Positions 1 to 64,000 of a stretch of DNA of 64,000 nucleotides are shown here, one piece after another. The position numbers were made by a program, and so were the translations under genes. Numbering within the stretch: the stretch's first letter is position 1; each line of letters opens with the position of its first letter. Below the pieces are notes generated by a model. That model ran no database searches. It was given only the letters and a program-made list of their open reading frames with translations, and had not been told where the DNA came from. The stretch comes from Fulvia fulva (Eukaryota; Ascomycota; Dothideomycetes; Mycosphaerellales; Mycosphaerellaceae): NCBI RefSeq assembly GCF_020509005.1, contig NC_063022.1:930001-994000 (forward strand), read 5' to 3'.

Positions 1-486
1 GAGTAAAAGCGAGAATATAGGTACGAAGTGTAGGTATAAAGGGTATAGTATAATTACTACACAAAACGAAAGACAAAGAAAGTAAGAGAGGCCTAGGGAA
101 GGCTAGATATTTATACGCGACCCTCGCGAGTACGTGTCCCCGTATTAATAGGGCTAACCCGTACGAAGCCGCGCTTAGTAGCTTTACTCAAAACCTTATT
201 CTAACCTGCCCTATGTTCCGAGTCTTCTACGTGCTTCTTCTAGGGTCTAGCGTAGTCGCGGGTACTCGCGGGAGCGCCGTAAGTCACATAGTTACGAGCC
301 GAAGTGAATCTATTAAGGTTTAGTAGAGTAGTGAATTTAGAGGGCTAGGTCCCGTAGTAAATATTACGGGGTATATAATTCTTAGCGCTTATATACTAAG
401 CTAGACTTTCACTTCTTAACGACTTCTAAGCACTCTAAGGCTCTTCTGTCCCTACCTTCTATACACTCTATAGGGAGACTATAACA
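1..486. repeat. RIP-mutated LTR, left end outside window
   Basis: This stretch aligns with the clean solo LTR at 10647-11089, starting about 45 bp inside it. Nearly every difference is a C-to-T or G-to-A change at CpA/TpG. It ends in TATAACA where the clean copy ends CATGACA. It carries about 80 bp (roughly 228-310) that the clean copy lacks. It sits directly beyond the chromodomain end of Gypsy-A. Its sequence is unrelated to Gypsy-A's 184-bp LTR, so it is probably a separate insertion. Orientation cannot be told because no internal region is attached. Confidence 0.8.
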
Positions 487-489
487 CAT

Positions 490-3400
490 GTCCTCTATAG
501 GTTACTAGGTCTTAATATCCTCCTCGTTCTAATATCTAGCCTATTTCACCTTATACTATATATCTACCTTACGCTTATACCCCTTCTTTACCTTGCCTAC
601 CCGCTTACGGGTATATATATTAAGGATCTTTTCTACCTCGTATATATACGTAGGTACTACTACTATATCGGCTACTATATTAGCCTCGGTAGTATTAGGT
701 TCGATAGTTATCGGTAGTAGTGGCGCTAGATACTACCCTTTAAGTAGTAGGAAATCGGGGTGGTCGGCTCGTTATAGTAGTAAGGTATAGAAGTAGTTAT
801 TAAGTCCTACTAGAGCGTCTAATAGTTTTAGTCGATAAGAGAGTCTAGCCGGTATAACTTCCGTGATCTAGTAAGAGCCGGCATATCTCCTATCTAGCTT
901 CTTAGATAGTCAAGTCGTACGGATGTTCTTAGTACTAAGATACACCTAATTACCTACCTTATAGTCTAGAGGAATGCTTCGGTAGCGGTTTGCTACTTCT
1001 ACTTAGAGAGCTTATAATATTCGTATATTCTCTTAAAGGTGCTTATAAAGCTCGTAAATTCGACGTATAAAGGTTTCTACTAATTGCGTATCTAGTCGCT
1101 AGAGAGTAGTTAGTCCTCCCTCCTTTCTAGCGTTTGGGTCAACTCGCTCTATAAACTTAGGGTTATAGCCTAAGGTAGCGTAGAACGGCGACACACTAGT
1201 AGTCTTAGACAGGTGATTATTAATCGCGAACTAAGCAAGGCATAGCCATTCTACCTAGTTATCCTATGCCTTATTAGTGAATATACGAAGATACTGTTCT
1301 ATTGCCTAGTTAGTAGGATCTGACTATCTATTAGTTTCTAGGTGATATAAAGAACTTAGCTTACGATTTGTACGGAGCATCTTATAGAGTTTCTTCTAGA
1401 AGGTAGTAACCTACTACTTACTACGGTCTGATATAATAGTGTTAGGAAAGCCGCGCCGATAGAATATATATTTAAGGAAAAGCCTTGCCGTATTCTATAC
1501 TATTATTACGCTAATAGGGATCAGCTCGACTTCCTTAGTAAGCCTATTAGTAACGATTATAATGTTGTTATAGACTATACCTTTAAGAGTACTATCTAGG
1601 AGCCCGATAACAAAGTCGACTACAATATATTTCTAAGGCCGATCTAGCATAGGAAGTGGCTATAATAATCCTAGTGGCTAGGAGTATAGAGATTTTGTTA
1701 TACGGTAGGTATAGTAATTTGCGGTATATCTACGTACGGATCTCGCTAATCTAGGCTAGTAGAATTTACGTACTACGAGTTTGTAAGTACGAGCTCGTCC
1801 TAGATAGCCTACTACTAGAGCGTTATAGTTTATCTTAATTATCCTAGTCTATAAGGCTTAGTCATTTAGTACCTATAAGCTCTAGCCGTCGTATTAATTT
1901 CGAATATATAGTAGGTCGCTATCTACTTTATAGTGGACTAGGTAAATCTTCGCTCTCTATAGTAGTATAGGAGTACGGTCTTTCTATAGGTCCTTAATCG
2001 CGGTCTTAAGCTCGTTATCGGTTACGTACGCCGTCGATATTCGATACTCGAGTTCGGCTTCCCGCTAACTTTTACGCGTCGCCGGTTATTTAGTAGGCGT
2101 ATCTCGTTCTATAGGCATAAACTCTTTAGCTTTAGGGTTTAGCTATACTAGTTCCTCTTCTTCCGGCGTATCTTCTACTATTACCTATAGTGAGGCGATC
2201 TCGAGGAATCGCTTAGGAGGTAGTAATGTCTAATACTAATACTAGTTCCGAGGGTCGTCTACCCCCTACGGAAGGTCCTAGCTACGTCTCGTTAGGCTGT
2301 CTAGCTTTATACCTTGAAGTCCTAGACGGTATATTATCTTGAAGTTGAACTATAACAAGAACTTAGCCTAACGCGCTTATCGCCGATTTAGCTACTTTGT
2401 CTTTATAAAGTATTCTAGGTTCTTATAGTCGGTATAAATCTTGACTAGCTATAAGTCCTTATTAACTACTTCGTAGGCGAGCTCGGGTCTCTATTCCTTA
2501 AAAGCCTTAATAATAGCTAACAGTTCCTTATTATAGATTTTATAATTATACTCCTATAGACTTAACTTCTTCGAGTAGAAGGCTATAGGATATAGTATAC
2601 TATTCTCGTTATACTACAAAAGCACGCCGGCGTTCACAAAATCTAAAGAATCTGTCTCTACTACTGTTTCCCTACCTATTATATAATATACGAGTATACC
2701 GGCTTTGCTAAACGTAGCTTTCAAATTATTAAAGGCTCGTTAGCAATCTAGTGACTATTAAATCCTTCTGTTCTTATAATTACTTAGTCCGTCCGACTTA
2801 GTCAGGTTTGTAAGAGGAGTAGCTATACGCGAAAATGCTTCGATAAACCGCCTATAGAAGTTAGTAAATCTAAGGAAGGCCTAGACATCCTTTAGGTTCT
2901 TCGGAGCTTCCTATGTCTAAATACATTCGAGTTTCTCGGGGTCTATCTCGATACCGTTAGGGGTTATAATTAGCCTAAGATACTTCACCTTCTATTAGTA
3001 GAATTCGCTTTTGTCAATGTCTACTATAAGTCCTATATCGCGTAGCTTAGTAAGAACCTTCCGTACGTATTTAATATACTCCTCTAAGGTGTTACTAAAG
3101 ATAAGTACGTTATCTAGGTAGGCCGATATAAAGTCGTCTAGGTGTTCTTATAAGACCTTATTAATATATAATTAGAACGATACTAGTCCGTTATATAAGC
3201 CGAATAGTAACACTAGATACTCGTAGATGCCGTATCGTGTCGTAAACGTAGTTAACTACTCGTACCCTTTAGCTATCCGTAACTTATTAAAGGCTACTAT
3301 AATATCTAGCTTCGTAAAGTACTTCTTACCGTATATACGGTTAAGCGTCTCTTATATTAAGGGAATCGGATACCGGTTCTTAATAGTGATCGCATTTAAT

Positions 3401-4450
3401 TCTCTATAGTCGATATAAAGACGTAGCCTACCTCTAGGCTTACGTACTACTAGTAATAGTATAGGAGACTAGCTCGTCTTTTGCCCTACTTTCCGTACCT
3501 TCCCTTTAGATGTTTACTTATCTAGCTATTTCTTAACTACCTCGTTCTCCTTCTTAGCTAGGCCGTAGGGCTTGCGGTATAGTAGCTCTTATAGACTATT
3601 AGGCTTAATATGAATCTTATGATCTACGCCTAGTCGGTAAGGTAGGAGTCCTTTATAATCCTTAGCTAAGAAAGCGTCCGTAATATCGTAGTATATCGGC
3701 GGTAACTTCTCCTTCGGGTTGTAATTAAACTACTTGTTTAAGAATTGGTCTAGATTATTAGTAGCTATTATACTTAGCTTAAGCTCTCCGCCGTCGCTCT
3801 TACGCCTAGTAGGTATAATATAGAAGTACTTAGCCCTAGGCCGGTACGCGTACATCCCCTACGCGCGTTAAGAAACGCCCTAGTAGTCTACTTCTTCATC
3901 GTCTATGTCTTCTAGGTCATATAATAAGACGTTTGGCTCTGCCCCTCCTACTATAAAGCTCGCTACTTCTCTAGTAAAGGGCTCTAGTCCGTACCGTACT
4001 AGTACCTACTTCTTCTCGCGGTAGTTTAGGGATTATACTATTATCGATGTCTTATTCTATAGACAGTGACCAAAGTAGTAATCCGATCTGAATGCCACCT
4101 CGTCTATCTCCTAGAAGATGTTTAGGTTATACGCTATAAGCTACGGTAGGCTAAAGACGATATCGTATTCGAGGTCGGTGACGTAGTATAACATTTACTC
4201 GTAATAATCGCCGATAACTACGTCTATAAGGGCCGCGTATATAATCTGCCGCGTAGTGGCCGTTCTATCTCCTAGTATTAGTCGTCGGCTTTACGTTAAA
4301 GGGATTAGGAGTATTGTATATTTGCGTATAAGTTTCTAGTTAAGAAAGAGAGAGGTAGAAGTAGAATCTATAAGGCCTCGAGCCTTTCTATATTATATTA
4401 TTACGGGTAATACTATATAAGGGTATATAGCTAGCTATTGCTTATCTAGT
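490..4450 (-). pseudogene. pol: Gypsy-A pol: protease, RT, RNase H, integrase, chromodomain
   Basis: Minus-strand translation gives recognisable pol blocks between stops. The RT block near 3210-3330 reads [19 protein letters not shown], the hallmark FTKLDI motif. The catalytic YLDD near 3105-3150 reads YLDN, a G-to-A loss. RNase H near 2380-2680 shows ETDSLDF, YSKKLS and KELLAI. The integrase core's LYHLETNR block, a relic of FHPQTDGQ, lies near 1320-1350. A chromodomain (YKVK-stop-A-R-Y followed by EDIKT) lies at about 495-615, the part thought to target such elements to heterochromatin. Mutated catalytic residues and many stops make it non-functional. Confidence 0.85.
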
Positions 4451-4559
4451 ACGTATACCGATATCTTAAGCTCCTTACTATAGTCTATTACCGTCTCTTA
4501 CATTCCGTGTCTCTTAATCTTATACTCTTTCTGTCCTAGGAAGTTCGGGTACCCGCTAT

Positions 4560-6580
4560 CTACTACGCTTAGGTAGCGGTCGTACTATTTCCCTACTACG
4601 GATCGGCGGCTAGGGAACTAAGGTATACGTTCGGATTCGGCGTAGTATTATATAGACGCGGTAGGCGATAGTCGCTATCGTACCTATATATTAGGCATTT
4701 AGGGTTAGTTGATACGTAAGAACCTATACGGTAGCGGTAGTACTTACCCTACTTCTTAAGGTCTTCGCGCTACTTACGGTTAAGCGTAAGTAGGTTCTAT
4801 AGATATATCGGTAGATCCTCCTTCTTCTTAGTACTAGCGTAATATAGTAGGCGCTATACTAAGGTACCTACTATACCGGTAGCGGTACTAGTAACTACGT
4901 TACCGTTATTCTAGTTATTCTAGCCGCTATTACCGTTCGAGTTGCTATTACTACGGGGGCGCTCCTTCTACGGATATAGTCGATCTATCTTATAGAAGCT
5001 CTCGTCTAGTACGGTATACTCCTTAATAACGTCTTATATACTATCTAGGCGGCGGTCGACTTCGCGGTCGTCGAAGGTCTTAATAAAGTACTTACGGTTC
5101 AGTTAGTTAGAGAATAGTATAAGCTCGGTCTTATCGGTCTATAATATCTAGGCGCGTAACTTCGAGTAGCGGGTATAGAAGGCTATAAAGGTTTCGCCTT
5201 GTTCTTACTTATAGGTAGTAATATTAACTATAGCCTTAGTTCCTTTATTACGTATCCTATATTAGCGTATTATCTAATCTAATAACTCTTCTCTAGTCTT
5301 AAACTCGTTAAAGGACTACTGCCTAGGCATAGGGATTCTCGGCTTAATGCTTCGCTAAGGATTACCTTACGTCTATCTATATATAAAGCGTAGACTATCT
5401 ACCTTAGTACGGAAGGTTACTATAGTTAGCTTTAGGAGAACACTACTATACTAGCTATCGAAATTAGGGTTATTATCATTCTTAAAGTACTTAGGGTTAG
5501 GCACACCCTTACCGATCTCTATACCGCGAGTAAGGGTGCGGTTAATAGTAAAGAGACGTTCTAGGAGGTCAACTAGTAGTGTCTAGGTACGGGTATTACG
5601 TATTCTTGAGTTACGACTATTATTAGGTCCTAGTCGCGGACGGTCGTTATTACGTCCTCGGCTATTATTACTACGGTCATCGTCGTCTCTATCGTTATTA
5701 CTACTACCGCTACCGCTACCTCTACTAGTAGCTTCGCGATACCTACGTAATAGCTACTCGAGTAAGGTCTCGCGTAGGCGGGAACGAGAGGGTCGGCGGC
5801 CTAAGCGGCCCCGACCTCCGTTCTATATAGTGTCTCCTACCTTAAGCCGAGCCTTTAGGTCATCGACTTCTTGTTATAGGGCCTGGTTCTTCGCCTTAGC
5901 ATCTTATGCCTTCTTCTTCTCCTTCTCGTAGATCTCGCTAAACTACTTATATAGGTTGTTAGCTTCCTTATATTTCTTCTCTAGCTCTTATAACTTAGCT
6001 AGGTCGCAATCCTTCTTACTCTTAAGATCTGCTACTATTTACTATATAACAAGGTCTTCACTTCGTAGCGTCTTATAGATACGGTCGTATTCGGTATATA
6101 GCGTAGTATACTAGGTGTTCTAGAGGTCGTTAGCTTGCTCTATTATATCGAGTTGTCTACCCTTAGTAATCGCCGTATTAACTACTTATAGTATAAAGTC
6201 GTAGGTAGTCTTCGGGTGTTAGGATGTAAGGGTCGTAAGGTTATCTAGGGTGACATTCTAGTATTTGGATACAAGAATATGTTCTACCTCGTCGAGTAAT
6301 AGATATACCTCGTCTAGGTCGCCGCCTAGGTTCTCTTTAAGCTTAAACTCGAATAGTTCTATAAAGTCAATCTTACTACCTTCTTCTCGCTCGAAGGCCT
6401 TCTAGTAAGCTTTATTAATCTATTATTATAGCGCGACACCGGTGTCTACTATAACCCGCCGGTTATCGTCCTATGTCTAACTCTAAGGAAAAGAGGAGAG
6501 GTCGGGGAAAAGAGATATACGCTACTTACTTTTGCCCTTAGGCTTAGGTAGCGGTAGTATAACGCCGTTCGCTATTTATA
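4560..6580 (-). pseudogene. gag: Gypsy-A gag, RIP-degraded
   Basis: This occupies the gag position between the 5' LTR/leader and the protease, and matches the plus-strand gag of Gypsy-B (about 48.0-49.7 kb). The coding strand is rich in Lys, Glu and Arg codons between TAG stops, consistent with a coiled-coil/capsid protein. No intact frame remains. Boundaries are approximate. Confidence 0.6.
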
Positions 6581-6825
6581 AAGTCATATTATCTAGGTTC
6601 GGGGGACGCGTAACGGTGCCTATATCCTAACTGTCTACGAGCGCGCGACTACCTACTAATAATGTCGCCGCGTTACGTTCTCTAGGTATCTACGCGCTAT
6701 ACGCCTTACCGAGTTCTGTGTTCTAATACGACTCTACGCGTTCTCGAGTTCTACGGTTCTGTCTATTCCTATTATTACGCGTCCCTTACCTAGATCCGTA
6801 ATCTAGGTAGGGTAGTAGAACAAAC

Positions 6826-7009
6826 TATAAGGGCGCGCGTACTATAGGGTCTAAACGAGATAGTTATTATTCTATAAAGCTACGAAAGAGGAGCGCGAGG
6901 CGCGGCGAAGTTATAAAGTAAAGCTAAGCCGCGCTAACCCGATACGGAAGGTCCGCGGTTTAGCCGGGCCGACGTAGCTATAGTAGGGGGTCGCGGGCTG
7001 CCCGTGATA
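6826..7009 (-). repeat. Gypsy-A 5' LTR (184 bp)
   Basis: The reverse complement matches both Gypsy-B LTRs (47507-47690 and 62118-62301) over the full 184 bp. Read on the minus strand it starts TATCACGGGC and ends CCCTTATA, the RIPped form of TG...CA ends. It is followed at 6825 by a leader that also follows the Gypsy-B 5' LTR, which fixes this as the 5' LTR. Only 23 bp (7010-7032) separate it from the Copia LTR. Confidence 0.85.
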
Positions 7010-7032
7010 TATAGTTTATAAAAGCTCGGAGG

Positions 7033-7270
7033 TACTTATTAAATAGGTACGAGTTACGTAGTAGTAGAAGACGGCGGATTATATAAAAGACAAAGAAGGA
7101 CCTAATAGGATAGCGTGTATCTACGTATAGTATCGCCGGTGTTAGTATAGGTAGATGCTAGGTATCCGGATGTTTACTAGCCTATAGGCTAGTAAACCCT
7201 AGTTACGTGATCTAGTTATATAACACACCTATACCTATATACTTGTCCTACGGCCTATATGTTCTTAACA
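7033..7270 (-). repeat. Copia 3' LTR (238 bp)
   Basis: This matches 24178-24415 along its length with mainly C/T and G/A differences. Read on the minus strand it begins TGTTAAGAAC (the other copy TGTTGAGAAT), a normal LTR start. It lies 17.1 kb from its partner because Gypsy-C was inserted between them. Target duplications outside the two LTRs could not be confirmed. Confidence 0.8.
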
Positions 7271-7522
7271 CTCCTACTTAGGCTATATAGTCTCCTATAA
7301 TCCCTTTACGTAAGCTAGAGCTACCTTAAAAAGTTTTAGAACTACTAGCTATTAAGGGGCTTTATTAACCTATTAGTAGCTATATCCTTTATATAGTAGT
7401 AGTCCACTATAATCTTCTTCTACTACTAGAGATGTCTAATATAGTTATATATAACATTAATATACTTTGACTTTTTATATATATAGGTATCTTTAATAAG
7501 TATTAAAGCGGCTTAGTTATTA
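7271..7522 (-). mobile_element. Copia internal 3' terminal piece
   Basis: This short piece of the Copia element lies between its 3' LTR and the Gypsy-C insertion. It is the continuation of 19371 onward: the CCTAT at 7523-7527 is repeated at 19366-19370, on the far side of Gypsy-C. It lies beyond the RNase H domain, and I see no recognisable protein in it. Confidence 0.7.
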
Positions 7523-7527
7523 CCTAT

Positions 7528-7677
7528 TATTACGGGTAGTGATCTATAAGACGATAGTATAGGGTTGCCGTAAAACAAGCGTTATTTAGTAAGGCTACGA
7601 AAGAGAAGCGCGAAGCGCGCGAGATATATAAGGAAGCGCTAAGGCGCGCGACGTTACGGTAGTAGTGAACCGTAATA
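7528..7677 (-). repeat. Gypsy-C 3' LTR (150 bp)
   Basis: This is 150 bp long, the same length as the partner LTR at 19216-19365, and differs from it at a handful of mostly C/T or G/A sites. Ends on the plus strand are TATTAC and GTAATA, the RIPped form of TGTTAC...GTAACA. It is flanked by the 5-bp duplication CCTAT (7523-7527). The C-run at 7678-7690 is the polypurine tract of a minus-strand element. Confidence 0.9.
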
Positions 7678-10600
7678 TTACCCCCCCCTTTAGATCGCTA
7701 TTCGTCCTCGGACGGCTCTGTCTCTATAGTAGTACATCTACGAAAACTATATTATCCTCTAGTCTATTATGTTCATTAAGTATCCAAGCCTATATCTACC
7801 TAGACTTAGTATAAGACCGTAGTATACTAGTAACTCGGTTCTTATTAGGTATCTAGTCGTACGGCGGCTTAAAGTCGGCGGGTATAGACTTCGTTAGAAA
7901 GTTATAGTAGAAGTCTATAATAGAGGCGGCTACTCCTACTAATGCTTCTAGTAGCTCCTAGCTCGGCTCGCGGTATCCTTTCTACTTTACTAGGTACTTA
8001 TACTCGTCTTACTTCGGTAGTAAGTATTTTAGTAGTCTTCCCTTTAGCTTGAAATATTTCCTATCGAGTATATCCTCTACGAAGTACTCTTCGGATGTTT
8101 TACTATCGTCGTCGCGGGTAATCTCGATTAGAGGCGGCGGTACTAGGGTCTGTCTAGGTTCGGGGTTATTAGTAGCTAGTTATAGGAGCGAGGCGTAGAA
8201 AGTGTTATAGAGATTGCCTAACTAATCGGGTATTATAACGCGGTAAGCATTTTGATACGGGAGTGCTACGGTGATCTCGTACGGCCCTACGTTCTTAATG
8301 TTTAGACGGGCGTATTATTGACTAGTTAGTAGTGTTAATATAAACTTCGTCGCCGATATTATAGTTCGGAGGTAGCTAGCGATATACGTTTATAAAATCT
8401 ACTTATAACGCTTAGGCTAACACAATTTCTTGCCTTAGATATACGTATATCTAGTTTATACGCTTAGTAAACGCATTCGTAGATTCTATATCAAGTCGAT
8501 ACTTATAGGGCATAAGCTTTATAGGGGTGGTTAGACTAGTATCCGTAAGTTCTAGGTTACGACCGGTATTAGCGTAGAAGGGTAATACTCTAGTAGTAGC
8601 TAATATATAATTGTTAGTAGTAAACTCGGTAAGTATTAACTAATCAACCTAATCATATTAGGCGTAGTTAATATAGGCCCTAAGGTAACGTTCTATAACC
8701 TTATTCGTGTTTTTAGACTATCTATCGGATTCTAGGTAAAAGGCCGTCGATAGTCGTTATTAAATACCGAGTAGGGAGCAAACTTATCTCTAGAACGTAG
8801 ACGTCTACTAGGAGCCCCGATCCGAGACGATACTCTTAGGAATGCTATAACGTACGAAGATGTAGCGGATAAAGATATATACGATATATAGGGCGTCTAT
8901 CTATAGTACTAGGATTAGGTGTCTCTCCTTAGTAAGCCTATCTGTAACTATAAGGACGTTCTTATACGTTTATCTATTGGTTAAGCTCTTACTTACGGGC
9001 AAATCTATAACGAAGTTAATAGCGATATCCTCCTATACTCCGAAGGGTACCGGTAATAGTATAAGGAGGCCCTAATACTACTAATTTAACGGAACCGTTA
9101 TTCTATATATAATATAATTACGGACGAATCTCTTAATCGTTTATACTATACGTAGCTAGCGGTAGTATCTACTAATCAACTCGAATGTCTTTTTACGGCC
9201 GGGATGCCTAGCCGCGGGTATGTCGTAGAAACATTTCGTAATTAGAGTACGAAGTTCTACTATACTAGTAACTTCTAGGACAAATAAGCTATATCCTCTA
9301 TAGGCGTTTTTTATATAGGTTATGCTATCTTCTACTTTAGACGTACGATCGTCGAGCTTATATTTACGTAATAGAAGTACTTACTAGTTCTAGGATAGCT
9401 ATTATATAGTAGCCTAAACGGTCTCTTCGTTATATAGAGCCTTGACTTATATAAGTAAATCCTACTATACTGCCTACTATACTACCTCCCCCTCCCGTAG
9501 CTCGCTTAAATTAAGCTTAATATCGAGGCGAGCGGGCGGTAGGATGACCTAGCTCTAATACTATAGACGTAGATTGCTTAGATCCAACGGTAGATCTTAC
9601 GATCGTCTAGTAAGACTATTAGGCTTTATGCCCTATACACCTAGACGATAGGTAATTTTGAATACAAACTGTGCTAGGAACTATACCTAGCGTATCTACC
9701 GTCTATTAAGTTATTTTGTACTTATAAAGTACTCTAGGTTCTTGTGATTAGAGTAGATAATAACGGGGTTGTTATCTATATCCTTTATATTCTCGAAATC
9801 GGTATCTATATTACCGTCTAAGTTGACGGTGAGCTTAGGTCTCTATTCTTCGAAGGCGAGGACGATAGCTAATAGTTCCTTGTCGTAAATCTCGTAGTTA
9901 TACTCCTATAGTAACATCTTCTTAGATATATATACTACCGGTCTTTAGACGTCTTCGTGTTTCTATAAAATTACTACTATAGTAACGAAATCTAAGGCAT
10001 CTGTTTCGACTATAGTTTCTAACCCTAGTACGAAGTATACGAGTACCGTGTCCGTTAAGAATATATCTTTTAATCCTAAGAAGGCCGCTTCGTATTCTGT
10101 TATCTAAACGAATAGTATTAGCTTACTATTCTTACTAGTCTTTATTAAATTCGTAAGGGGTATACAGATTTTAGAGAAGTTCTATATAAACCTTCGATAG
10201 AAGTTTCCGAACCTAAGGAATGCTTATACATCCTTTAGGCATATTAGAGTAACTAGTTCTTGACTACGTCGACCTTTTCTAGGTCTATACGGATACCGTC
10301 GACTCCTATAATAACACTAAGGTACTTCGTCTCTGTTTAGTAGAACTCGTATTTGTCAATGTCTAATTATAGGCCGGCTTTACGTATACGGTATAGCACT
10401 TTACGTACGTATTATATATATTCCTCGAATGTGTCGCTAAAGATCAGGATATTATCTAGGTATACTAAATAGAAGTCATCGAGATACTCCCTAAGCGTAT
10501 TGTTAATGTATAATTAGAATGTTCCTAGAGCATTATATAGGCCGAAAGGCATTACTATATACTCGAATTGACTATAGCGAGTACTAAACGTAGTTTTCTA

Positions 10601-12332
10601 TTCGTAGCCCTCCGTAATACGAAGACGGTTAAAGGTAGAGATAATATGTCAGGGCGAGAGCCTGGCCTATAAGATGCAAAGGTGAAAGCGAGAATGTAGG
10701 TGCGAAGTGCAGATACAAAAGGGTATAGTATGATTGCTACACAAAACAAAAGACGAAGAAAGCAAGAGAGGCCTAGGGAAGGCCAGATATTTATACGCGA
10801 CCCTCGCGAGTGCGTGTCCCCGCATCAACAGGGCTAACCCGTGCGAAGCCGCGCTTAGCAGCTTTGCTCAAAACCTTATTCCAACCTGCCCTACGTTCCG
10901 AGTCTTCCACGTGCTTCAAGGTTTGGTAGAGGGGTGAATTTGGAGGGCTGGGTCCCGTAGTGAATGTTACGGGGCATGTGATTCTTAGCGTTCACACACC
11001 AAGCTGGACTGTCACTTCTTGACGACTTCTGAGCGCTCTGAGGCTCTTCTGTCCCCACCTTCTGTACACTCTGTGGGGAGACCATGACATAATATCGAGT
11101 TTAGTAAAGTACTTCTTCCTATTTAGACGGTTTAGCGTCTCTTAGAATAGCGGTATTAGGTATCTACTTTTGACCGTAAGGGCATTAAGAGCTCTATAGT
11201 CGATATAGACCCGTAGACCGCCGCCTAGTTTACGTATAATTAGTACTAGTATAGAAGCCGGGCTCGTACTTCGTTATATCGCTCTAGATTCTAGCTAATT
11301 ATCGACCTACTTCTTAATTACCTTATTCTTGCGAGACGACATTACGTATAGCCGCTTGAAAGGAGGTGACTTGGTTTCGTCTTTAAGGTGTATTTTATAG
11401 TCTTTACTAGGGCGGTAAGGTAGGATCTTCAATATATCCTAACGGTTAAAATAGTCCTCGAAATCGTATAGTTCCTAGGGTAAGTAGACCTTAGTATCTT
11501 AGTCCTTGTCTTTGCCTTTTATAAATCTGTCGAAGTCGTTTTTCACTATTATTATACATACTGTCAAGGGGTTTACTAACTATACCTTCCGAAGGTTTAT
11601 AGCGTAGACTAGTAGGATCGAAGTCTTGCCTAGTCGCTACTATTACGTAGGCTCGTAATAGGTTAGCCTAGTGCTTCTAACTAGGTAGTATAATCTATAT
11701 TATATAGACTTCCGCTCCTTTCTTACGAGCTAGTTTTGCTACGTAGGCCGCGGAGATGTTTATAATATCGATCTCTAGTTCTAGTTCGACAACTCGTTAC
11801 TTTTGTTTCGTATGTCGGTACGGTCGCTTTAACGTCTTAACGCTGTCTACCGGTAACGGTTATCGAGTATATATATAGAAGTTATCCTCTTCGTCCTCGA
11901 ACGTCGTATAGAACTATAGTTAGGGTATATAGTTAGGTAATAATAGCGTAGGAGCGGTGACTTCGTCGAGATTATCTTCTACTATCGGTAGTCGATAATT
12001 GCCTAATAGTACTAGCGTAGCTAGATAGTTAATAGACTATACTATTAGGTGCTTATTAGACCTCTAGTTTGCCTTATAGGTACGGCATTTCAAATGATTC
12101 ATTATTATAATGCCCTTCTCCTATTATATCTCTAGTTCGTAGTCTATAAACTAACTAGAGCCGAGCACGATGTTATACTCTAGTGATTCTACTAAGTAGT
12201 AGCTAAGGATTTCGACGTAGCCGCCGATATTAAAAGGAAAGTACGTAGACTCGGTAATAAGCTCGTTAGTAGAGCCGCTATTAGCTAGTCCTAATTAAAG
12301 AGGTTCTTCCTAGAGTCGAGGAAGATTATATA
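7678..12332 (-). pseudogene. pol: Gypsy-C pol, RIP-inactivated
   Basis: This is the minus-strand pol of a Gypsy element. A protease block at about 12180-12300 reads NSGSTNELITEST, a relic of the (D/N)SG(A/S)T active site. The RT hallmark [16 protein letters not shown] is split by the solo LTR: FTKLDI lies at 11090-11120 and the rest at 10600-10646. The YLDD region at about 10450-10490 reads YLDN. RNase H follows at about 9700-10080. The integrase and the 3' end follow down to the polypurine tract. TAG stops run through every frame. About 7.2 kb of element remain once the inserts are removed, a normal length for the superfamily. Confidence 0.85.
10647..11089. repeat. Unmutated solo LTR (443 bp) with 5-bp target duplication
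   Basis: It starts TGTCAGGG and ends CATGACA, so it has canonical TG...CA ends. It is flanked by TAATA at 10642-10646 and 11090-11094. Removing it together with one TAATA restores the Gypsy-C RT motif in frame. CpA and TpG are at ordinary frequency inside and almost absent outside, so it was not RIPped with its host. No internal element remains, which points to LTR-LTR recombination after insertion. A RIPped relative lies at 1-486. Small open frames within it are not considered genes. Confidence 0.93.
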
Positions 12333-12346
12333 TACGAGCGTATATA

Positions 12347-12366
12347 GATAGATAGATAGATAGATA
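12347..12366 (-). repeat. GATA tetranucleotide tail of LINE-A
   Basis: About five GATA units lie between the target duplication and the LINE-A 3' UTR. On the coding strand it reads as a TATC repeat ending the transcript. Equivalent tails close LINE-B (27460-27474), LINE-B' (25946-25964), LINE-D (51832-51842) and its fragment (62385-62393). Confidence 0.9.
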
Positions 12367-12548
12367 TTTCATTAAGCTGTTGTAGTGCCCTTTGGCCTAT
12401 GCAGCTATGCTATCTTGTTTTTGTATATATAGAGGGGAAACCGTGTTGGTGAAAACCCCTCCTCCTTCCCGCCTGTCTTTTCCTCCTCGTTGTCGTCTTA
12501 AATTTCCCTTGTTAGGGGTACGCTAGTGTCATGGGCCTGCCCTGATGA

Positions 12549-15500
12549 CTACCCTATCTGCAACCCCCCTCGCTTCCGCCTCTTGTCTATCCACTCCTCC
12601 GTCTCGCTCGCGAGGCTAAACTGCTGGAGGTATCCCTGCTGTAGTATCCACCGAGAGATTCGGCGAATGTTGCCTTTGTCCCTAATAATTGACTTGTAGT
12701 CTCTCCTTCCCGCTTGGTGCCTCCAATTTCCCCTGCCTCTCGCCCACTGCGGGCATCGTAGTAGCATATGTTCTGGGTTTTGCGATAGGTAGCCACACTG
12801 GCAGGCTGGGCTATAGATGTCTAGTGCGCGTCTTCTGAACAGGTAGGCCCTTAATCCAATGTGTTCGGACCTGATTTGGATCGCTATGCTTGCTTCGGCC
12901 CTTGTCAGGTCCCTATATAGCTGGTAATTGTGTCTCTGGAAGGCTCGGAGCGCTATCGGGCCTGTTGTCTTAGGGGGCTTCCTTTTCCAGTCCTGCTCCC
13001 ATAGGCAGCTCGCTATCTGTTCCGCTAGGTTTTGGGTCTTAGCCTTGCTCCCGCCGGCCTGGCGAGTCCTACGCTCCTCCTCCTTTCGTGCTAGCCATTC
13101 GGTGCTTGTCTGTACGGCCGTAAAGGTCGTAAGGTCATCCTCTTTTTGGCTTGTCCTATATCCTGCCCCTCTCCGGTAGCGGCTTTCTATCTTGTTCTTT
13201 GCCTCCTGGATCGTGGTTTGTGCTAGGTAACCTGTCGTCTTTGCCGCGTATTGAATTCTCATTCCCCGGATGTACTGGCCGATTGGTGGTATTCCTGTCT
13301 CCATTTCTACCGTGCTTGTTGACGTTGTCTTGTATGCGCCTAGTACCCTACGTAGGTTGCCTGCCTGTGTCCTGTTTAGGGGTTGCTCTATCCGTTTCGG
13401 GATCGGCTTGCCTGCGCCTCCTGTTCCCCAAATCTGTGCCCCGTACAACATAGCTGGTCTGACGATCGCCTTATACATTACTCTTGCCTTGTCGAATGTT
13501 GCTCCCCATGTAGATGCCGTAAGCCTCTTTATCGAGGCTTCATTGACTTGCGCTCGACTCTGGGCTTTCTTAATCTGTACATTCCAGCTTAGCTTCGGGT
13601 CGAGCCAGATCCCTAGTACTCGTAGCTCCGCTGATGGCTTGGTCTCGTAGCCTTGGATTCTTACCGCCGCCTTCATATTATGGTGTGTTCTCGCTTTACT
13701 GAAGTGTATAAGTTGGTACTTTTCAGGGGCGAACCGGGCACCATGCTTCTTTGCCCACTCCTCGCATTTCTTGTGCCTATCTTCAAGGAGGCGACAGTTC
13801 TCTTCTGTCGAGTCTGACCAGGCTAGGATGTTTGTATCGTCTACGAACCCCGATGCTGAGGTTTGCGGAGAGGTGAGTAGGGGGATTAGATCCGACATAA
13901 ATATCAGAAACAGGATAGGGGAGAGAGTAGATCCCTGAGGTATTCCAGTCTCTGCCTTCACCGGGTCGGACGTGTACCTTCCTAGGACTAGGTATGTCGT
14001 CCGTTCCTGGAGAAAGGAGAAGACGAACGACGTTGCCCACTGGGGGATGCCTTTCTGCTGTAGGATATGTATTAGCCTTTGGTGTGAGACGTTGTCGAAG
14101 GCCCCTGCGATGTCGAGGGATAGTAAGGACGCCGCTCGGTTCCTGCCGTAGTGCCAGAGGGTCTGGATTTGCTCCGTAATTAGCTCCATTGCTGTTAGTG
14201 TCGATCGCTGGCTTCTTCCCCCCATCTGTGTTGCTGGGAGTACGTGGTTGTCCTCGGCAAGCTGCGTAAGTCTCTGGGCTACTATCTTTTCTAGGACCTT
14301 CCCTATCGTATTTAGAAGTGCTATTGGTCTGTACGACTTGGGCTGAGTATAGTCTTCCTTCTGTGGCTTGCGTAGCACTACTGTCATAGACTCTCTGTAC
14401 GGCTTCGGGTGATACCCTAGCCGTAGGCACGCGGTAAATAGGTTTGCAAGGCTCGGCGCGATCTCTTCTCTACACTCTTTTAGCAGTACGTTTGGTATCC
14501 TGTCTGGGCCTGGGGCTTTTCGTCCCTTTAGCTTACTTATGACTCCTGTTACTGTGTTAGAGCTAACCGCCCAATCCATGTCCAGGGGTTCCGGGTATGT
14601 GCTCGGGTCGATGTCCGTAAGGTCTGCCTCTACTTGCGTCGAAAAGAAATGGTCGGCTAACGCTTTTGCCTTGCCCCGGGGCGTAGCCTGGGCAATCCCT
14701 TCGCGGTCTACGATTGGGGGGAAGTGAGGGGCTTGTTGCTCTTCAGGTAGTCGTGCCCATTTAGCAAGTCTCCACATCTGTTCCGGGTTTTCTGTAACGA
14801 GCCCGATCGTCGCTCTCCAGTCCTGCAGCTTATCGCGTCTTATCTGTGCCTTCTTCTCTTGTGTCGCGTGGCAGTATTGCTCCCACGTCTCTTGGGTGTG
14901 CTCCTTCGTCCACTGTCGCCTTGCCCTTCTAGCCTCCCTTACCTTCGTAGAGCATTCAGGGGTCCAGAAGGCCTTCTGCTGCGTTGAGGGCCGGAGTAAC
15001 GGCGTGTATTGTTCCGCTGCTTGCCATATGACCGAGGTAATCTGTTCCGCTGCTTGATCTAGCTGAGCTGTCGTCTCGAGTTCTCTATGCTGTGGTAGGT
15101 TCGCTATTAGGAAGCCTCTTATGTCGTCCCAGCGTGCCTTCTTCCAGTTACGGCGTGGTTCGTTTGCTGGCTCCTCTATCGCCTTCACCCCTAGCGTCGT
15201 TTGGATAGGGATATGGTCTGAGGAGGCTTCTAGCGCGTAGTTCGGTCGGCATTGGACTAGTCTCTCTTCAAGTTCTCGTGATAGAAAGCATAGGTCGATC
15301 GTGCTTGCACTAGTACGGGCCTTCCACGTCTCTGTTCCCTTTGGTGTTACTAAGGCCATTCCGTAGCGTGCGGTTATGTCCAGTAGCTTCCCCCCTAGAA
15401 ATGCGTGCGGGGGAGTGAATTCGAGTCCCCACTGTGGGTGGTGGAGGTTGAAGTCGCCGAGGAGTACTTGCTTCGTGTCTTGGCTTAGGGTCCGCTCTAG

Positions 15501-15902
15501 GTGGGCGAGGGTTCCTAGTTCCCTACTCGTCCGACCCCGCGGTGGCGGGTTGTAAACGTTATGGATCTGGATAGGGCCTTGTGTCGTGTCGATCTGGATT
15601 GATGTTATGTCTCCTAGGTTGCCCTGCTGCGGTAGTATAACCTTCCACGACTCAAGGTCTATAGTCTTGCTTACGTATATACATGTCCTCGGGATGACGC
15701 CTCGTTGGCCCGCGATTACGGTGTGGTATCTCCGGTCATTACAAGTGGCTGGGAGTCCTACGTAGGGGTTGATCCATGGTTCCTGTACCGCAATAACGTG
15801 GTGCCGTAGCGGGTCTAGCTCTTGTAGAAAGTGGCGCTGGACCTTGTCCCTACTTTTGTTTACGTTGTACTGTACGATAGTGATGTCGTCGTATAGTATC
15901 AT
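12549..15902 (-). CDS. LINE-A ORF2: endonuclease/reverse transcriptase, intact
   Basis: This is an intact 1117-residue protein for target-primed reverse transcription. The N-terminal endonuclease (EEP fold) occupies about residues 5-240: QYNVN 11-15, QEPW 40-43, GDFN 149-152, TID 201-203, SDH 228-230. The reverse transcriptase is at about 460-770: SYRPIALL 523-530, SLDIAGAFD 595-603 with D597, GIPQGSTLSP 653-662, and the catalytic pair FVDD 686-689. A C-terminal zinc-binding motif follows (C1034, C1036, H1045, C1050). All catalytic residues are present and there is no stop. Its start overlaps the ORF1 stop as ATGA, suggesting coupled translation. I see no RNase H domain. It may be active in trans, but this copy has lost its 5' end. 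Confidence 0.97.
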   Translation of the reverse strand: MILYDDITIVQYNVNKSRDKVQRHFLQELDPLRHHVIAVQEPWINPYVGLPATCNDRRYHTVIAGQRGVIPRTCIYVSKTIDLESWKVILPQQGNLGDITSIQIDTTQGPIQIHNVYNPPPRGRTSRELGTLAHLERTLSQDTKQVLLGDFNLHHPQWGLEFTPPHAFLGGKLLDITARYGMALVTPKGTETWKARTSASTIDLCFLSRELEERLVQCRPNYALEASSDHIPIQTTLGVKAIEEPANEPRRNWKKARWDDIRGFLIANLPQHRELETTAQLDQAAEQITSVIWQAAEQYTPLLRPSTQQKAFWTPECSTKVREARRARRQWTKEHTQETWEQYCHATQEKKAQIRRDKLQDWRATIGLVTENPEQMWRLAKWARLPEEQQAPHFPPIVDREGIAQATPRGKAKALADHFFSTQVEADLTDIDPSTYPEPLDMDWAVSSNTVTGVISKLKGRKAPGPDRIPNVLLKECREEIAPSLANLFTACLRLGYHPKPYRESMTVVLRKPQKEDYTQPKSYRPIALLNTIGKVLEKIVAQRLTQLAEDNHVLPATQMGGRSQRSTLTAMELITEQIQTLWHYGRNRAASLLSLDIAGAFDNVSHQRLIHILQQKGIPQWATSFVFSFLQERTTYLVLGRYTSDPVKAETGIPQGSTLSPILFLIFMSDLIPLLTSPQTSASGFVDDTNILAWSDSTEENCRLLEDRHKKCEEWAKKHGARFAPEKYQLIHFSKARTHHNMKAAVRIQGYETKPSAELRVLGIWLDPKLSWNVQIKKAQSRAQVNEASIKRLTASTWGATFDKARVMYKAIVRPAMLYGAQIWGTGGAGKPIPKRIEQPLNRTQAGNLRRVLGAYKTTSTSTVEMETGIPPIGQYIRGMRIQYAAKTTGYLAQTTIQEAKNKIESRYRRGAGYRTSQKEDDLTTFTAVQTSTEWLARKEEERRTRQAGGSKAKTQNLAEQIASCLWEQDWKRKPPKTTGPIALRAFQRHNYQLYRDLTRAEASIAIQIRSEHIGLRAYLFRRRALDIYSPACQCGYLSQNPEHMLLRCPQWARGRGNWRHQAGRRDYKSIIRDKGNIRRISRWILQQGYLQQFSLASETEEWIDKRRKRGGLQIG

Positions 15903-16527
15903 TCGTTATCCGTGAGGTCCATTTCCGTGCTGACCTGCTGTGTCTCCTGAGCCTGTATCTCGCTGTCCGGCTGGCCCTGGGGCCGCTGGGGCGCCCCAAA
16001 GATTCGCATTTGGCCTAGTTCGTTGGCTGCCCGGTTAAGGTGTCGAGGCCGACCGGGAGGTGGATGCGTTTGCGGTTGGGTTCCCTTGTTCGTCTCTTCT
16101 GCCCTCTTCCTTTTGCTCGGCTCGAAGCCCTTGTACACGGTAGGTCCCTCCTGTTGTCGTTGGGGGTACCTAGCTGGTGTAGAGATCCTTGCTTGTCTCG
16201 CTCGTTCTTGTGCTGCTATTCTAGCCGGGCATTGGCTTGAATACGCTGGGTGCCTTCTGCCGCAGCATGCGCACCTGCTCTCCTTTTTTGGGCATTCCCT
16301 TCCCTGGTGTGGGCCTGCGCAGTGAGGACACCTTGGGGTCTTCTCCCCGCATTTTGAGGCTATGTGACCGTACTGTTGGCATTGGAAGCATTGTAGTACC
16401 CTGTGGCTGCTCTGATGGATCTCCGTGTCCATTCTCTCGCAGTTCCAGAATAGCCCATTGTCTAATATCTGGTTAGCTTGTTCCGCTGTCTCTACCCAAA
16501 TAATAAGCGATGAATGCGTCTTTTCTC
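15899..16527 (-). CDS. LINE-A ORF1, 5'-truncated, zinc-knuckle RNA-binding protein
   Basis: This is the C-terminal part of the LINE ORF1, thought to coat the element RNA. From the first Met (16432) it has 177 residues. The frame is open a further 31 codons up to the insertion boundary, so the true N-terminus is missing. Three CCHC zinc knuckles follow that Met: C15-C18-H23-C28, C35-C38-H42-C47 and C54-C57-H61-C68. A Pro/Gln-rich tail ends in LTDNE. The TGA stop shares its bases with the ORF2 ATG. Without a promoter or N-terminus it is unlikely to be made from this copy. Confidence 0.9.
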
Positions 16528-16542
16528 TACGAGCGTATATAG

Positions 16543-18560
16543 AATTTATATACTAAGAGGCAGCACTATAATTAAGGAAGGTAAGAGCTTAATTACTATC
16601 TATACTACTAGGTATTATAAGGTAAGGGGACACTCTCGGCCTTAGTACCCCTCGTATAATAGGCGGTATTAGAGAGCTTACTAATATACGTAAAGCGTAC
16701 TCTAGTCCTTATATTACCGTATCTCGCTATATTTCCTTCTTAGTATTATGTTCGTAAGTAGGACTAACGGTTATCGTACTTAAGCGTTAGTCTAGCTATT
16801 TCCCTATTACTAAGGGTTAGCCGGTGTCTATATTATAGAGCTAGTATTCGCGCGCGGCGGAGGGCGCTTATACTACTTAATAGAGTAGTCTAGTAAGTAT
16901 AAGTTATAGTCTATATAGCGGTAGCGGATATAACCGCCTACTACGATAATACTAGCCTTCTCCTTAGGCTCGAGCTTCTTAAGTTCCTTAAATTTGCGCG
17001 GTATCTAAGCGTATAGCTTAAGGCCTAAACCTTAGGCTACGCCGGGCGCGGTAGGTATAGTACCGTTACTACCGCTAGTACTACGAGATAGTCGTAGTGT
17101 AGCTAGGGTCTTTGACTTTAGGCGCTCGAACTTAGCTTCGAGCTTATAGTATAGGTCGACTAAGTCTTCGCGGTCCTTAGTCTCTATAGGCAGTGCCTCT
17201 ATATATTTATAGTTAAGCTTACCCTCAAGTAGGCAGTAATTAGTCTTAGCTAATAGGTCGTATAAGTTACGCTATTTGTCGTACTTAGCGATAAAAATGG
17301 AAAATGACTCGTTCTTACCCTACTATAAGACCTAGAGCTTCTAGAAGGCCTTGCCTACGATGTCCTTCTTACTATACCGATCGATAAGGAATTAGATTAT
17401 ACTATCGATAGACTTAAAGGGGTTAACGTAATTACGCTTAGTATGCTTAGAGGGTACTCGCGGATTGTATAGCTAGTATAGGTACCCGTCGAGGTAGTTT
17501 AGGATATAGCGTAGTCCGTCCTCGATAGTCTAGAACTATATTACGGACAGCTTGATCTCTAGCTAATCGAGCTAACGGTTAAAGTTTATATTCTTATTGT
17601 CGAACTTGCTTTCTAGGTCCTTAACTAACTTGTTAGTATTTATAATATTGACTAAGGGTTCGATAGTAGTGAACTAGCTAACGGCGGTATTACTAGTTAC
17701 CCTAGAAGTACTACTAGGTATGCCCTAGCGTTCTCGTCGTAAGGAGTTACGGCGTAGGTAACGGCGTAGTCGACTATTATCTCTACCTTTATTGTTATTA
17801 GAGTTATCTCCGTCGTTATTACTACTACCTCTACTACCTCCTCGTTAGATACCTCTACCTATACGGTCCTACTAAGTAGGAGGCGTAGGTGATCGTAAAA
17901 CACCGTTACGACGAGGGGAGTAGACGCGGACCTAACGACTAAGGTCATTATTATTATTACCGTTAGTACCGCTAGTATCGCTAGTACCGTTCGTGTCCTT
18001 AGCTACTAGCTAAGCCTTTAGCCTACTACCTTCTTATTTAGAACCTAATTACGCTTAGATAGGGCTTTAATGTCCTTAGGTAACATGCCTACCTACGACT
18101 CCTCGACCTATCTAAAGAGTGTATCGTTGTCCTATTAGAGGCGCTAATTAGCTTCGTAAAGGTCTTATATCTAACTCTTATACTTCTAGTATTTATTAAA
18201 GTAGAATATAAAGAGGCCCTTAACATCCTTATCCTTTTCGAGTTGACTAAGACTCTCGGATACGATATTACGTTCCTTCTTTATATCGGCGTACTTACGC
18301 TATATAACCTTATTAGCCTTCTTTAGGGACTCGACCTAGTTGAAAAGTGTAATAAAGTCTAACTATATCTAGCGAACGAGGTGAAACATAATCTCCGGGT
18401 ATACTATAGTACGAGTTACGAACTTAGCTAGGCTCTTAATAGTAGTATACTCTAAGGCAATTGCCTACTCCTTAGGTTAGCGTATATTATTAGTTTTACT
18501 ATCTTATATAGATATATCATCTCTTGACTCTATAATCTTATACACCTTAATTCCTCATTC
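16543..18560 (-). pseudogene. gag: Gypsy-C gag, RIP-degraded
   Basis: This is the minus-strand gag of Gypsy-C, separated from its pol by LINE-A. A capsid-like block at about 17250-17420 reads FLIDRYSKKDIVGKAF and then NESFSIFIAKYDK, typical of Gypsy capsid. A Lys/Glu-rich coiled-coil-like stretch lies at about 18200-18300 (ADIKKERNIVSESLSQLEKD). Multiple TAG stops remain. The start is uncertain. Confidence 0.7.
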
Positions 18561-18946
18561 TTCTAAGATCTATTCTTTGTTAAGGAATTGTACGAAGTTA
18601 ATAGGGTCGGGGGTTAAGGTAAACTACTATTCTTTAGGTAGTAGATCCTTCTCGATCTCTTATTATTCGGCGGTAAAGTTCGAGTCGTCGTCGGAAGGGA
18701 AGGTACCTAGGGCGGTATCGGTACCTAGGTTATCGAGTGTCTACGTTTTAGTAGATTTAGTTAGGAAAAGCTTAGCGCGTACGAGCGACTAACGCTTATA
18801 CTTACTAAGATCTAGATAAAGAGGTTGCTTAGGTAAGAGCACCTCGTTAGCAGTACTACCGGGTATAGCTATATTATACAATTACGTAGTAGATAAGACT
18901 GCTCTCTTAGTAGGTATATAAGGGCCCTATAAGAGTAGGGAGGCGC

Positions 18947-19026
18947 GCGTTTTACGCGAAGGAGAGAGGTGATCTATTGACTTAACTAATACGTTTGTTT
19001 ACGCGACTATAGTTGTTATTAGTACG
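18947..19026. repeat. 80-bp direct repeat, copy 1
   Basis: This is repeated at 19081-19160 with four transition differences, at a period of 134 bp. Both copies start GCGTTTTACGCGAAGG and end TATTAGTACG. It lies in the leader of Gypsy-C. Confidence 0.9.
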
Positions 19027-19080
19027 CCTATACGCGCGACTCGACGGTTAGTAACTATAGTGAACTTGACCTGCCTTAAG

Positions 19081-19160
19081 GCGTTTTACGCGAAGGAGAG
19101 AGGTGATCTATTAACTTAACTAATGCGCTTGTTTACGCGACTATAGTTATTATTAGTACG
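19081..19160. repeat. 80-bp direct repeat, copy 2
   Basis: This is the partner of 18947-19026. The 54 bp between the two copies (19027-19080) is unique. The differences are C/T or G/A, consistent with RIP after duplication. Confidence 0.9.
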
Positions 19161-19215
19161 ATTTGATTATAACTACTAGCCTAACTAGATAGGCCGCTTA
19201 TAAGACCGAACAAAC

Positions 19216-19365
19216 TATTACGGGTAGTGATCTATAAGACGATAGTATAGGGTTACCGTAAAACAAGCGTTATTCGGTAAGGCTATAAAAGAGAAGCGTA
19301 AAGCGCGCGAGATATATAAGGAAGCGCTAAGGCGCGCGACGTCACGGTAGTAGTGAACTGTAATA
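19216..19365 (-). repeat. Gypsy-C 5' LTR (150 bp)
   Basis: This matches 7528-7677 over all 150 bp. It ends GTAATA and is followed by CCTAT (19366-19370), the second copy of the 5-bp target duplication. This fixes the outer limits of Gypsy-C at 7528 and 19365. Confidence 0.9.
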
Positions 19366-19370
19366 CCTAT

Positions 19371-22300
19371 TAGCTTAACTAGCCTTAGCTCGTTAATAGT
19401 GCCCTTACTTACCCTTATACTCGGCTAGAAAGAGCTCTTTCCTACTAGTTCTAGGCACCCTATTTCCCTAAGGACAGTAGCAAGAAATTGTAACTACGTT
19501 ACGGCTACGTTTATAGCTATAAACTCAGCTTCTATTATTAATATTATAATAGACTTCTGCTTCCTACTTATCTGGGATATAGGTGATCTATAAAGGAACT
19601 ATACGTATCCTAGAATTGAGACTCTATCCACTTTGTCTATAGCGTAATTAGAGTCCTAGTATCCCTAGAGATTGCCCCCTCCCTTTCTATATATAAGACC
19701 TAGGTCTAGGTACGACCGTAGGTATCGGGAGAGCTTCTTTAAAGCCTTTATATACTACTACGAGGGATCAGTAACATATAAGCTAATTCTTCTAAGGGGG
19801 AATGCTAAGTCTGGCCTCGTTATTATTATTAGCTATATCTAGGTACTATTATAGCTCTAGTAATCCTGTTTGTTTCACCGCTTATCTATAGGAGCCGTAG
19901 GCACTAAATACTCGTAGCTCTCTATAGGTAAGTAGGTTAGCGTAGCCTTCTCTCTAGCTATATTAATCTTGGCTAAGTTAGCTTGGACATAGTGTCCTTA
20001 ATTAAGCTTTAAAGTGCCTTAGGACCTATCTGTTATAATCCTTATTCTAAGGATCTTCGTAGGTTTACTAAGATCTTTAATCTTAAACACTTTTCTAAGC
20101 TTAGCCTTAAACTACTGAACATCTAATAGCTTCGGAGCTATAATAGGTATGTCATCTATATAGGTAAGGACTATAAGGTCTCTATCCGTATAGATAAGTA
20201 GGTATAGATCTACCTAGGACTAGGTAAATCTAATCTTCTCTAGCTTCGTAACATAAAGCTTGTTCTAGTCTCTAGCTGCTTACTTAAGCCTATAAAACAC
20301 TATGTTTAGAGGTGCTTCAACTCCTAGGGGTGGGATTATATAGATGTCTTTAAGAAGGCTACTTTAGGTAAAAGCATTATTCATATCCACTAGGTACATC
20401 TCGAGATCTCTCCTATACACTACTGCTATAAATACTCGGAGAGTATTATGTCTAATAGTAGGTATAAAGGTCTCTTCGAAGTCAACCCTATATTTCTATT
20501 AAAACCCTCTTATAACTAGTCTTGCCTTGAACTTCTTAATAGCTCTACTAATCATTCTTTTTATATTAAAGACCTACCTAGAAGTAATTAGATTCGCACC
20601 CTTTAGCGGTATAACTACTTCCTAGGTATTGTTACTTACTAAGGTAATAAGTTCGTTCTCGATTACCTCTCTCTATATATATCTCTATTCGGTGTCTCCT
20701 ACGGCTACCTTATAGGACTTTAGGATTAGCACTTCCTACTAATAGGCTATAGCCTACCTAATAGTAGCAAATATATATTCTTCTACGACGTTTAGAATCT
20801 CCTCTACCTAGCTTATTCTAGGGTCGAGATAGAACATCTAGGCGATAAGAGCCTTATAGTATTTAGCCTTATACTCTTTAGAGTTATTATCTCCGTCCCC
20901 CCTTAACCTCTTATTACCTACAACCTAAGGTAGCGCTAGGTGTTCGGATAGGTCGAACTAAACGACATCTTCTTTTTCTTTTATTAGAGTACCCTAATCT
21001 CTAAACTTCTAGTATTCTCTAATGTCCTTTAGGGGAAGGGCAAGTTATCTAAATAGCGGTTGTTATAGTGTTAATAACTTAGGTAGGTTCTATATAGATC
21101 TACCGTTATCGGCCTTCGATAGTATTAAGACCGCTATATTTTCACCTAGCCTTCGTAACGGTGTCTCTAATAATCCCCTATCGGAAAATTTCGCCCTAAA
21201 GGGCTTCCTCCTAATAGGATTGCGCTGTAGCGCTCGACTCGGCCGGTTAGTAAAGGTGATACCAAGGTCTATATCTCCCCCCTTCTTATTCTTAAACTAG
21301 TCGACGTGACTATACGCTTTTATTACTTCTATGTCGCGATCCTAGAACAGCTATTGTTTTGTAGTGTTTTCTAAGTAGCCTATAAACACGGCTTCTTTTC
21401 CTTAGTTCATTAACTTGTCTCTCCTTAAGCCTTAAGGTTAGGCTCTTAGGTCTATATAGACTACAGCTTTGTATCCCTAGACGCGGAAATGGTCGACTGA
21501 CGGTACTTGGCTAGTAAAGGCTTCTTCTAGTGAAAGAGTAATACTATTAATGATCAGACCATTAGGCAGTCTGCTTCTAATTATAGTCTATGCTTATAAA
21601 GCTTCTAGCTAGAACTTAACTAGTATACTAGAGTCTTTAAGTATAGCCCGGACTGTGTTCTTAGAGGCTTAAATTGACCTTTCTACAGGTCTATTTTAAA
21701 GAGAGTTGTAGGCATTAGTTGTGTCTATCTAAGTGCCAAACTCCTCCTCCTACTCTTTTAGCAAGGCGAGAATTTCCTTTGTACTATTACTACGGATCGT
21801 AGACAGAAAGCACCTTGACTACCGTTCTGCCTAGACCTTCTAATCCCGTAGAGCTATAGAAGCGTCGCTCCTAGCCTTCAAAGGGATTACCCACTTCTTC
21901 CTAGAGAAGTTGTCTATAATCTTAAGCCAATATTTATATCCTAGCCTAGAGACTACGCCCTGAAAAGGCCTATAGATATCAATAGAGATAAGGGCCAGCC
22001 TCTCCCCTTTCCTCTCTATAGCAGGTTCTTTGAACTTCCTTATGTTTATAAGGGAGCAGACCTTACAATTCTAGTGTTTAGAAGGAATAGGAATAGGATC
22101 TTTCTTATTAGTAACTCTATACAGGTTTCTTAGTAGTCCCTTACTAAGGTGTGTATATCTTCTATACTATAGCTCCTACTAATCTTCGGACTTAGTGTTA
22201 GCTATAGCGGTACCGTCACGTTCTTAAAAGAGTATACTAGTATACTATAGCTTAAGAATTTCCGAGATCGAGTAGATAAACGGTACTCCTCCTCGAAGTT

Positions 22301-24177
22301 TAGTCTAGACAACGGATTTACTAGACAAGGATTTTAGGGTGAAACTAGGTAGTTAGATAGCAGACTATTAGCTAAACTAATTCCACGAAACAAGACTAAC
22401 TCTAAGGCTAGGAACAAATAGGACATTTTCTAAGACAATTTGCTTTCTAGAAGGACTACCTATTACTACACTTCCTATATATATAGCTTATAGATAGCCA
22501 CCCCTAACCTTGATCCACTTCCTCTTTTAAAGAGGCTTTAGTGTCCTAAATAGTAAATCTTAGTCAGTTATATATAATGATATATAAGAGTTAAGCAACC
22601 ACTCAGACGAGGGGTACTTACCTTTAGCTTCTATAGTAGAATAGGCAACCTTATTAATATCATTGTCTTCTAATAGTATCTTAGGGTCTAATACGTCTTC
22701 CTAGGTCGTATAGGCCCTTGTAGGCTTACTAGAGGAGGCCTTTGGCTTGCGGCTCTCCTTTATCTACTTTATAAGGTCCGTTATTACCTTAAGGACATTA
22801 CGAAGGTTTAGTAATAATGACCTCCTACGAGGTGGTAACGGTTGTCTCTTAGTAGGGTAGGTAACCCTAGCTAGTTTGTCCTTATTTCTAACAGCCTACT
22901 AAGCTGTAGAAAGGTGTGGGCACTTGCTTATAAAATGGTCACTACCGTAGAGATAGTACGTAAGCTTGCCCTAGAAACCCTTCTTAGCGAATATAGCTAT
23001 CCCTTAATAAATCATTGATTCTTACTTCTCCCTAAGAATTGTAAGAATGTCTTGTAGTAAGAGATTCATCTAGGCATCAATTGTATCGCGAATTGAGCCA
23101 AATAAGTCTAGTAGAGCTACTAAGAGTTACTAGATCTTTCTGTCCTTAGTCTTAATGTCTTAGAACTAAGGCGAGATTGAAACAGCCCTCCTTATAATTG
23201 ATCTAAGCTCCTACTAGGCGTTATCTATTGACTAGTCCTCTGTCATCACGAAATTGGTATATTGCTAAAGCAAACTTCTTCTAGTAGCGAGAAGTCTTCT
23301 CTTGTATTTAGCTTTAGCCTATTCCTATAACTCCTTCGTATACCGGATCTCGTATATTATCTCTTAGTTATCTGTCGACAGACAGATATACATCTTATAT
23401 AGGGCCGTTACATTGTGCCGTCTGTACGATACCTTCCTTATCGCTTGATCTAAAGGAAGGGATGACTCTAATAATGTAGAGGGTGTCGCTATAGATAGGG
23501 TTATAGCGGGAATGTCCGTAATAATGTCTTCGAGGACCTAGTTAACCTACTTTAATACTAGGTGTATTCTTATTAGCTTGAACTATGTTTCGTGGTTCTC
23601 TCTTATTAGAACAGGTGCTACTCTCTTTCTTATAAAACTAGTCTCGTTCTCCATTTTTTTGTAAGTTAAGGGATAGGTTAGCTACCCTTAGGTAAAAGGA
23701 TGTATTCGTTCGTACGCGATTAGATCGATAGGAGGTGAACCGAACGCGAGGTTAATAGTGGAGATAATAGCTATCTACTAGAAAGCGAGGAAAGTCGGTC
23801 GTAAGGATAGTGTTTCTAAGACACTATCTCGTGTTAGTACTAAGACACTATAGCGTAACTCTCTTAGTAGAGGGGATTCCTAAGACACTACGGCTCTCTT
23901 AGAATAAACAGTTAGTCGATGTAAACGCGATGTCCGGAGAGCGACTCTTCTTAGTAAGCTCGCCTACTTGTCTAAGGTATTAGTATAGGCTCCCTAACTC
24001 GGAGTCTAATAGTGCCTTACTAGGCTCTTTTACGTCTTATATACACCTACAGCACGGCTATAGCTTCCTATACAAGGCGGGTACGGCCTCTAGTCTACCT
24101 TCCTTTTATTCTAAAGAGGAATAACTCTAATACGACTTTGTCGAGGGTGAAACACCGAGTTACTAACCCGGGCTCAT
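19371..24177 (-). pseudogene. Copia gag-pol, RIP-inactivated
   Basis: This is the polyprotein of a Ty1/Copia element on the minus strand, about 4.8 kb here plus 252 bp at 7271-7522. At the gag end, a zinc knuckle at about 22900-22975 reads YLYGSDHFISKC, with its first Cys changed to Tyr. Integrase lies upstream of RT at about 21.5-22.3 kb. RT at about 20.0-20.7 kb keeps the catalytic YIDD intact (20150-20165). RNase H at about 19490-19700 reads DSNYAIDKVDRVSILGYV and then EAEFIA. The order integrase before RT confirms Copia. TAG and TAA stops interrupt all domains. Confidence 0.85.
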
Positions 24178-24415
24178 AACCTATTAAACAGGTACGAGTT
24201 ACGTAGTAGTAGAAGACGGCGGATTATACAAAAGACAAAGAAGGACCTAATAGGATAGCGTGTATCTATATATAGTATCGCTAGTATTAGTGTAGGTAGA
24301 TACTAGGTGTCCGGATATTTGCTAGCCTATAGGCTAGTAAACCCTAGTTACGTAATCTAGTTATATAACACACTTACACCTATATACTTGTCCTACGGCC
24401 TATATATTCTCAACA
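24178..24415 (-). repeat. Copia 5' LTR (238 bp)
   Basis: This matches 7033-7270. The minus-strand reading starts TGTTGAGAAT. The Copia internal region begins just below 24178. LINE-B' starts immediately at 24416, within its ORF2 at the FVDD motif, so the Copia probably inserted into that LINE. The other half of the LINE is not seen left of 7033. Confidence 0.82.
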
Positions 24416-25964
24416 GTAGATAATATAAATATCCTAGCGTAGTTAGGGTCTATAGAGGAAAACTACGTACTCCTAGAGGAGAGATATAGATAATACGAAA
24501 AGTAGGTAAGAGAGTATAGGGTAAAATTCGTACCGGACAAGTACTAACTTATCTATTTTAGTAAGGTAAAGACAAAACTCAACTTAGTAGTACTAGTAAA
24601 AATCTAGGGCTTCGAGACCTATCCTAGAAGGGAACTTAGAGTCCTTAGGATATAGCTAGACCCAAAACTTAGCTAGGGACTATAAGTAAAGAAGGCGTAA
24701 GCGAGAGCGGACACTAATAGATAATTAATCGAGAGACTTACTACGTTAACCTAGGAGGCGACCTTTATAAAGGCCTAGACTATATATAAGGCTATTATTA
24801 AGCCCGTAATGCTATATAGAGTAGTAATTTAGGTAGCGGAAAAACATATCCCGAAGAGAATTAAGGACCCCCTTAATAGAGCGTAGGTAGCTTACCTAAA
24901 GAGAGTACTAGGGGCATACAAGTCAACCCCTTATAGGATAATAGAAATGGAATCAGGTATAGCCCCTATTAGGGAGTACCTCTAGGGTATAAGGTGTCAA
25001 TACGTAGAGAAGACATTAGTATACCTAGCCTAGAGAACTATCTAAGTAGCTACTTAAAGGATAAGAACCTAGTAGGAGAGGAGGAGAAGACCTAATAGGC
25101 TATATATAATCCTATAGAAGGAAGTAGACCTAAAAACATTATAGGAAATCCTAGTAGCCCTTAAATAGAGAGAAGCTCTAAGGGAGCAAGCTAATATAGG
25201 GGACGAAGGGAAAAAGAAGCAAAGCTAAGTAGAAAGGATCGTAGGTCACTTATAGGAAACTCGTTAGAACTAAAAACCGGTGAGGCTAGGAGCCCTACTA
25301 GCGGCTAGGACCTTCGGGAGGTATAACTACCTTATCTATAAAGACCTAAAGAGGGTAGAAGTAAGTATAGCTATCTAGATTCGCTCTAAGTACATTAGGC
25401 TAAGAGCATACTTATACTAAAGAAGAGTCCTAGGATACGATTCTAAACGTTGCCCCTATAGCTACCTATCCTAAAAACCGGAGTATATAGTACTGAACTG
25501 TACTAAGTAGGTAAAAGAGAGAAGCTAGTAGAGGGCGAAGGTAAGAGACAGGTAATACTAGGCTATTATCTAGAATAGACAAGATATAAGGAGAGTGATA
25601 AGATAGATCCTTAACGAGGACTACCTAGAGCAATTCTCCCTAGTAGTAGAAACGGAAAGGTGGATAGAGAGGAGGGAGAGAGAGAGAAGAGCCGGGGAAA
25701 CAGAAGGGAGAAAGGAAATCGAGAGGAGGACATTACTAGGGTTACGGGCCAGGTAGTTATAGGGTAACAACTATAATACTAGCGTACTCTATAGGAAGGA
25801 GAACGAAAGGACAAGATAGGAAAGAACGAGGAGGGCAAAGACGAGGAGGTTTTTATCCGTTAATCGAGTTTCCTACCTATATAAATAGACCTAAATAGCG
25901 AGAGATCTATATAGGCTATAGGGCACTAAAATAGGCGAATGAATAATCTATCTATCTATCTATA
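24416..25964 (+). mobile_element. LINE-B', 3' part of a RIPped LINE
   Basis: This is the plus-strand remnant of a LINE-B-family ORF2, starting at the RT catalytic motif (VDNTNILA) and running through the C-terminal zinc motif to a TATC tail at 25946-25964. The frame is kept for about 1.3 kb, broken only by TAG/TAA at former Gln/Trp codons, for example around KHIPKRIKDPLNRAQV. It parallels 27480-29030 of LINE-B on the other strand. It is non-functional. Confidence 0.85.
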
Positions 25965-27443
25965 TATAAGGTAGAAGGGGCTAAGGTAGGTTATCGTATA
26001 CTAGCGGTATCTAGTATAGTAGATTACTTTAGGTAGAAAGGTATCCTATAGCCTAATATTATTACTAATATATAGCTTCGTTAGTATCGATCCTAGTATA
26101 CCGTTCAGATTTTCTACCTTCCTATTTGTTATAGGATAATATAGGGATATATTATCTAAGAGGGGCTGGTAGGGTAGCCCGTAGTCCTAATAGATTCTCT
26201 CGTATAGGAATACTATAGTCGCTTTAGTACCCGTATACAGAACGGCCTAAGTAACTAGCTAACCCGTAGCGTAATCTATCGCCGTAATAATATACTCGTT
26301 TCCTAGTAGACTCTTCGGTAAAGGCCCTACGACATTAATTGCCTATCTCTCGAAGGGCCTAAGCTTATTATTAACCTAGTAAAACCGCGGCTCGCGTAGT
26401 TTAGGCTTATTAGGCTTCTTTTTCTATATTAGCTAGTATCTAGGGTAGGATTCGATAAACTTTTGTACGTCCTTTCTTATACTAGGCTACTAGGCTCTTA
26501 TCTCGAGCTAACCTATTAGCCCGGGCGCCGTAAAGTGTCCGTATCGCTAGTATATATAGTTTACTAGATTAAGACGCTAGGTTAGTACGAGGAAAGGCGC
26601 TATTCCCTTATCGTCTAGAAGAATAAAGCCTAATCTAGGTTCCTTAGACTCGTCGATCGGTAGGAGTAGCTCGAATTCCTCTTCTCGTACCTTAATTAAG
26701 CTCTCGAGGTAGAGACCGTAAGTTAGTATCCGTCCCGTTAACTTAAACTACCTTATTAGTTTAGGGAATAAGTCGGTCTCGTTAGCTTCGAATCTTATAG
26801 CTACGAGTTGCTTAACCGGCTAAGCTAGGTTAGTAGGTCCTTCTCTAATAAAGTTAGGCCGACGGGAGAGCGTATCGGGAACGATCGCCTCTTCCCCCTT
26901 ACGATATCTAATGTCTAAGTTATATTACTAAAACTCTTTAGCCTATCGTACAATCCTCTTACTCTAGCCCTTAGTACTATTAAGGTACCTAAGCGACTAA
27001 CAATTGGTTAGGATCGTGACCGTATAGCTATTTTCTACGTAGTTATCCTAAGTTCGGAGGGCTTCCTTAATTACTAGGCCCTTCTTTTTATAAACTAGGT
27101 AATTTAGCTCGGCTCCCTAAAGCTTCCTTCTAGAGAAGGCTATAGGGTATAGCTAATTATTAGCTCCTATTTAATAGAGAGTAGCGCCTATAGCCTATTT
27201 AGATATATTAGTCTTAATCGTAAAGGGCTTCTTAGGGTTAGGCGGGATTAGTATAGGCCCTAAGGTTAGCGCGAGCTTTAGGCTCTTAAAAGCGTATACG
27301 TACTAGGCGTTCTATCGTACTAGGCGACGCTTTTTCCGCCTAAGTAACTCGTCGCTTTCCTTAAGAAGATCTAAGAGAGGTACTACGAGTTTCGCGAAGC
27401 CCTTAATAAAGCGGTAGTAGTAGCCTACGAGGCTAAGGAACTA
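25965..27443 (-). pseudogene. pol: Gypsy-H pol 3' half: RNase H and integrase, RIPped
   Basis: This is the minus-strand second half of Gypsy-H pol, separated from the RT by LINE-B. The integrase core at about 26180-26400 reads LLGNEYIITAIDYATG, the first catalytic Asp block of integrases. The preceding Lys/Pro stretch (KKKPNKPKLREPRFY) and a degraded zinc-binding region lie at about 26385-26520. RNase H is at about 26900-27400. The wording differs from Gypsy-A/B/C, so this is another clade. It is inactivated by TAG stops. Confidence 0.8.
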
Positions 27444-27659
27444 CCTAATCTACTATATAGATAGATAGATAGATTATTCATTCGCCTGTTTTAGTGCCCT
27501 ATGGCCTATGCAGGTCTCTCGCTATTTAGGTCTATTTGTGTAGGTAGGAAACCCGATTAACGGATGAAAACCTCCTCGTCTTTGCCCTCCTCGTTCTTTC
27601 CTGTCTTGTCCTTTCGTTCTCCTTCCTTCAGGGTACGCTAGTGTCATAGTTGTTACCCT

Positions 27660-30600
27660 ATGACTACCTTGCCCGTAACCCTAGTGATGTCCTCCTCTCG
27701 ATTCCCTTTCTCCCTTCTGTTTCCCCGGCTCTTCTCTCTCTCTCCCTCCTCTCTATCCACCTTTCCGTTTCTACTGCTAGGGAGAATTGCTCTAGGTAGT
27801 CCTCGTTAAGGATCCATCTTGTCACTCTCCTTATATCTTGTCTGTCCTAGATGATGGCCTAGTATTGCCTGTCTCTTGCCTTCGCCCTCCACTGGCTTCT
27901 CCCTTTTACCCACTTAGTACAGTTCAGCACTATGTGCTCCGGGTTTTGGGATAGGTAGCCACAGGGGCAACGTTTGGAATCGTATCCTAGGACTCTTCTT
28001 TGGTGCAAGTATGCTCTCAGCCCAATGTGCTCAGAGCGAATCTGGATAGCTATGCTTGCTTCCGCCCTCTTCAGGTCTTTGTAGATAAGGTAGTTATACC
28101 TCCCGAAGGTCCTGGCCGCTAGTGGGGCTCCTGGCCTCACCGGTTTTTGGTTCCAACGCGTTTCCTATAGGTGACCTGCGATCCTTTCTGCTTGGCTTTG
28201 CTTCTTTTTCCCTTTGTCCCCTGTGTTAGCTTGCTCCCTTAGAGCTTCTCTCTGTTCAAGGGCTGCTAGGATTTCCTGTGATGTTTTTAGGTCTACTTCC
28301 TTCTGTGGGATTATGTGTGGCCGGTTAGGTCTTCTCCTCCTCTCCCACTAGGTTCTTATCCTTTGAGTAGCTGCTTAGATAGTTCCCTGGGCTGGGTATG
28401 CTGATGTCTTCTCTGCGTATTGACACCTCATGCCCTGGAGGTACTCCCTAATAGGGGCTGTACCTGATTCCATTTCCATTGTCCTGTGAGGGGTTGACTT
28501 ATATGCCCCTAGTACTCTCTTTAGGCAGGCTGCCTGCGCTCTGTTAAGGGGGTCCTCAATTCTCTTCGGGATGTGTTTTTCCGCTGCCCAAATTGCTGCT
28601 CTATATAGCATTGCGGGCTTGACAATGGCCTTGTACATAGTCTGGGCCTTTGTGAAGGTCACCCCCTAGGTTGACGTAGTGAGTCTCTCGATTGATTGTC
28701 TGTTGGTGTCCGCTCTCGCTTGCGCCTTCTTCACTTGTGGTCTCTAGCTGAGTTTCGGGTCTAGCCATATCCCAAGGACTCTAAGTTCCCTTATAGGATG
28801 GGTCTCGAACCCCTGGATTTTTACTAGTACTACCAAGTTGTGTTTTGTCTTTGCCTTGCTAAAATGGATAAGTTAGTACTTGTCCGGTGCGAATTTTGCC
28901 CTATGCTCTCTTGCCCACTTTTCGCATTGTCTATGTCTCTCCTCTAGGAGTGCGCAGTTTTCCTCTATAGACCCCGACTACGCTAGGATATTTGTGTTAT
29001 CTACGAACCCCGATGCTAAGGTGTTTACTGTTTCTAGGAGTGGGGTCAGGTCGGCTATAAAGAGGAGGAACAGAATTGGGGAGAGTGTAGAGCCCTGTAG
29101 GATGCCCGTGTTCGCAATTGGGGTCTGCGGGGCTTTGAAGGACCCTAGGAGGATCTAGGTTGTTCTGTCCTTAAGGAATAACTATACAAAGTGTACTATC
29201 TAGGCTAGGATGCTTTTCATTCTAAGGATGTGTAGGAGCCTTACGTAGGACACATTGTCGAAAGCCCCTAATATGTCTAGTGAAAGTAGTGAGGCTACCT
29301 TATTGTTGCTATAGTGCCAGATGTGTCTAATTTGCTCTATGATCATTTCGACTGCTGTGAGGGTAGATCTCTTTTGTCTCCCCCCCATTTGCGTTGCCGG
29401 GAGGAGGTTGTGTTCTTCTACTATTCCGGTGAGCCTTATAGCCACGACCTTCTCTAGGAGCTTCCCTAGTGTGTTCAGCAACGCAATTGGTCTATATGAC
29501 TTCAACTTAGTATAGTCTTCCTTTTAGGGTTTCCTTAGGACGCAAGTTAGTGATTGCCTAAAGGCCTTTAGGTAATACCCCTACTTTATGCACTAGGTAA
29601 AGATTGGCGTAAGCACTAGAGTGATAAGGCTGCTGCTAGCTTTTAGGTAACGGTTAGGGATCTTGTCTAGGCCTAGGGCTTTGTTGCCCTTCAGTTTCTT
29701 GATAATGTTTCCGATCTCTATAGTAGACACTTGCTAGTTAGCCTCCCTTAGCGGAGGAATGTGTGTTCCTAGGATGTTGCTTAGGTCTGCCTCTACCTAA
29801 GTCCCGAAGAAGTGGTCTACGAATGCTTTCGCTTTCCCTATCGGAGTGGTTTGCGTTTCCCCGTCTTAGTCCTATATTAAGGGAAACTAGGGCGGGGAGT
29901 TTCGTTCCTCGTCTGGTTTCCTAGCCTATTCTACTAGTCTCTAGATTTGTTCCGGGTGTTCTGTGATCATCCCTATAGTTGACCTCCACTCCTGCGTCTT
30001 GTCTCTTCTAATCTGCGCCTTCTTTGCTTTGTACGCGTTGTTATAGGCTTCCCAGTTTGCTTGGGTACGTCGTTGCTCCTATCTCCTTCTTGCTCTCCTT
30101 GCCTCCTTGACTTTGGCTGTGCACTCTAGTGTCCAGTATAGCTTCTAGTATAGCGACTATCTCTTCTTAGGTATATAGGCCTGGGCTGCCCTTTGTATAG
30201 CTTCTATCAGCTACTCTACTGCTTGGTCAATCCCCTCCGTTATATGTATGTTGTTAATGTTCACCTGTTCTAGTTCGCCTTCTAGCCGCTGCTATACTAG
30301 TGTCCACTCGGCCTACTTCTAGCAGAGCCTCCTCTCAGGTTCCCTCTCCTCCTTAACTGTGAGTTGGATGTCGGTTTGGATTAGATAGTGGTCTGATAAG
30401 GACTCTAGTTAGTCATTGACTATGCAGCTTTCTACCCGTCGTGTTAAGGCGTAGGACATAAAGTATAGGTCTAGCGTGCTAGAACTGTTGTTTCTAGCCC
30501 AAGTTTCTGTTCCCTTTGGCGTAATCAAGTCCATTTGGGCTGTTTCTATCTGACTAATGAGCCTCCCTACTAAGAAGTGGTGTGCTAGGGTGAAGTCCGA

Positions 30601-31060
30601 TCCCCACTTTAGGTAGTAGAGGTTGAAATCTCCTATCACGATGTTGTGGTTTTGTTGGTCTATTGCTTCCGGGAGCCTTCCTAGCGTATGTAGTTGTGTG
30701 CTGCTTCTGGACTCTAGAGGTAGGTTGTATACGCTATAGATCAGGACTTGGCCTTGAGTTATTTTGAGCTGTACTATAGTGATATCCCTATCGGTTCTCG
30801 GCCAGGCCTGCTAGTCCTCTACTAGTACCTTCTTACTGACATAGATACAAGTTCGTAGGACTCCCTCGATTCTGTTTATTACTACGTAGTATCTCGGGTC
30901 TCGTACAGTTGATGGAATCCTAGAGTGTAGGTTGATCTATAGTTCCTGTATTGCTATAATGTGGTGTTCCTCCGGGTCTAAGGCTTGTAGAAAGCTCCTT
31001 TGGACCTTGTCTTTGCTTCTGTTCACATTATACTGAATGATTAATAGTCTATTAGTGTGA
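27660..31060 (-). pseudogene. LINE-B ORF2 with RIP stops
   Basis: This is a degraded endonuclease/RT protein. Open segments show the endonuclease GDFNLYYLKWG (about 30610-30640), RT SYRPIALLNTLGK (about 29465-29500), SLDILGAFDNVS (about 29250-29280) and, near 29010, the catalytic FVDN, a G-to-A loss of FVDD. The C-terminal zinc motif CPCGYLSQNPEHIVLNC lies at about 27920-27970. The domain order equals LINE-A ORF2, but the protein sequence differs clearly, so it is a separate family. All breaks that I followed are TAG or TAA in frame. Confidence 0.88.
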
Positions 31061-31069
31061 GGCATTAGG

Positions 31070-32370
31070 ACATGTTTATGTCTAGGTCCGTTTAGTCTTG
31101 CTGTTAGTCTTGCTCTTAGTTTTCCCGTCCCTCCTCCTGTTCTTCCCTTTGGGGTTGGCTCCCTATCATTTGGTTGATTCTTATTTGTCTATTGCTCTGC
31201 GCTGCCTTGTACAAGAACGTTGGTCTCCCTATTGCTAGCACTATTTATGGCTCCTCTTGTGGCCGGGGTCTCTTATTCGGGTGGGTGGTTCTCTCTAGTT
31301 ATTTCTGTTCACCTACTAGGAACCTAGTTAGTGTTGTTACCCTTGCTTCCCGCGCTCTCCACTGGGCTGATAGTCTAACTAGGCATTGGTTTGACCATGC
31401 CGGGTGTTTTCTCCTACATGCTGCGCATCTTGTGTCCTCCTTCCGTTTTTGGCACTCTTGGGTCGCGTGATCACCAGCACAGTGTGAGCAGACTGGTGTG
31501 GCTTTGCTACACTTTGGGGCAATGTGTCCGTACTGTTGACAGTTGAAACATTGAAGGATTCTGTGGTTGCTCTGATGGATTTCTACATCTAGCTTCTTAA
31601 AGTCCTAGTACAACCCTTGGTCTAAGACCTTGTTCGCTTGCTCTAGTGTTGCAACCTATAAGATCAGCGAGGAGGCCCTCTTACCCTCCTCTATCTTCTT
31701 CTTGACCTACGCTGTCTTTGTGATCTGTAGTCCTAGTACTATTACCTAGTTTTGCCTCTAGAGGTTTAGTGTATCCCTTTGTGTGTCAAAGGTTCGTGGG
31801 ACCCTATGCGCAATTACTATATACTGTTGATGGGAGACTTTCGCTGTGCTCTCGATCTTCAGTGTCCACTCCTTATTTATTTCGAGGGCCTTCTTGTCCT
31901 ATACGTGTGCTGTAAACAGCTTGACCCCTTTGTTGTCTGCCCTTGCCCCTACTATTCCCTTTACTCCGATCTTCTCGACTATCTCCCTCCCGGTCATCTT
32001 TCCTATCTCTTCCTTCTCTTTCTGGTCCGTAATATAGACTCGTAGTACTGTGCTTTAAGGGGGGGTGGGTTGGCTCGCGATTGTTGCCTAGGTCGTTAGG
32101 CCCTAGGTCTGTCTCGGGTCTCTTTAAGGGTTGTTTCTTACGTTTCGTGTTGCTGCCTCGATTGCCATGTTGATCGTAGTGCTTGTTTGTCGTTTGAGCG
32201 CCTTCAGTCCCCCGAGTAGTTCGCTTATTACTCCTTTTAGTGCTCTCTCCGGAAACCTCCCTTCTTCTGCCGCTACCATCTCTTCCGCCTTCTTATAGAG
32301 CGTCCTCCACTCGTCTCCCCCCTTGCTCTCGGTCGTCTACTGCCGTCGTCGTCGCCATTTTTCAATCCGT
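31070..32370 (-). pseudogene. LINE-B ORF1, zinc-knuckle protein with RIP stops
   Basis: This is a near-complete LINE ORF1 frame read from about 32365 downward. The N-terminal part is basic (KRIEKWRRRRQ, then ESKGGDEWRTLYKKAEEM). A central RRM-like or coiled segment follows. Three CCHC knuckles follow at about 31370-31560: CFNCQQYGHIAPKC, CSHCAGDHATQEC, and CAACRRKHPAWSNQC. About ten TAG/TAA codons interrupt it and no frameshift is obvious. The ATG near 32357 is in another frame, so the start appears lost at the truncated 5' end. Confidence 0.8.
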
Positions 32371-32403
32371 TTCCCTAGATATATAGGTCGATCGGCGGTA
32401 TAG

Positions 32404-35312
32404 CCTAATCTACTATATATTAGTAGGCGTAGGCTAACTATTAATCGCGTCGATCTTGTCTTATAGTGGCCTAATCGAATTCTTCTCGATCTAATGCCCG
32501 TAGAAGGTGACTAACTTGACTCTAATATCGTACTTCTTAGGGGAGTAGAATAGTTTAGCTTTCTTTAGGCGGTTAAAGACCTCCTTTAGATCTTTTTCGT
32601 ACTGTTCCTTAGAGTCTAAGAAGACTAGGATGTCGTCGAGGTACACGACGACCTTCTTCTAAAGTAGATCCCTTAAGATCTTGTTTATTATAGACTAAAA
32701 CGAGGCTAGGGCGCTTATTAGCCTAAAGGGTATAATAAGGAACTCGTACTTCCTATCCCTAGTATTAAACGTAGTCTTATACGTATCGGCTAAGTCGGTT
32801 AGTAGCTACTAGTACCCTAAGACTAGGTCTAGTTTACTAAAGTATTTAGCCTTCGCGACCGTATCTAGGCATTCCTAGATACGTAGGAGGGGGAAGCCGT
32901 TTTTAGTAGTTACGGCGTTTAGGGCGCGATAGTCAATATATATACGCTACTAGCCGTCTAGCTTAGGGATAAAGAGGACTAGGGATCCCTAGGGTAAGGA
33001 CGAGACCTTAATTAGTCCGCGATTAAGGAGTATCTAGATCTAGCGAGCCTGTTCTCGAAGCTAACTAGGGTTTAGACGGTATACGGGCTAGTTAATAGGT
33101 CGAGCGTTACTAGTAGGGATAGTATAGTCGAAAGCTCTCTTCCGTAGGAGTCTAGCCGGGAGCTAAGCTCTCTAGATCTCTAGGAAGAGATTAACTAACG
33201 TCTAGAAGACCCGGTTACCTACCTATAGTAGCTAAGACTTATTGTCTAGGTCTCCTACTATAGCTATAAGGCGTTCGTATACCTTGTCTAAGCCGTGTTC
33301 CTCGAAGTCGATATTAACTAGGATATCGTCGGGGAGTCGCCTAAGCGAGTTAAAGAACTAGGGTCCTTTGTATCGTATAGCGAAGTCTACTAAATATATA
33401 GAGTTAAACACTTCTAGCTCGCCTTTGTCGTCCTTTAGGTTAAATACCTTAGAGTACGACCTAATCGTATAGTGCCGGCTACGCCGGTCCCGTAGTCTAG
33501 TAGAGCTAGACTACTAGTTTACGTCCGGTTTGACTTCCTAGAACTACTTAAGGCCTAGGATAAGGTCAAATCCTTCTATATCGATAACTCTAGCGGGGAC
33601 TATGTCCTACTAGGTACTAATCTAATATAGTAGAAGGACACCCTAAGTAGAAATAATCTCCTTACCGTTTAAGAGGACGATCCTTACTAGCGGTAAGTCC
33701 CTAAAAAGCGATCGAGGGAGTTACTTTAATTTTCGGGCTAAGAGGTATACTTTAGAGGCTACGTAGTCTAGAGTAACCTTAGCCCGAACCTAATTAGGTC
33801 CTAGGCGGGCATTAATAGTAAAGAGCCCTCTACCTATTGCTATTAGTCTCTCTATTATATAGTCGACCTCCTCTTTAGTCTCCGACTCGGGTTCTTTAAA
33901 TAAAGATAACGCTCTATCCTCTTCTACTTATATCTACTAAGCCTTACCCTTAGTAGCTAGGGTCGTCCTATTCTAGTAGGATTCTCTAGGTAGGGGTATA
34001 GAGGCGTCTAATAATCCTAAGTACGTCTACCTCGATTAAGACGTCTTAGGCTCTATTTTTTAGCTTAGAGTAGTCGCGCGCGAAGTGGCCTATATTACTA
34101 TAGTTATAGTATTCGTCTAAGCGCCCGGAGAGGCCTCTACGATTACCTCGCCCGTGTCTACGTCCGCCGCGGCCTCTACCGCGTCCTCTACCGCGCGCCA
34201 AGCTACCTAAGTCGCTCCGAAGAGCTATAAAGGCTTTAGTATCTCCGTCTACGAACTTCTCGACGGCTAATATTATTACGGCTAGCTTCTAGTCCCTTCC
34301 GGGGCTAAGATAGAGTCGCTAGCCGGCTATAATAGCCTACTAGAAGTAGACGCGAATATTTGTATTAGTCGCTCGGAAGTTATAATTGTCTAGTTTAGCT
34401 AGTATATCGGGCTTTAGGCCGGCTAGAAACTTATATAGGTAGGTAAAGTTATCTAGTAGGGCAGTTATACGGCTCCTAGTTAGCCTAAGCAACCTAATAA
34501 AGGTCCTAATACTCCTAGTTTAACGGGTAGTCTCCTACTTACGCTAGATCTACTCCTAATAGTCTAGGTCGACTATAAAGTTAGAGATCTACGTAATTAT
34601 ATCGTCGAAATTGCCGTGCCTAAGATAAGGGGGCTTTAGGCGCGTTTCTTTGATAGCTTTAAACTATAACTAGTTAAAGTCGCTACCGACGAAGCTACTA
34701 ACGAGCTCTAGTTTCTCTAGGTCGGAAAGGCGTGGTTTAATAATCTGTTTCTTATTTAGGCTAATCTAGGCTCTAATAGACAATATCTAGTTAAGGTACT
34801 CGTTATTCTAAGCGTTAGACTTTAGAATAGAGAGATCTCCTATCCTAGGTACCTTACCTCTACTAGCTAGCTCGTTATATAGGCCGAAGTTATCTTTGTC
34901 TAGGTAGTCCGCCCTATCTATCTCCGCGTCGCTATCGCGGTTAGGGCGGCGGTACGACCGAGTAGCTAGGGGTATAGCCTAAGTAGCCCTAAAGGTGTCG
35001 TTTAGGCTAGTAGGCTAAGCCGTATAGTTATTACCTAGGGCGCGACTATAGGCTAGGCTCTCTCCGACTAGATAAGTAGTAAAACCTTACTAGTCTAGTA
35101 GGTAATAACCGCCTTAATTAGGGTATTAGTTAGTATCCTCTATACTAAAGGTTTAAGTAGCCCGCCCCGTTCGTAGGAGCTAAGATAAGGTTAGTAAGGT
35201 TACCTCGCTTAGCTTTAGTACTAAGATCCGACTAAGGCGTAAGTTAGAGACTTATAGCTTAGGAGATTTACTTATAGGCTGATTTAACCTAATAGAAAGG
35301 CTAAAAGGAAGG
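32404..35312 (-). pseudogene. Gypsy-H gag and pol 5' half, RIPped
   Basis: This is the rest of Gypsy-H beyond LINE-B. RT at about 32480-33050 keeps the catalytic VVYLDDILVF (32640-32670). RT fingers and protease extend to about 33900. Gag ends with an Arg/Gly-rich stretch followed by a zinc knuckle, YYNYSNIGHFARD, at about 34075-34115, its first Cys now Tyr. The capsid region continues to about 35130. Stops are TAG/TAA. The outer LTR at this end could not be recognised; the element fades near 35.3 kb, where unmutated sequence begins. Confidence 0.78.
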
Positions 35313-35423
35313 AAAGCTACTAGATATAAGAACCTTGGCGAGTGTGAATCTGAGATATAGAAAAGCTACTAGATATAAGAACCTTGGCGAGTGTGAATCT
35401 GAGATATAGAAAAGCTACCTGAG
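35313..35423. repeat. 49-bp tandem repeat, 2.2 copies
   Basis: Two perfect 49-bp units (35313-35361 and 35362-35410) are followed by a partial third (AAAGCTACCTGAG). It lies at the boundary between RIPped Gypsy-H and the gene island. It has normal CpA/TpG and no coding potential. Confidence 0.9.
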
Positions 35424-35816
35424 AAAACTCCAAATACAAAGCTGAGCGCCAAGCCGGCGGTGTGTTCGGATAAGAACGTCACATGGCGAACTCGCAGTCA
35501 ATATCACCCGTACGACTGCCCCCAGCATGCTACTAACGAGACGTGGCGTGTAGCCCACGCCCACGAGAGGGCTGGTGTGTGGAGCTTCACACCCCTGCGC
35601 TTAATCCTGGAGGTCACGACCGCCAACAGCACGTTTTTCGGCTTTGCAAGTCTCGCACGCCCTTATCTCATTCCCTCAATCCATATGTCCAGGTCAATGC
35701 TGTTTCCTGACCGCGACTGTAGCCGACCCCGGACGCAACTCGGGCTTCCAGATTCCGGCATTCCGTTTTCATGGCTCGGGTCGTCACCGAGGCCGTGAAG
35801 GCGCCGACTATGTCGG

Positions 35817-37346
35817 ATGCATGACCTGGTGTTCACGATCACAACAGCTGCTATTCCACTTCCGAATACCACCATGTTCCAGCTACTGGGCCTTGGTATC
35901 GTCGTTGCTGCGACTGCACAATGCAATGAGGGAGACTGTCGAGACTCCACAACAGTTGGAGCCACTGAGATCTGTGCGTCGCAGTACTGGCAGGAAGTCC
36001 AGACGAATCATACTTACTACTGCTTCGACAACAAGATTACTGTGGCTGATACTGAGCATAGCTCCGCGCTGGTCTCAAACTCATACAACAGTTCCGCGGC
36101 CGTTGTTGACTCACACAGCACCGTCAGCGGACATCTAGCTACAACTTCAGCAACCTGTCAATTCTGTAGTGTCGCAGAGCCTCTTGCCACAACTTCGCCA
36201 AAGGCTGTCAGTGATGGTCGTCCGTTCTCCATGGTCTACTATCCTAACTGGTCTAAATATGGTCGACAGTTTGTCCCCGAGGACATCAAAAAACCCGAGA
36301 GATTCACTCACATTCTGTATGCATTTGCAAATATTAGTACCAATGGTACTGTCTCTCCTAGCGATCTCGACGCGGATTTGACTCGCCCATGTAGTAGAAG
36401 TGCTCTCCCTATGGGCTGCATACAAGGCGTCCAGGGGCTGAGAAACACGAACTCCGAGTTGAGGATCTTGCTCAGCATTGGCGGCTGGACCTATTCTCAA
36501 GCTGGACAATTTGCAGCTATGAACAACCCCGCCAATCGTGAGAACTTCGCCCGAAGTGCAGTGGACCTTGCGGAGCAATACCACTTTGATGGTCTAGACA
36601 TCGACTAGGAATATCCGCAAAATAAGGGCGAGGGTGAGGACTTTCTCTCTCTGCTCCAAGTCACGAGAGCAAAGCTTAATGCCTCGAAGATATTAACAGC
36701 AGCTGTATCACCGAACCCAAGTCGCTATATGAATCTAGAGATCAAAGAGATGGACGGGCTTCTGGATTATTGGCTGCTAATAGGCTACGACTACTCGGGA
36801 TCCTTTAACAAAACCGCTGCCCACTCGGCGAATGTGTACTCTTCCACTCGCGATCCACTAGCTACACCTTTCAACACCCACGAAGCGGTAGAAGCCTATA
36901 CTAAGGCAGGCGTTTCTCCGAGCAAAATTATACTAGGCATGCCGCTTTACGGTCATAACTTCTTGAAACAGACGGTCTAGGATAGACGTTTTCTTCTGTT
37001 TCTTAAGGATCGTGGCCTAATCCAACCGATTAGGGTCCGAGTGGTGTATAGGACTATAAGGTATGTGGAATTGGAGACCGTCAAACACATAATAACCTCC
37101 CATTTAGGCCCTAGCGACGAAGCTGGCGAATACGACTCAAGTCGACAAAGACCTCATCGCCTCGTGGAGCTACGATCAAGCGTCCCGTACGCTCGTATCC
37201 TACGACAATCTAGAAGTGGCAGCTTTGAAGGGCAAATACATTATAGATCAAGGTCTAGGGGGAGGCATGTGGTGGAGATCAGCGGTGACGGGGACACCGA
37301 TAGTGGTATAAGTCTCATAGATTCTGTCCTTAAGGCTTTCGACTGA
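35817..37346 (+). pseudogene. GH18 chitinase pseudogene
   Basis: This is a glycoside hydrolase 18 of the fungal chitinase type, which would cleave chitin. From an ATG at 35817 one frame gives SMVYYPNWSKYG, then THILYAFANI, LLSIGGWTYS and the catalytic block FDGLDID-stop-E. The TAG at 36606-36608 replaces the usual Trp just before the catalytic Glu. The same frame continues through SPSKIILGMPLYGHNFLK to about 36975. After that the protein hops frames: GV-stop-DYK (TAG 37049-37051, again at a Trp), then WSYDQASRTLVSYDN at about 37170, and EISGDGDTDSGISLIDSVL at 37275-37338. There are therefore at least two Trp-to-stop changes and about three frameshifts. The N-terminal half is Ser/Thr/Cys-rich. 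The region 35460-35816 upstream may be eroded 5' sequence. Neighbours are Gypsy-H and a MITE. Confidence 0.88.
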
Positions 37347-38081
37347 AATCGGGTCTGTCTTGTAGGATTCTGTTTGTAGTTAGCTCGAGTCATCGTCACC
37401 GCATATGGCGTTGATGGAACAACTGGGATGAATAAGCCAATGTCTGAGGATGAGTCTATGCTTAGAGCCAAGGTGCTTACTCGGTCTAGTTGAAAGATAT
37501 TACCTCAGAGAGGTGTTTATGTAAAAGTACATCGCATCGTTTTGCTTGGCCATCGGTACTCGTATGAGGGCTTGGACACGCGATGAGTGCTTCCAAGCTT
37601 ACATCTAGGCATGCATCTGCCCTTTCTTGACGCACGCTTGTATATACACTATGATTTATATGACGCGCCAGCGCAATGTACGGGCACTCAACCGTGGACA
37701 GGAGTAGCAGAGGCAACTTCTACTACAACGTGCATAGTGCCGGTCGCAGAGCAGTACATGTTGCAGTAGACTCGAGACTACGTACTTGACCAATACATAC
37801 ATGCGCCTCAGCGTACACTGTAATGCCACGTGTGCTTCAATTTGCGAGTGAGTGTCGAAGACCGAGCTAGCGAACTCTAATCAGACGTTGAGTCCCTAGT
37901 ATTTCTTGTGCTCCGACGGCGTCGTACGGTCGCCACCGACTTTACCTGAAACAGTTCAGACTGACATGCGCCTTCTGAGTCGCGATCGTAAGAGGCAACG
38001 TCTGTCCACGCGTGCCGAGACGCACGGTGTGCCGAGACACTTATCTCCGGATATATATACATTTTGATAGACCGCTATGCT
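37347..38081. other. Intergenic, no feature recognised
   Basis: This is ordinary-composition sequence between the chitinase pseudogene and the MITE. Short open frames occur on both strands but carry no recognisable motif, signal peptide or conserved pattern. I see no RNA gene or repeat. Confidence 0.6.
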
Positions 38082-38090
38082 CGCTTTCTC

Positions 38091-38131
38091 GCCACAAGCT
38101 TCGCCGCACCCCAGCAATCGCCGCACCCCAG
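38091..38131 (+). repeat. MITE left terminal inverted repeat
   Basis: This is a perfect 41-bp inverted match to 38529-38569. It starts GCCACAAGCTTCGCCGCACC. Confidence 0.93.
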
Positions 38132-38528
38132 CTCGGATTCTCGCGTTCCGACACATGGTGTTGCTGGCTTGTATCAATTGCCACACACGCTCAAACTACA
38201 CGATATGTAGCTCAAATTGCTCAGAATAGCATCGCGAATACAGAATTTGAGAGCCTGTGGGCACTATGGTGGGCTCCATGGTGTGTTGTTGTATGTGGTG
38301 AGGTGGTGAGAAAGCAAGAAACGCGTGAATCTCGACACGGGCGCATGAAGCTTTGGTGGGGCTCTCACCAAAATCCCATGCCGAAGCGTCAACACCAACC
38401 TCTCGGCAACACAACGTGTTTTTACGCGATATGAGTATGCAGAATATGGAAACAGATAGCTGCGAACACATTGGGAAAAGAATCAAGTTGATACGAGCAA
38501 TATTGGTGGTGTTGATGATAAAAGGTCA

Positions 38529-38569
38529 CTGGGGTGCGGCGATTGCTGGGGTGCGGCGAAGCTTGTGGC
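38529..38569 (-). repeat. MITE right terminal inverted repeat
   Basis: This is the reverse complement of 38091-38131, followed directly by the second CGCTTTCTC. Confidence 0.93.
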
Positions 38570-38578
38570 CGCTTTCTC

Positions 38579-39058
38579 GACTAAGACGATCCTTTTGAGA
38601 CCATAGACGCACCTCCTAGCCAAGAGTGGAAGTGTCTAGAGCTTGGGTGCGGCAGATACATCACGAAGGCTAGCTACGACGCCGAAGTCGCTCTCTTACG
38701 AGGTCTTTTCCTCTATACACTTTGAGTTATCTAAGCACAAGGCAGAGATGTTTCGTAGAGTAGACGCTACTCCGTCCGTAGAGGTAGAAGACTCTAGCAT
38801 TGCCGCCTCGTAGTGTAGAGATATAGTGCCACGGGGTTAAATCTTATGTTTATACGCGGCTACGTAGTCCGTGGGACAGCTGGTCATAGCACCTCATGCA
38901 TAAGCTGAGCATATGATTGGGCTGTTGGCTAAAGGCTTAGCGTGCTGCGCGAACCCAAACGGGCATTGCCGCTATAACCTCTTTCCGGTGAACAGGAAAC
39001 AGGAATCCGGATGCCATTGGGCGAGTGTCTCGACAAATTAGTATATACTCAGCGATGG
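38579..39058. other. Intergenic, no feature recognised
   Basis: There is no convincing coding frame. A stray GGGTGCGGC word at about 38645 resembles the MITE inverted-repeat core and may be a relic of another copy. Confidence 0.5.
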
Positions 39059-39300
39059 CGCTCTGTCTCGTGTCTTTACCTATAATGGACACCGTAATAA
39101 ATACTGTGATGGACACCGTAATGAGCATTATAATAGACACTATAATGGACACCGTAATGAATACTATAATGGACACCGTGATGAGCATTATAAAACGGTA
39201 ACTACAATGCTATTTATAGTCTCTATTATAATGCTCATCACGGTGTCCATCACAGTATTCATTACGGTGTCTATTATAGCTAAAGACACGAGACAGAGCG
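39059..39300. repeat. 242-bp fold-back element built on a short tandem motif
   Basis: The outer 20 bp (CGCTCTGTCTCGTGTCTTTA at 39059-39078) is the exact reverse complement of 39281-39300, and near-perfect pairing continues inward for about 85-90 bp. The arms contain repeats of GGACACCGTAATGA-like units alternating with ATTATAATG. The centre (about 39195-39215) is unpaired. The transcript of either strand would form a long hairpin. The open frame within it, rich in Ile, Thr, Val and Ser, is a by-product of the repeat. Confidence 0.88.
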
Positions 39301-39328
39301 AGCTTATTCTGTCTTTAGTTCAGGATCA

Positions 39329-39330
<2 letters not shown>

Positions 39331-39359
<29 letters not shown>

Positions 39360-39361
39360 AT
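39331..39361. repeat. GATT tetranucleotide repeat, possible LINE 3' tail
   Basis: About seven GATT units are followed by ATTCCATTTTCGTGC. The arrangement mirrors the ends of the LINEs here (GATA repeat, then ATTCATTCGCC or ATTTCATTAAG). A short 5'-truncated LINE or SINE may therefore occupy part of 39331-39600, but no protein remnant is visible. Confidence 0.5.
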
Positions 39362-39698
39362 TCCATTTTCGTGCTATATAAAAGTCTAAGACTATGTAGC
39401 ACGGCTGGCGTAATGCCGAGCCACCAATAGCAAGCCCCTCCGACCTATACCCTTATAGTTAAGCCTTCTAATTGATATCCCCGTGGTCTTTTAGCCCTTA
39501 CGAGATTTTAATTTCGGGTGATCGGGGTGACCAAGTCCGATGACCCCAGCCTCGGGTTACCTGATAAATTACCACCAACCTATTGAGCCGTTCAGGACTA
39601 TTTAACCTCTCGGCGGAGAGCACCTTGGGTGTAGCTATTGCTTAACACCCTTTTTTCGATCGGATCGAATAAATCAATTCGGCAGAAAGCACCTCGAT
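39362..39698. other. Upstream region of the secreted-protein gene
   Basis: This is non-coding. The word CGGC(G/A)GA(G/A)AGCACCT occurs at 39611 and again at 39680, just before the ATG at 39699. Part may be the body of a short retroposon whose tail is the GATT repeat. No defined promoter element is assigned. Confidence 0.4.
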
Positions 39699-40184
39699 AT
39701 GCTGTCCTTCAACATTGCAATTGCACTAGTCCTCGCGACACAATGGCTCGCTCTCGCTCAGGAGGTTGCTTCACCTCTAGAGTGGACCGATGATCCATGG
39801 GCTGTGTCGGACGAATCGAAGTCGTGTGGCGCGAAGAGCTGTCTACCATGCGAACGTGTTGTATGGGGTATGATCTCTAACCACAGAACATGCTCGCAGA
39901 TCAATCAGGACGACGTTATCCATAGTGTTAACGATGTTTTTTGGGCGGTTTCGGGCACATGTCATCCTCAAGTTACCTTTGAAGGAAATCGACTCAATAT
40001 CATAACGAACACATACGACTGCTATGCTTCTATTCGACTACCAAGAGCCCACAAGAAGGTCGACTGGGGCCAGGTGAAAGGCAAGCAACTACCAGGCAAA
40101 GGAGACTATTTCCACTTAGACAGTTGGTCGACGGACGGGTCTGTTTGGTGTCAGCTAGAGTCGGGCAGAAATTGCAACTGGTAG
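39699..40184 (+). CDS. Small secreted cysteine-rich protein, candidate effector
   Basis: This is an intact 161-residue frame. Residues 1-20 form a hydrophobic signal peptide with a likely cut after ALA (20/21). The mature protein has eight cysteines (43, 48, 51, 65, 88, 108, 151, 159), enough for four disulfides, and no membrane segment. It has the size, charge and Cys density typical of fungal secreted effectors or antimicrobial proteins, but I recognise no family. Codon use and CpA content are normal, unlike the RIPped blocks around it. It stands alone between a fold-back element and a long non-coding stretch. An intron was not needed to read it. Function is unknown. Confidence 0.8.
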   Translation: MLSFNIAIALVLATQWLALAQEVASPLEWTDDPWAVSDESKSCGAKSCLPCERVVWGMISNHRTCSQINQDDVIHSVNDVFWAVSGTCHPQVTFEGNRLNIITNTYDCYASIRLPRAHKKVDWGQVKGKQLPGKGDYFHLDSWSTDGSVWCQLESGRNCNW

Positions 40185-42113
40185 AGAGGAACCAAATCAG
40201 GCCGTCGAGCTTAAACTCCGTTTGTCAGGAATAGGTCAGTAAAGCTTGGAGAGAGGGCCTAGTGCTTCATTAACTCGTGTTTAGCTTGTGGATAAGCGTG
40301 TTACGGATCGAGTACTGTGGAGTGTCCTGTAGCGGTTCAAGCCCTACGAGACTCGATTTGCACCAATCTAACCACGGCAACACCCACGCGGTCAGAGATG
40401 CATACACGATCGCTCAGACTGATCGCGACCGGTCAGATAAAATCTCTTTGTATTTAAAAACAATATATTAGTATCATAACATTCAACTCACCTTACGAAG
40501 GCTTCCACTTTTTAGTACCCCAAGCTCTTCTAGTTGCGCTTCCCCTTAACGTCCTGAAAGGTAGCTTTGTCGTCTGCCTATCGGTGCGATGCGATTACGT
40601 ACTCTAGGCGGTCATCGTCGTGAAACTCACTAAAGTTGAAGGTGTCGACATTAAGGAGGCGCATTTCATGTCTCGCTTGTGTGTTTAAGAGGACAAATCG
40701 CCTTTACGAAATTAGAGCTAAAGCAAACAATAATAGAGAAACAGAGAGGCCACCTACCTGCTACCTTACCTGAGCTATAAGGCTGAGCGCCGAAGCTGTA
40801 GCGCCTCGAGTCGCCGACGGCTTACGTCCGTACACTTATAGGCATCGTAGTATTAATAGCGGATTTCTACGTTTTCGGATGCTAATAGCTACGAGAGCGG
40901 ACGCTTACACTACGTATGCTTTCAGCTTTTTGAATCTAAGACTTAGAGGATAGCTATATATAATAAGTGAAGTGATGCTTAAGACAGTTACGTAAACAAT
41001 GTAGTAACCTCTACACGAGTCGCTAGAAGCTTTAAAGCTTTATCCGAGAACTGCTCGATCCTAAGACGACATGCTCGTCCTACGACTTATTAGATCGATT
41101 CTAGCGCTACATAAGAACCGATTTCCGAGCACTTTATACCTAACTACACACCCTTACTGATCTATAGGCCGCTGATAGAGTGCCGAGTATATAAAAGAGC
41201 TCTCTAATGTCTATCCTAGTGTCGCGAGCCCACTAGCGTCGCGAGCCGTAATATGAGTTTTCACCGAATAAGTCTACAACTTGCAAGCATTTAAAGATAT
41301 ATAATACTCCACGTCATTTGTAGACAGCTCTTCTACCTCTAAGCTAGAGCAGAGCAAGAGATACAGGACCTTGTACGTGCTGTCGTCCTTAGTAACAACG
41401 CCGTTAATCGACCCTTCTCCGGTCCTACCCTACTAGAACGTACACGGTCTACACTCTGTTTATCTCGGTGCCTAGAGATGGTATAATAATAGGATGAGCA
41501 AATGCCTCGTAACTATAAAGACGATCGGAAGTAGGCAAGATAGTTTCCGAGAGATTCTCTGATAAGATAGCTAGGCTTTTAGGTCGAGGGAGATTTTAAC
41601 GCGGGTAGTTATTAATGCGGAATGCGAGAAGCTGGGTTAAGTGCTCCTTGATCCAAATTTTGGTGTAACCACGCGAGGTATCTGATTTGCCAAAAGTCTC
41701 AGTTTAAGCGGCCCGTTCCGTCAATCTGGCGCACGGCTCGACGTCGGCTTGGAAACCAGCTCGCTGGCCTCCCACACTTTTGACACCCAGCGTCTCAACA
41801 CATCAGGATGTCCTTGGCGGGTGATTTTCTCACAATCCGTGTCCCCTTGAAATCACTTCCACGTGCATACTATTCACTCGGCAGCAGCGGCGAGTGTTTA
41901 TGTATATTCCTGACTCTAACAGGTAAGCTGGAGCGCCGATATGTCGTAAGTGCTGGCTATGCACATTTCTAGACCGTGCAGCATATGCAGCATATGCAGC
42001 ATGTTTAGCTCTCAGCCTCGCGGGAGGCGTCCGTCTCTTTCACTCCTTCCAGTTATAGGCATACTCGCGCATGTGGCCTCCCTATTCCGCACGCCCATTG
42101 CAGGTAGTAGACC
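40185..42113. other. Long non-coding stretch, partly RIP-like
   Basis: From about 40700 to 41640 the sequence is TA-rich with many CTA/TAG words, like a decayed repeat, but I cannot align it to any element in the window. From 41640 it returns to normal composition ahead of the HET gene. Short open frames here carry no recognisable motif. Confidence 0.5.
41982..42003. repeat. Short 9-bp tandem repeat GCAGCATAT
   Basis: GCAGCATAT is repeated just over two times, 110 bp upstream of the HET-domain start codon. It is possibly part of the promoter or 5' UTR; no known site is claimed. Confidence 0.7.
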
Positions 42114-43975
42114 ATGAGATTGCTTAATATCCGCAGCCTCGAGTTCGCCGAGTTCCACGACGACGACCGGCCGAATTACGCGATTGCGTCCCACCGCTGG
42201 CACGACGGCTGCGAAGTTACACTCCAGGATGTTCGAGAGAGGAGGAACTCTAACAAGAGCGGGTACAAGAAGATCTTAGACTTTGCAGAATACGTCAAGG
42301 AACATATCCCCGGGGTAGAGTGGGTGTGGATTGATACTTGTTGCATAAACAAGGACAGCGCGGCGGAGCTTTCTGACGCAATCAACTTGATGTTCAACTG
42401 GTACCGCAATGCCGAGGTGTGCATCGCGTACCTCGCGGATGTTCGGGCGGCAGACGACACGAGCGGCTTTGCACAGAGCGAGTGGTTTAGGAGGGGATGG
42501 ACTTTGCAGGAGCTGCTAGCACCGCGCTTCGTCGTGTTCGTAATAGAAGCGTGGGAGGTTATCGGAACCAAAGGTGCGTCTGTACACGGTGACAGCGGGA
42601 TTGACACAGGACCTAGTATAGAGGAAGTCGTCGCAAGGATCACGAAATTACCGAAGCAGGCGCTATACGACTACGGGACAAGCCAGATCTACAGTGTCGA
42701 GGAGAGGTTCAAATGGATGGCAAGCAGGGGTACGACGCGCGAGGAGGACATGTACTATGCTCTCTACGGCATCTTCGGCGTTACACCAGGTGCAAACTAC
42801 GGAGAGGGACGCGACGGTGCGAAGCGGCGTCTCCTAGCGGCTATACACTACCAGGATAACCTCACCGCACAGCACGTAGAGCGGTTTCAGAAGATGGCGG
42901 CCTGGCTCTCGCCGTCCGATCCATGGACGAGCCACGCCTCCGCACGTCAGCTGCATAAGCCTCAGACTGGAGCCTGGCTAGTCCAGTCGGACCAGTACCG
43001 GAATTGGAAGGCCGGGTCTATCCGTCACTTGTAGATATATAGGAAAGCAGGGTGTGGGAAGACAATCCTATGCTCTACGGCTGTGGAGGATGTGAAAATG
43101 CACTGCGAGCACTAGCCAAATACCGGATACGCTATCTTCTACTTCTCGTTTTCGAACGACTAGAAGCAGCGCCACATCGACCTGCTCCATTCGCTAGTCG
43201 TGTAGTTTGACTAGAAGGGGCCGGCGTTGTCGATGCTTCAATAGGCATACGACAACGCAAAACGGAGCTTGCCCGGGGTCGAGGAGCTCGAGAAGATACT
43301 AGTCTCCTGTTTCGAGTCGTACGAGAAGGTGTTTCTCCTAGTCGACGCGATAGATAAGTGTCCCTAAGACGGCGACATCCGCTATAGTATGCTAGAGTGC
43401 TTAGCAAGACTATTATAGCATACACCCTATATCGGCATTCTCGCTACGAGCCGCGAGCTACCGGACATACGCGAATCGATAGCGAGGCTAGGGGCAACGC
43501 CGATGTCTATTGCTACACATTCCGTCGACGTAGATATTCGACAGTACATAGCTACGTAGCTGTCGCGGGACCACCGGCTCTCTCGACTAGATCCTATAAC
43601 CAAAGCGCTTATCGAAGAGACAATTTCCGTTAGGGCGGATAGAATATAAGTTATCTACTTCTCGTATACTCTTATTGTAATAGCTGTGCATACTAACGAT
43701 CTACTTCTATCTAGGTTCCGTTAGGCATACTATTAATTATAGGAGCTAAAGAAGCTAAAATCCACTCGGCCTAAATTTGTAAAGGAGGCCTTATACTCTC
43801 TATCTACGACTCTAGACGGGACATACGAGCGGATATTAACTAGAATCGAACCGAAGTTACGCTTAGATACTCTCGTTCTCCTTTACTAGCTAGTATCTAC
43901 TAAGTTATTCTCAGAGTAAGCGCGATATACCGACGAGGACTATCTATTCGACAGCCCTTATCGAGACGAGTAATC
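42114..43975 (+). pseudogene. HET-NACHT (NLR-like) gene, 3' part RIPped and cut by LINE-G
   Basis: This is an incompatibility/immune-type receptor. The HET domain (about residues 20-140) is complete: YAIASHRWHDG 22-32, WVWIDTCCINK 70-80, SSEW-type block SEWFRRGWTLQELLAP 122-137. The first stop is TAG at 43032-43034, codon 307, where a Trp is expected, directly before the P-loop RKAGCGKT, whose first Gly is now Arg. The same frame continues to about 43640 with about nine stops, mostly TAG, and no frameshift. It includes FLLVDAIDKC (Walker B) at about 43330-43360. LYSLSTTLDGTYERIL at 43790-43840 is the usual end of such NACHT modules. The sequence turns into LINE-G at about 43975, so any repeat domain would lie beyond the right edge. 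A HET-only protein of 306 residues could still be made. Confidence 0.9.
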
Positions 43976-46864
43976 TACTTAAGTAGTAGCGACCCGCCTA
44001 CGCTAGCGGCGGCGTAATCGTAGTATAAAGAACCCTAAAACTAAGGTTCCGTTCCCCTAATAACCCTAGAATTATAGAGTTACGGAGGATAGCTACCTAA
44101 TTAGGAAGCGCGGACCTTACCCTAAATAGTAGCGGAGGATAGTAACTAACGAGAGCTATAGCCTTACGAACACTCGGTACTAAGAGCTAGACCGGAAAAC
44201 AAACTAAGGAAAAACCTAGGACATAAGCTAAGGCCTACTATATAGAAAGTAGAGGCTAACGACAAATAATATAGCGTAGATAACCCTATATATAGAGGCG
44301 GAAAACTTACTAGGGGATAACGAATACCTAGCCCGGGTATATAAGAACACTATAGTATAGCTATTAGGAGCGCTAAAAGCGCTATTATACTAAATCCTAA
44401 AGGTAATCTAATAAGTAATATAGAAGGTAGCCTAGAGACTAACTATATAGGCAATAGTAGTAGTAGGTAAGAATTAACCCCCTATAAAGGCAAGTAATAC
44501 GGTACGCCTATATATTACTAATCCGGCGGAGAAATAAGAAATCGTAGCCCTAATAAGTAAGGAGATTATCGATAGAATCGGCTAAAAAGAGGTAGTTAGA
44601 GCGAGGTTAGAGGCAATAGGCGTAGTAAGACTCTTTATAGTATAAGAGTCTAATAGACGAAAACTAGAGACCTATAAGGAGTAGACTACTAAAGTTATAA
44701 AGTCGGTACGACTCTCCTACTAATAGTATACTATCGTTACCTACGGGGTCCCTAGGACATTTAAGGTCGAAGACCCTCCCTAACTCTAAGTATAGAACTA
44801 GAATATATCCCTAGGAGTACGACTGACGAAGGCGGCATAGTTATATAAGATAGTAGACCGAGAGAAGACGTATTTATCGCTTATTATCTAGGTAGAAACA
44901 GTAGAACAAGCTAACTAGATACTAGATAATAGGCTATTCTAGAACTACGAGAGAATAGATACGGAGATCTATTAGAGTAGCTATAGGGTACTATAGTACT
45001 TCTAATACTAATAGTACGGTTATATAGCCCTAAAATACGGGGAGAAGACCCTAAGGTGCCCTTACTACGTAGGCCTATACTAGGGAAGGGAATAGCTAAA
45101 AAAGGAGAGTAGGTATATATACTATAGTAGAAGGTACCTAGCGTACTTAAACTAATACCTAGCTAGAATAGTAGTATAAGAACGAGCGAGATAAGTAAGG
45201 ATCGCTATACTAGCTAGGTACACCTAACGATAGTAGTAGGGACCTACCGTATATAAGGGCTTCGAGCCGAGTAAGAGGAAGAGGGTAGAAGAAACAAAAA
45301 AGGGAACCTAGCCTTAAACATATCTACCCCCGGTAGGCCTAGATACCTTAACCGGGCTACTAACGAACTAAGCTAAATACGAATCTTTAGGGCACCCTAG
45401 CGGTCGAGCTAGCTAGATAGCGGGAAATAGACTTAGGAGATATAGTAGGTTAGTACAGAAATAGACCTTACGGATAACGAATAATACTATACGACGACAT
45501 TACTATCGTATAGTATAACGTAAAGAAAAGTAGGGATAAGGTCTAGCGCTACTTTCTATAAGAGCTAGACCCGCTACGGCATAACGTTATTACGGTATAG
45601 GAACTATAGATCAACCCCTATATAGGACTTCTAGCTACCTATAATAACCGGAGATACTATACTATAATCGCGGGCAAACGAGGCGTTATTCCGAGGATAT
45701 ATATATACGTAAGTAAGACTATAGACCTTAAGTTGTAGAAGGTTATACTACCGTAGTAGGGTAACCTAGGAGACATAATATTAATCTAGGTCGATAGGAT
45801 ATAAGGCTCGATCTAGATCGATAGGATATAAGGCTCGATCTAGATCTATAACGTCTATAACCCGCTACTATAGAGTCGAACGAGTAGGGAACTAGGAATC
45901 CTTACCTACCTAGAGCGGAGCCTAAGGTAAGATACGAAGTAAGTACTCCTCGGCGACTTTAACCTCTACTACCTATAGTAGGGACTCGACTTCACTCCCC
46001 CGTACGCGTTTCTAGAGGGGAAGCTACTAGATATAACCGTACGCTACGGAATAGCCCTAGTAACCCTAAAGGAAATAGAGACGTAGAAGGCCCGTATAAG
46101 TATAAGTATAATCGACCTATACTTTCTATTACGAGAACTTAAAGAGAGACTAGTCTAATACCGACCGAACTACGCGCTAGAAGCCTCCTTAGACTATATC
46201 CCTATCTAAACGACGCTAGTAATAAAGGTAATAGAGGAGCTAGTAAGCGAGCTATACCGTAACTAGAAGAAGGTACGCTAGGATAATATTAGAGACTTCC
46301 TAATAGTAAACCTACCGTAGTATAGGGAACTCGAGACGATAGCTTAGCTAGATTAAGTAGCGGAACAGATTACCTCGGTTATATAGTAGGTAGCGGAATA
46401 ATATACGCCGTTACTCCGGCCCTTAACGTAGTAGAAGGCCTTCTAGACCCCTAAATGCTCTATAAAGATAAAGGAGGCTAGAAGGGCAAGGCGATAGTAG
46501 ACGAAGGAGTATACCTAAGAGACGTAGGAGTAATACTATCGCGCGACATAAGAGAAGAAGGTATAGATACGACGCGATAAGCTATAGAACTAGAGAGCGA
46601 CGATCGGGCTCGTCATAGAAAACCCGGAATAGATATAGAGACTAGCTAAATAGGCACGACTACCTAAAGAGTAACGAACCCCTTACTTTCCTTAAATCGT
46701 AGACCGCGAAGGGATTGCCTAGACTACGCCCCGGGGTAAGGTAAAAGTATTACCCGACTATTTCTATTCGACGTAAGTAGAGGTAGACCTTACGGATATC
46801 GACCCGAGTATATACCCGGAGCCCCTAGATATAGATTAGGCGGTTAGCCCTAATATAGTAATAG
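43976..46864 (+). mobile_element. LINE-G, RIPped LINE of the LINE-A family, 5' part
   Basis: This is a plus-strand LINE, interrupted at 46865 by the Gypsy-F LTR. ORF1 (about 44250-45480) includes the region corresponding to the truncated N-terminal part of LINE-A ORF1. ORF2 (about 45475 on) parallels LINE-A ORF2 from ILYDDITIV to DLTDIDPSIYPEPLDID, with VLLGDFNLYYL in between, and breaks within the codons for TVTGV. Stops are TAG. The left edge is approximate. The 3' half should lie beyond the right edge of the window. Confidence 0.85.
45790..45843 (+). repeat. 27-bp tandem duplication inside LINE-G ORF2
   Basis: A 27-bp unit beginning CGATAGGATATAAGGCTCGA occurs twice in a row. It is exactly nine codons, so the frame is kept. 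LINE-A has a single copy of the equivalent segment (residues about 103-111). Confidence 0.85.
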
Positions 46865-47049
46865 TATTATAAGTAGGTATAAGTACGTAGTCGGGTAAGG
46901 TATAAGTCGAATAGATATTCTATCTAAGAGAGGCGCGGAGGGCGCGAGAGTTATATACGGGCGCTAAGCCGCTAGTCGGATTAGTTAGCGGGCGCGGGGT
47001 CTAGGTACGTACCTACGGGTTTAAGTAAATATACGCCGGTACGGTAATA
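46865..47049 (-). repeat. Gypsy-F 3' LTR (185 bp)
   Basis: It has ends TATTAT and GTAATA, followed by a C-rich run (47051-47060), the polypurine tract of a minus-strand element, exactly as in Gypsy-C. It interrupts LINE-G ORF2. The left flank AATAG (46860-46864) is the expected target duplication, but its partner lies outside the window. Confidence 0.75.
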
Positions 47050-47501
47050 CTACCCCCCCCCTCTCTTAGAGTACGCTCCGGAGTACTCTCCTCTCCTCTT
47101 ATATCTATCGTATCTATTATATCTCTTATTACCTTTATAAACACCTTATTATCTATTAGACTATACGTATTACTCTCTTTCTTATAAGCCTAGAGGCCTA
47201 GTTCTACCGGTATTAGAGCTATCGCTACTTATACTAGTTAGCGCGCTATACGTATACCTCTAGCATTCTTATTCGGTATCTAGTCTATAGGTAGTTAAAA
47301 ACTAGGTAGCTTAGTCGATCTCGGGTAGTTATAGTAAAAGTCGGCTACGGAGGCGGCGGTAGTCTCGATAACCTAGTCGGTAGCTTTATAGGATAGCTTA
47401 TTTTATCTAATATATTTCACTAAGTATTCCTAATATAGCTACTTACCTCCTACCGGTATTAGTCCTCGTAGCTATCTCTTCTTATAGTCTAGAATTTGCT
47501 T
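47050..47501 (-). pseudogene. pol: Gypsy-F pol 3' end, left piece
   Basis: This is minus-strand sequence matching the 3' end of Gypsy-C pol (about 7690-8070), such as the block at 47300-47440. It is cut by Gypsy-B, and AACTT at 47502-47506 recurs at 62302-62306. It is RIPped throughout. Confidence 0.75.
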
Positions 47502-47506
47502 AACTT

Positions 47507-47690
47507 TATTACGGGCTACCCGCGACCCTTTACTACCGAAGCGTCGGCCCGGCTATTCCGCGGACCTTCCGTATCGGGTTAGCGCGGCTTAGTATAACTA
47601 TAAAACTTCGCCGCGCCTCGCGCTCCTCTTTCGTAGCTTTATAGAACAATAACTATTTCTCTCGGACCTTATAGTACGCGCGCCCTTATA
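47507..47690 (+). repeat. Gypsy-B 5' LTR (184 bp)
   Basis: This equals 62118-62301 in length and pattern. It starts TATTACGGGC and ends CCCTTATA, and the flank AACTT forms the 5-bp duplication. It belongs to the same family as the Gypsy-A LTR. Confidence 0.92.
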
Positions 47691-50600
47691 GTTTATTCTA
47701 CCTCCCTACCTAGATTACGGATTTAGGTAAGGGACGCGTAATAATAGGAATAGACTTATAGAACTAAAGAATACGCGACTACGAGCGTATAGTAGAACAC
47801 GGTAAGGCGCCGAGTACGTAGATACCTAGAGAAGTTAACGCCGCGAAGACCTTAGTAATAGCGATAGGTCGCGTTAATACCGATACTATAACGAGTTAGT
47901 AGGACTTATAGACCTAGAACGGTATACTACTACCGGTAAAGCCCTTAGGTAAGCGTACATCTCTTTTCCTAGATCTCTTATCTTTTCTATAGTCCTAGAC
48001 TTATAATAACGACCGGCGTATTACGATTAATACCGGCGTTACTCTTTAGTAGGAGTTAGATATAGTATAGGAGAAGGTACTTAATAGGGAATAGAGAGGC
48101 GCTATTAACTTTATAGAACTCTACGAGCTAAAGGAGTACTAGGAGAAGGGTAGCGACGACATACTACCTATTTACTACTCCCTCGACAAAGCTAAATATA
48201 TCGCCGCTAGCGATTTCTAGAACGTCGACGCGAACGACCTCGCCGAGTTGGTCCGAGACTATCCTAAGACTTTATACGACTTTATCCTACGAGGATTTAA
48301 TACCGCTTAGACCGCTACCGAGTAAGTCGACGTCTTATAACGTATAAACGCCCTCTAGAACGACTAGTACCGTAACCTCTACGCCGAATACGACCGTATC
48401 TATTAGATACTTAGAACCGAGAAGTCCGTATTATAGAAGATAGTATAGGATCTTAAGAACGTACTAGACCTAGCTAAGATAAAGGAGGTCTAGGACGAGT
48501 ATAAGCAAGCTAATAATCTATATAAGCAATTTTACGATCTTAGTAAAAAGGAGAAGAAGAAGGTATAAGAGGCTAAGAAGAAGGTATAAGATACTAAGAG
48601 CATAAACTAGGCGTTATAGAAGGAGATCGATAACTTAAAGACTCGACTCTAAGCTATAGAGGACAATACTACTAATAGTAATAGGTGTCGAGGCCGTAGT
48701 CCGTTACGCTTACGCTCTTACCTATAAGAGACCTCCCTTAAGAAGCTTTAGCGTATATATTATAAAGCCGCTACCGGGAGCGGTAGGGGTAGTAGTAGAG
48801 ATGACGATAATAATAACGGCCTAGGCCGTAGCAATAAGGACAAGGATCGAGGCCGCGATAATCGCCGCCGTAACGAGCGCTAAGAGATAGTACGTACTAG
48901 AGGAGGACGTACTAATTGTATATAGACACCGCTAGTAGACCTCGCCGAGCGTCTTATTAATATCGACCGTACCTTAGAGCGTAGTATAGAGATTAGTAAG
49001 GGAGTACTAGATCCTAAGAAGTTTAAGAACGATACCGACCTATCTTTCGATAGTTAGTATACGAGTATCCTACTAAAGCTTATAGTAGCGACCTTCCGTA
49101 CCGAGTAGGATACCCTCCGCTTCCTATATAGATAGACTAATAGTAAAGTCTAGACTACTATTAAGCTACGTATCCCTATCCTAGGACATTAGTTATATAA
49201 CGAGTTTAGTACCGGCGAGGAGCTACTAGACTAGATAACTCGATAGTACGGCATCCGGAACGAAGCTATAAAGGCTATAGTCGATATTATAACCTATAAG
49301 TAGTAGTAGAAGGAATCCTTTATCGTATTCTTTATACGTTACTCGAAGTTACGTACCTAGATAGACTAGGGGGATAATACCGAGCTAATGCTTTTCCGTA
49401 ACCGCCTAAACCGTAAGTACTTCGTTAAGACATTCGGCGACCGAGAGGTTAACCGTTACCTAAACAGTATATAGGATAATATTAAGGAGTATACCGAGTT
49501 AGATGATCTCTTTCTCGATTAGAAATATATACGCAAATATAACATCCCTCTAATACCCCTAGTTTAGAGTAAGAACTTAATACTAGGCGATAGGAAGGCG
49601 AGTACTAGGCGCATTACATACGTAGCCTTAGTCGACGTTATTATCGGCGGTTATTATTACGAGCAAATAATATACTACGTAACCGACCTCGAATACGAGA
49701 TCGTCCTCGGCCTACCTTAGTTAAGCTAGTACAACCCTAATATCTTCTAGGAAACCGGCGAAGTGGCTCTTAGATTAGACTACTACTTTAGTCACTATCT
49801 TTGTAGGAAGACTTCGATAACAGTTTAGTCCCTAAACTACTAATACCGGTAACGTACGAAATACGGACTAGAGCCCTTTACCGGGGAGTCGCTAGGATTT
49901 ACGGTAGGAGGGGCGGAGTTAAACGTCTCGTCCTTATATATAGACGACGATAAGAAAGTGGACTATTAAGGCGTTAGTCGATACGCTTAGGAGATGTATA
50001 CGTACCGGCCTAGGGCCGAGTACTTCTATATTCTACCTACTAGTAACGAGTCTAGCGAAACGGATAGTAACGGCGAGTTAAAGCTAAGCGTAATGTTAGC
50101 TAACGACCTTAATTAGTTCCTAAACAAGCAATTTAACTACAACCCGAAGGAGAAGCTTCCGCCCGAGTACTATTATATTACGGACGCGTTCTTAGCTAAA
50201 GACTATAAAGGGCTCCCGCCTTATAGGCCGGGCATTACCTATAAAATCTATATTAAGCCCGACGGTCTATAAGAGCCTCCTTACCGTAAACCCTATAGGC
50301 TTGTACCGTAAGAGAATAAAGTAGTTAAGAAATAGGTCACTAAGTAGGAGAGCGAAGGGAAAGTCCGTAAGGCTAGTTAGAAGACAAGCTAGTCCCTAGC
50401 TCCTATTCTAGTAGTACGTAAGCTAGGAGGAGGACTCCGAGTATATATTAACTATCGAGGGCTAAATGTAATAACTATTAAGAACAGGTACCCTATACCT
50501 TTGATCTAGGAAACCCTTAATAGGATGTATAGCAAGAAGTACTTTACGAAGCTAGATATCGTCGTAGCCTTTAATAAGCTTTATATTACCAAGGGGCATA

Positions 50601-51817
50601 AATAGCTAATAGCGTTCGCTACGCGGTACGGAGTATACAAATGTCTAGTCTTACCGTTTAGTCTATATAACGGCCCGGCATCGTTTTAGTTATATATTAA
50701 TAGTATACTATAGGAACACCTTAACGATTTTGTATCGGTATATCTAGATAATATACTAATTTTTAACAATATACTCGAAGAGTATATCGAGTACGTAACG
50801 AAGGTTTTGATAAAACTACGCGATACTAGGTTAACCGTAGATATTAACAAATACGAATTCTATTAGTAGAGAGTCAAATACCTAGGCCTAATTATTACGC
50901 TAGAAGGTATTGAAATAGACCCCGATAAGCTAGAATATATCTAAAGCTAGGAGGCTCTAACTAACCTAAAGGATATATAAGCGTTCCTAGGCTTCGTTAA
51001 CTTCTATAGACGGTTTATCGAAGCGTTCTTGCAACTAATATCGCCGCTAACTAACTTGACCAAGTCAGATAGCCCTAGTAACTATAAGAATAGAAGAATC
51101 GATTAGACACTAGAGTACTAGAAGGCGTTTAACGTATTAAAGGTAGCATTTAGTAAAGTAGGTATATTAGTATATTACGTACCGGGGAGACAGATAGTCG
51201 TTAAGACGGACTCCTCGGATTTTGTTAATACCGGCGTCCTCTCCTAATATAACGAAGAAGGCGTCCTATACCCGGTAGCGTTTTACTCTAAGAAGTTAAG
51301 CCTATAAGAGTATAACTATAAGATCTACGATAAGGAGCTATTAGCTATTATTAAGGCGTTTGAGGAGTAGAGGCCTAAATTGGCCTACGAAGTAGATAAT
51401 AACACTATCGAACCGGTCAAAGTGTTTATAGATCATAAGAACCTAGAGTACTTTATAACGACGAGGTAGCTCAATCGACGTTAGACGAGGTAGGCTAAGT
51501 TCCTCTCTTAGTTTAACTTCCGTATCGTCTATAGGCCCGGTATTTAAGGCATAAAGCTAGATAGTCTAACGAGACGTAGCTAGGTCCTTCCGTAAGGGGT
51601 AGACGATCCGCGTAATTAGTATTAGTACTAGACGTTACTACCGCCTAAGCGCTTTCTTAAGATCGACTCTATACGCGTAACCGTAGAAGATATTACTAAA
51701 GAGACGGAAACTCCGCTAAACCTAGAAGCAATAGAATTTATACTAGCCGAAGCCGCTATACCGGTAGAAGCTACTACCGTATTAAAGCCTACGATAGAGG
51801 CTAATTACGAGGCTAAA
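47691..51817 (+). pseudogene. Gypsy-B gag, protease, RT, RNase H, RIPped
   Basis: This is the plus-strand body of Gypsy-B up to the LINE-D insertion. It includes the leader at 47691-48040 and gag at about 48.0-49.5 kb, with Lys/Glu-rich coiled-coil stretches at about 48460-48650. Protease lies at about 49.5-49.8 kb. RT at about 50.1-50.9 kb reads YFTKLDIVVAFNKLYI, with YLDN in place of the catalytic YLDD. RNase H lies at about 51.18-51.5 kb (TDSSDF, YSKKLS, KELLAI). The spacer before integrase extends to 51817. There are many TAG/TAA stops. Confidence 0.85.
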
Positions 51818-51999
51818 CTCGAGTATCGAATGGATAGATAGATTTGTTATTCCCCTGTTCTAGGACCCTATCCGGCCTATATAGGTATATATCTATTGTT
51901 ATGTACAAAGGGAAACCCGAATAGGTAAAAACCCTTCCCGCCCCCGACTACTCCTTATCTAGTTTAGCTTTCCTTCTAAACGTACGTAGTCTATGTCAC

Positions 52000-54900
52000 T
52001 ACCCCGTTAGCCCCCGCTCCTAGCCGGTCTCGTCGCGCTACGTCGTGTCCTCTCTTCCTATACTACTCCTACTAGGCGGTACTATTCTAGCTAGCCCTTC
52101 TCTAGTATCTAGTTCGTAATGCGCCGTAGGTCCTTAGCGTTATTAAGAAGTGCCCTAATCGTCCGGTTCCTCGCCTTTACTATCTACTCCCCCCTTCCTA
52201 GTGACTACCTCGGATAGACGAGGAGTACGTACCGTACGTTCTAGGAGCGATAGCCGTAGGGGTAGCTAGTATTCGTATATCCTAGAACCTTCCTCTATAA
52301 TAGGTACCCCTAGAGGCCGATGTGTTCGCTTCGTAGTTAGGTTGCTATACTACTCTATGCCCTCGTAAGGCGGTAGAAGATAAGCTTTAGGGGGTGCTTA
52401 ACCGCGGATTTTATAGCTAACTATTCCTTAGGTTGTCCCGCTAGCTAAGGGCGTCCACTATACCCTATAACCTAGTTGTTCCACCTCTCTTTCTATAGTT
52501 GCTCTATAAACGATTTCTTACCTTCCTATTATATTACTAGCTATTCGCCCCTTACCCGGTAGTTCGGCTCGTTTCCGGGTCGAATGCCCTTATACGCTAG
52601 TACTAATTCGCGGGCCCTTACGACTATAATAGCGATAACCTTCTATACTAGGTACTATACCGACTTACCTAAGTAGGAGGTCCGTAGTCCCTAGATATAT
52701 AGGTCGATCGGCGGTATAGCGGTCTCGTACTTAAGTATCCTTGTTAGTATCGACTTATATACCCCGGTGACCTTCCTTAGGCATTAGTTTTAGATCTCCG
52801 CTAGCGGCGCGACGAGTCCCTTCGATAGGCAGGCCCTCTTATCTAAGGACTACACTTAGCTACTATAGGTAAGGACTGGCCGTATAATAGCCGTATATAG
52901 AAGTCGTGACTACCGGAAGTCCGCCCCCTATATAGACGTAGTGAGCCTCTAGTATAATGCTATATTCTGTTTAGCTTTCCGTAATATTGCCTATACGTAC
53001 TTCCTCTACCGTAGCGCCGGGTCTACCTATAGTCCGAGGATCCTAAGCTGATTTGCTAGGTTAGTCGTGTGCCCCTATATCTAGATAGAAGCTTGTATAT
53101 TGTAGAACCGTGGCCGGCGCGTAAAGTGTATTAGATTGTACTTTTCTAGGGCAAACCGAGCCCCGTGCCTCCTAGCCTAGTCCTCGTAGATCTTGTGCTT
53201 CTCTTCTAGTAGCCTATAGTTCTCCTTAGTCGAGGAAGACTACGCTAGGATGTTTATGTCGTCTACGAAGCCGCTCGTAGCGGTGTTCTAGGATTCTAGG
53301 GCTAGGAGTAGCGTCGCTATAAAGAAGAGGAACAGAATAGGTACTAGCGTTAAGCCTTACGGGATTCTAGTATAGACTACTTGAAATAGGCTTCTGTACT
53401 AGCCGACTAGAATCGACGTACTACGGTCTTAGAGGTAGGACCGTACGAAGTTAATAAGCTACTTAGGGAGTCCTTTCGACCTTAGGATATAGAGTAGCCG
53501 CGGGTATAATACGTAGTCGAAGGCTCCCGATATGTCTAGGCTAAGTAAGGAAGCCACCTTGTCCCTATTCTTATACTAGATAGCCTTTACCTAAGAGGTG
53601 ATAAGTTCTATCGCGGATAGCGTCGATCGCTATAGGCGCGTACCTATCTAGGTGTCCGGGAGTAGGGAGTGTTCCTCTACCGCCTCGGAGAGTCTCGTTA
53701 TAACTAGCTTCTTAAGCGCCTTCCTAAGAGTGTTAAGGAGCGTAATTAGGCGGTACGACTTCACCTACGTATAGTCTTCCTTCTACGGCTTACGTAGGAC
53801 TACTATCGTCGATTGTTTAAAAGCTATCGGGTAGTATCCGGTCTATAGGTAGGCGTTAAAGATCGCTATAACTACTAGGGCTAGTTGATCTCTACACTTC
53901 TTTAGTAGCTCGTTTAGGATCCTATCCGGCCCCGGGGCTTTCTTCGCCGGTAACTTCCTTAGTATAGCGGCAACTTCTCCCTCGGACACCTCCTATTAGA
54001 CCGCGATACTAGGGGCTAGGGGAGTAGAGCTGTTTATGTCGCTTAGATTAGCCTCGACTAGGGGCGGGAAGAACTTGCTAGCTAGTAGACGCGCCTTAGC
54101 CTCGGGGTTACTAACCGGGCTACTAGGCGATTGTAGCGCTAGGATAGAGAAGGAGGGGCCCTATATAGGGTCCTATCGGGCCTATTTCGCTAGCTTCTAC
54201 ATCCTCTCTAGCTTACCGGCAATTTCTCCTACTATAGCCTTCTAGCCGACTGCTTTCTCCCTTCGTATTATAGCTTTCTTCTATTAGTATGCCTCTCTAT
54301 ATACGTTCTAGGCCTCCTCGCTATAGCTACTCGTCTATACCCGGCGGGCTCTCCTTACTTCTCTTACTACCGTAGTATACTCCGGCGTCTAGTATACTTT
54401 AGACTATATCGTTAGTTAGGTAAGCGGAACGTGAAGTGAGGTCGCTTTTCTTATTTCGTCTATTAACCCCTAGACTACTTCGTCTATCTCGTCTTTACTG
54501 TTATATTGCTACTACGCGATCTAGACTAGCCTCTTAGAGTTATCGAGGTATGCCTAGATGTCGGCCTAGTAGGCCTTTCCCTAGTTTAGCTTAGGGGTTC
54601 TCGCTAGTATACGTTATATCTATGTCGTAATAGAGGTCCTGACTAGTATATAGTCTAACGACGCCTCGAGTTTATGTTCGATCCTATAGTAGGTTACCGT
54701 ATAGTAGTAGCTATCTAAGATCTAGGAGAGGTCGATTGTGCCTTAGAGTCCCCCTCTCTTCTAGGTGCCTAGGTCCTTCGGGGTATTAAGGGCAAATACG
54801 TTGCTCGCTATTAAGTCGAGTACTTCGTCGGCTATAGGGTACGGCTATATAAGGCTTTCCTAGGAAGGGTGGTGTATATTAAAGTCTCCTACTACGATAT

Positions 54901-55320
54901 AGTAGCCTTGTCTCTTAAGCGTACTATCTAGGTGTCTATAGACCCCTAGGTCGCGGCTAGACCTCGAGGCTAGCGGTTGTATATATAGGTTGTGTATCTA
55001 GGTGCTACCTACGTAGAGGGAGGTAATATCGCCCCCGCCTTCTTCGTCTACGTAGTACACTACCTCCTAGTCGGATTCTAGTATGTCCTTACTAATATAG
55101 AAGCACGTACGGGGTCTACCGTCGCCTCGTAGGCATGTCGTATAGCCTAGTAACTTATAGGTCGTTAGTCTCTTATAGTACGGGTTAATCTATAGCTCCT
55201 AGATTATAAGGACGTAGTGGACGCGCGGGTCCGCCTCGTATAGGAAATGGTTCTAGACTATATCCTTACTATAGTTGACGTTATACTAGATAATACTAAG
55301 CGTGTCGAGGCTAGTTATCG
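52000..55320 (-). pseudogene. LINE-D ORF2, RIPped
   Basis: This is an endonuclease/RT remnant. RT blocks include the catalytic SGFVDD at about 53260-53280, still intact, and the conserved IPPIDLYI block at 52690-52720. The C-terminal zinc motif region lies at about 52230-52270. TAG stops are frequent. Its protein differs from those of LINE-A and LINE-B, so it is a third family. Confidence 0.8.
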
Positions 55321-55692
55321 GTATCGACAATCATTTCCTCTATATCGTCCTATATCCTACTGCCCTATACGTCCTAGTCTACGCCTATCGGCTATATACT
55401 AAAGGGGAGCCGGGCCTAGTTAGATTCCCTCGCCGTAGCTAGTAGAGCACGTGGCCTCCCGTACGCCCTAGATTACGTATCCTTTATATCGTTCTCGGCC
55501 CTAGGGCGCTTATACCTAACCGCCGCTAGTTAGTTCCGGTATAGGCTAGCCTTACGGTCGCCGTAGAATCTTAGGGCGACGGTTCTGTTTGTGATTACCT
55601 TGTTTTTCGCTAGTTTCCGCTATAGGCATTCCGTACTATACGATAGGTAGTGCCCCGGACAGTTCGCGTACCGTCTCGTAGTCGATATATAG

Positions 55693-56087
55693 ATAGATAG
55701 ATATTTCATTAAGCTGTTGTAGTGCCCTTTGGCCTATATAGCTATACTATCTTGTTTTTGTATATATAGAGGGGAAACCGTGTTAGTGAAAACCCCTCCT
55801 CCTTCCCGCCTGTCTTTTCCTCCTCGTTATCGTCTTAAATTTCCCTTATTAGGGGTACGCTAGTGTCATAGGCCTGCCCTAATGACTACCCTATCTACAA
55901 CCCCCCTCGCTTCCGCCTCTTGTCTATCTACTCCTCCGTCTCGCTCGCGAGGCTAAACTACTAGAGGTATCCCTACTATAGTATCTACCGAGAGATTCGG
56001 CGAATGTTGCCTTTGTCCCTAATAATTGACTTATAGTCTCTCCTTCCCGCTTAGTGCCTCCAATTTCCCCTACCTCTCGCCCACTAG
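55693..56087 (-). mobile_element. LINE-A 3' end fragment, part of chimeric insertion
   Basis: These 395 bp match 12348-12747, from the GATA tail through the 3' UTR into the end of ORF2. The differences I saw are all C-to-T or G-to-A at CpA/TpG sites. The left flank is CGTAGTCGATATATAG (55677-55692), repeated at 57990-58005. At 56085-56087 it joins the LINE-D-derived module with 1-3 bp of shared sequence. Confidence 0.93.
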
Positions 56088-57989
56088 TCTCCTATACAGT
56101 TCGAGTAGGCCTACTTATTTGTACACGTGTAGGTTTGGTGTCTATACTATTAGCATTTGAAGCATTAGAAGACACGAAAGGATAAGGAGTGCTTTTCTAC
56201 TATCTTAAGGCTATATTACTAGACTAGGCCTTATTCTATCGCTAGATCCGCCGCTTTCGCGTCTTATAGCTATACTATTAGCGCCGAGGCCTTCTTGCCT
56301 TCTGGCCATTTCCTATAGAGCTAAGTCGCCTTCTAGATTAGAGAGTTAAGAGTGACCGGGTTGTCCTCTTAGAGAGCGCGTAGGTGACCCTAGTTAGTTA
56401 GGTCAAACTCCTTAGGTATATCGTGGACTAGGATCGTGAATTGTTTCGTTAAGACCTTCGCTAATGCCGTAACCTTAGATACCTACTATAGCTGTGCCTC
56501 TAGGTGCCTCCTAGTAGTAGTAGAGCTAGTATAGATCTATAGAGTGCCGTTAGACTATTAGTTCACTACGACCACCCCTAGTTAGTTAATTCGTTAGGCG
56601 AGCTCCTTATTCGATAGCTTCGTAACTTCGGCCTAGTCTTCCTTTGCTATAATACGGATCGTAAATACATCGTACGTTAGGCGGGGGCCTAGTATCGATA
56701 CCGCGACTAATGCCTAGCTATAGGGGTGTTGATTCCGGGTGGCCTTACTAATCGCCTAGGACGTCGTCCTTATTTCTTGTTACCCTCGGTAATACGACAG
56801 TATAAGCGCCGTGCGTAGCTAAGTAATCATTACCTATAGAGACCGGTAAGGGAGCTGATCGTTAGTTTCTATACTTTTTGCGTCCTCTATAAGTTGCTAC
56901 TAGTTGTCTTAGTAAGGAAGGAATCGTATTTAGTAAGCTAGCTACGAGATAAGGTAACAAGTCTTAACCGCGCTTTCCTACTTATCTAGTACTACCGTAT
57001 AGCCTCGTTTCGAGAGGTTAGCCCGGAGCAAAAGCTTCCCTCTACGCCCTCCCTCCCTATTTGCTCCTTAAGCCAATATCCACCTCTATAGGCCTAAGCC
57101 CTTTAGTACTCTCTATTGACCGACATACGTATCCGTCCTCTCGGGCTATATAGACAGTGTCAGCCGTCGCTACTAGTATACACTACGCCCTAGGTTTTGA
57201 CGCCCTTTGCGTTACCGTAGCCTATCTCTAGAAAGCGGCCGTCTATACCTCGTAGGTTTACTCGGGGCACACACTACGCCGGGTAGCGTACTCCTTACGT
57301 TTCTACCTACTAACTAATATAAAGTTCCTTATTACCCTGCCCTCGATCCTCCCCGATTATAGAACTAATCCACTTATATTATACGTCTTTTCCCCGTCCT
57401 AATAGCCGTCTTTTCCTTACTTAGGCTATGGTCTTTTCCTCGTCGCAATCCACTATATTAGACTAGGTACGTTATGTAGCGGGATAGGTAGTGCCTTAGG
57501 CAAAACCCTCGTTCCTATACCGGGTGTTTAATAGGCCCTTATAGGCTTCGTCGCGTGTCTACCTACCTACCGTATTGCCCGCTAGCAAACACTAGATTGT
57601 TTCGTAGTCCGCTCGACGCCGTTATATAGTCCGCTCAGTTGTTGTTCTGTAGTCCGCTCGTCTAATGTTCGTCGCTTAGCCCGCTCGGTTTACGGTCTCC
57701 GGAGGTGAAAATTCTGTACTTATACTAGAGGTGTCCTATCGAGCGTATAGGCCACGGTTCCGCGCCCTTCTTATACGTAGAAAGAAGAGGGACTCGCTCC
57801 CGACACGAGTACACGCTCGTCGGATAGTTTTTATACCCGTTTTACTAGTAGTCCTCTATTCGCCGCGGCTTCGCCTACGTTACGCGCCCGTCGCGCCTAC
57901 GACACTCTAGCGTGAGAATACTTGGCTCTCTCGTAGCTAGACGAGAGGTTCGTAGCCGACACTACGTACAGGTGATTCTCGTCGTCGAC
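56088..57989 (-). repeat. Duplicated LINE-D 5' module, copy 1 (1902 bp)
   Basis: This matches 58021-59922 end to end. The first 1.3 kb or so is identical, retained CpA and RIP-made TpA alike, and the rest differs at about 15-20 sites, nearly all transitions. It begins inside the ORF1 zinc-knuckle region and ends at the same 5' terminus as LINE-D. The second target duplication follows immediately (57990-58005), so it was inserted together with the LINE-A fragment. Confidence 0.93.
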
Positions 57990-58005
57990 CGTAGTCGATA
58001 TATAG

Positions 58006-59922
58006 TCCCTAGATATATAGTCTCCTATACAGTTCGAGTAGGCCTACTTATTTGTACACGTGTAGGTTTGGTGTCTATACTATTAGCATTTGAAGCATTA
58101 GAAGACACGAAAGGATAAGGAGTGCTTTTCTACTATCTTAAGGCTATATTACTAGACTAGGCCTTATTCTATCGCTAGATCCGCCGCTTTCGCGTCTTAT
58201 AGCTATACTATTAGCGCCGAGGCCTTCTTGCCTTCTGGCCATTTCCTATAGAGCTAAGTCGCCTTCTAGATTAGAGAGTTAAGAGTGACCGGGTTGTCCT
58301 CTTAGAGAGCGCGTAGGTGACCCTAGTTAGTTAGGTCAAACTCCTTAGGTATATCGTGGACTAGGATCGTGAATTGTTTCGTTAAGACCTTCGCTAATGC
58401 CGTAACCTTAGATACCTACTATAGCTGTGCCTCTAGGTGCCTCCTAGTAGTAGTAGAGCTAGTATAGATCTATAGAGTGCCGTTAGACTATTAGTTCACT
58501 ACGACCACCCCTAGTTAGTTAATTCGTTAGGCGAGCTCCTTATTCGATAGCTTCGTAACTTCGGCCTAGTCTTCCTTTGCTATAATACGGATCGTAAATA
58601 CATCGTACGTTAGGCGGGGGCCTAGTATCGATACCGCGACTAATGCCTAGCTATAGGGGTGTTGATTCCGGGTGGCCTTACTAATCGCCTAGGACGTCGT
58701 CCTTATTTCTTGTTACCCTCGGTAATACGACAGTATAAGCGCCGTGCGTAGCTAAGTAATCATTACCTATAGAGACCGGTAAGGGAGCTGATCGTTAGTT
58801 TCTATACTTTTTGCGTCCTCTATAAGTTGCTACTAGTTGTCTTAGTAAGGAAGGAATCGTATTTAGTAAGCTAGCTACGAGATAAGGTAACAAGTCTTAA
58901 CCGCGCTTTCCTACTTATCTAGTACTACCGTATAGCCTCGTTTCGAGAGGTTAGCCCGGAGCAAAAGCTTCCCTCTACGCCCTCCCTCCCTATTTGCTCC
59001 TTAAGCCAATATCCACCTCTATAGGCCTAAGCCCTTTAGTACTCTCTATTGACCGACATACGTATCCGTCCTCTCGGGCTATATAGACAGTGTCAGCCGT
59101 CGCTACTAGTATACACTACGCCCTAGGTTTTGACGCCCTTTGCGTTACCGTAGCCTATCTCTAGAAAGCGGCCGTCTATACCTCGTAGGTTTACTCGGGG
59201 CACACACTACGCCGGGTAGCGTACTCCTTACGTTTCTACCTACTAACTAATATAAAGTTCCTTATTACCCTGCCCTCGATCCTCCCCGATTATAGAACTA
59301 ATCCACTTATATTATACGTCTTTTCCCCGTCCTAATAGCCGTCTTTTCCTTACTTAGGCTATAGTCTTTTCCTCGTCGCAATCCACTATATTAGACTAGG
59401 TACGTTATGTAGCGGGATAGGTAGTACCTTAGGCAAAACCCTCGTTCCTATACCGGGTGTTTAATAGGCCCTTATAGGCTTCGTCCCGTGTCTACCTACC
59501 TACCGTATTGCCCGCTAGTAAACACTAGATTGTTTCGTAGTCCGCTCGACGCCGTTATATAGTCCGCTTAGTTATTGTTCTATAGTCCGCTCGTCTAATG
59601 TTCGTCGCTTAGCCCGCTCGGTTTATAGTCTCCGGAGGCAAAAATTCTGTACTTATACTAGAGGTGTCCTGTCGAGCGTATAGGCCACGGTTCCGCGCCC
59701 TTCTTATACGTAGAAAGAAGAGGGACTCGCTCCCGATACGAGTATACGCTCGTCGGATAGTTTTTATACCCGTTTTACTAGTAGTCCTCTATTCGCCGCG
59801 GCTTCGCCTACGTTACGCGCCTGTCGCGCCTACGACGCTCTAGCGTAAGAATACTTGGCTCTCTCGTAGCTAGACGAGAGGTTCGTAGCCGACACTACGT
59901 ATAGGTGATTCTCGTCGTCGAC
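58006..59922 (-). pseudogene. LINE-D ORF1 N-terminal part and 5' UTR (copy 2 from 58021)
   Basis: This is the native 5' part of LINE-D. The coding strand at about 58020-58110 reads CFKC-stop-stop-YRHQTYTC, a CCHC knuckle, then NCIGD. The frame continues across the insertion site (58006-58020 into 55692 and below) with RRYANCPGHYLSYSTEC. The join is therefore colinear and 58006-58020 is genuine LINE-D sequence. Upstream of the knuckles lies the rest of ORF1 and a long 5' UTR. Confidence 0.85.
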
Positions 59923-59936
59923 CTCGAGTATCGAAT

Positions 59937-62117
59937 AGTAATAGCGTACGCCGTGGACTAGGGGCTTAAGGTAGTAATTAATATACTATAGAAAGGTAAC
60001 GTAATCCCGCTACTTCTTTAAAAGGCGAAGGTATACCTAGTATACTATAAGGTAGAAGGAGACATACTTTACGTCCGTAATTAGTACGGCGACTAGAGCT
60101 TATAGGTACCGGATAACTAGAAGCTACGGACTCGAATAGTAAAGATGAACTACGACGTACTAGTAGTAGGCTATCCTAGTAGAGCCCGTATATATAAGCT
60201 CGTAGTACGTAAATTCTACTGGCCTAGCTTAGTAAGATTAGTACGTAGATATACCGTAAATTGCCGAGTATACCGTACGACGAAATCTCTATATACCTAA
60301 CTACCTAGATAATTATATCTACTTTCTATACTAGAACGACCTTAGCGCTATATATTAGTCGACTTTATAGTCGACTTACTAGATAGCGAACTCGACGGCA
60401 TAACTTATAATAATATTATAACCGTTACGGACCGCTTGACGAAAGAAGTAGAACTTATTCCTATTAGAGCTATAACGGCAAAGAATGTAGCGCGCCTATT
60501 CTTAAAGTACGTATTAAGTCGACGTAGGCTCCCGGACACGATCACCTCTAATAGAGGAAAACAGTTTATCGTAACTTTCTAGAAGTAGTTATATAAGATA
60601 CTACGGATTTAACGTAAGCTAAGTTCATTATATCACCCCGAGACAGACGGTTAGTCTAAGCGTACTAATTAGAATATAGAACAGTACTTACGCGCCTACG
60701 TTAATAAGGTATAGAGCGACTAGGCTAAATGGCTATACCTAGCTTAGTTTACTATTAATAACTATATATTAGAGACTACCGGTGTCTTACCTTTCTACGT
60801 AAACCTTAGATATAACCCCGAGTTTACGGAACGTATCGACTTATAGGTAGGCGGGGATCGCCGCTAGATAACGACTCTTTAGCGACTCGATAGCAAATCC
60901 GCCGAAGTAATCGCCCGACGCCTTTACGAGCTATATTAGTTCCTCTAAGAGAACATAAGAATGTCCTAAGCCTTATAAGCTAAGGCCGCTAACTAATATC
61001 GCCGTATCTCGCCCGACTATAAGGTAGGCGATTAGGTATTCCTTAGTACGAAGAACATCCGTACGACACGCCCTTCTAAGAAACTAGATCGACGATATAC
61101 TAGACTATACTAGATCGTAAAAGTCATGCCCTCGAAGCTCTCCTATAAGCTAAAGCTCTCCGATACGTTAGCTAGACTCGATAACTATTTCTATACGTCG
61201 CTACTATAGCGCGCCGACGATACTAACCTACCGCCGCTAGAGAGATAGTACCTTATACCGCCGCTACCCGTAGTTATAGTTCCTAATACGACGGGAGCTA
61301 ATACGGAGGCCGATATTATAGCGGTACCCGCGGCGATCGAGTACGAGGTAGATAAGATCTTAGATATATATACGAGGAAGCGTACTAGGGAGGTAAAGAA
61401 GGGGTATAAGCGTAAGGTCGATATATAGTATAAGGTATAATAGGTCGGATATTAGGATATAGAGGATAGTGAAACTTAGTAACCTACTAAGGAACTATTT
61501 ACGAGGGTAGCCGCCGCTATTATAGACTTTTACTATAACCGGCCGGAGTTGTCTACGCCTATAGGTTTCGTAGCTCTATCTAACTAGTTACCGCTAGACG
61601 CTAAGGTACTCGGACTTAATACGATTAGGATTAATAGAGATACCGTTATAAATAAGTCGACTCGAGCCTTACCTTTAATAGAATCTAATCCGTATATATT
61701 TACTACGTACCGCTATATAAGTTAGGTTACGGGAAAGCCTACTCTCGTAACTAGGGTTACCGGTATAAGTAAAACTCGCCGCCCTTAGCTCTACGACCGT
61801 AACGGTATTTATACCGATACTAAACTAGGACCCGTAGGGCCTATAATAATACCTAACCGTAGTTATAAGGATTATACGCGAGTGCTCGCCGAAGACAGGC
61901 TTAGGCCTAGGGCGTACTAGCTAACTAAGTAACGTGTTTCGTAAACGGTAAAGGCTAAAGATAAGGAGGCTATACGGTAGATAGAGTAAGATCTAGAGAA
62001 TAACTAGGCTTTTATAAGGGTATAGAGTTTAACGAGCAAGTGGCCGTATAAGACAGTAGGCGCACGAGTGAATATAGACGCTTAGAGGACTAAGACGACT
62101 TTTAAGAGAGGGGGTAC
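59937..62117 (+). pseudogene. pol: Gypsy-B integrase and chromodomain, RIPped
   Basis: This is the continuation of Gypsy-B pol after LINE-D. The integrase zinc region and core lie at about 60.1-60.9 kb (DFIVDLLDSELDGI, then HYHPETDG at about 60630-60650). The C-terminal part follows. A chromodomain lies at about 61395-61500: KKGYKRKVDI-stop-YKV, then EDSET. A long tail runs to a polypurine tract at about 62104-62114. TAG/TAA stops are throughout. Confidence 0.82.
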
Positions 62118-62301
62118 TATTCCGGGCTACCCGCGACCCTTTACTACCGAAGCGTCGGCCCGACTATTCCGCGGACCTTCCGTATCGGGTTAGCGCGGCT
62201 TAGTATAACTATATAGCTTCGCCGCGCCTCGCGCTCCTCTTTCGTAGCTTCGTAGAATAAGAACTATCTCTCTCGGACCCTATAGTACGCGCGCCCTTAT
62301 A
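62118..62301 (+). repeat. Gypsy-B 3' LTR (184 bp)
   Basis: This is the partner of 47507-47690. It starts TATTCCGGGC after the purine tract and is followed by AACTT (62302-62306), the second target duplication. Confidence 0.92.
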
Positions 62302-62306
62302 AACTT

Positions 62307-62384
62307 CCTATTAATTGGGTTCGGCGGGATCGGCTTCGTATTATTCGTCGTCGACAATTCGGATCGGTAGTTTTACGGGTTATA
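62307..62384 (-). pseudogene. pol: Gypsy-F pol, small middle piece
   Basis: This continues Gypsy-F from 47501 and aligns with Gypsy-C around 8070-8130. It ends at the LINE-D fragment, where TACGGGTTATA (62374-62384) is nearly repeated at 63004-63014. Confidence 0.65.
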
Positions 62385-63003
62385 GATAGATAGATTTGTT
62401 ATTCCCCTGTTCTAGGACCCTATCCGGCCTATATAGGTATATATCTATTGTTATATATAAAGGGAAACCCGAATAGGTGAAAACCCTTCCCGCCCCTAAC
62501 TACTCCTTATCTAGATTAGCTTTCCCCCTAAACGTACGTAGTCTATATCACTACCCTATTAGCCCCCGCTCCTAGCCGGTCTTCTCGCGCTACGTCGTGC
62601 CTTCTCTTCCTATACTACTCCTACTAGGCGGTACTGTTCTAGCTAGCCCTTCTCTAGTATCTAGTTCGTGATGCGCCGTAGGTCCTTAGCGTTATTAAGA
62701 AGTGCCGTAATCGTCCGGTTCCTCGCCTTTACTATCTACTCCCCCCTTCCTAGCGACCACCTCGGATAGACGAGGAGTACGTACCGTACGTTCTAGGAGC
62801 GATAGCCGTAGGGGTAGCTAGTATTCGTATATCCTAGAATCTTCCTCTATAATAGGTACCCCTAGAGGCCGATATATTTGCTTCGTAGTTAGGTTGCTAT
62901 ACTACTCTATACCCTTATAAGGCGGTAGTAGATAAGCTTCGGGGGGTGCTTAACCGCGGATTTCGTAGCTAACTATTCCTTAGGTTATCCCGCTAGCTAA
63001 GTG
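62385..63003 (-). mobile_element. LINE-D 3' fragment, 5'-truncated insertion (619 bp)
   Basis: This matches the LINE-D 3' end (51832 to about 52450), including the GATA tail, the 3' UTR and the C-terminal end of ORF2. Imperfect 11-bp duplication TACGG(G/A)TTATA flanks it. Differences from 51832-52450 are transitions. It shows that the LINE-D family moved more than once here. Confidence 0.88.
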
Positions 63004-64000
63004 TACGGATTATATCTATCCTATAACCGGCGGATAAACTAGTATAAGAAGGTGTAAGTAGAAGCAATTATTAATATTTAAAGTATGTAGGAGCTCTACT
63101 TTATAAGTATTGCCCGGTAGTACCTCCGTAATTACGTATAGTCTAGACTACTTTACGTCTATCTTATAAGAAGGTCTCTCTATCGTCTAGTTCTTAGTGC
63201 TTACCTATACTTCGTCGCCTTTAGCGTACCGTAGTATAGGTATACGCGTCTAGTTTACGTACTTAGCTTAGACTACTTATACTAAGGCTATCTACTATCG
63301 TAACTATTAGTATATCTCTTATATCTTAGCCGTAAACTTGTCCGCGGACTCGGCGTCTAGTCGCTATTTGTATAGTATTAGTAGTATAGGCAAGTCTAAG
63401 TCGAACTTAGAGAACCTTAGATTACGCCTAGTATTAGTATAGAATAGCGAGACGCCTATTATTACGGACACTATATTATTTGCTATAAACTTAGCTAATA
63501 GAGTCTAATCTAGCTAGTCGTCCTAGGTATAGTTAATAAAGATACGTAGGTATTGCTCTATTACTTTATTCGTGTTCCCCGACTGTCTATCTATTTCTAG
63601 GTAGAACGACGAAGATAGCTTTCGACTAATACTAAGTAGCGCGTATATCCTATACTAGAATACGGAAACCTATTACGTACTACGATCCGAGACAATAGAC
63701 TTCGGGAGCCTATATCTACTAAATATATACTTAAGGAATACTAGTACGTAATACTCTACTATTATCGAGGTAATAGGAATAATATATCGCTCTGTAGTTA
63801 GGCGATATATAACGGTTATAATGTTCTCGTACGTTTGTCCGTCGACTACGCTTATTCCCTTCGGTAGTTTGACTACGAAGTTAATAGAGATATCTATAAA
63901 ATAGGTATAGTATATATATACACGGAAGTCAGGACACGAAATAGAGAAGGAGGAAGGACTAATATAGTATATAAAGGTATATAGTAGAATAGTGTTTAGT
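63004..64000 (-). pseudogene. pol: Gypsy-F integrase region, RIPped, runs off the window
   Basis: This is minus-strand pol. Near 63030-63110 the frame reads YKVELLHTLNINN, the conserved segment after the integrase core in Gypsy elements. At about 63500-63620 it reads FYLEIDRQSGNTNKVIEQYL, the end of the integrase core (relic of H-x-QTDGQ). The rest of Gypsy-F (RT, gag, 5' LTR) should lie to the right. Confidence 0.8.

Follow-up and report, generated by a model that had tools for sequence, protein, structure and literature searches.

Retroelements assembled from more than one template are described in Magnaporthe grisea, where MINE elements join the WEIRD sequence to the LINE MGL, one tripartite member is WEIRD-MgSINE-MGL, and double template jumps with target duplication were documented (PMC2104539). 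The attachment of LINE cDNA to the upstream side of the target is a poorly understood step of integration (PMC6895275). LINE enzymes can use both DNA and RNA as templates and can displace a strand, and a jump of the cDNA to the upstream target DNA was proposed to form the LINE 5' junction, a jump described in that source as not yet shown in vitro (PMC6895275).

In this study, a chimeric LINE insertion was analysed in a 64-kb stretch of Fulvia fulva DNA (the window), which a first-pass annotation had described as a LINE-A tail fused to a copy of its own target. The locus resembles MINE by build, in that a constant 5' part of about 1.1 kb (1113 nt there, 1078 bp here) is fused at its 3' end to variously truncated LINE bodies (PMC2104539). 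Judged against the same account, both systems also use some join points more than once, have target duplications (14 bp in their tripartite element, 16 bp here) and contain a three-part member implying two switches; the module joins here mostly follow a C, which may correspond to the motif GCC·A/U there, the dot marking the join. Unlike MINE as described there, two or more LINE families carry the module here, the insertion target itself supplies the middle part, and the template changed for the second time within the module and in register instead of at the module's 3' end. The join between the two LINEs is off-motif with a 2-bp microhomology, whereas no homology was found at the Magnaporthe joins. 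In this fungus RIP gives each copy its own substitution pattern, which makes it possible to trace the source of individual stretches, and a MINE-like system on two LINE families in one genome offers many template switches for study.

Anatomy of the insert and of the 5' module

Comparison with other copies identifies the insert as a three-part chimera (5' module–LINE-D–LINE-A) lying within a LINE-D element (Table 1). The duplication CGTAGTCGATATATAG was found exactly at both sides, as the first-pass annotation had held, and comprises 16 bp; it is followed by 394 bp of the LINE-A 3' end and then by 1902 bp that reproduce the 5' side of the target LINE-D. The anatomy that had been proposed was upheld, with a LINE-A part of 394 bp in place of 395 bp. 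Each of the 29 further loci fetched for the target region has the empty LINE-D site (40 bases across it), 23 of them exactly and 6 with one change, and it also occurs in L003–L007 with 0–4 changes. Since the undisturbed site is present in other LINE-D loci, the structure represents a real insertion with target duplication.

Table 1 Features of the insertion and its target (positions in the window)
Feature	Position	Strand	Basis
Remainder of LINE-D target	51830..55676	-	In L003–L007 continuous with 57990–58844 over the fetched part, to 54205; 3' end at 51830 placed from tail units alone
Left copy of target duplication, CGTAGTCGATATATAG	55677..55692	.	Exact match at 57990–58005; undivided in 29/29 other LINE-D loci
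LINE-A 3' end with ATAG tail units, 394 bp	55693..56086	-	97–98% to 39 other places among the matches listed (40 of 975 candidates scored)
LINE-A/LINE-D join	56085..56087	.	Sequence comparison; TA matches both elements and the following G belongs to LINE-D
LINE-D body in insert, 824 bp	56088..56911	-	100% to 58021–58844
Module positions 539–1078, from local target	56912..57451	-	One difference to target
Interval holding second template change	57452..57492	.	57451 shared with target, 57493 not
Module positions 1–497	57493..57989	-	17 differences to target; at least 39 other places closer
Right copy of target duplication	57990..58005	.	Terminal 9-mer GATATATAG at 57997–58005
Second GATATATAG	58012..58020	+	LINE-D copy starts inside its final three bases
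LINE-D body of target, donor of copy	58021..58844	-	824-bp identity with insert
1078-bp module at 5' end of target	58845..59922	-	Sequence comparison

The outer 1078 bp constitute a separate 5' module with a fixed 3' end, fused to shortened LINE-A and LINE-D bodies that are 5'-truncated at varied points and share its orientation. Its 5' terminus (57989 in the insert) reads GGTCGACGACG or GTCGACGACG, written (G)GTCGACGACG, after unrelated flanks in six copies, and its 3' end falls at 1076–1078 at the joins printed. The 1902 bp had been taken for the 5' end of LINE-D itself; their extent stands, the outer 1078 bp do not belong to LINE-D, and the terminus at which the copy was said to end exactly is that of the module. 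This module is probably the habitual last template of the LINE system, because its 3' end is joined to LINE-A and LINE-D bodies at 11 distinct points. A C precedes the join at 10 of these points, as read by eye, and one is ambiguous. Ordinary module–LINE-A inserts also exist, one of them within a LINE-D (L023). No near-identical same-direction repeat across the tail was found in 29 other LINE-A loci, where many inserts exceed the stretch fetched.

Origin of the copied segments

The insert segment 56088–57989 and the target segment 58021–59922 align without gaps and with 18 differences, all confined to 57430–57969. Over the local stretch 56088–57451, which covers the LINE-D body and module positions 539–1078, one difference was observed in 1364 bp. 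Two substitutions common to insert and target are absent in the other 33–34 aligned copies; the state at module position 539 is likewise common to both and absent in 13 other copies, and at position 560 both depart from 13 other copies. For RIP, the most divergent and least RIPped copy aligned (L007) was used as reference, and of its 175 CpA/TpG sites in the local part 115 were changed in both sequences, 60 were kept in both and none was changed in one only. This alignment count, proposed with the first-pass annotation, bears out its claim of a local, already RIPped template: with 115 shared and no private changes, the comparison shows that 56088–57451 was copied from the local target. LINE-D RNA made elsewhere is rejected as template of the body. 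Scoring of 40 of 1142 candidates listed 38 other full-length places, the best of which reached 1383 bits against 1487 for the target, a deficit of 104 bits that we estimate at about 23 differences, and the target has none; an identical copy among the unscored candidates is conceivable.

The outer part of the module has a different history. The second breakpoint lies between module positions 497 and 539, in register within shared sequence, and random placement of 18 differences produced a clean 1342-bp run in 0 of 200,000 trials. The target is absent from the best 40 of 618 candidates for the outer part of the insert, and the insert is absent from the best 40 of 618 for that of the target. Within positions 1–497, the insert has a single site of its own against 13 copies, and RIP-type states number 10 in the target only and 1 in the insert only. 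The local template had been thought to be copied to its 5' end; as the sequences stand, this is not supported, the outer 497 bp having 17 differences to the target and at least 39 other copies lying nearer. An end at a transcription start is also uninformative on a local RNA, because the outer 500 bp or so resemble other module copies more than they do the target. RIP acting afterwards on the target alone was rejected as the cause of the 18 differences: the target has non-RIP-type states at 284 and 437, and 0 of 175 RIP sites differ in the adjoining local part. Another copy may have converted the outer part of the target at a later time, which would rescue a single switch. No close donor for it was found among the matches listed (best 846 versus 897 bits), and the 26-base stretch carrying target states 284, 296 and 297, none of which is present in 13 aligned copies, is not repeated exactly anywhere else; one by one, these states do turn up at other places, 7 of them matching at one mismatch and 6 at two.

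The LINE-A/LINE-D join

A relative of the LINE-A part at 12345–16552 encodes an endonuclease and a reverse transcriptase. Because TA is common to both sides of the join, LINE-D sequence begins at 58018–58020. The copy had been placed 15 bp from the nick; the proximity was confirmed, and the shared TA makes the distance 12–15 bp from the duplication edge, close to the nick and on the 5' side of the LINE. The copy begins at the second copy of the 9-mer that ends the duplication, GATATATAG, which has 9 plus-strand occurrences in the window; both 9-mers differ in sequence in L007. The join, CCCG·TA, departs from the C-before-join rule of the module joins. Its 27-base junction has no second place in the 67-Mb genome with up to three mismatches allowed, which rules out an established chimeric family; this genome search was named beforehand as the one that could speak against a unique chimera, and the chimera remains unique.

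A small hairpin has the LINE-A exit point on its 3' arm, and the exit of another LINE-A copy (L035/L075) lies no more than about 10 nt from that point. The hairpin was rejected as a strong pause: the 101-nt region is no more stable than shuffled versions of it (z 0.09), and its stability is ordinary.

Explanations of the local copy

Template switching is the likely process behind the chimera, in agreement with the original proposal. As the best reading, held tentatively, we favour a jump coupled to insertion, in which LINE-A cDNA would have moved onto the target strand beside the nick and then onto a separate module RNA. Coupling is favoured because the copy starts 12–15 bp from the duplication edge, at the second GATATATAG. 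The LINE-A endonuclease would nick the plus strand at GATATATAG, and reverse transcription of LINE-A RNA would halt after about 394 nt. The cDNA end (..TA) would then pair with the other target strand at the second GATATATAG and, displacing a strand, be extended for about 1.4 kb along the target DNA strand. Once within the module, the nascent cDNA would use homology to switch to a free module RNA, which is probably the habitual final template, and copying would run to the 5' end of that RNA before a normal second-strand step closed the site and gave the 16-bp duplication. The four-way junction model similarly has the cDNA meet the second strand of the target just upstream of the nick, where extension is possible; the pairing described there is short and closing (PMC6895275), whereas at this locus copying would extend over about 1.4 kb before the strand was released to another template. 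No precedent for 1.4-kb copying on a duplex target was found in the portions of the literature consulted, and open-access titles and abstract openings gave no LINE insertion that carries a long stretch copied from its target. If the insertion-coupled jump is true, a LINE reverse transcriptase used its own target as a long template during insertion, and LINE insertion could tandemly duplicate the upstream half of whatever target it enters; the 1.4 kb that seem to record a jump onto target DNA would then preserve the cDNA-attachment step as a fossil. This is a single case in one assembly. An in-register template change inside the module is equally expected from DNA recombination. By sequence alone, a DNA and an RNA local template would look alike, as would one event and two.

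The main rival, which we consider rather unlikely, is later DNA repair. An ordinary module–LINE-A chimera would have inserted first at the 16-bp site and broken internally, and the adjacent LINE-D would have served as donor for repair: the end of the broken module would invade the module of the target and copy the LINE-D body, and a 2-bp microhomology would join it to the LINE-A stump. Long-tract gene conversion with end joining is one variant, and unequal exchange with deletion would look alike. The in-register breakpoint at module 497–539, the TA common to both sides of the join and the ordinary module–LINE-A inserts, with L023 inside a LINE-D, all suit repair. Long-tract conversion with microhomology joining and homologous template switching is known in mammalian cells (PMC5104497), and resembles this locus in its in-register switching and its microhomology join beside the donor. 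Unlike this locus, the system described there has no link to a LINE nick, leaving the 12–15 bp proximity unexplained; together with the start at the second nick-site 9-mer, that proximity would be a few-percent coincidence by our estimate. No time gap between insertion and repair is visible either, with 0 private changes in the LINE-A part among 31 sequences and one in the outer module, although a short gap would be compatible.

Less probable still is the amended form of the first model, in which a nascent LINE-D RNA running off the nicked strand at the second GATATATAG would be the local template and the outer 500 bp would come from a homologous switch to another module RNA or from later conversion of the target. 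The strand geometry first proposed was confirmed by sequence, the plus strand that primes LINE-A cDNA being the template strand for LINE-D RNA, and a transcript cut short by a nick at the second GATATATAG would stop at the point where the copy starts. Transcription of some WEIRD-LINE chimeras is described in Magnaporthe (PMC2104539). Against this form, RIP has changed the target heavily, RIPped DNA being silent as a rule, and DNA is always present at the nick. No 5' end of a local RNA is visible, because other copies match the outer part of the insert better than the target does. An assembly error or merged alleles at this 1.9-kb near-identical tandem repeat, with its one difference in 1364 bp, is very improbable: the 16-bp duplication is perfect and the 5' terminus canonical, the 17 differences in the outer 497 bp suit other module copies better than the target, and the contig, one of 14, spans 3.3 Mb.

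The insert and its target site

By sequence, LINE-A, the inserting element, is classified as a LINE because its relative at 12345-16552 encodes endonuclease and reverse transcriptase domains. The named matches of the open frame include fungal reverse transcriptases, and a 217-aa frame of this relative gave a zinc-knuckle match slightly under the curated cut-off. This copy shares the window with heavily RIPped copies of its family. Many of the 27 resolved LINE-A tails come after ..TAT or ..AT. The target, the older element LINE-D, is heavily RIPped, with a (CpA+TpG)/(ApC+GpT) ratio of 0.25 across 51830-55676, and the genome that contains the window (67 Mb, 14 contigs) is marked as fungal by its LINE proteins and a RIP-like composition. 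The insertion site was undivided in all of the other target-region loci fetched (29/29) and in the genomic copies L003-L007. A 1902-bp copy of the target's own 5′ side, reported in the first-pass annotation, was recovered as an ungapped alignment.

Coordinates of the insert, its target site and the LINE-A relative
Feature	Position	Strand	Remarks
Target duplication CGTAGTCGATATATAG	55677-55692 and 57990-58005		Two exact copies
LINE-A 3′ end	55693-56086	(-)	Lies between duplication copies
Repeat of LINE-D 5′ side	1902 bp after LINE-A part	(-)	Against 58021-59922: 18 differences, 0 gaps
Two GATATATAG copies	57997-58005 and 58012-58020		Compare L006, L007
LINE-A relative	12345-16552	(-)	Little RIPped; open 1118-aa frame, endonuclease-RT domains

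The 27 bases spanning the LINE-A/LINE-D junction occurred once in a whole-genome search allowing up to 3 mismatches, in line with a chimera that is not an established family at unrelated loci. CGGGCAT is the usual LINE-A continuation at this point. Because the TA at the join is common to both parents, the LINE-D sequence is placed as starting at 58018-58020; the start proposed earlier does adjoin the insertion site, and its exact 15 bp from the duplication edge becomes 12-15 bp. The copy starts at the end of the second GATATATAG, the first being the end of the target duplication; the window's plus strand contains this 9-mer 9 times. L007, a little-RIPped copy, has GATGTACAG and GACATATGG at the two corresponding sites, so both GATATATAG copies would be products of RIP-type changes, which presumably predate the insertion because both target-duplication copies carry them. 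The TA-rich sites used by LINE-A may have been created by RIP.

The 1078-bp module and its joins

The outer 1078 bp is, on sequence comparison, an independent module, with a fixed 3′ end (position 1076-1078, counted from the outer 5′ terminus) fused to differently cut LINE-A bodies and to LINE-D bodies. Unbroken LINE-D copies continue beyond the join point (gcgaagCCCCCC/TAAGAC), where module–LINE-D copies retain 0-5 of the Cs. Among 26 module ends examined (23 with a body reference, 2 without and 1 with a self-match only; some rows represent the same locus), 11 distinct join points were found, and the preceding LINE base, read by eye, was C at 10 and ambiguous at 1. The join at A:2010 is common to seven LINE-A copies (L018, L020, L024, L029, L032, L033 and L034) that vary in their Cs there; either switching recurs at this point as a hot spot, or the seven belong to one family that moves together. 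A module–LINE-D chimera joined at D:1713 (L074, G000:C5:3594300-3598300) is flanked by two LINE-A copies. The combination of a module and truncated LINE bodies is shared with the Magnaporthe MINE, which has a WEIRD part of 1113 nt and GCC*A/U as its switch motif (PMC2104539); the likeness is one of build.

Sources of the repeated segment

All 18 differences between insert and target lie within 57430-57969, and when 18 differences were placed at random 200,000 times, a clean run of 1342 bp never arose. In the LINE-D body, the insert equals the target over 824 bp (1487 bits, against 1383 bits for the highest-scoring of the other full-length places listed, 38 in number), and the two have in common 2 substitutions absent from the other 33-34 aligned copies. 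They also share a base at module position 539 that is absent from 13 other copies, and both differ at position 560 from the base found in all 13. Among the CpA/TpG sites of L007 in the local part, 115 carry the change in both sequences, 60 are retained in both and 0 are changed in one only, which agrees with the earlier view that the template was already RIPped; in the outer part, the counts were 28, 14 and 11 (insert 1, target 10).

Across module positions 1-497, 5 target states and 1 insert state were unseen in the 13 copies; some of the former are also carried elsewhere in the genome. Among the matches listed for the insert's outer 497 bp were 39 other copies, the lowest at 846 bits, but not the target; nor did the insert appear among the 40 listed for the target's outer 497 bp (40 of 618 candidates scored). 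No near-identical donor for either segment was found among the matches listed (best 870 bits for the insert and 846 for the target, vs 897). This mosaic of matches and RIP changes indicates that 56088 to at least 57451 was copied from the local template. For 57493-57989, the most likely source is another module copy, the alternative being a later replacement of the target's own outer segment.

Possible routes of formation

The first-pass annotation envisaged a single switch onto nascent LINE-D RNA copied to its 5′ end. Its strand geometry stands: with LINE-A and LINE-D both in minus orientation, LINE-D RNA is templated by the plus strand, which also carries the primer. Taken as they are, however, the sequences show copying of the local template ending about 500 bp short of that end, and the insert's exact 5′ terminus, read as a local RNA end, is the module's own (in six other copies) and therefore uninformative on a local transcript.

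Three readings fit a local template followed by an in-register template change inside the module. We tentatively prefer copying of target DNA during insertion, in which the LINE-A cDNA would jump beside the nick onto the opposite strand of the target and copy it, and the growing strand would then move to free module RNA. PMC6895275 describes LINE enzymes as able to use DNA templates and displace a strand, and presents a cDNA jump to upstream target DNA as a proposed step of 5′-junction formation that awaits demonstration in vitro. Against this, strand-displacing copying of 1.4 kb of target DNA is unproven, the LINE-A/LINE-D join departs from the rule of module joins (C before the join), and the case is a single one. 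A variant of this route, in which the local template is run-off LINE-D RNA, appears improbable: DNA is always at the nick, but transcription of a RIPped element is not assured. Later DNA repair with a neighbouring LINE-D or module copy as donor is somewhat unlikely: a copy that begins at the second nick-site 9-mer, only 12-15 bp from where the insertion landed, would then be a coincidence, whereas copying during insertion predicts it. The present sequence evidence favours target-DNA copying over repair only tentatively.

In the sequence of the copy L070, the LINE-A exit point falls in an 8-bp hairpin, on its 3′ arm (z 0.09, an ordinary overall stability). Another LINE-A copy (L035/L075, G000:C3:1843400-1847700), which jumps internally from about A:3390-3399 to A:1868, departed from its template no more than about 10 nt away; together these hint at an enzyme pause. 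Double template jumps are known to give three-part chimeras with target duplications (PMC2104539), and none with the insertion's own target as its middle was found in the titles and abstract openings searched. In L022, a 485-nt LINE-A end is fused at about position 1410 to at least 1.4 kb of unrelated, weakly RIPped sequence; this is perhaps another chimera, because no 3′-flank repeat of at least 8 bases was found in the joined sequence. L038, a LINE-A without the module, is an ordinary truncated copy with its own target duplication.
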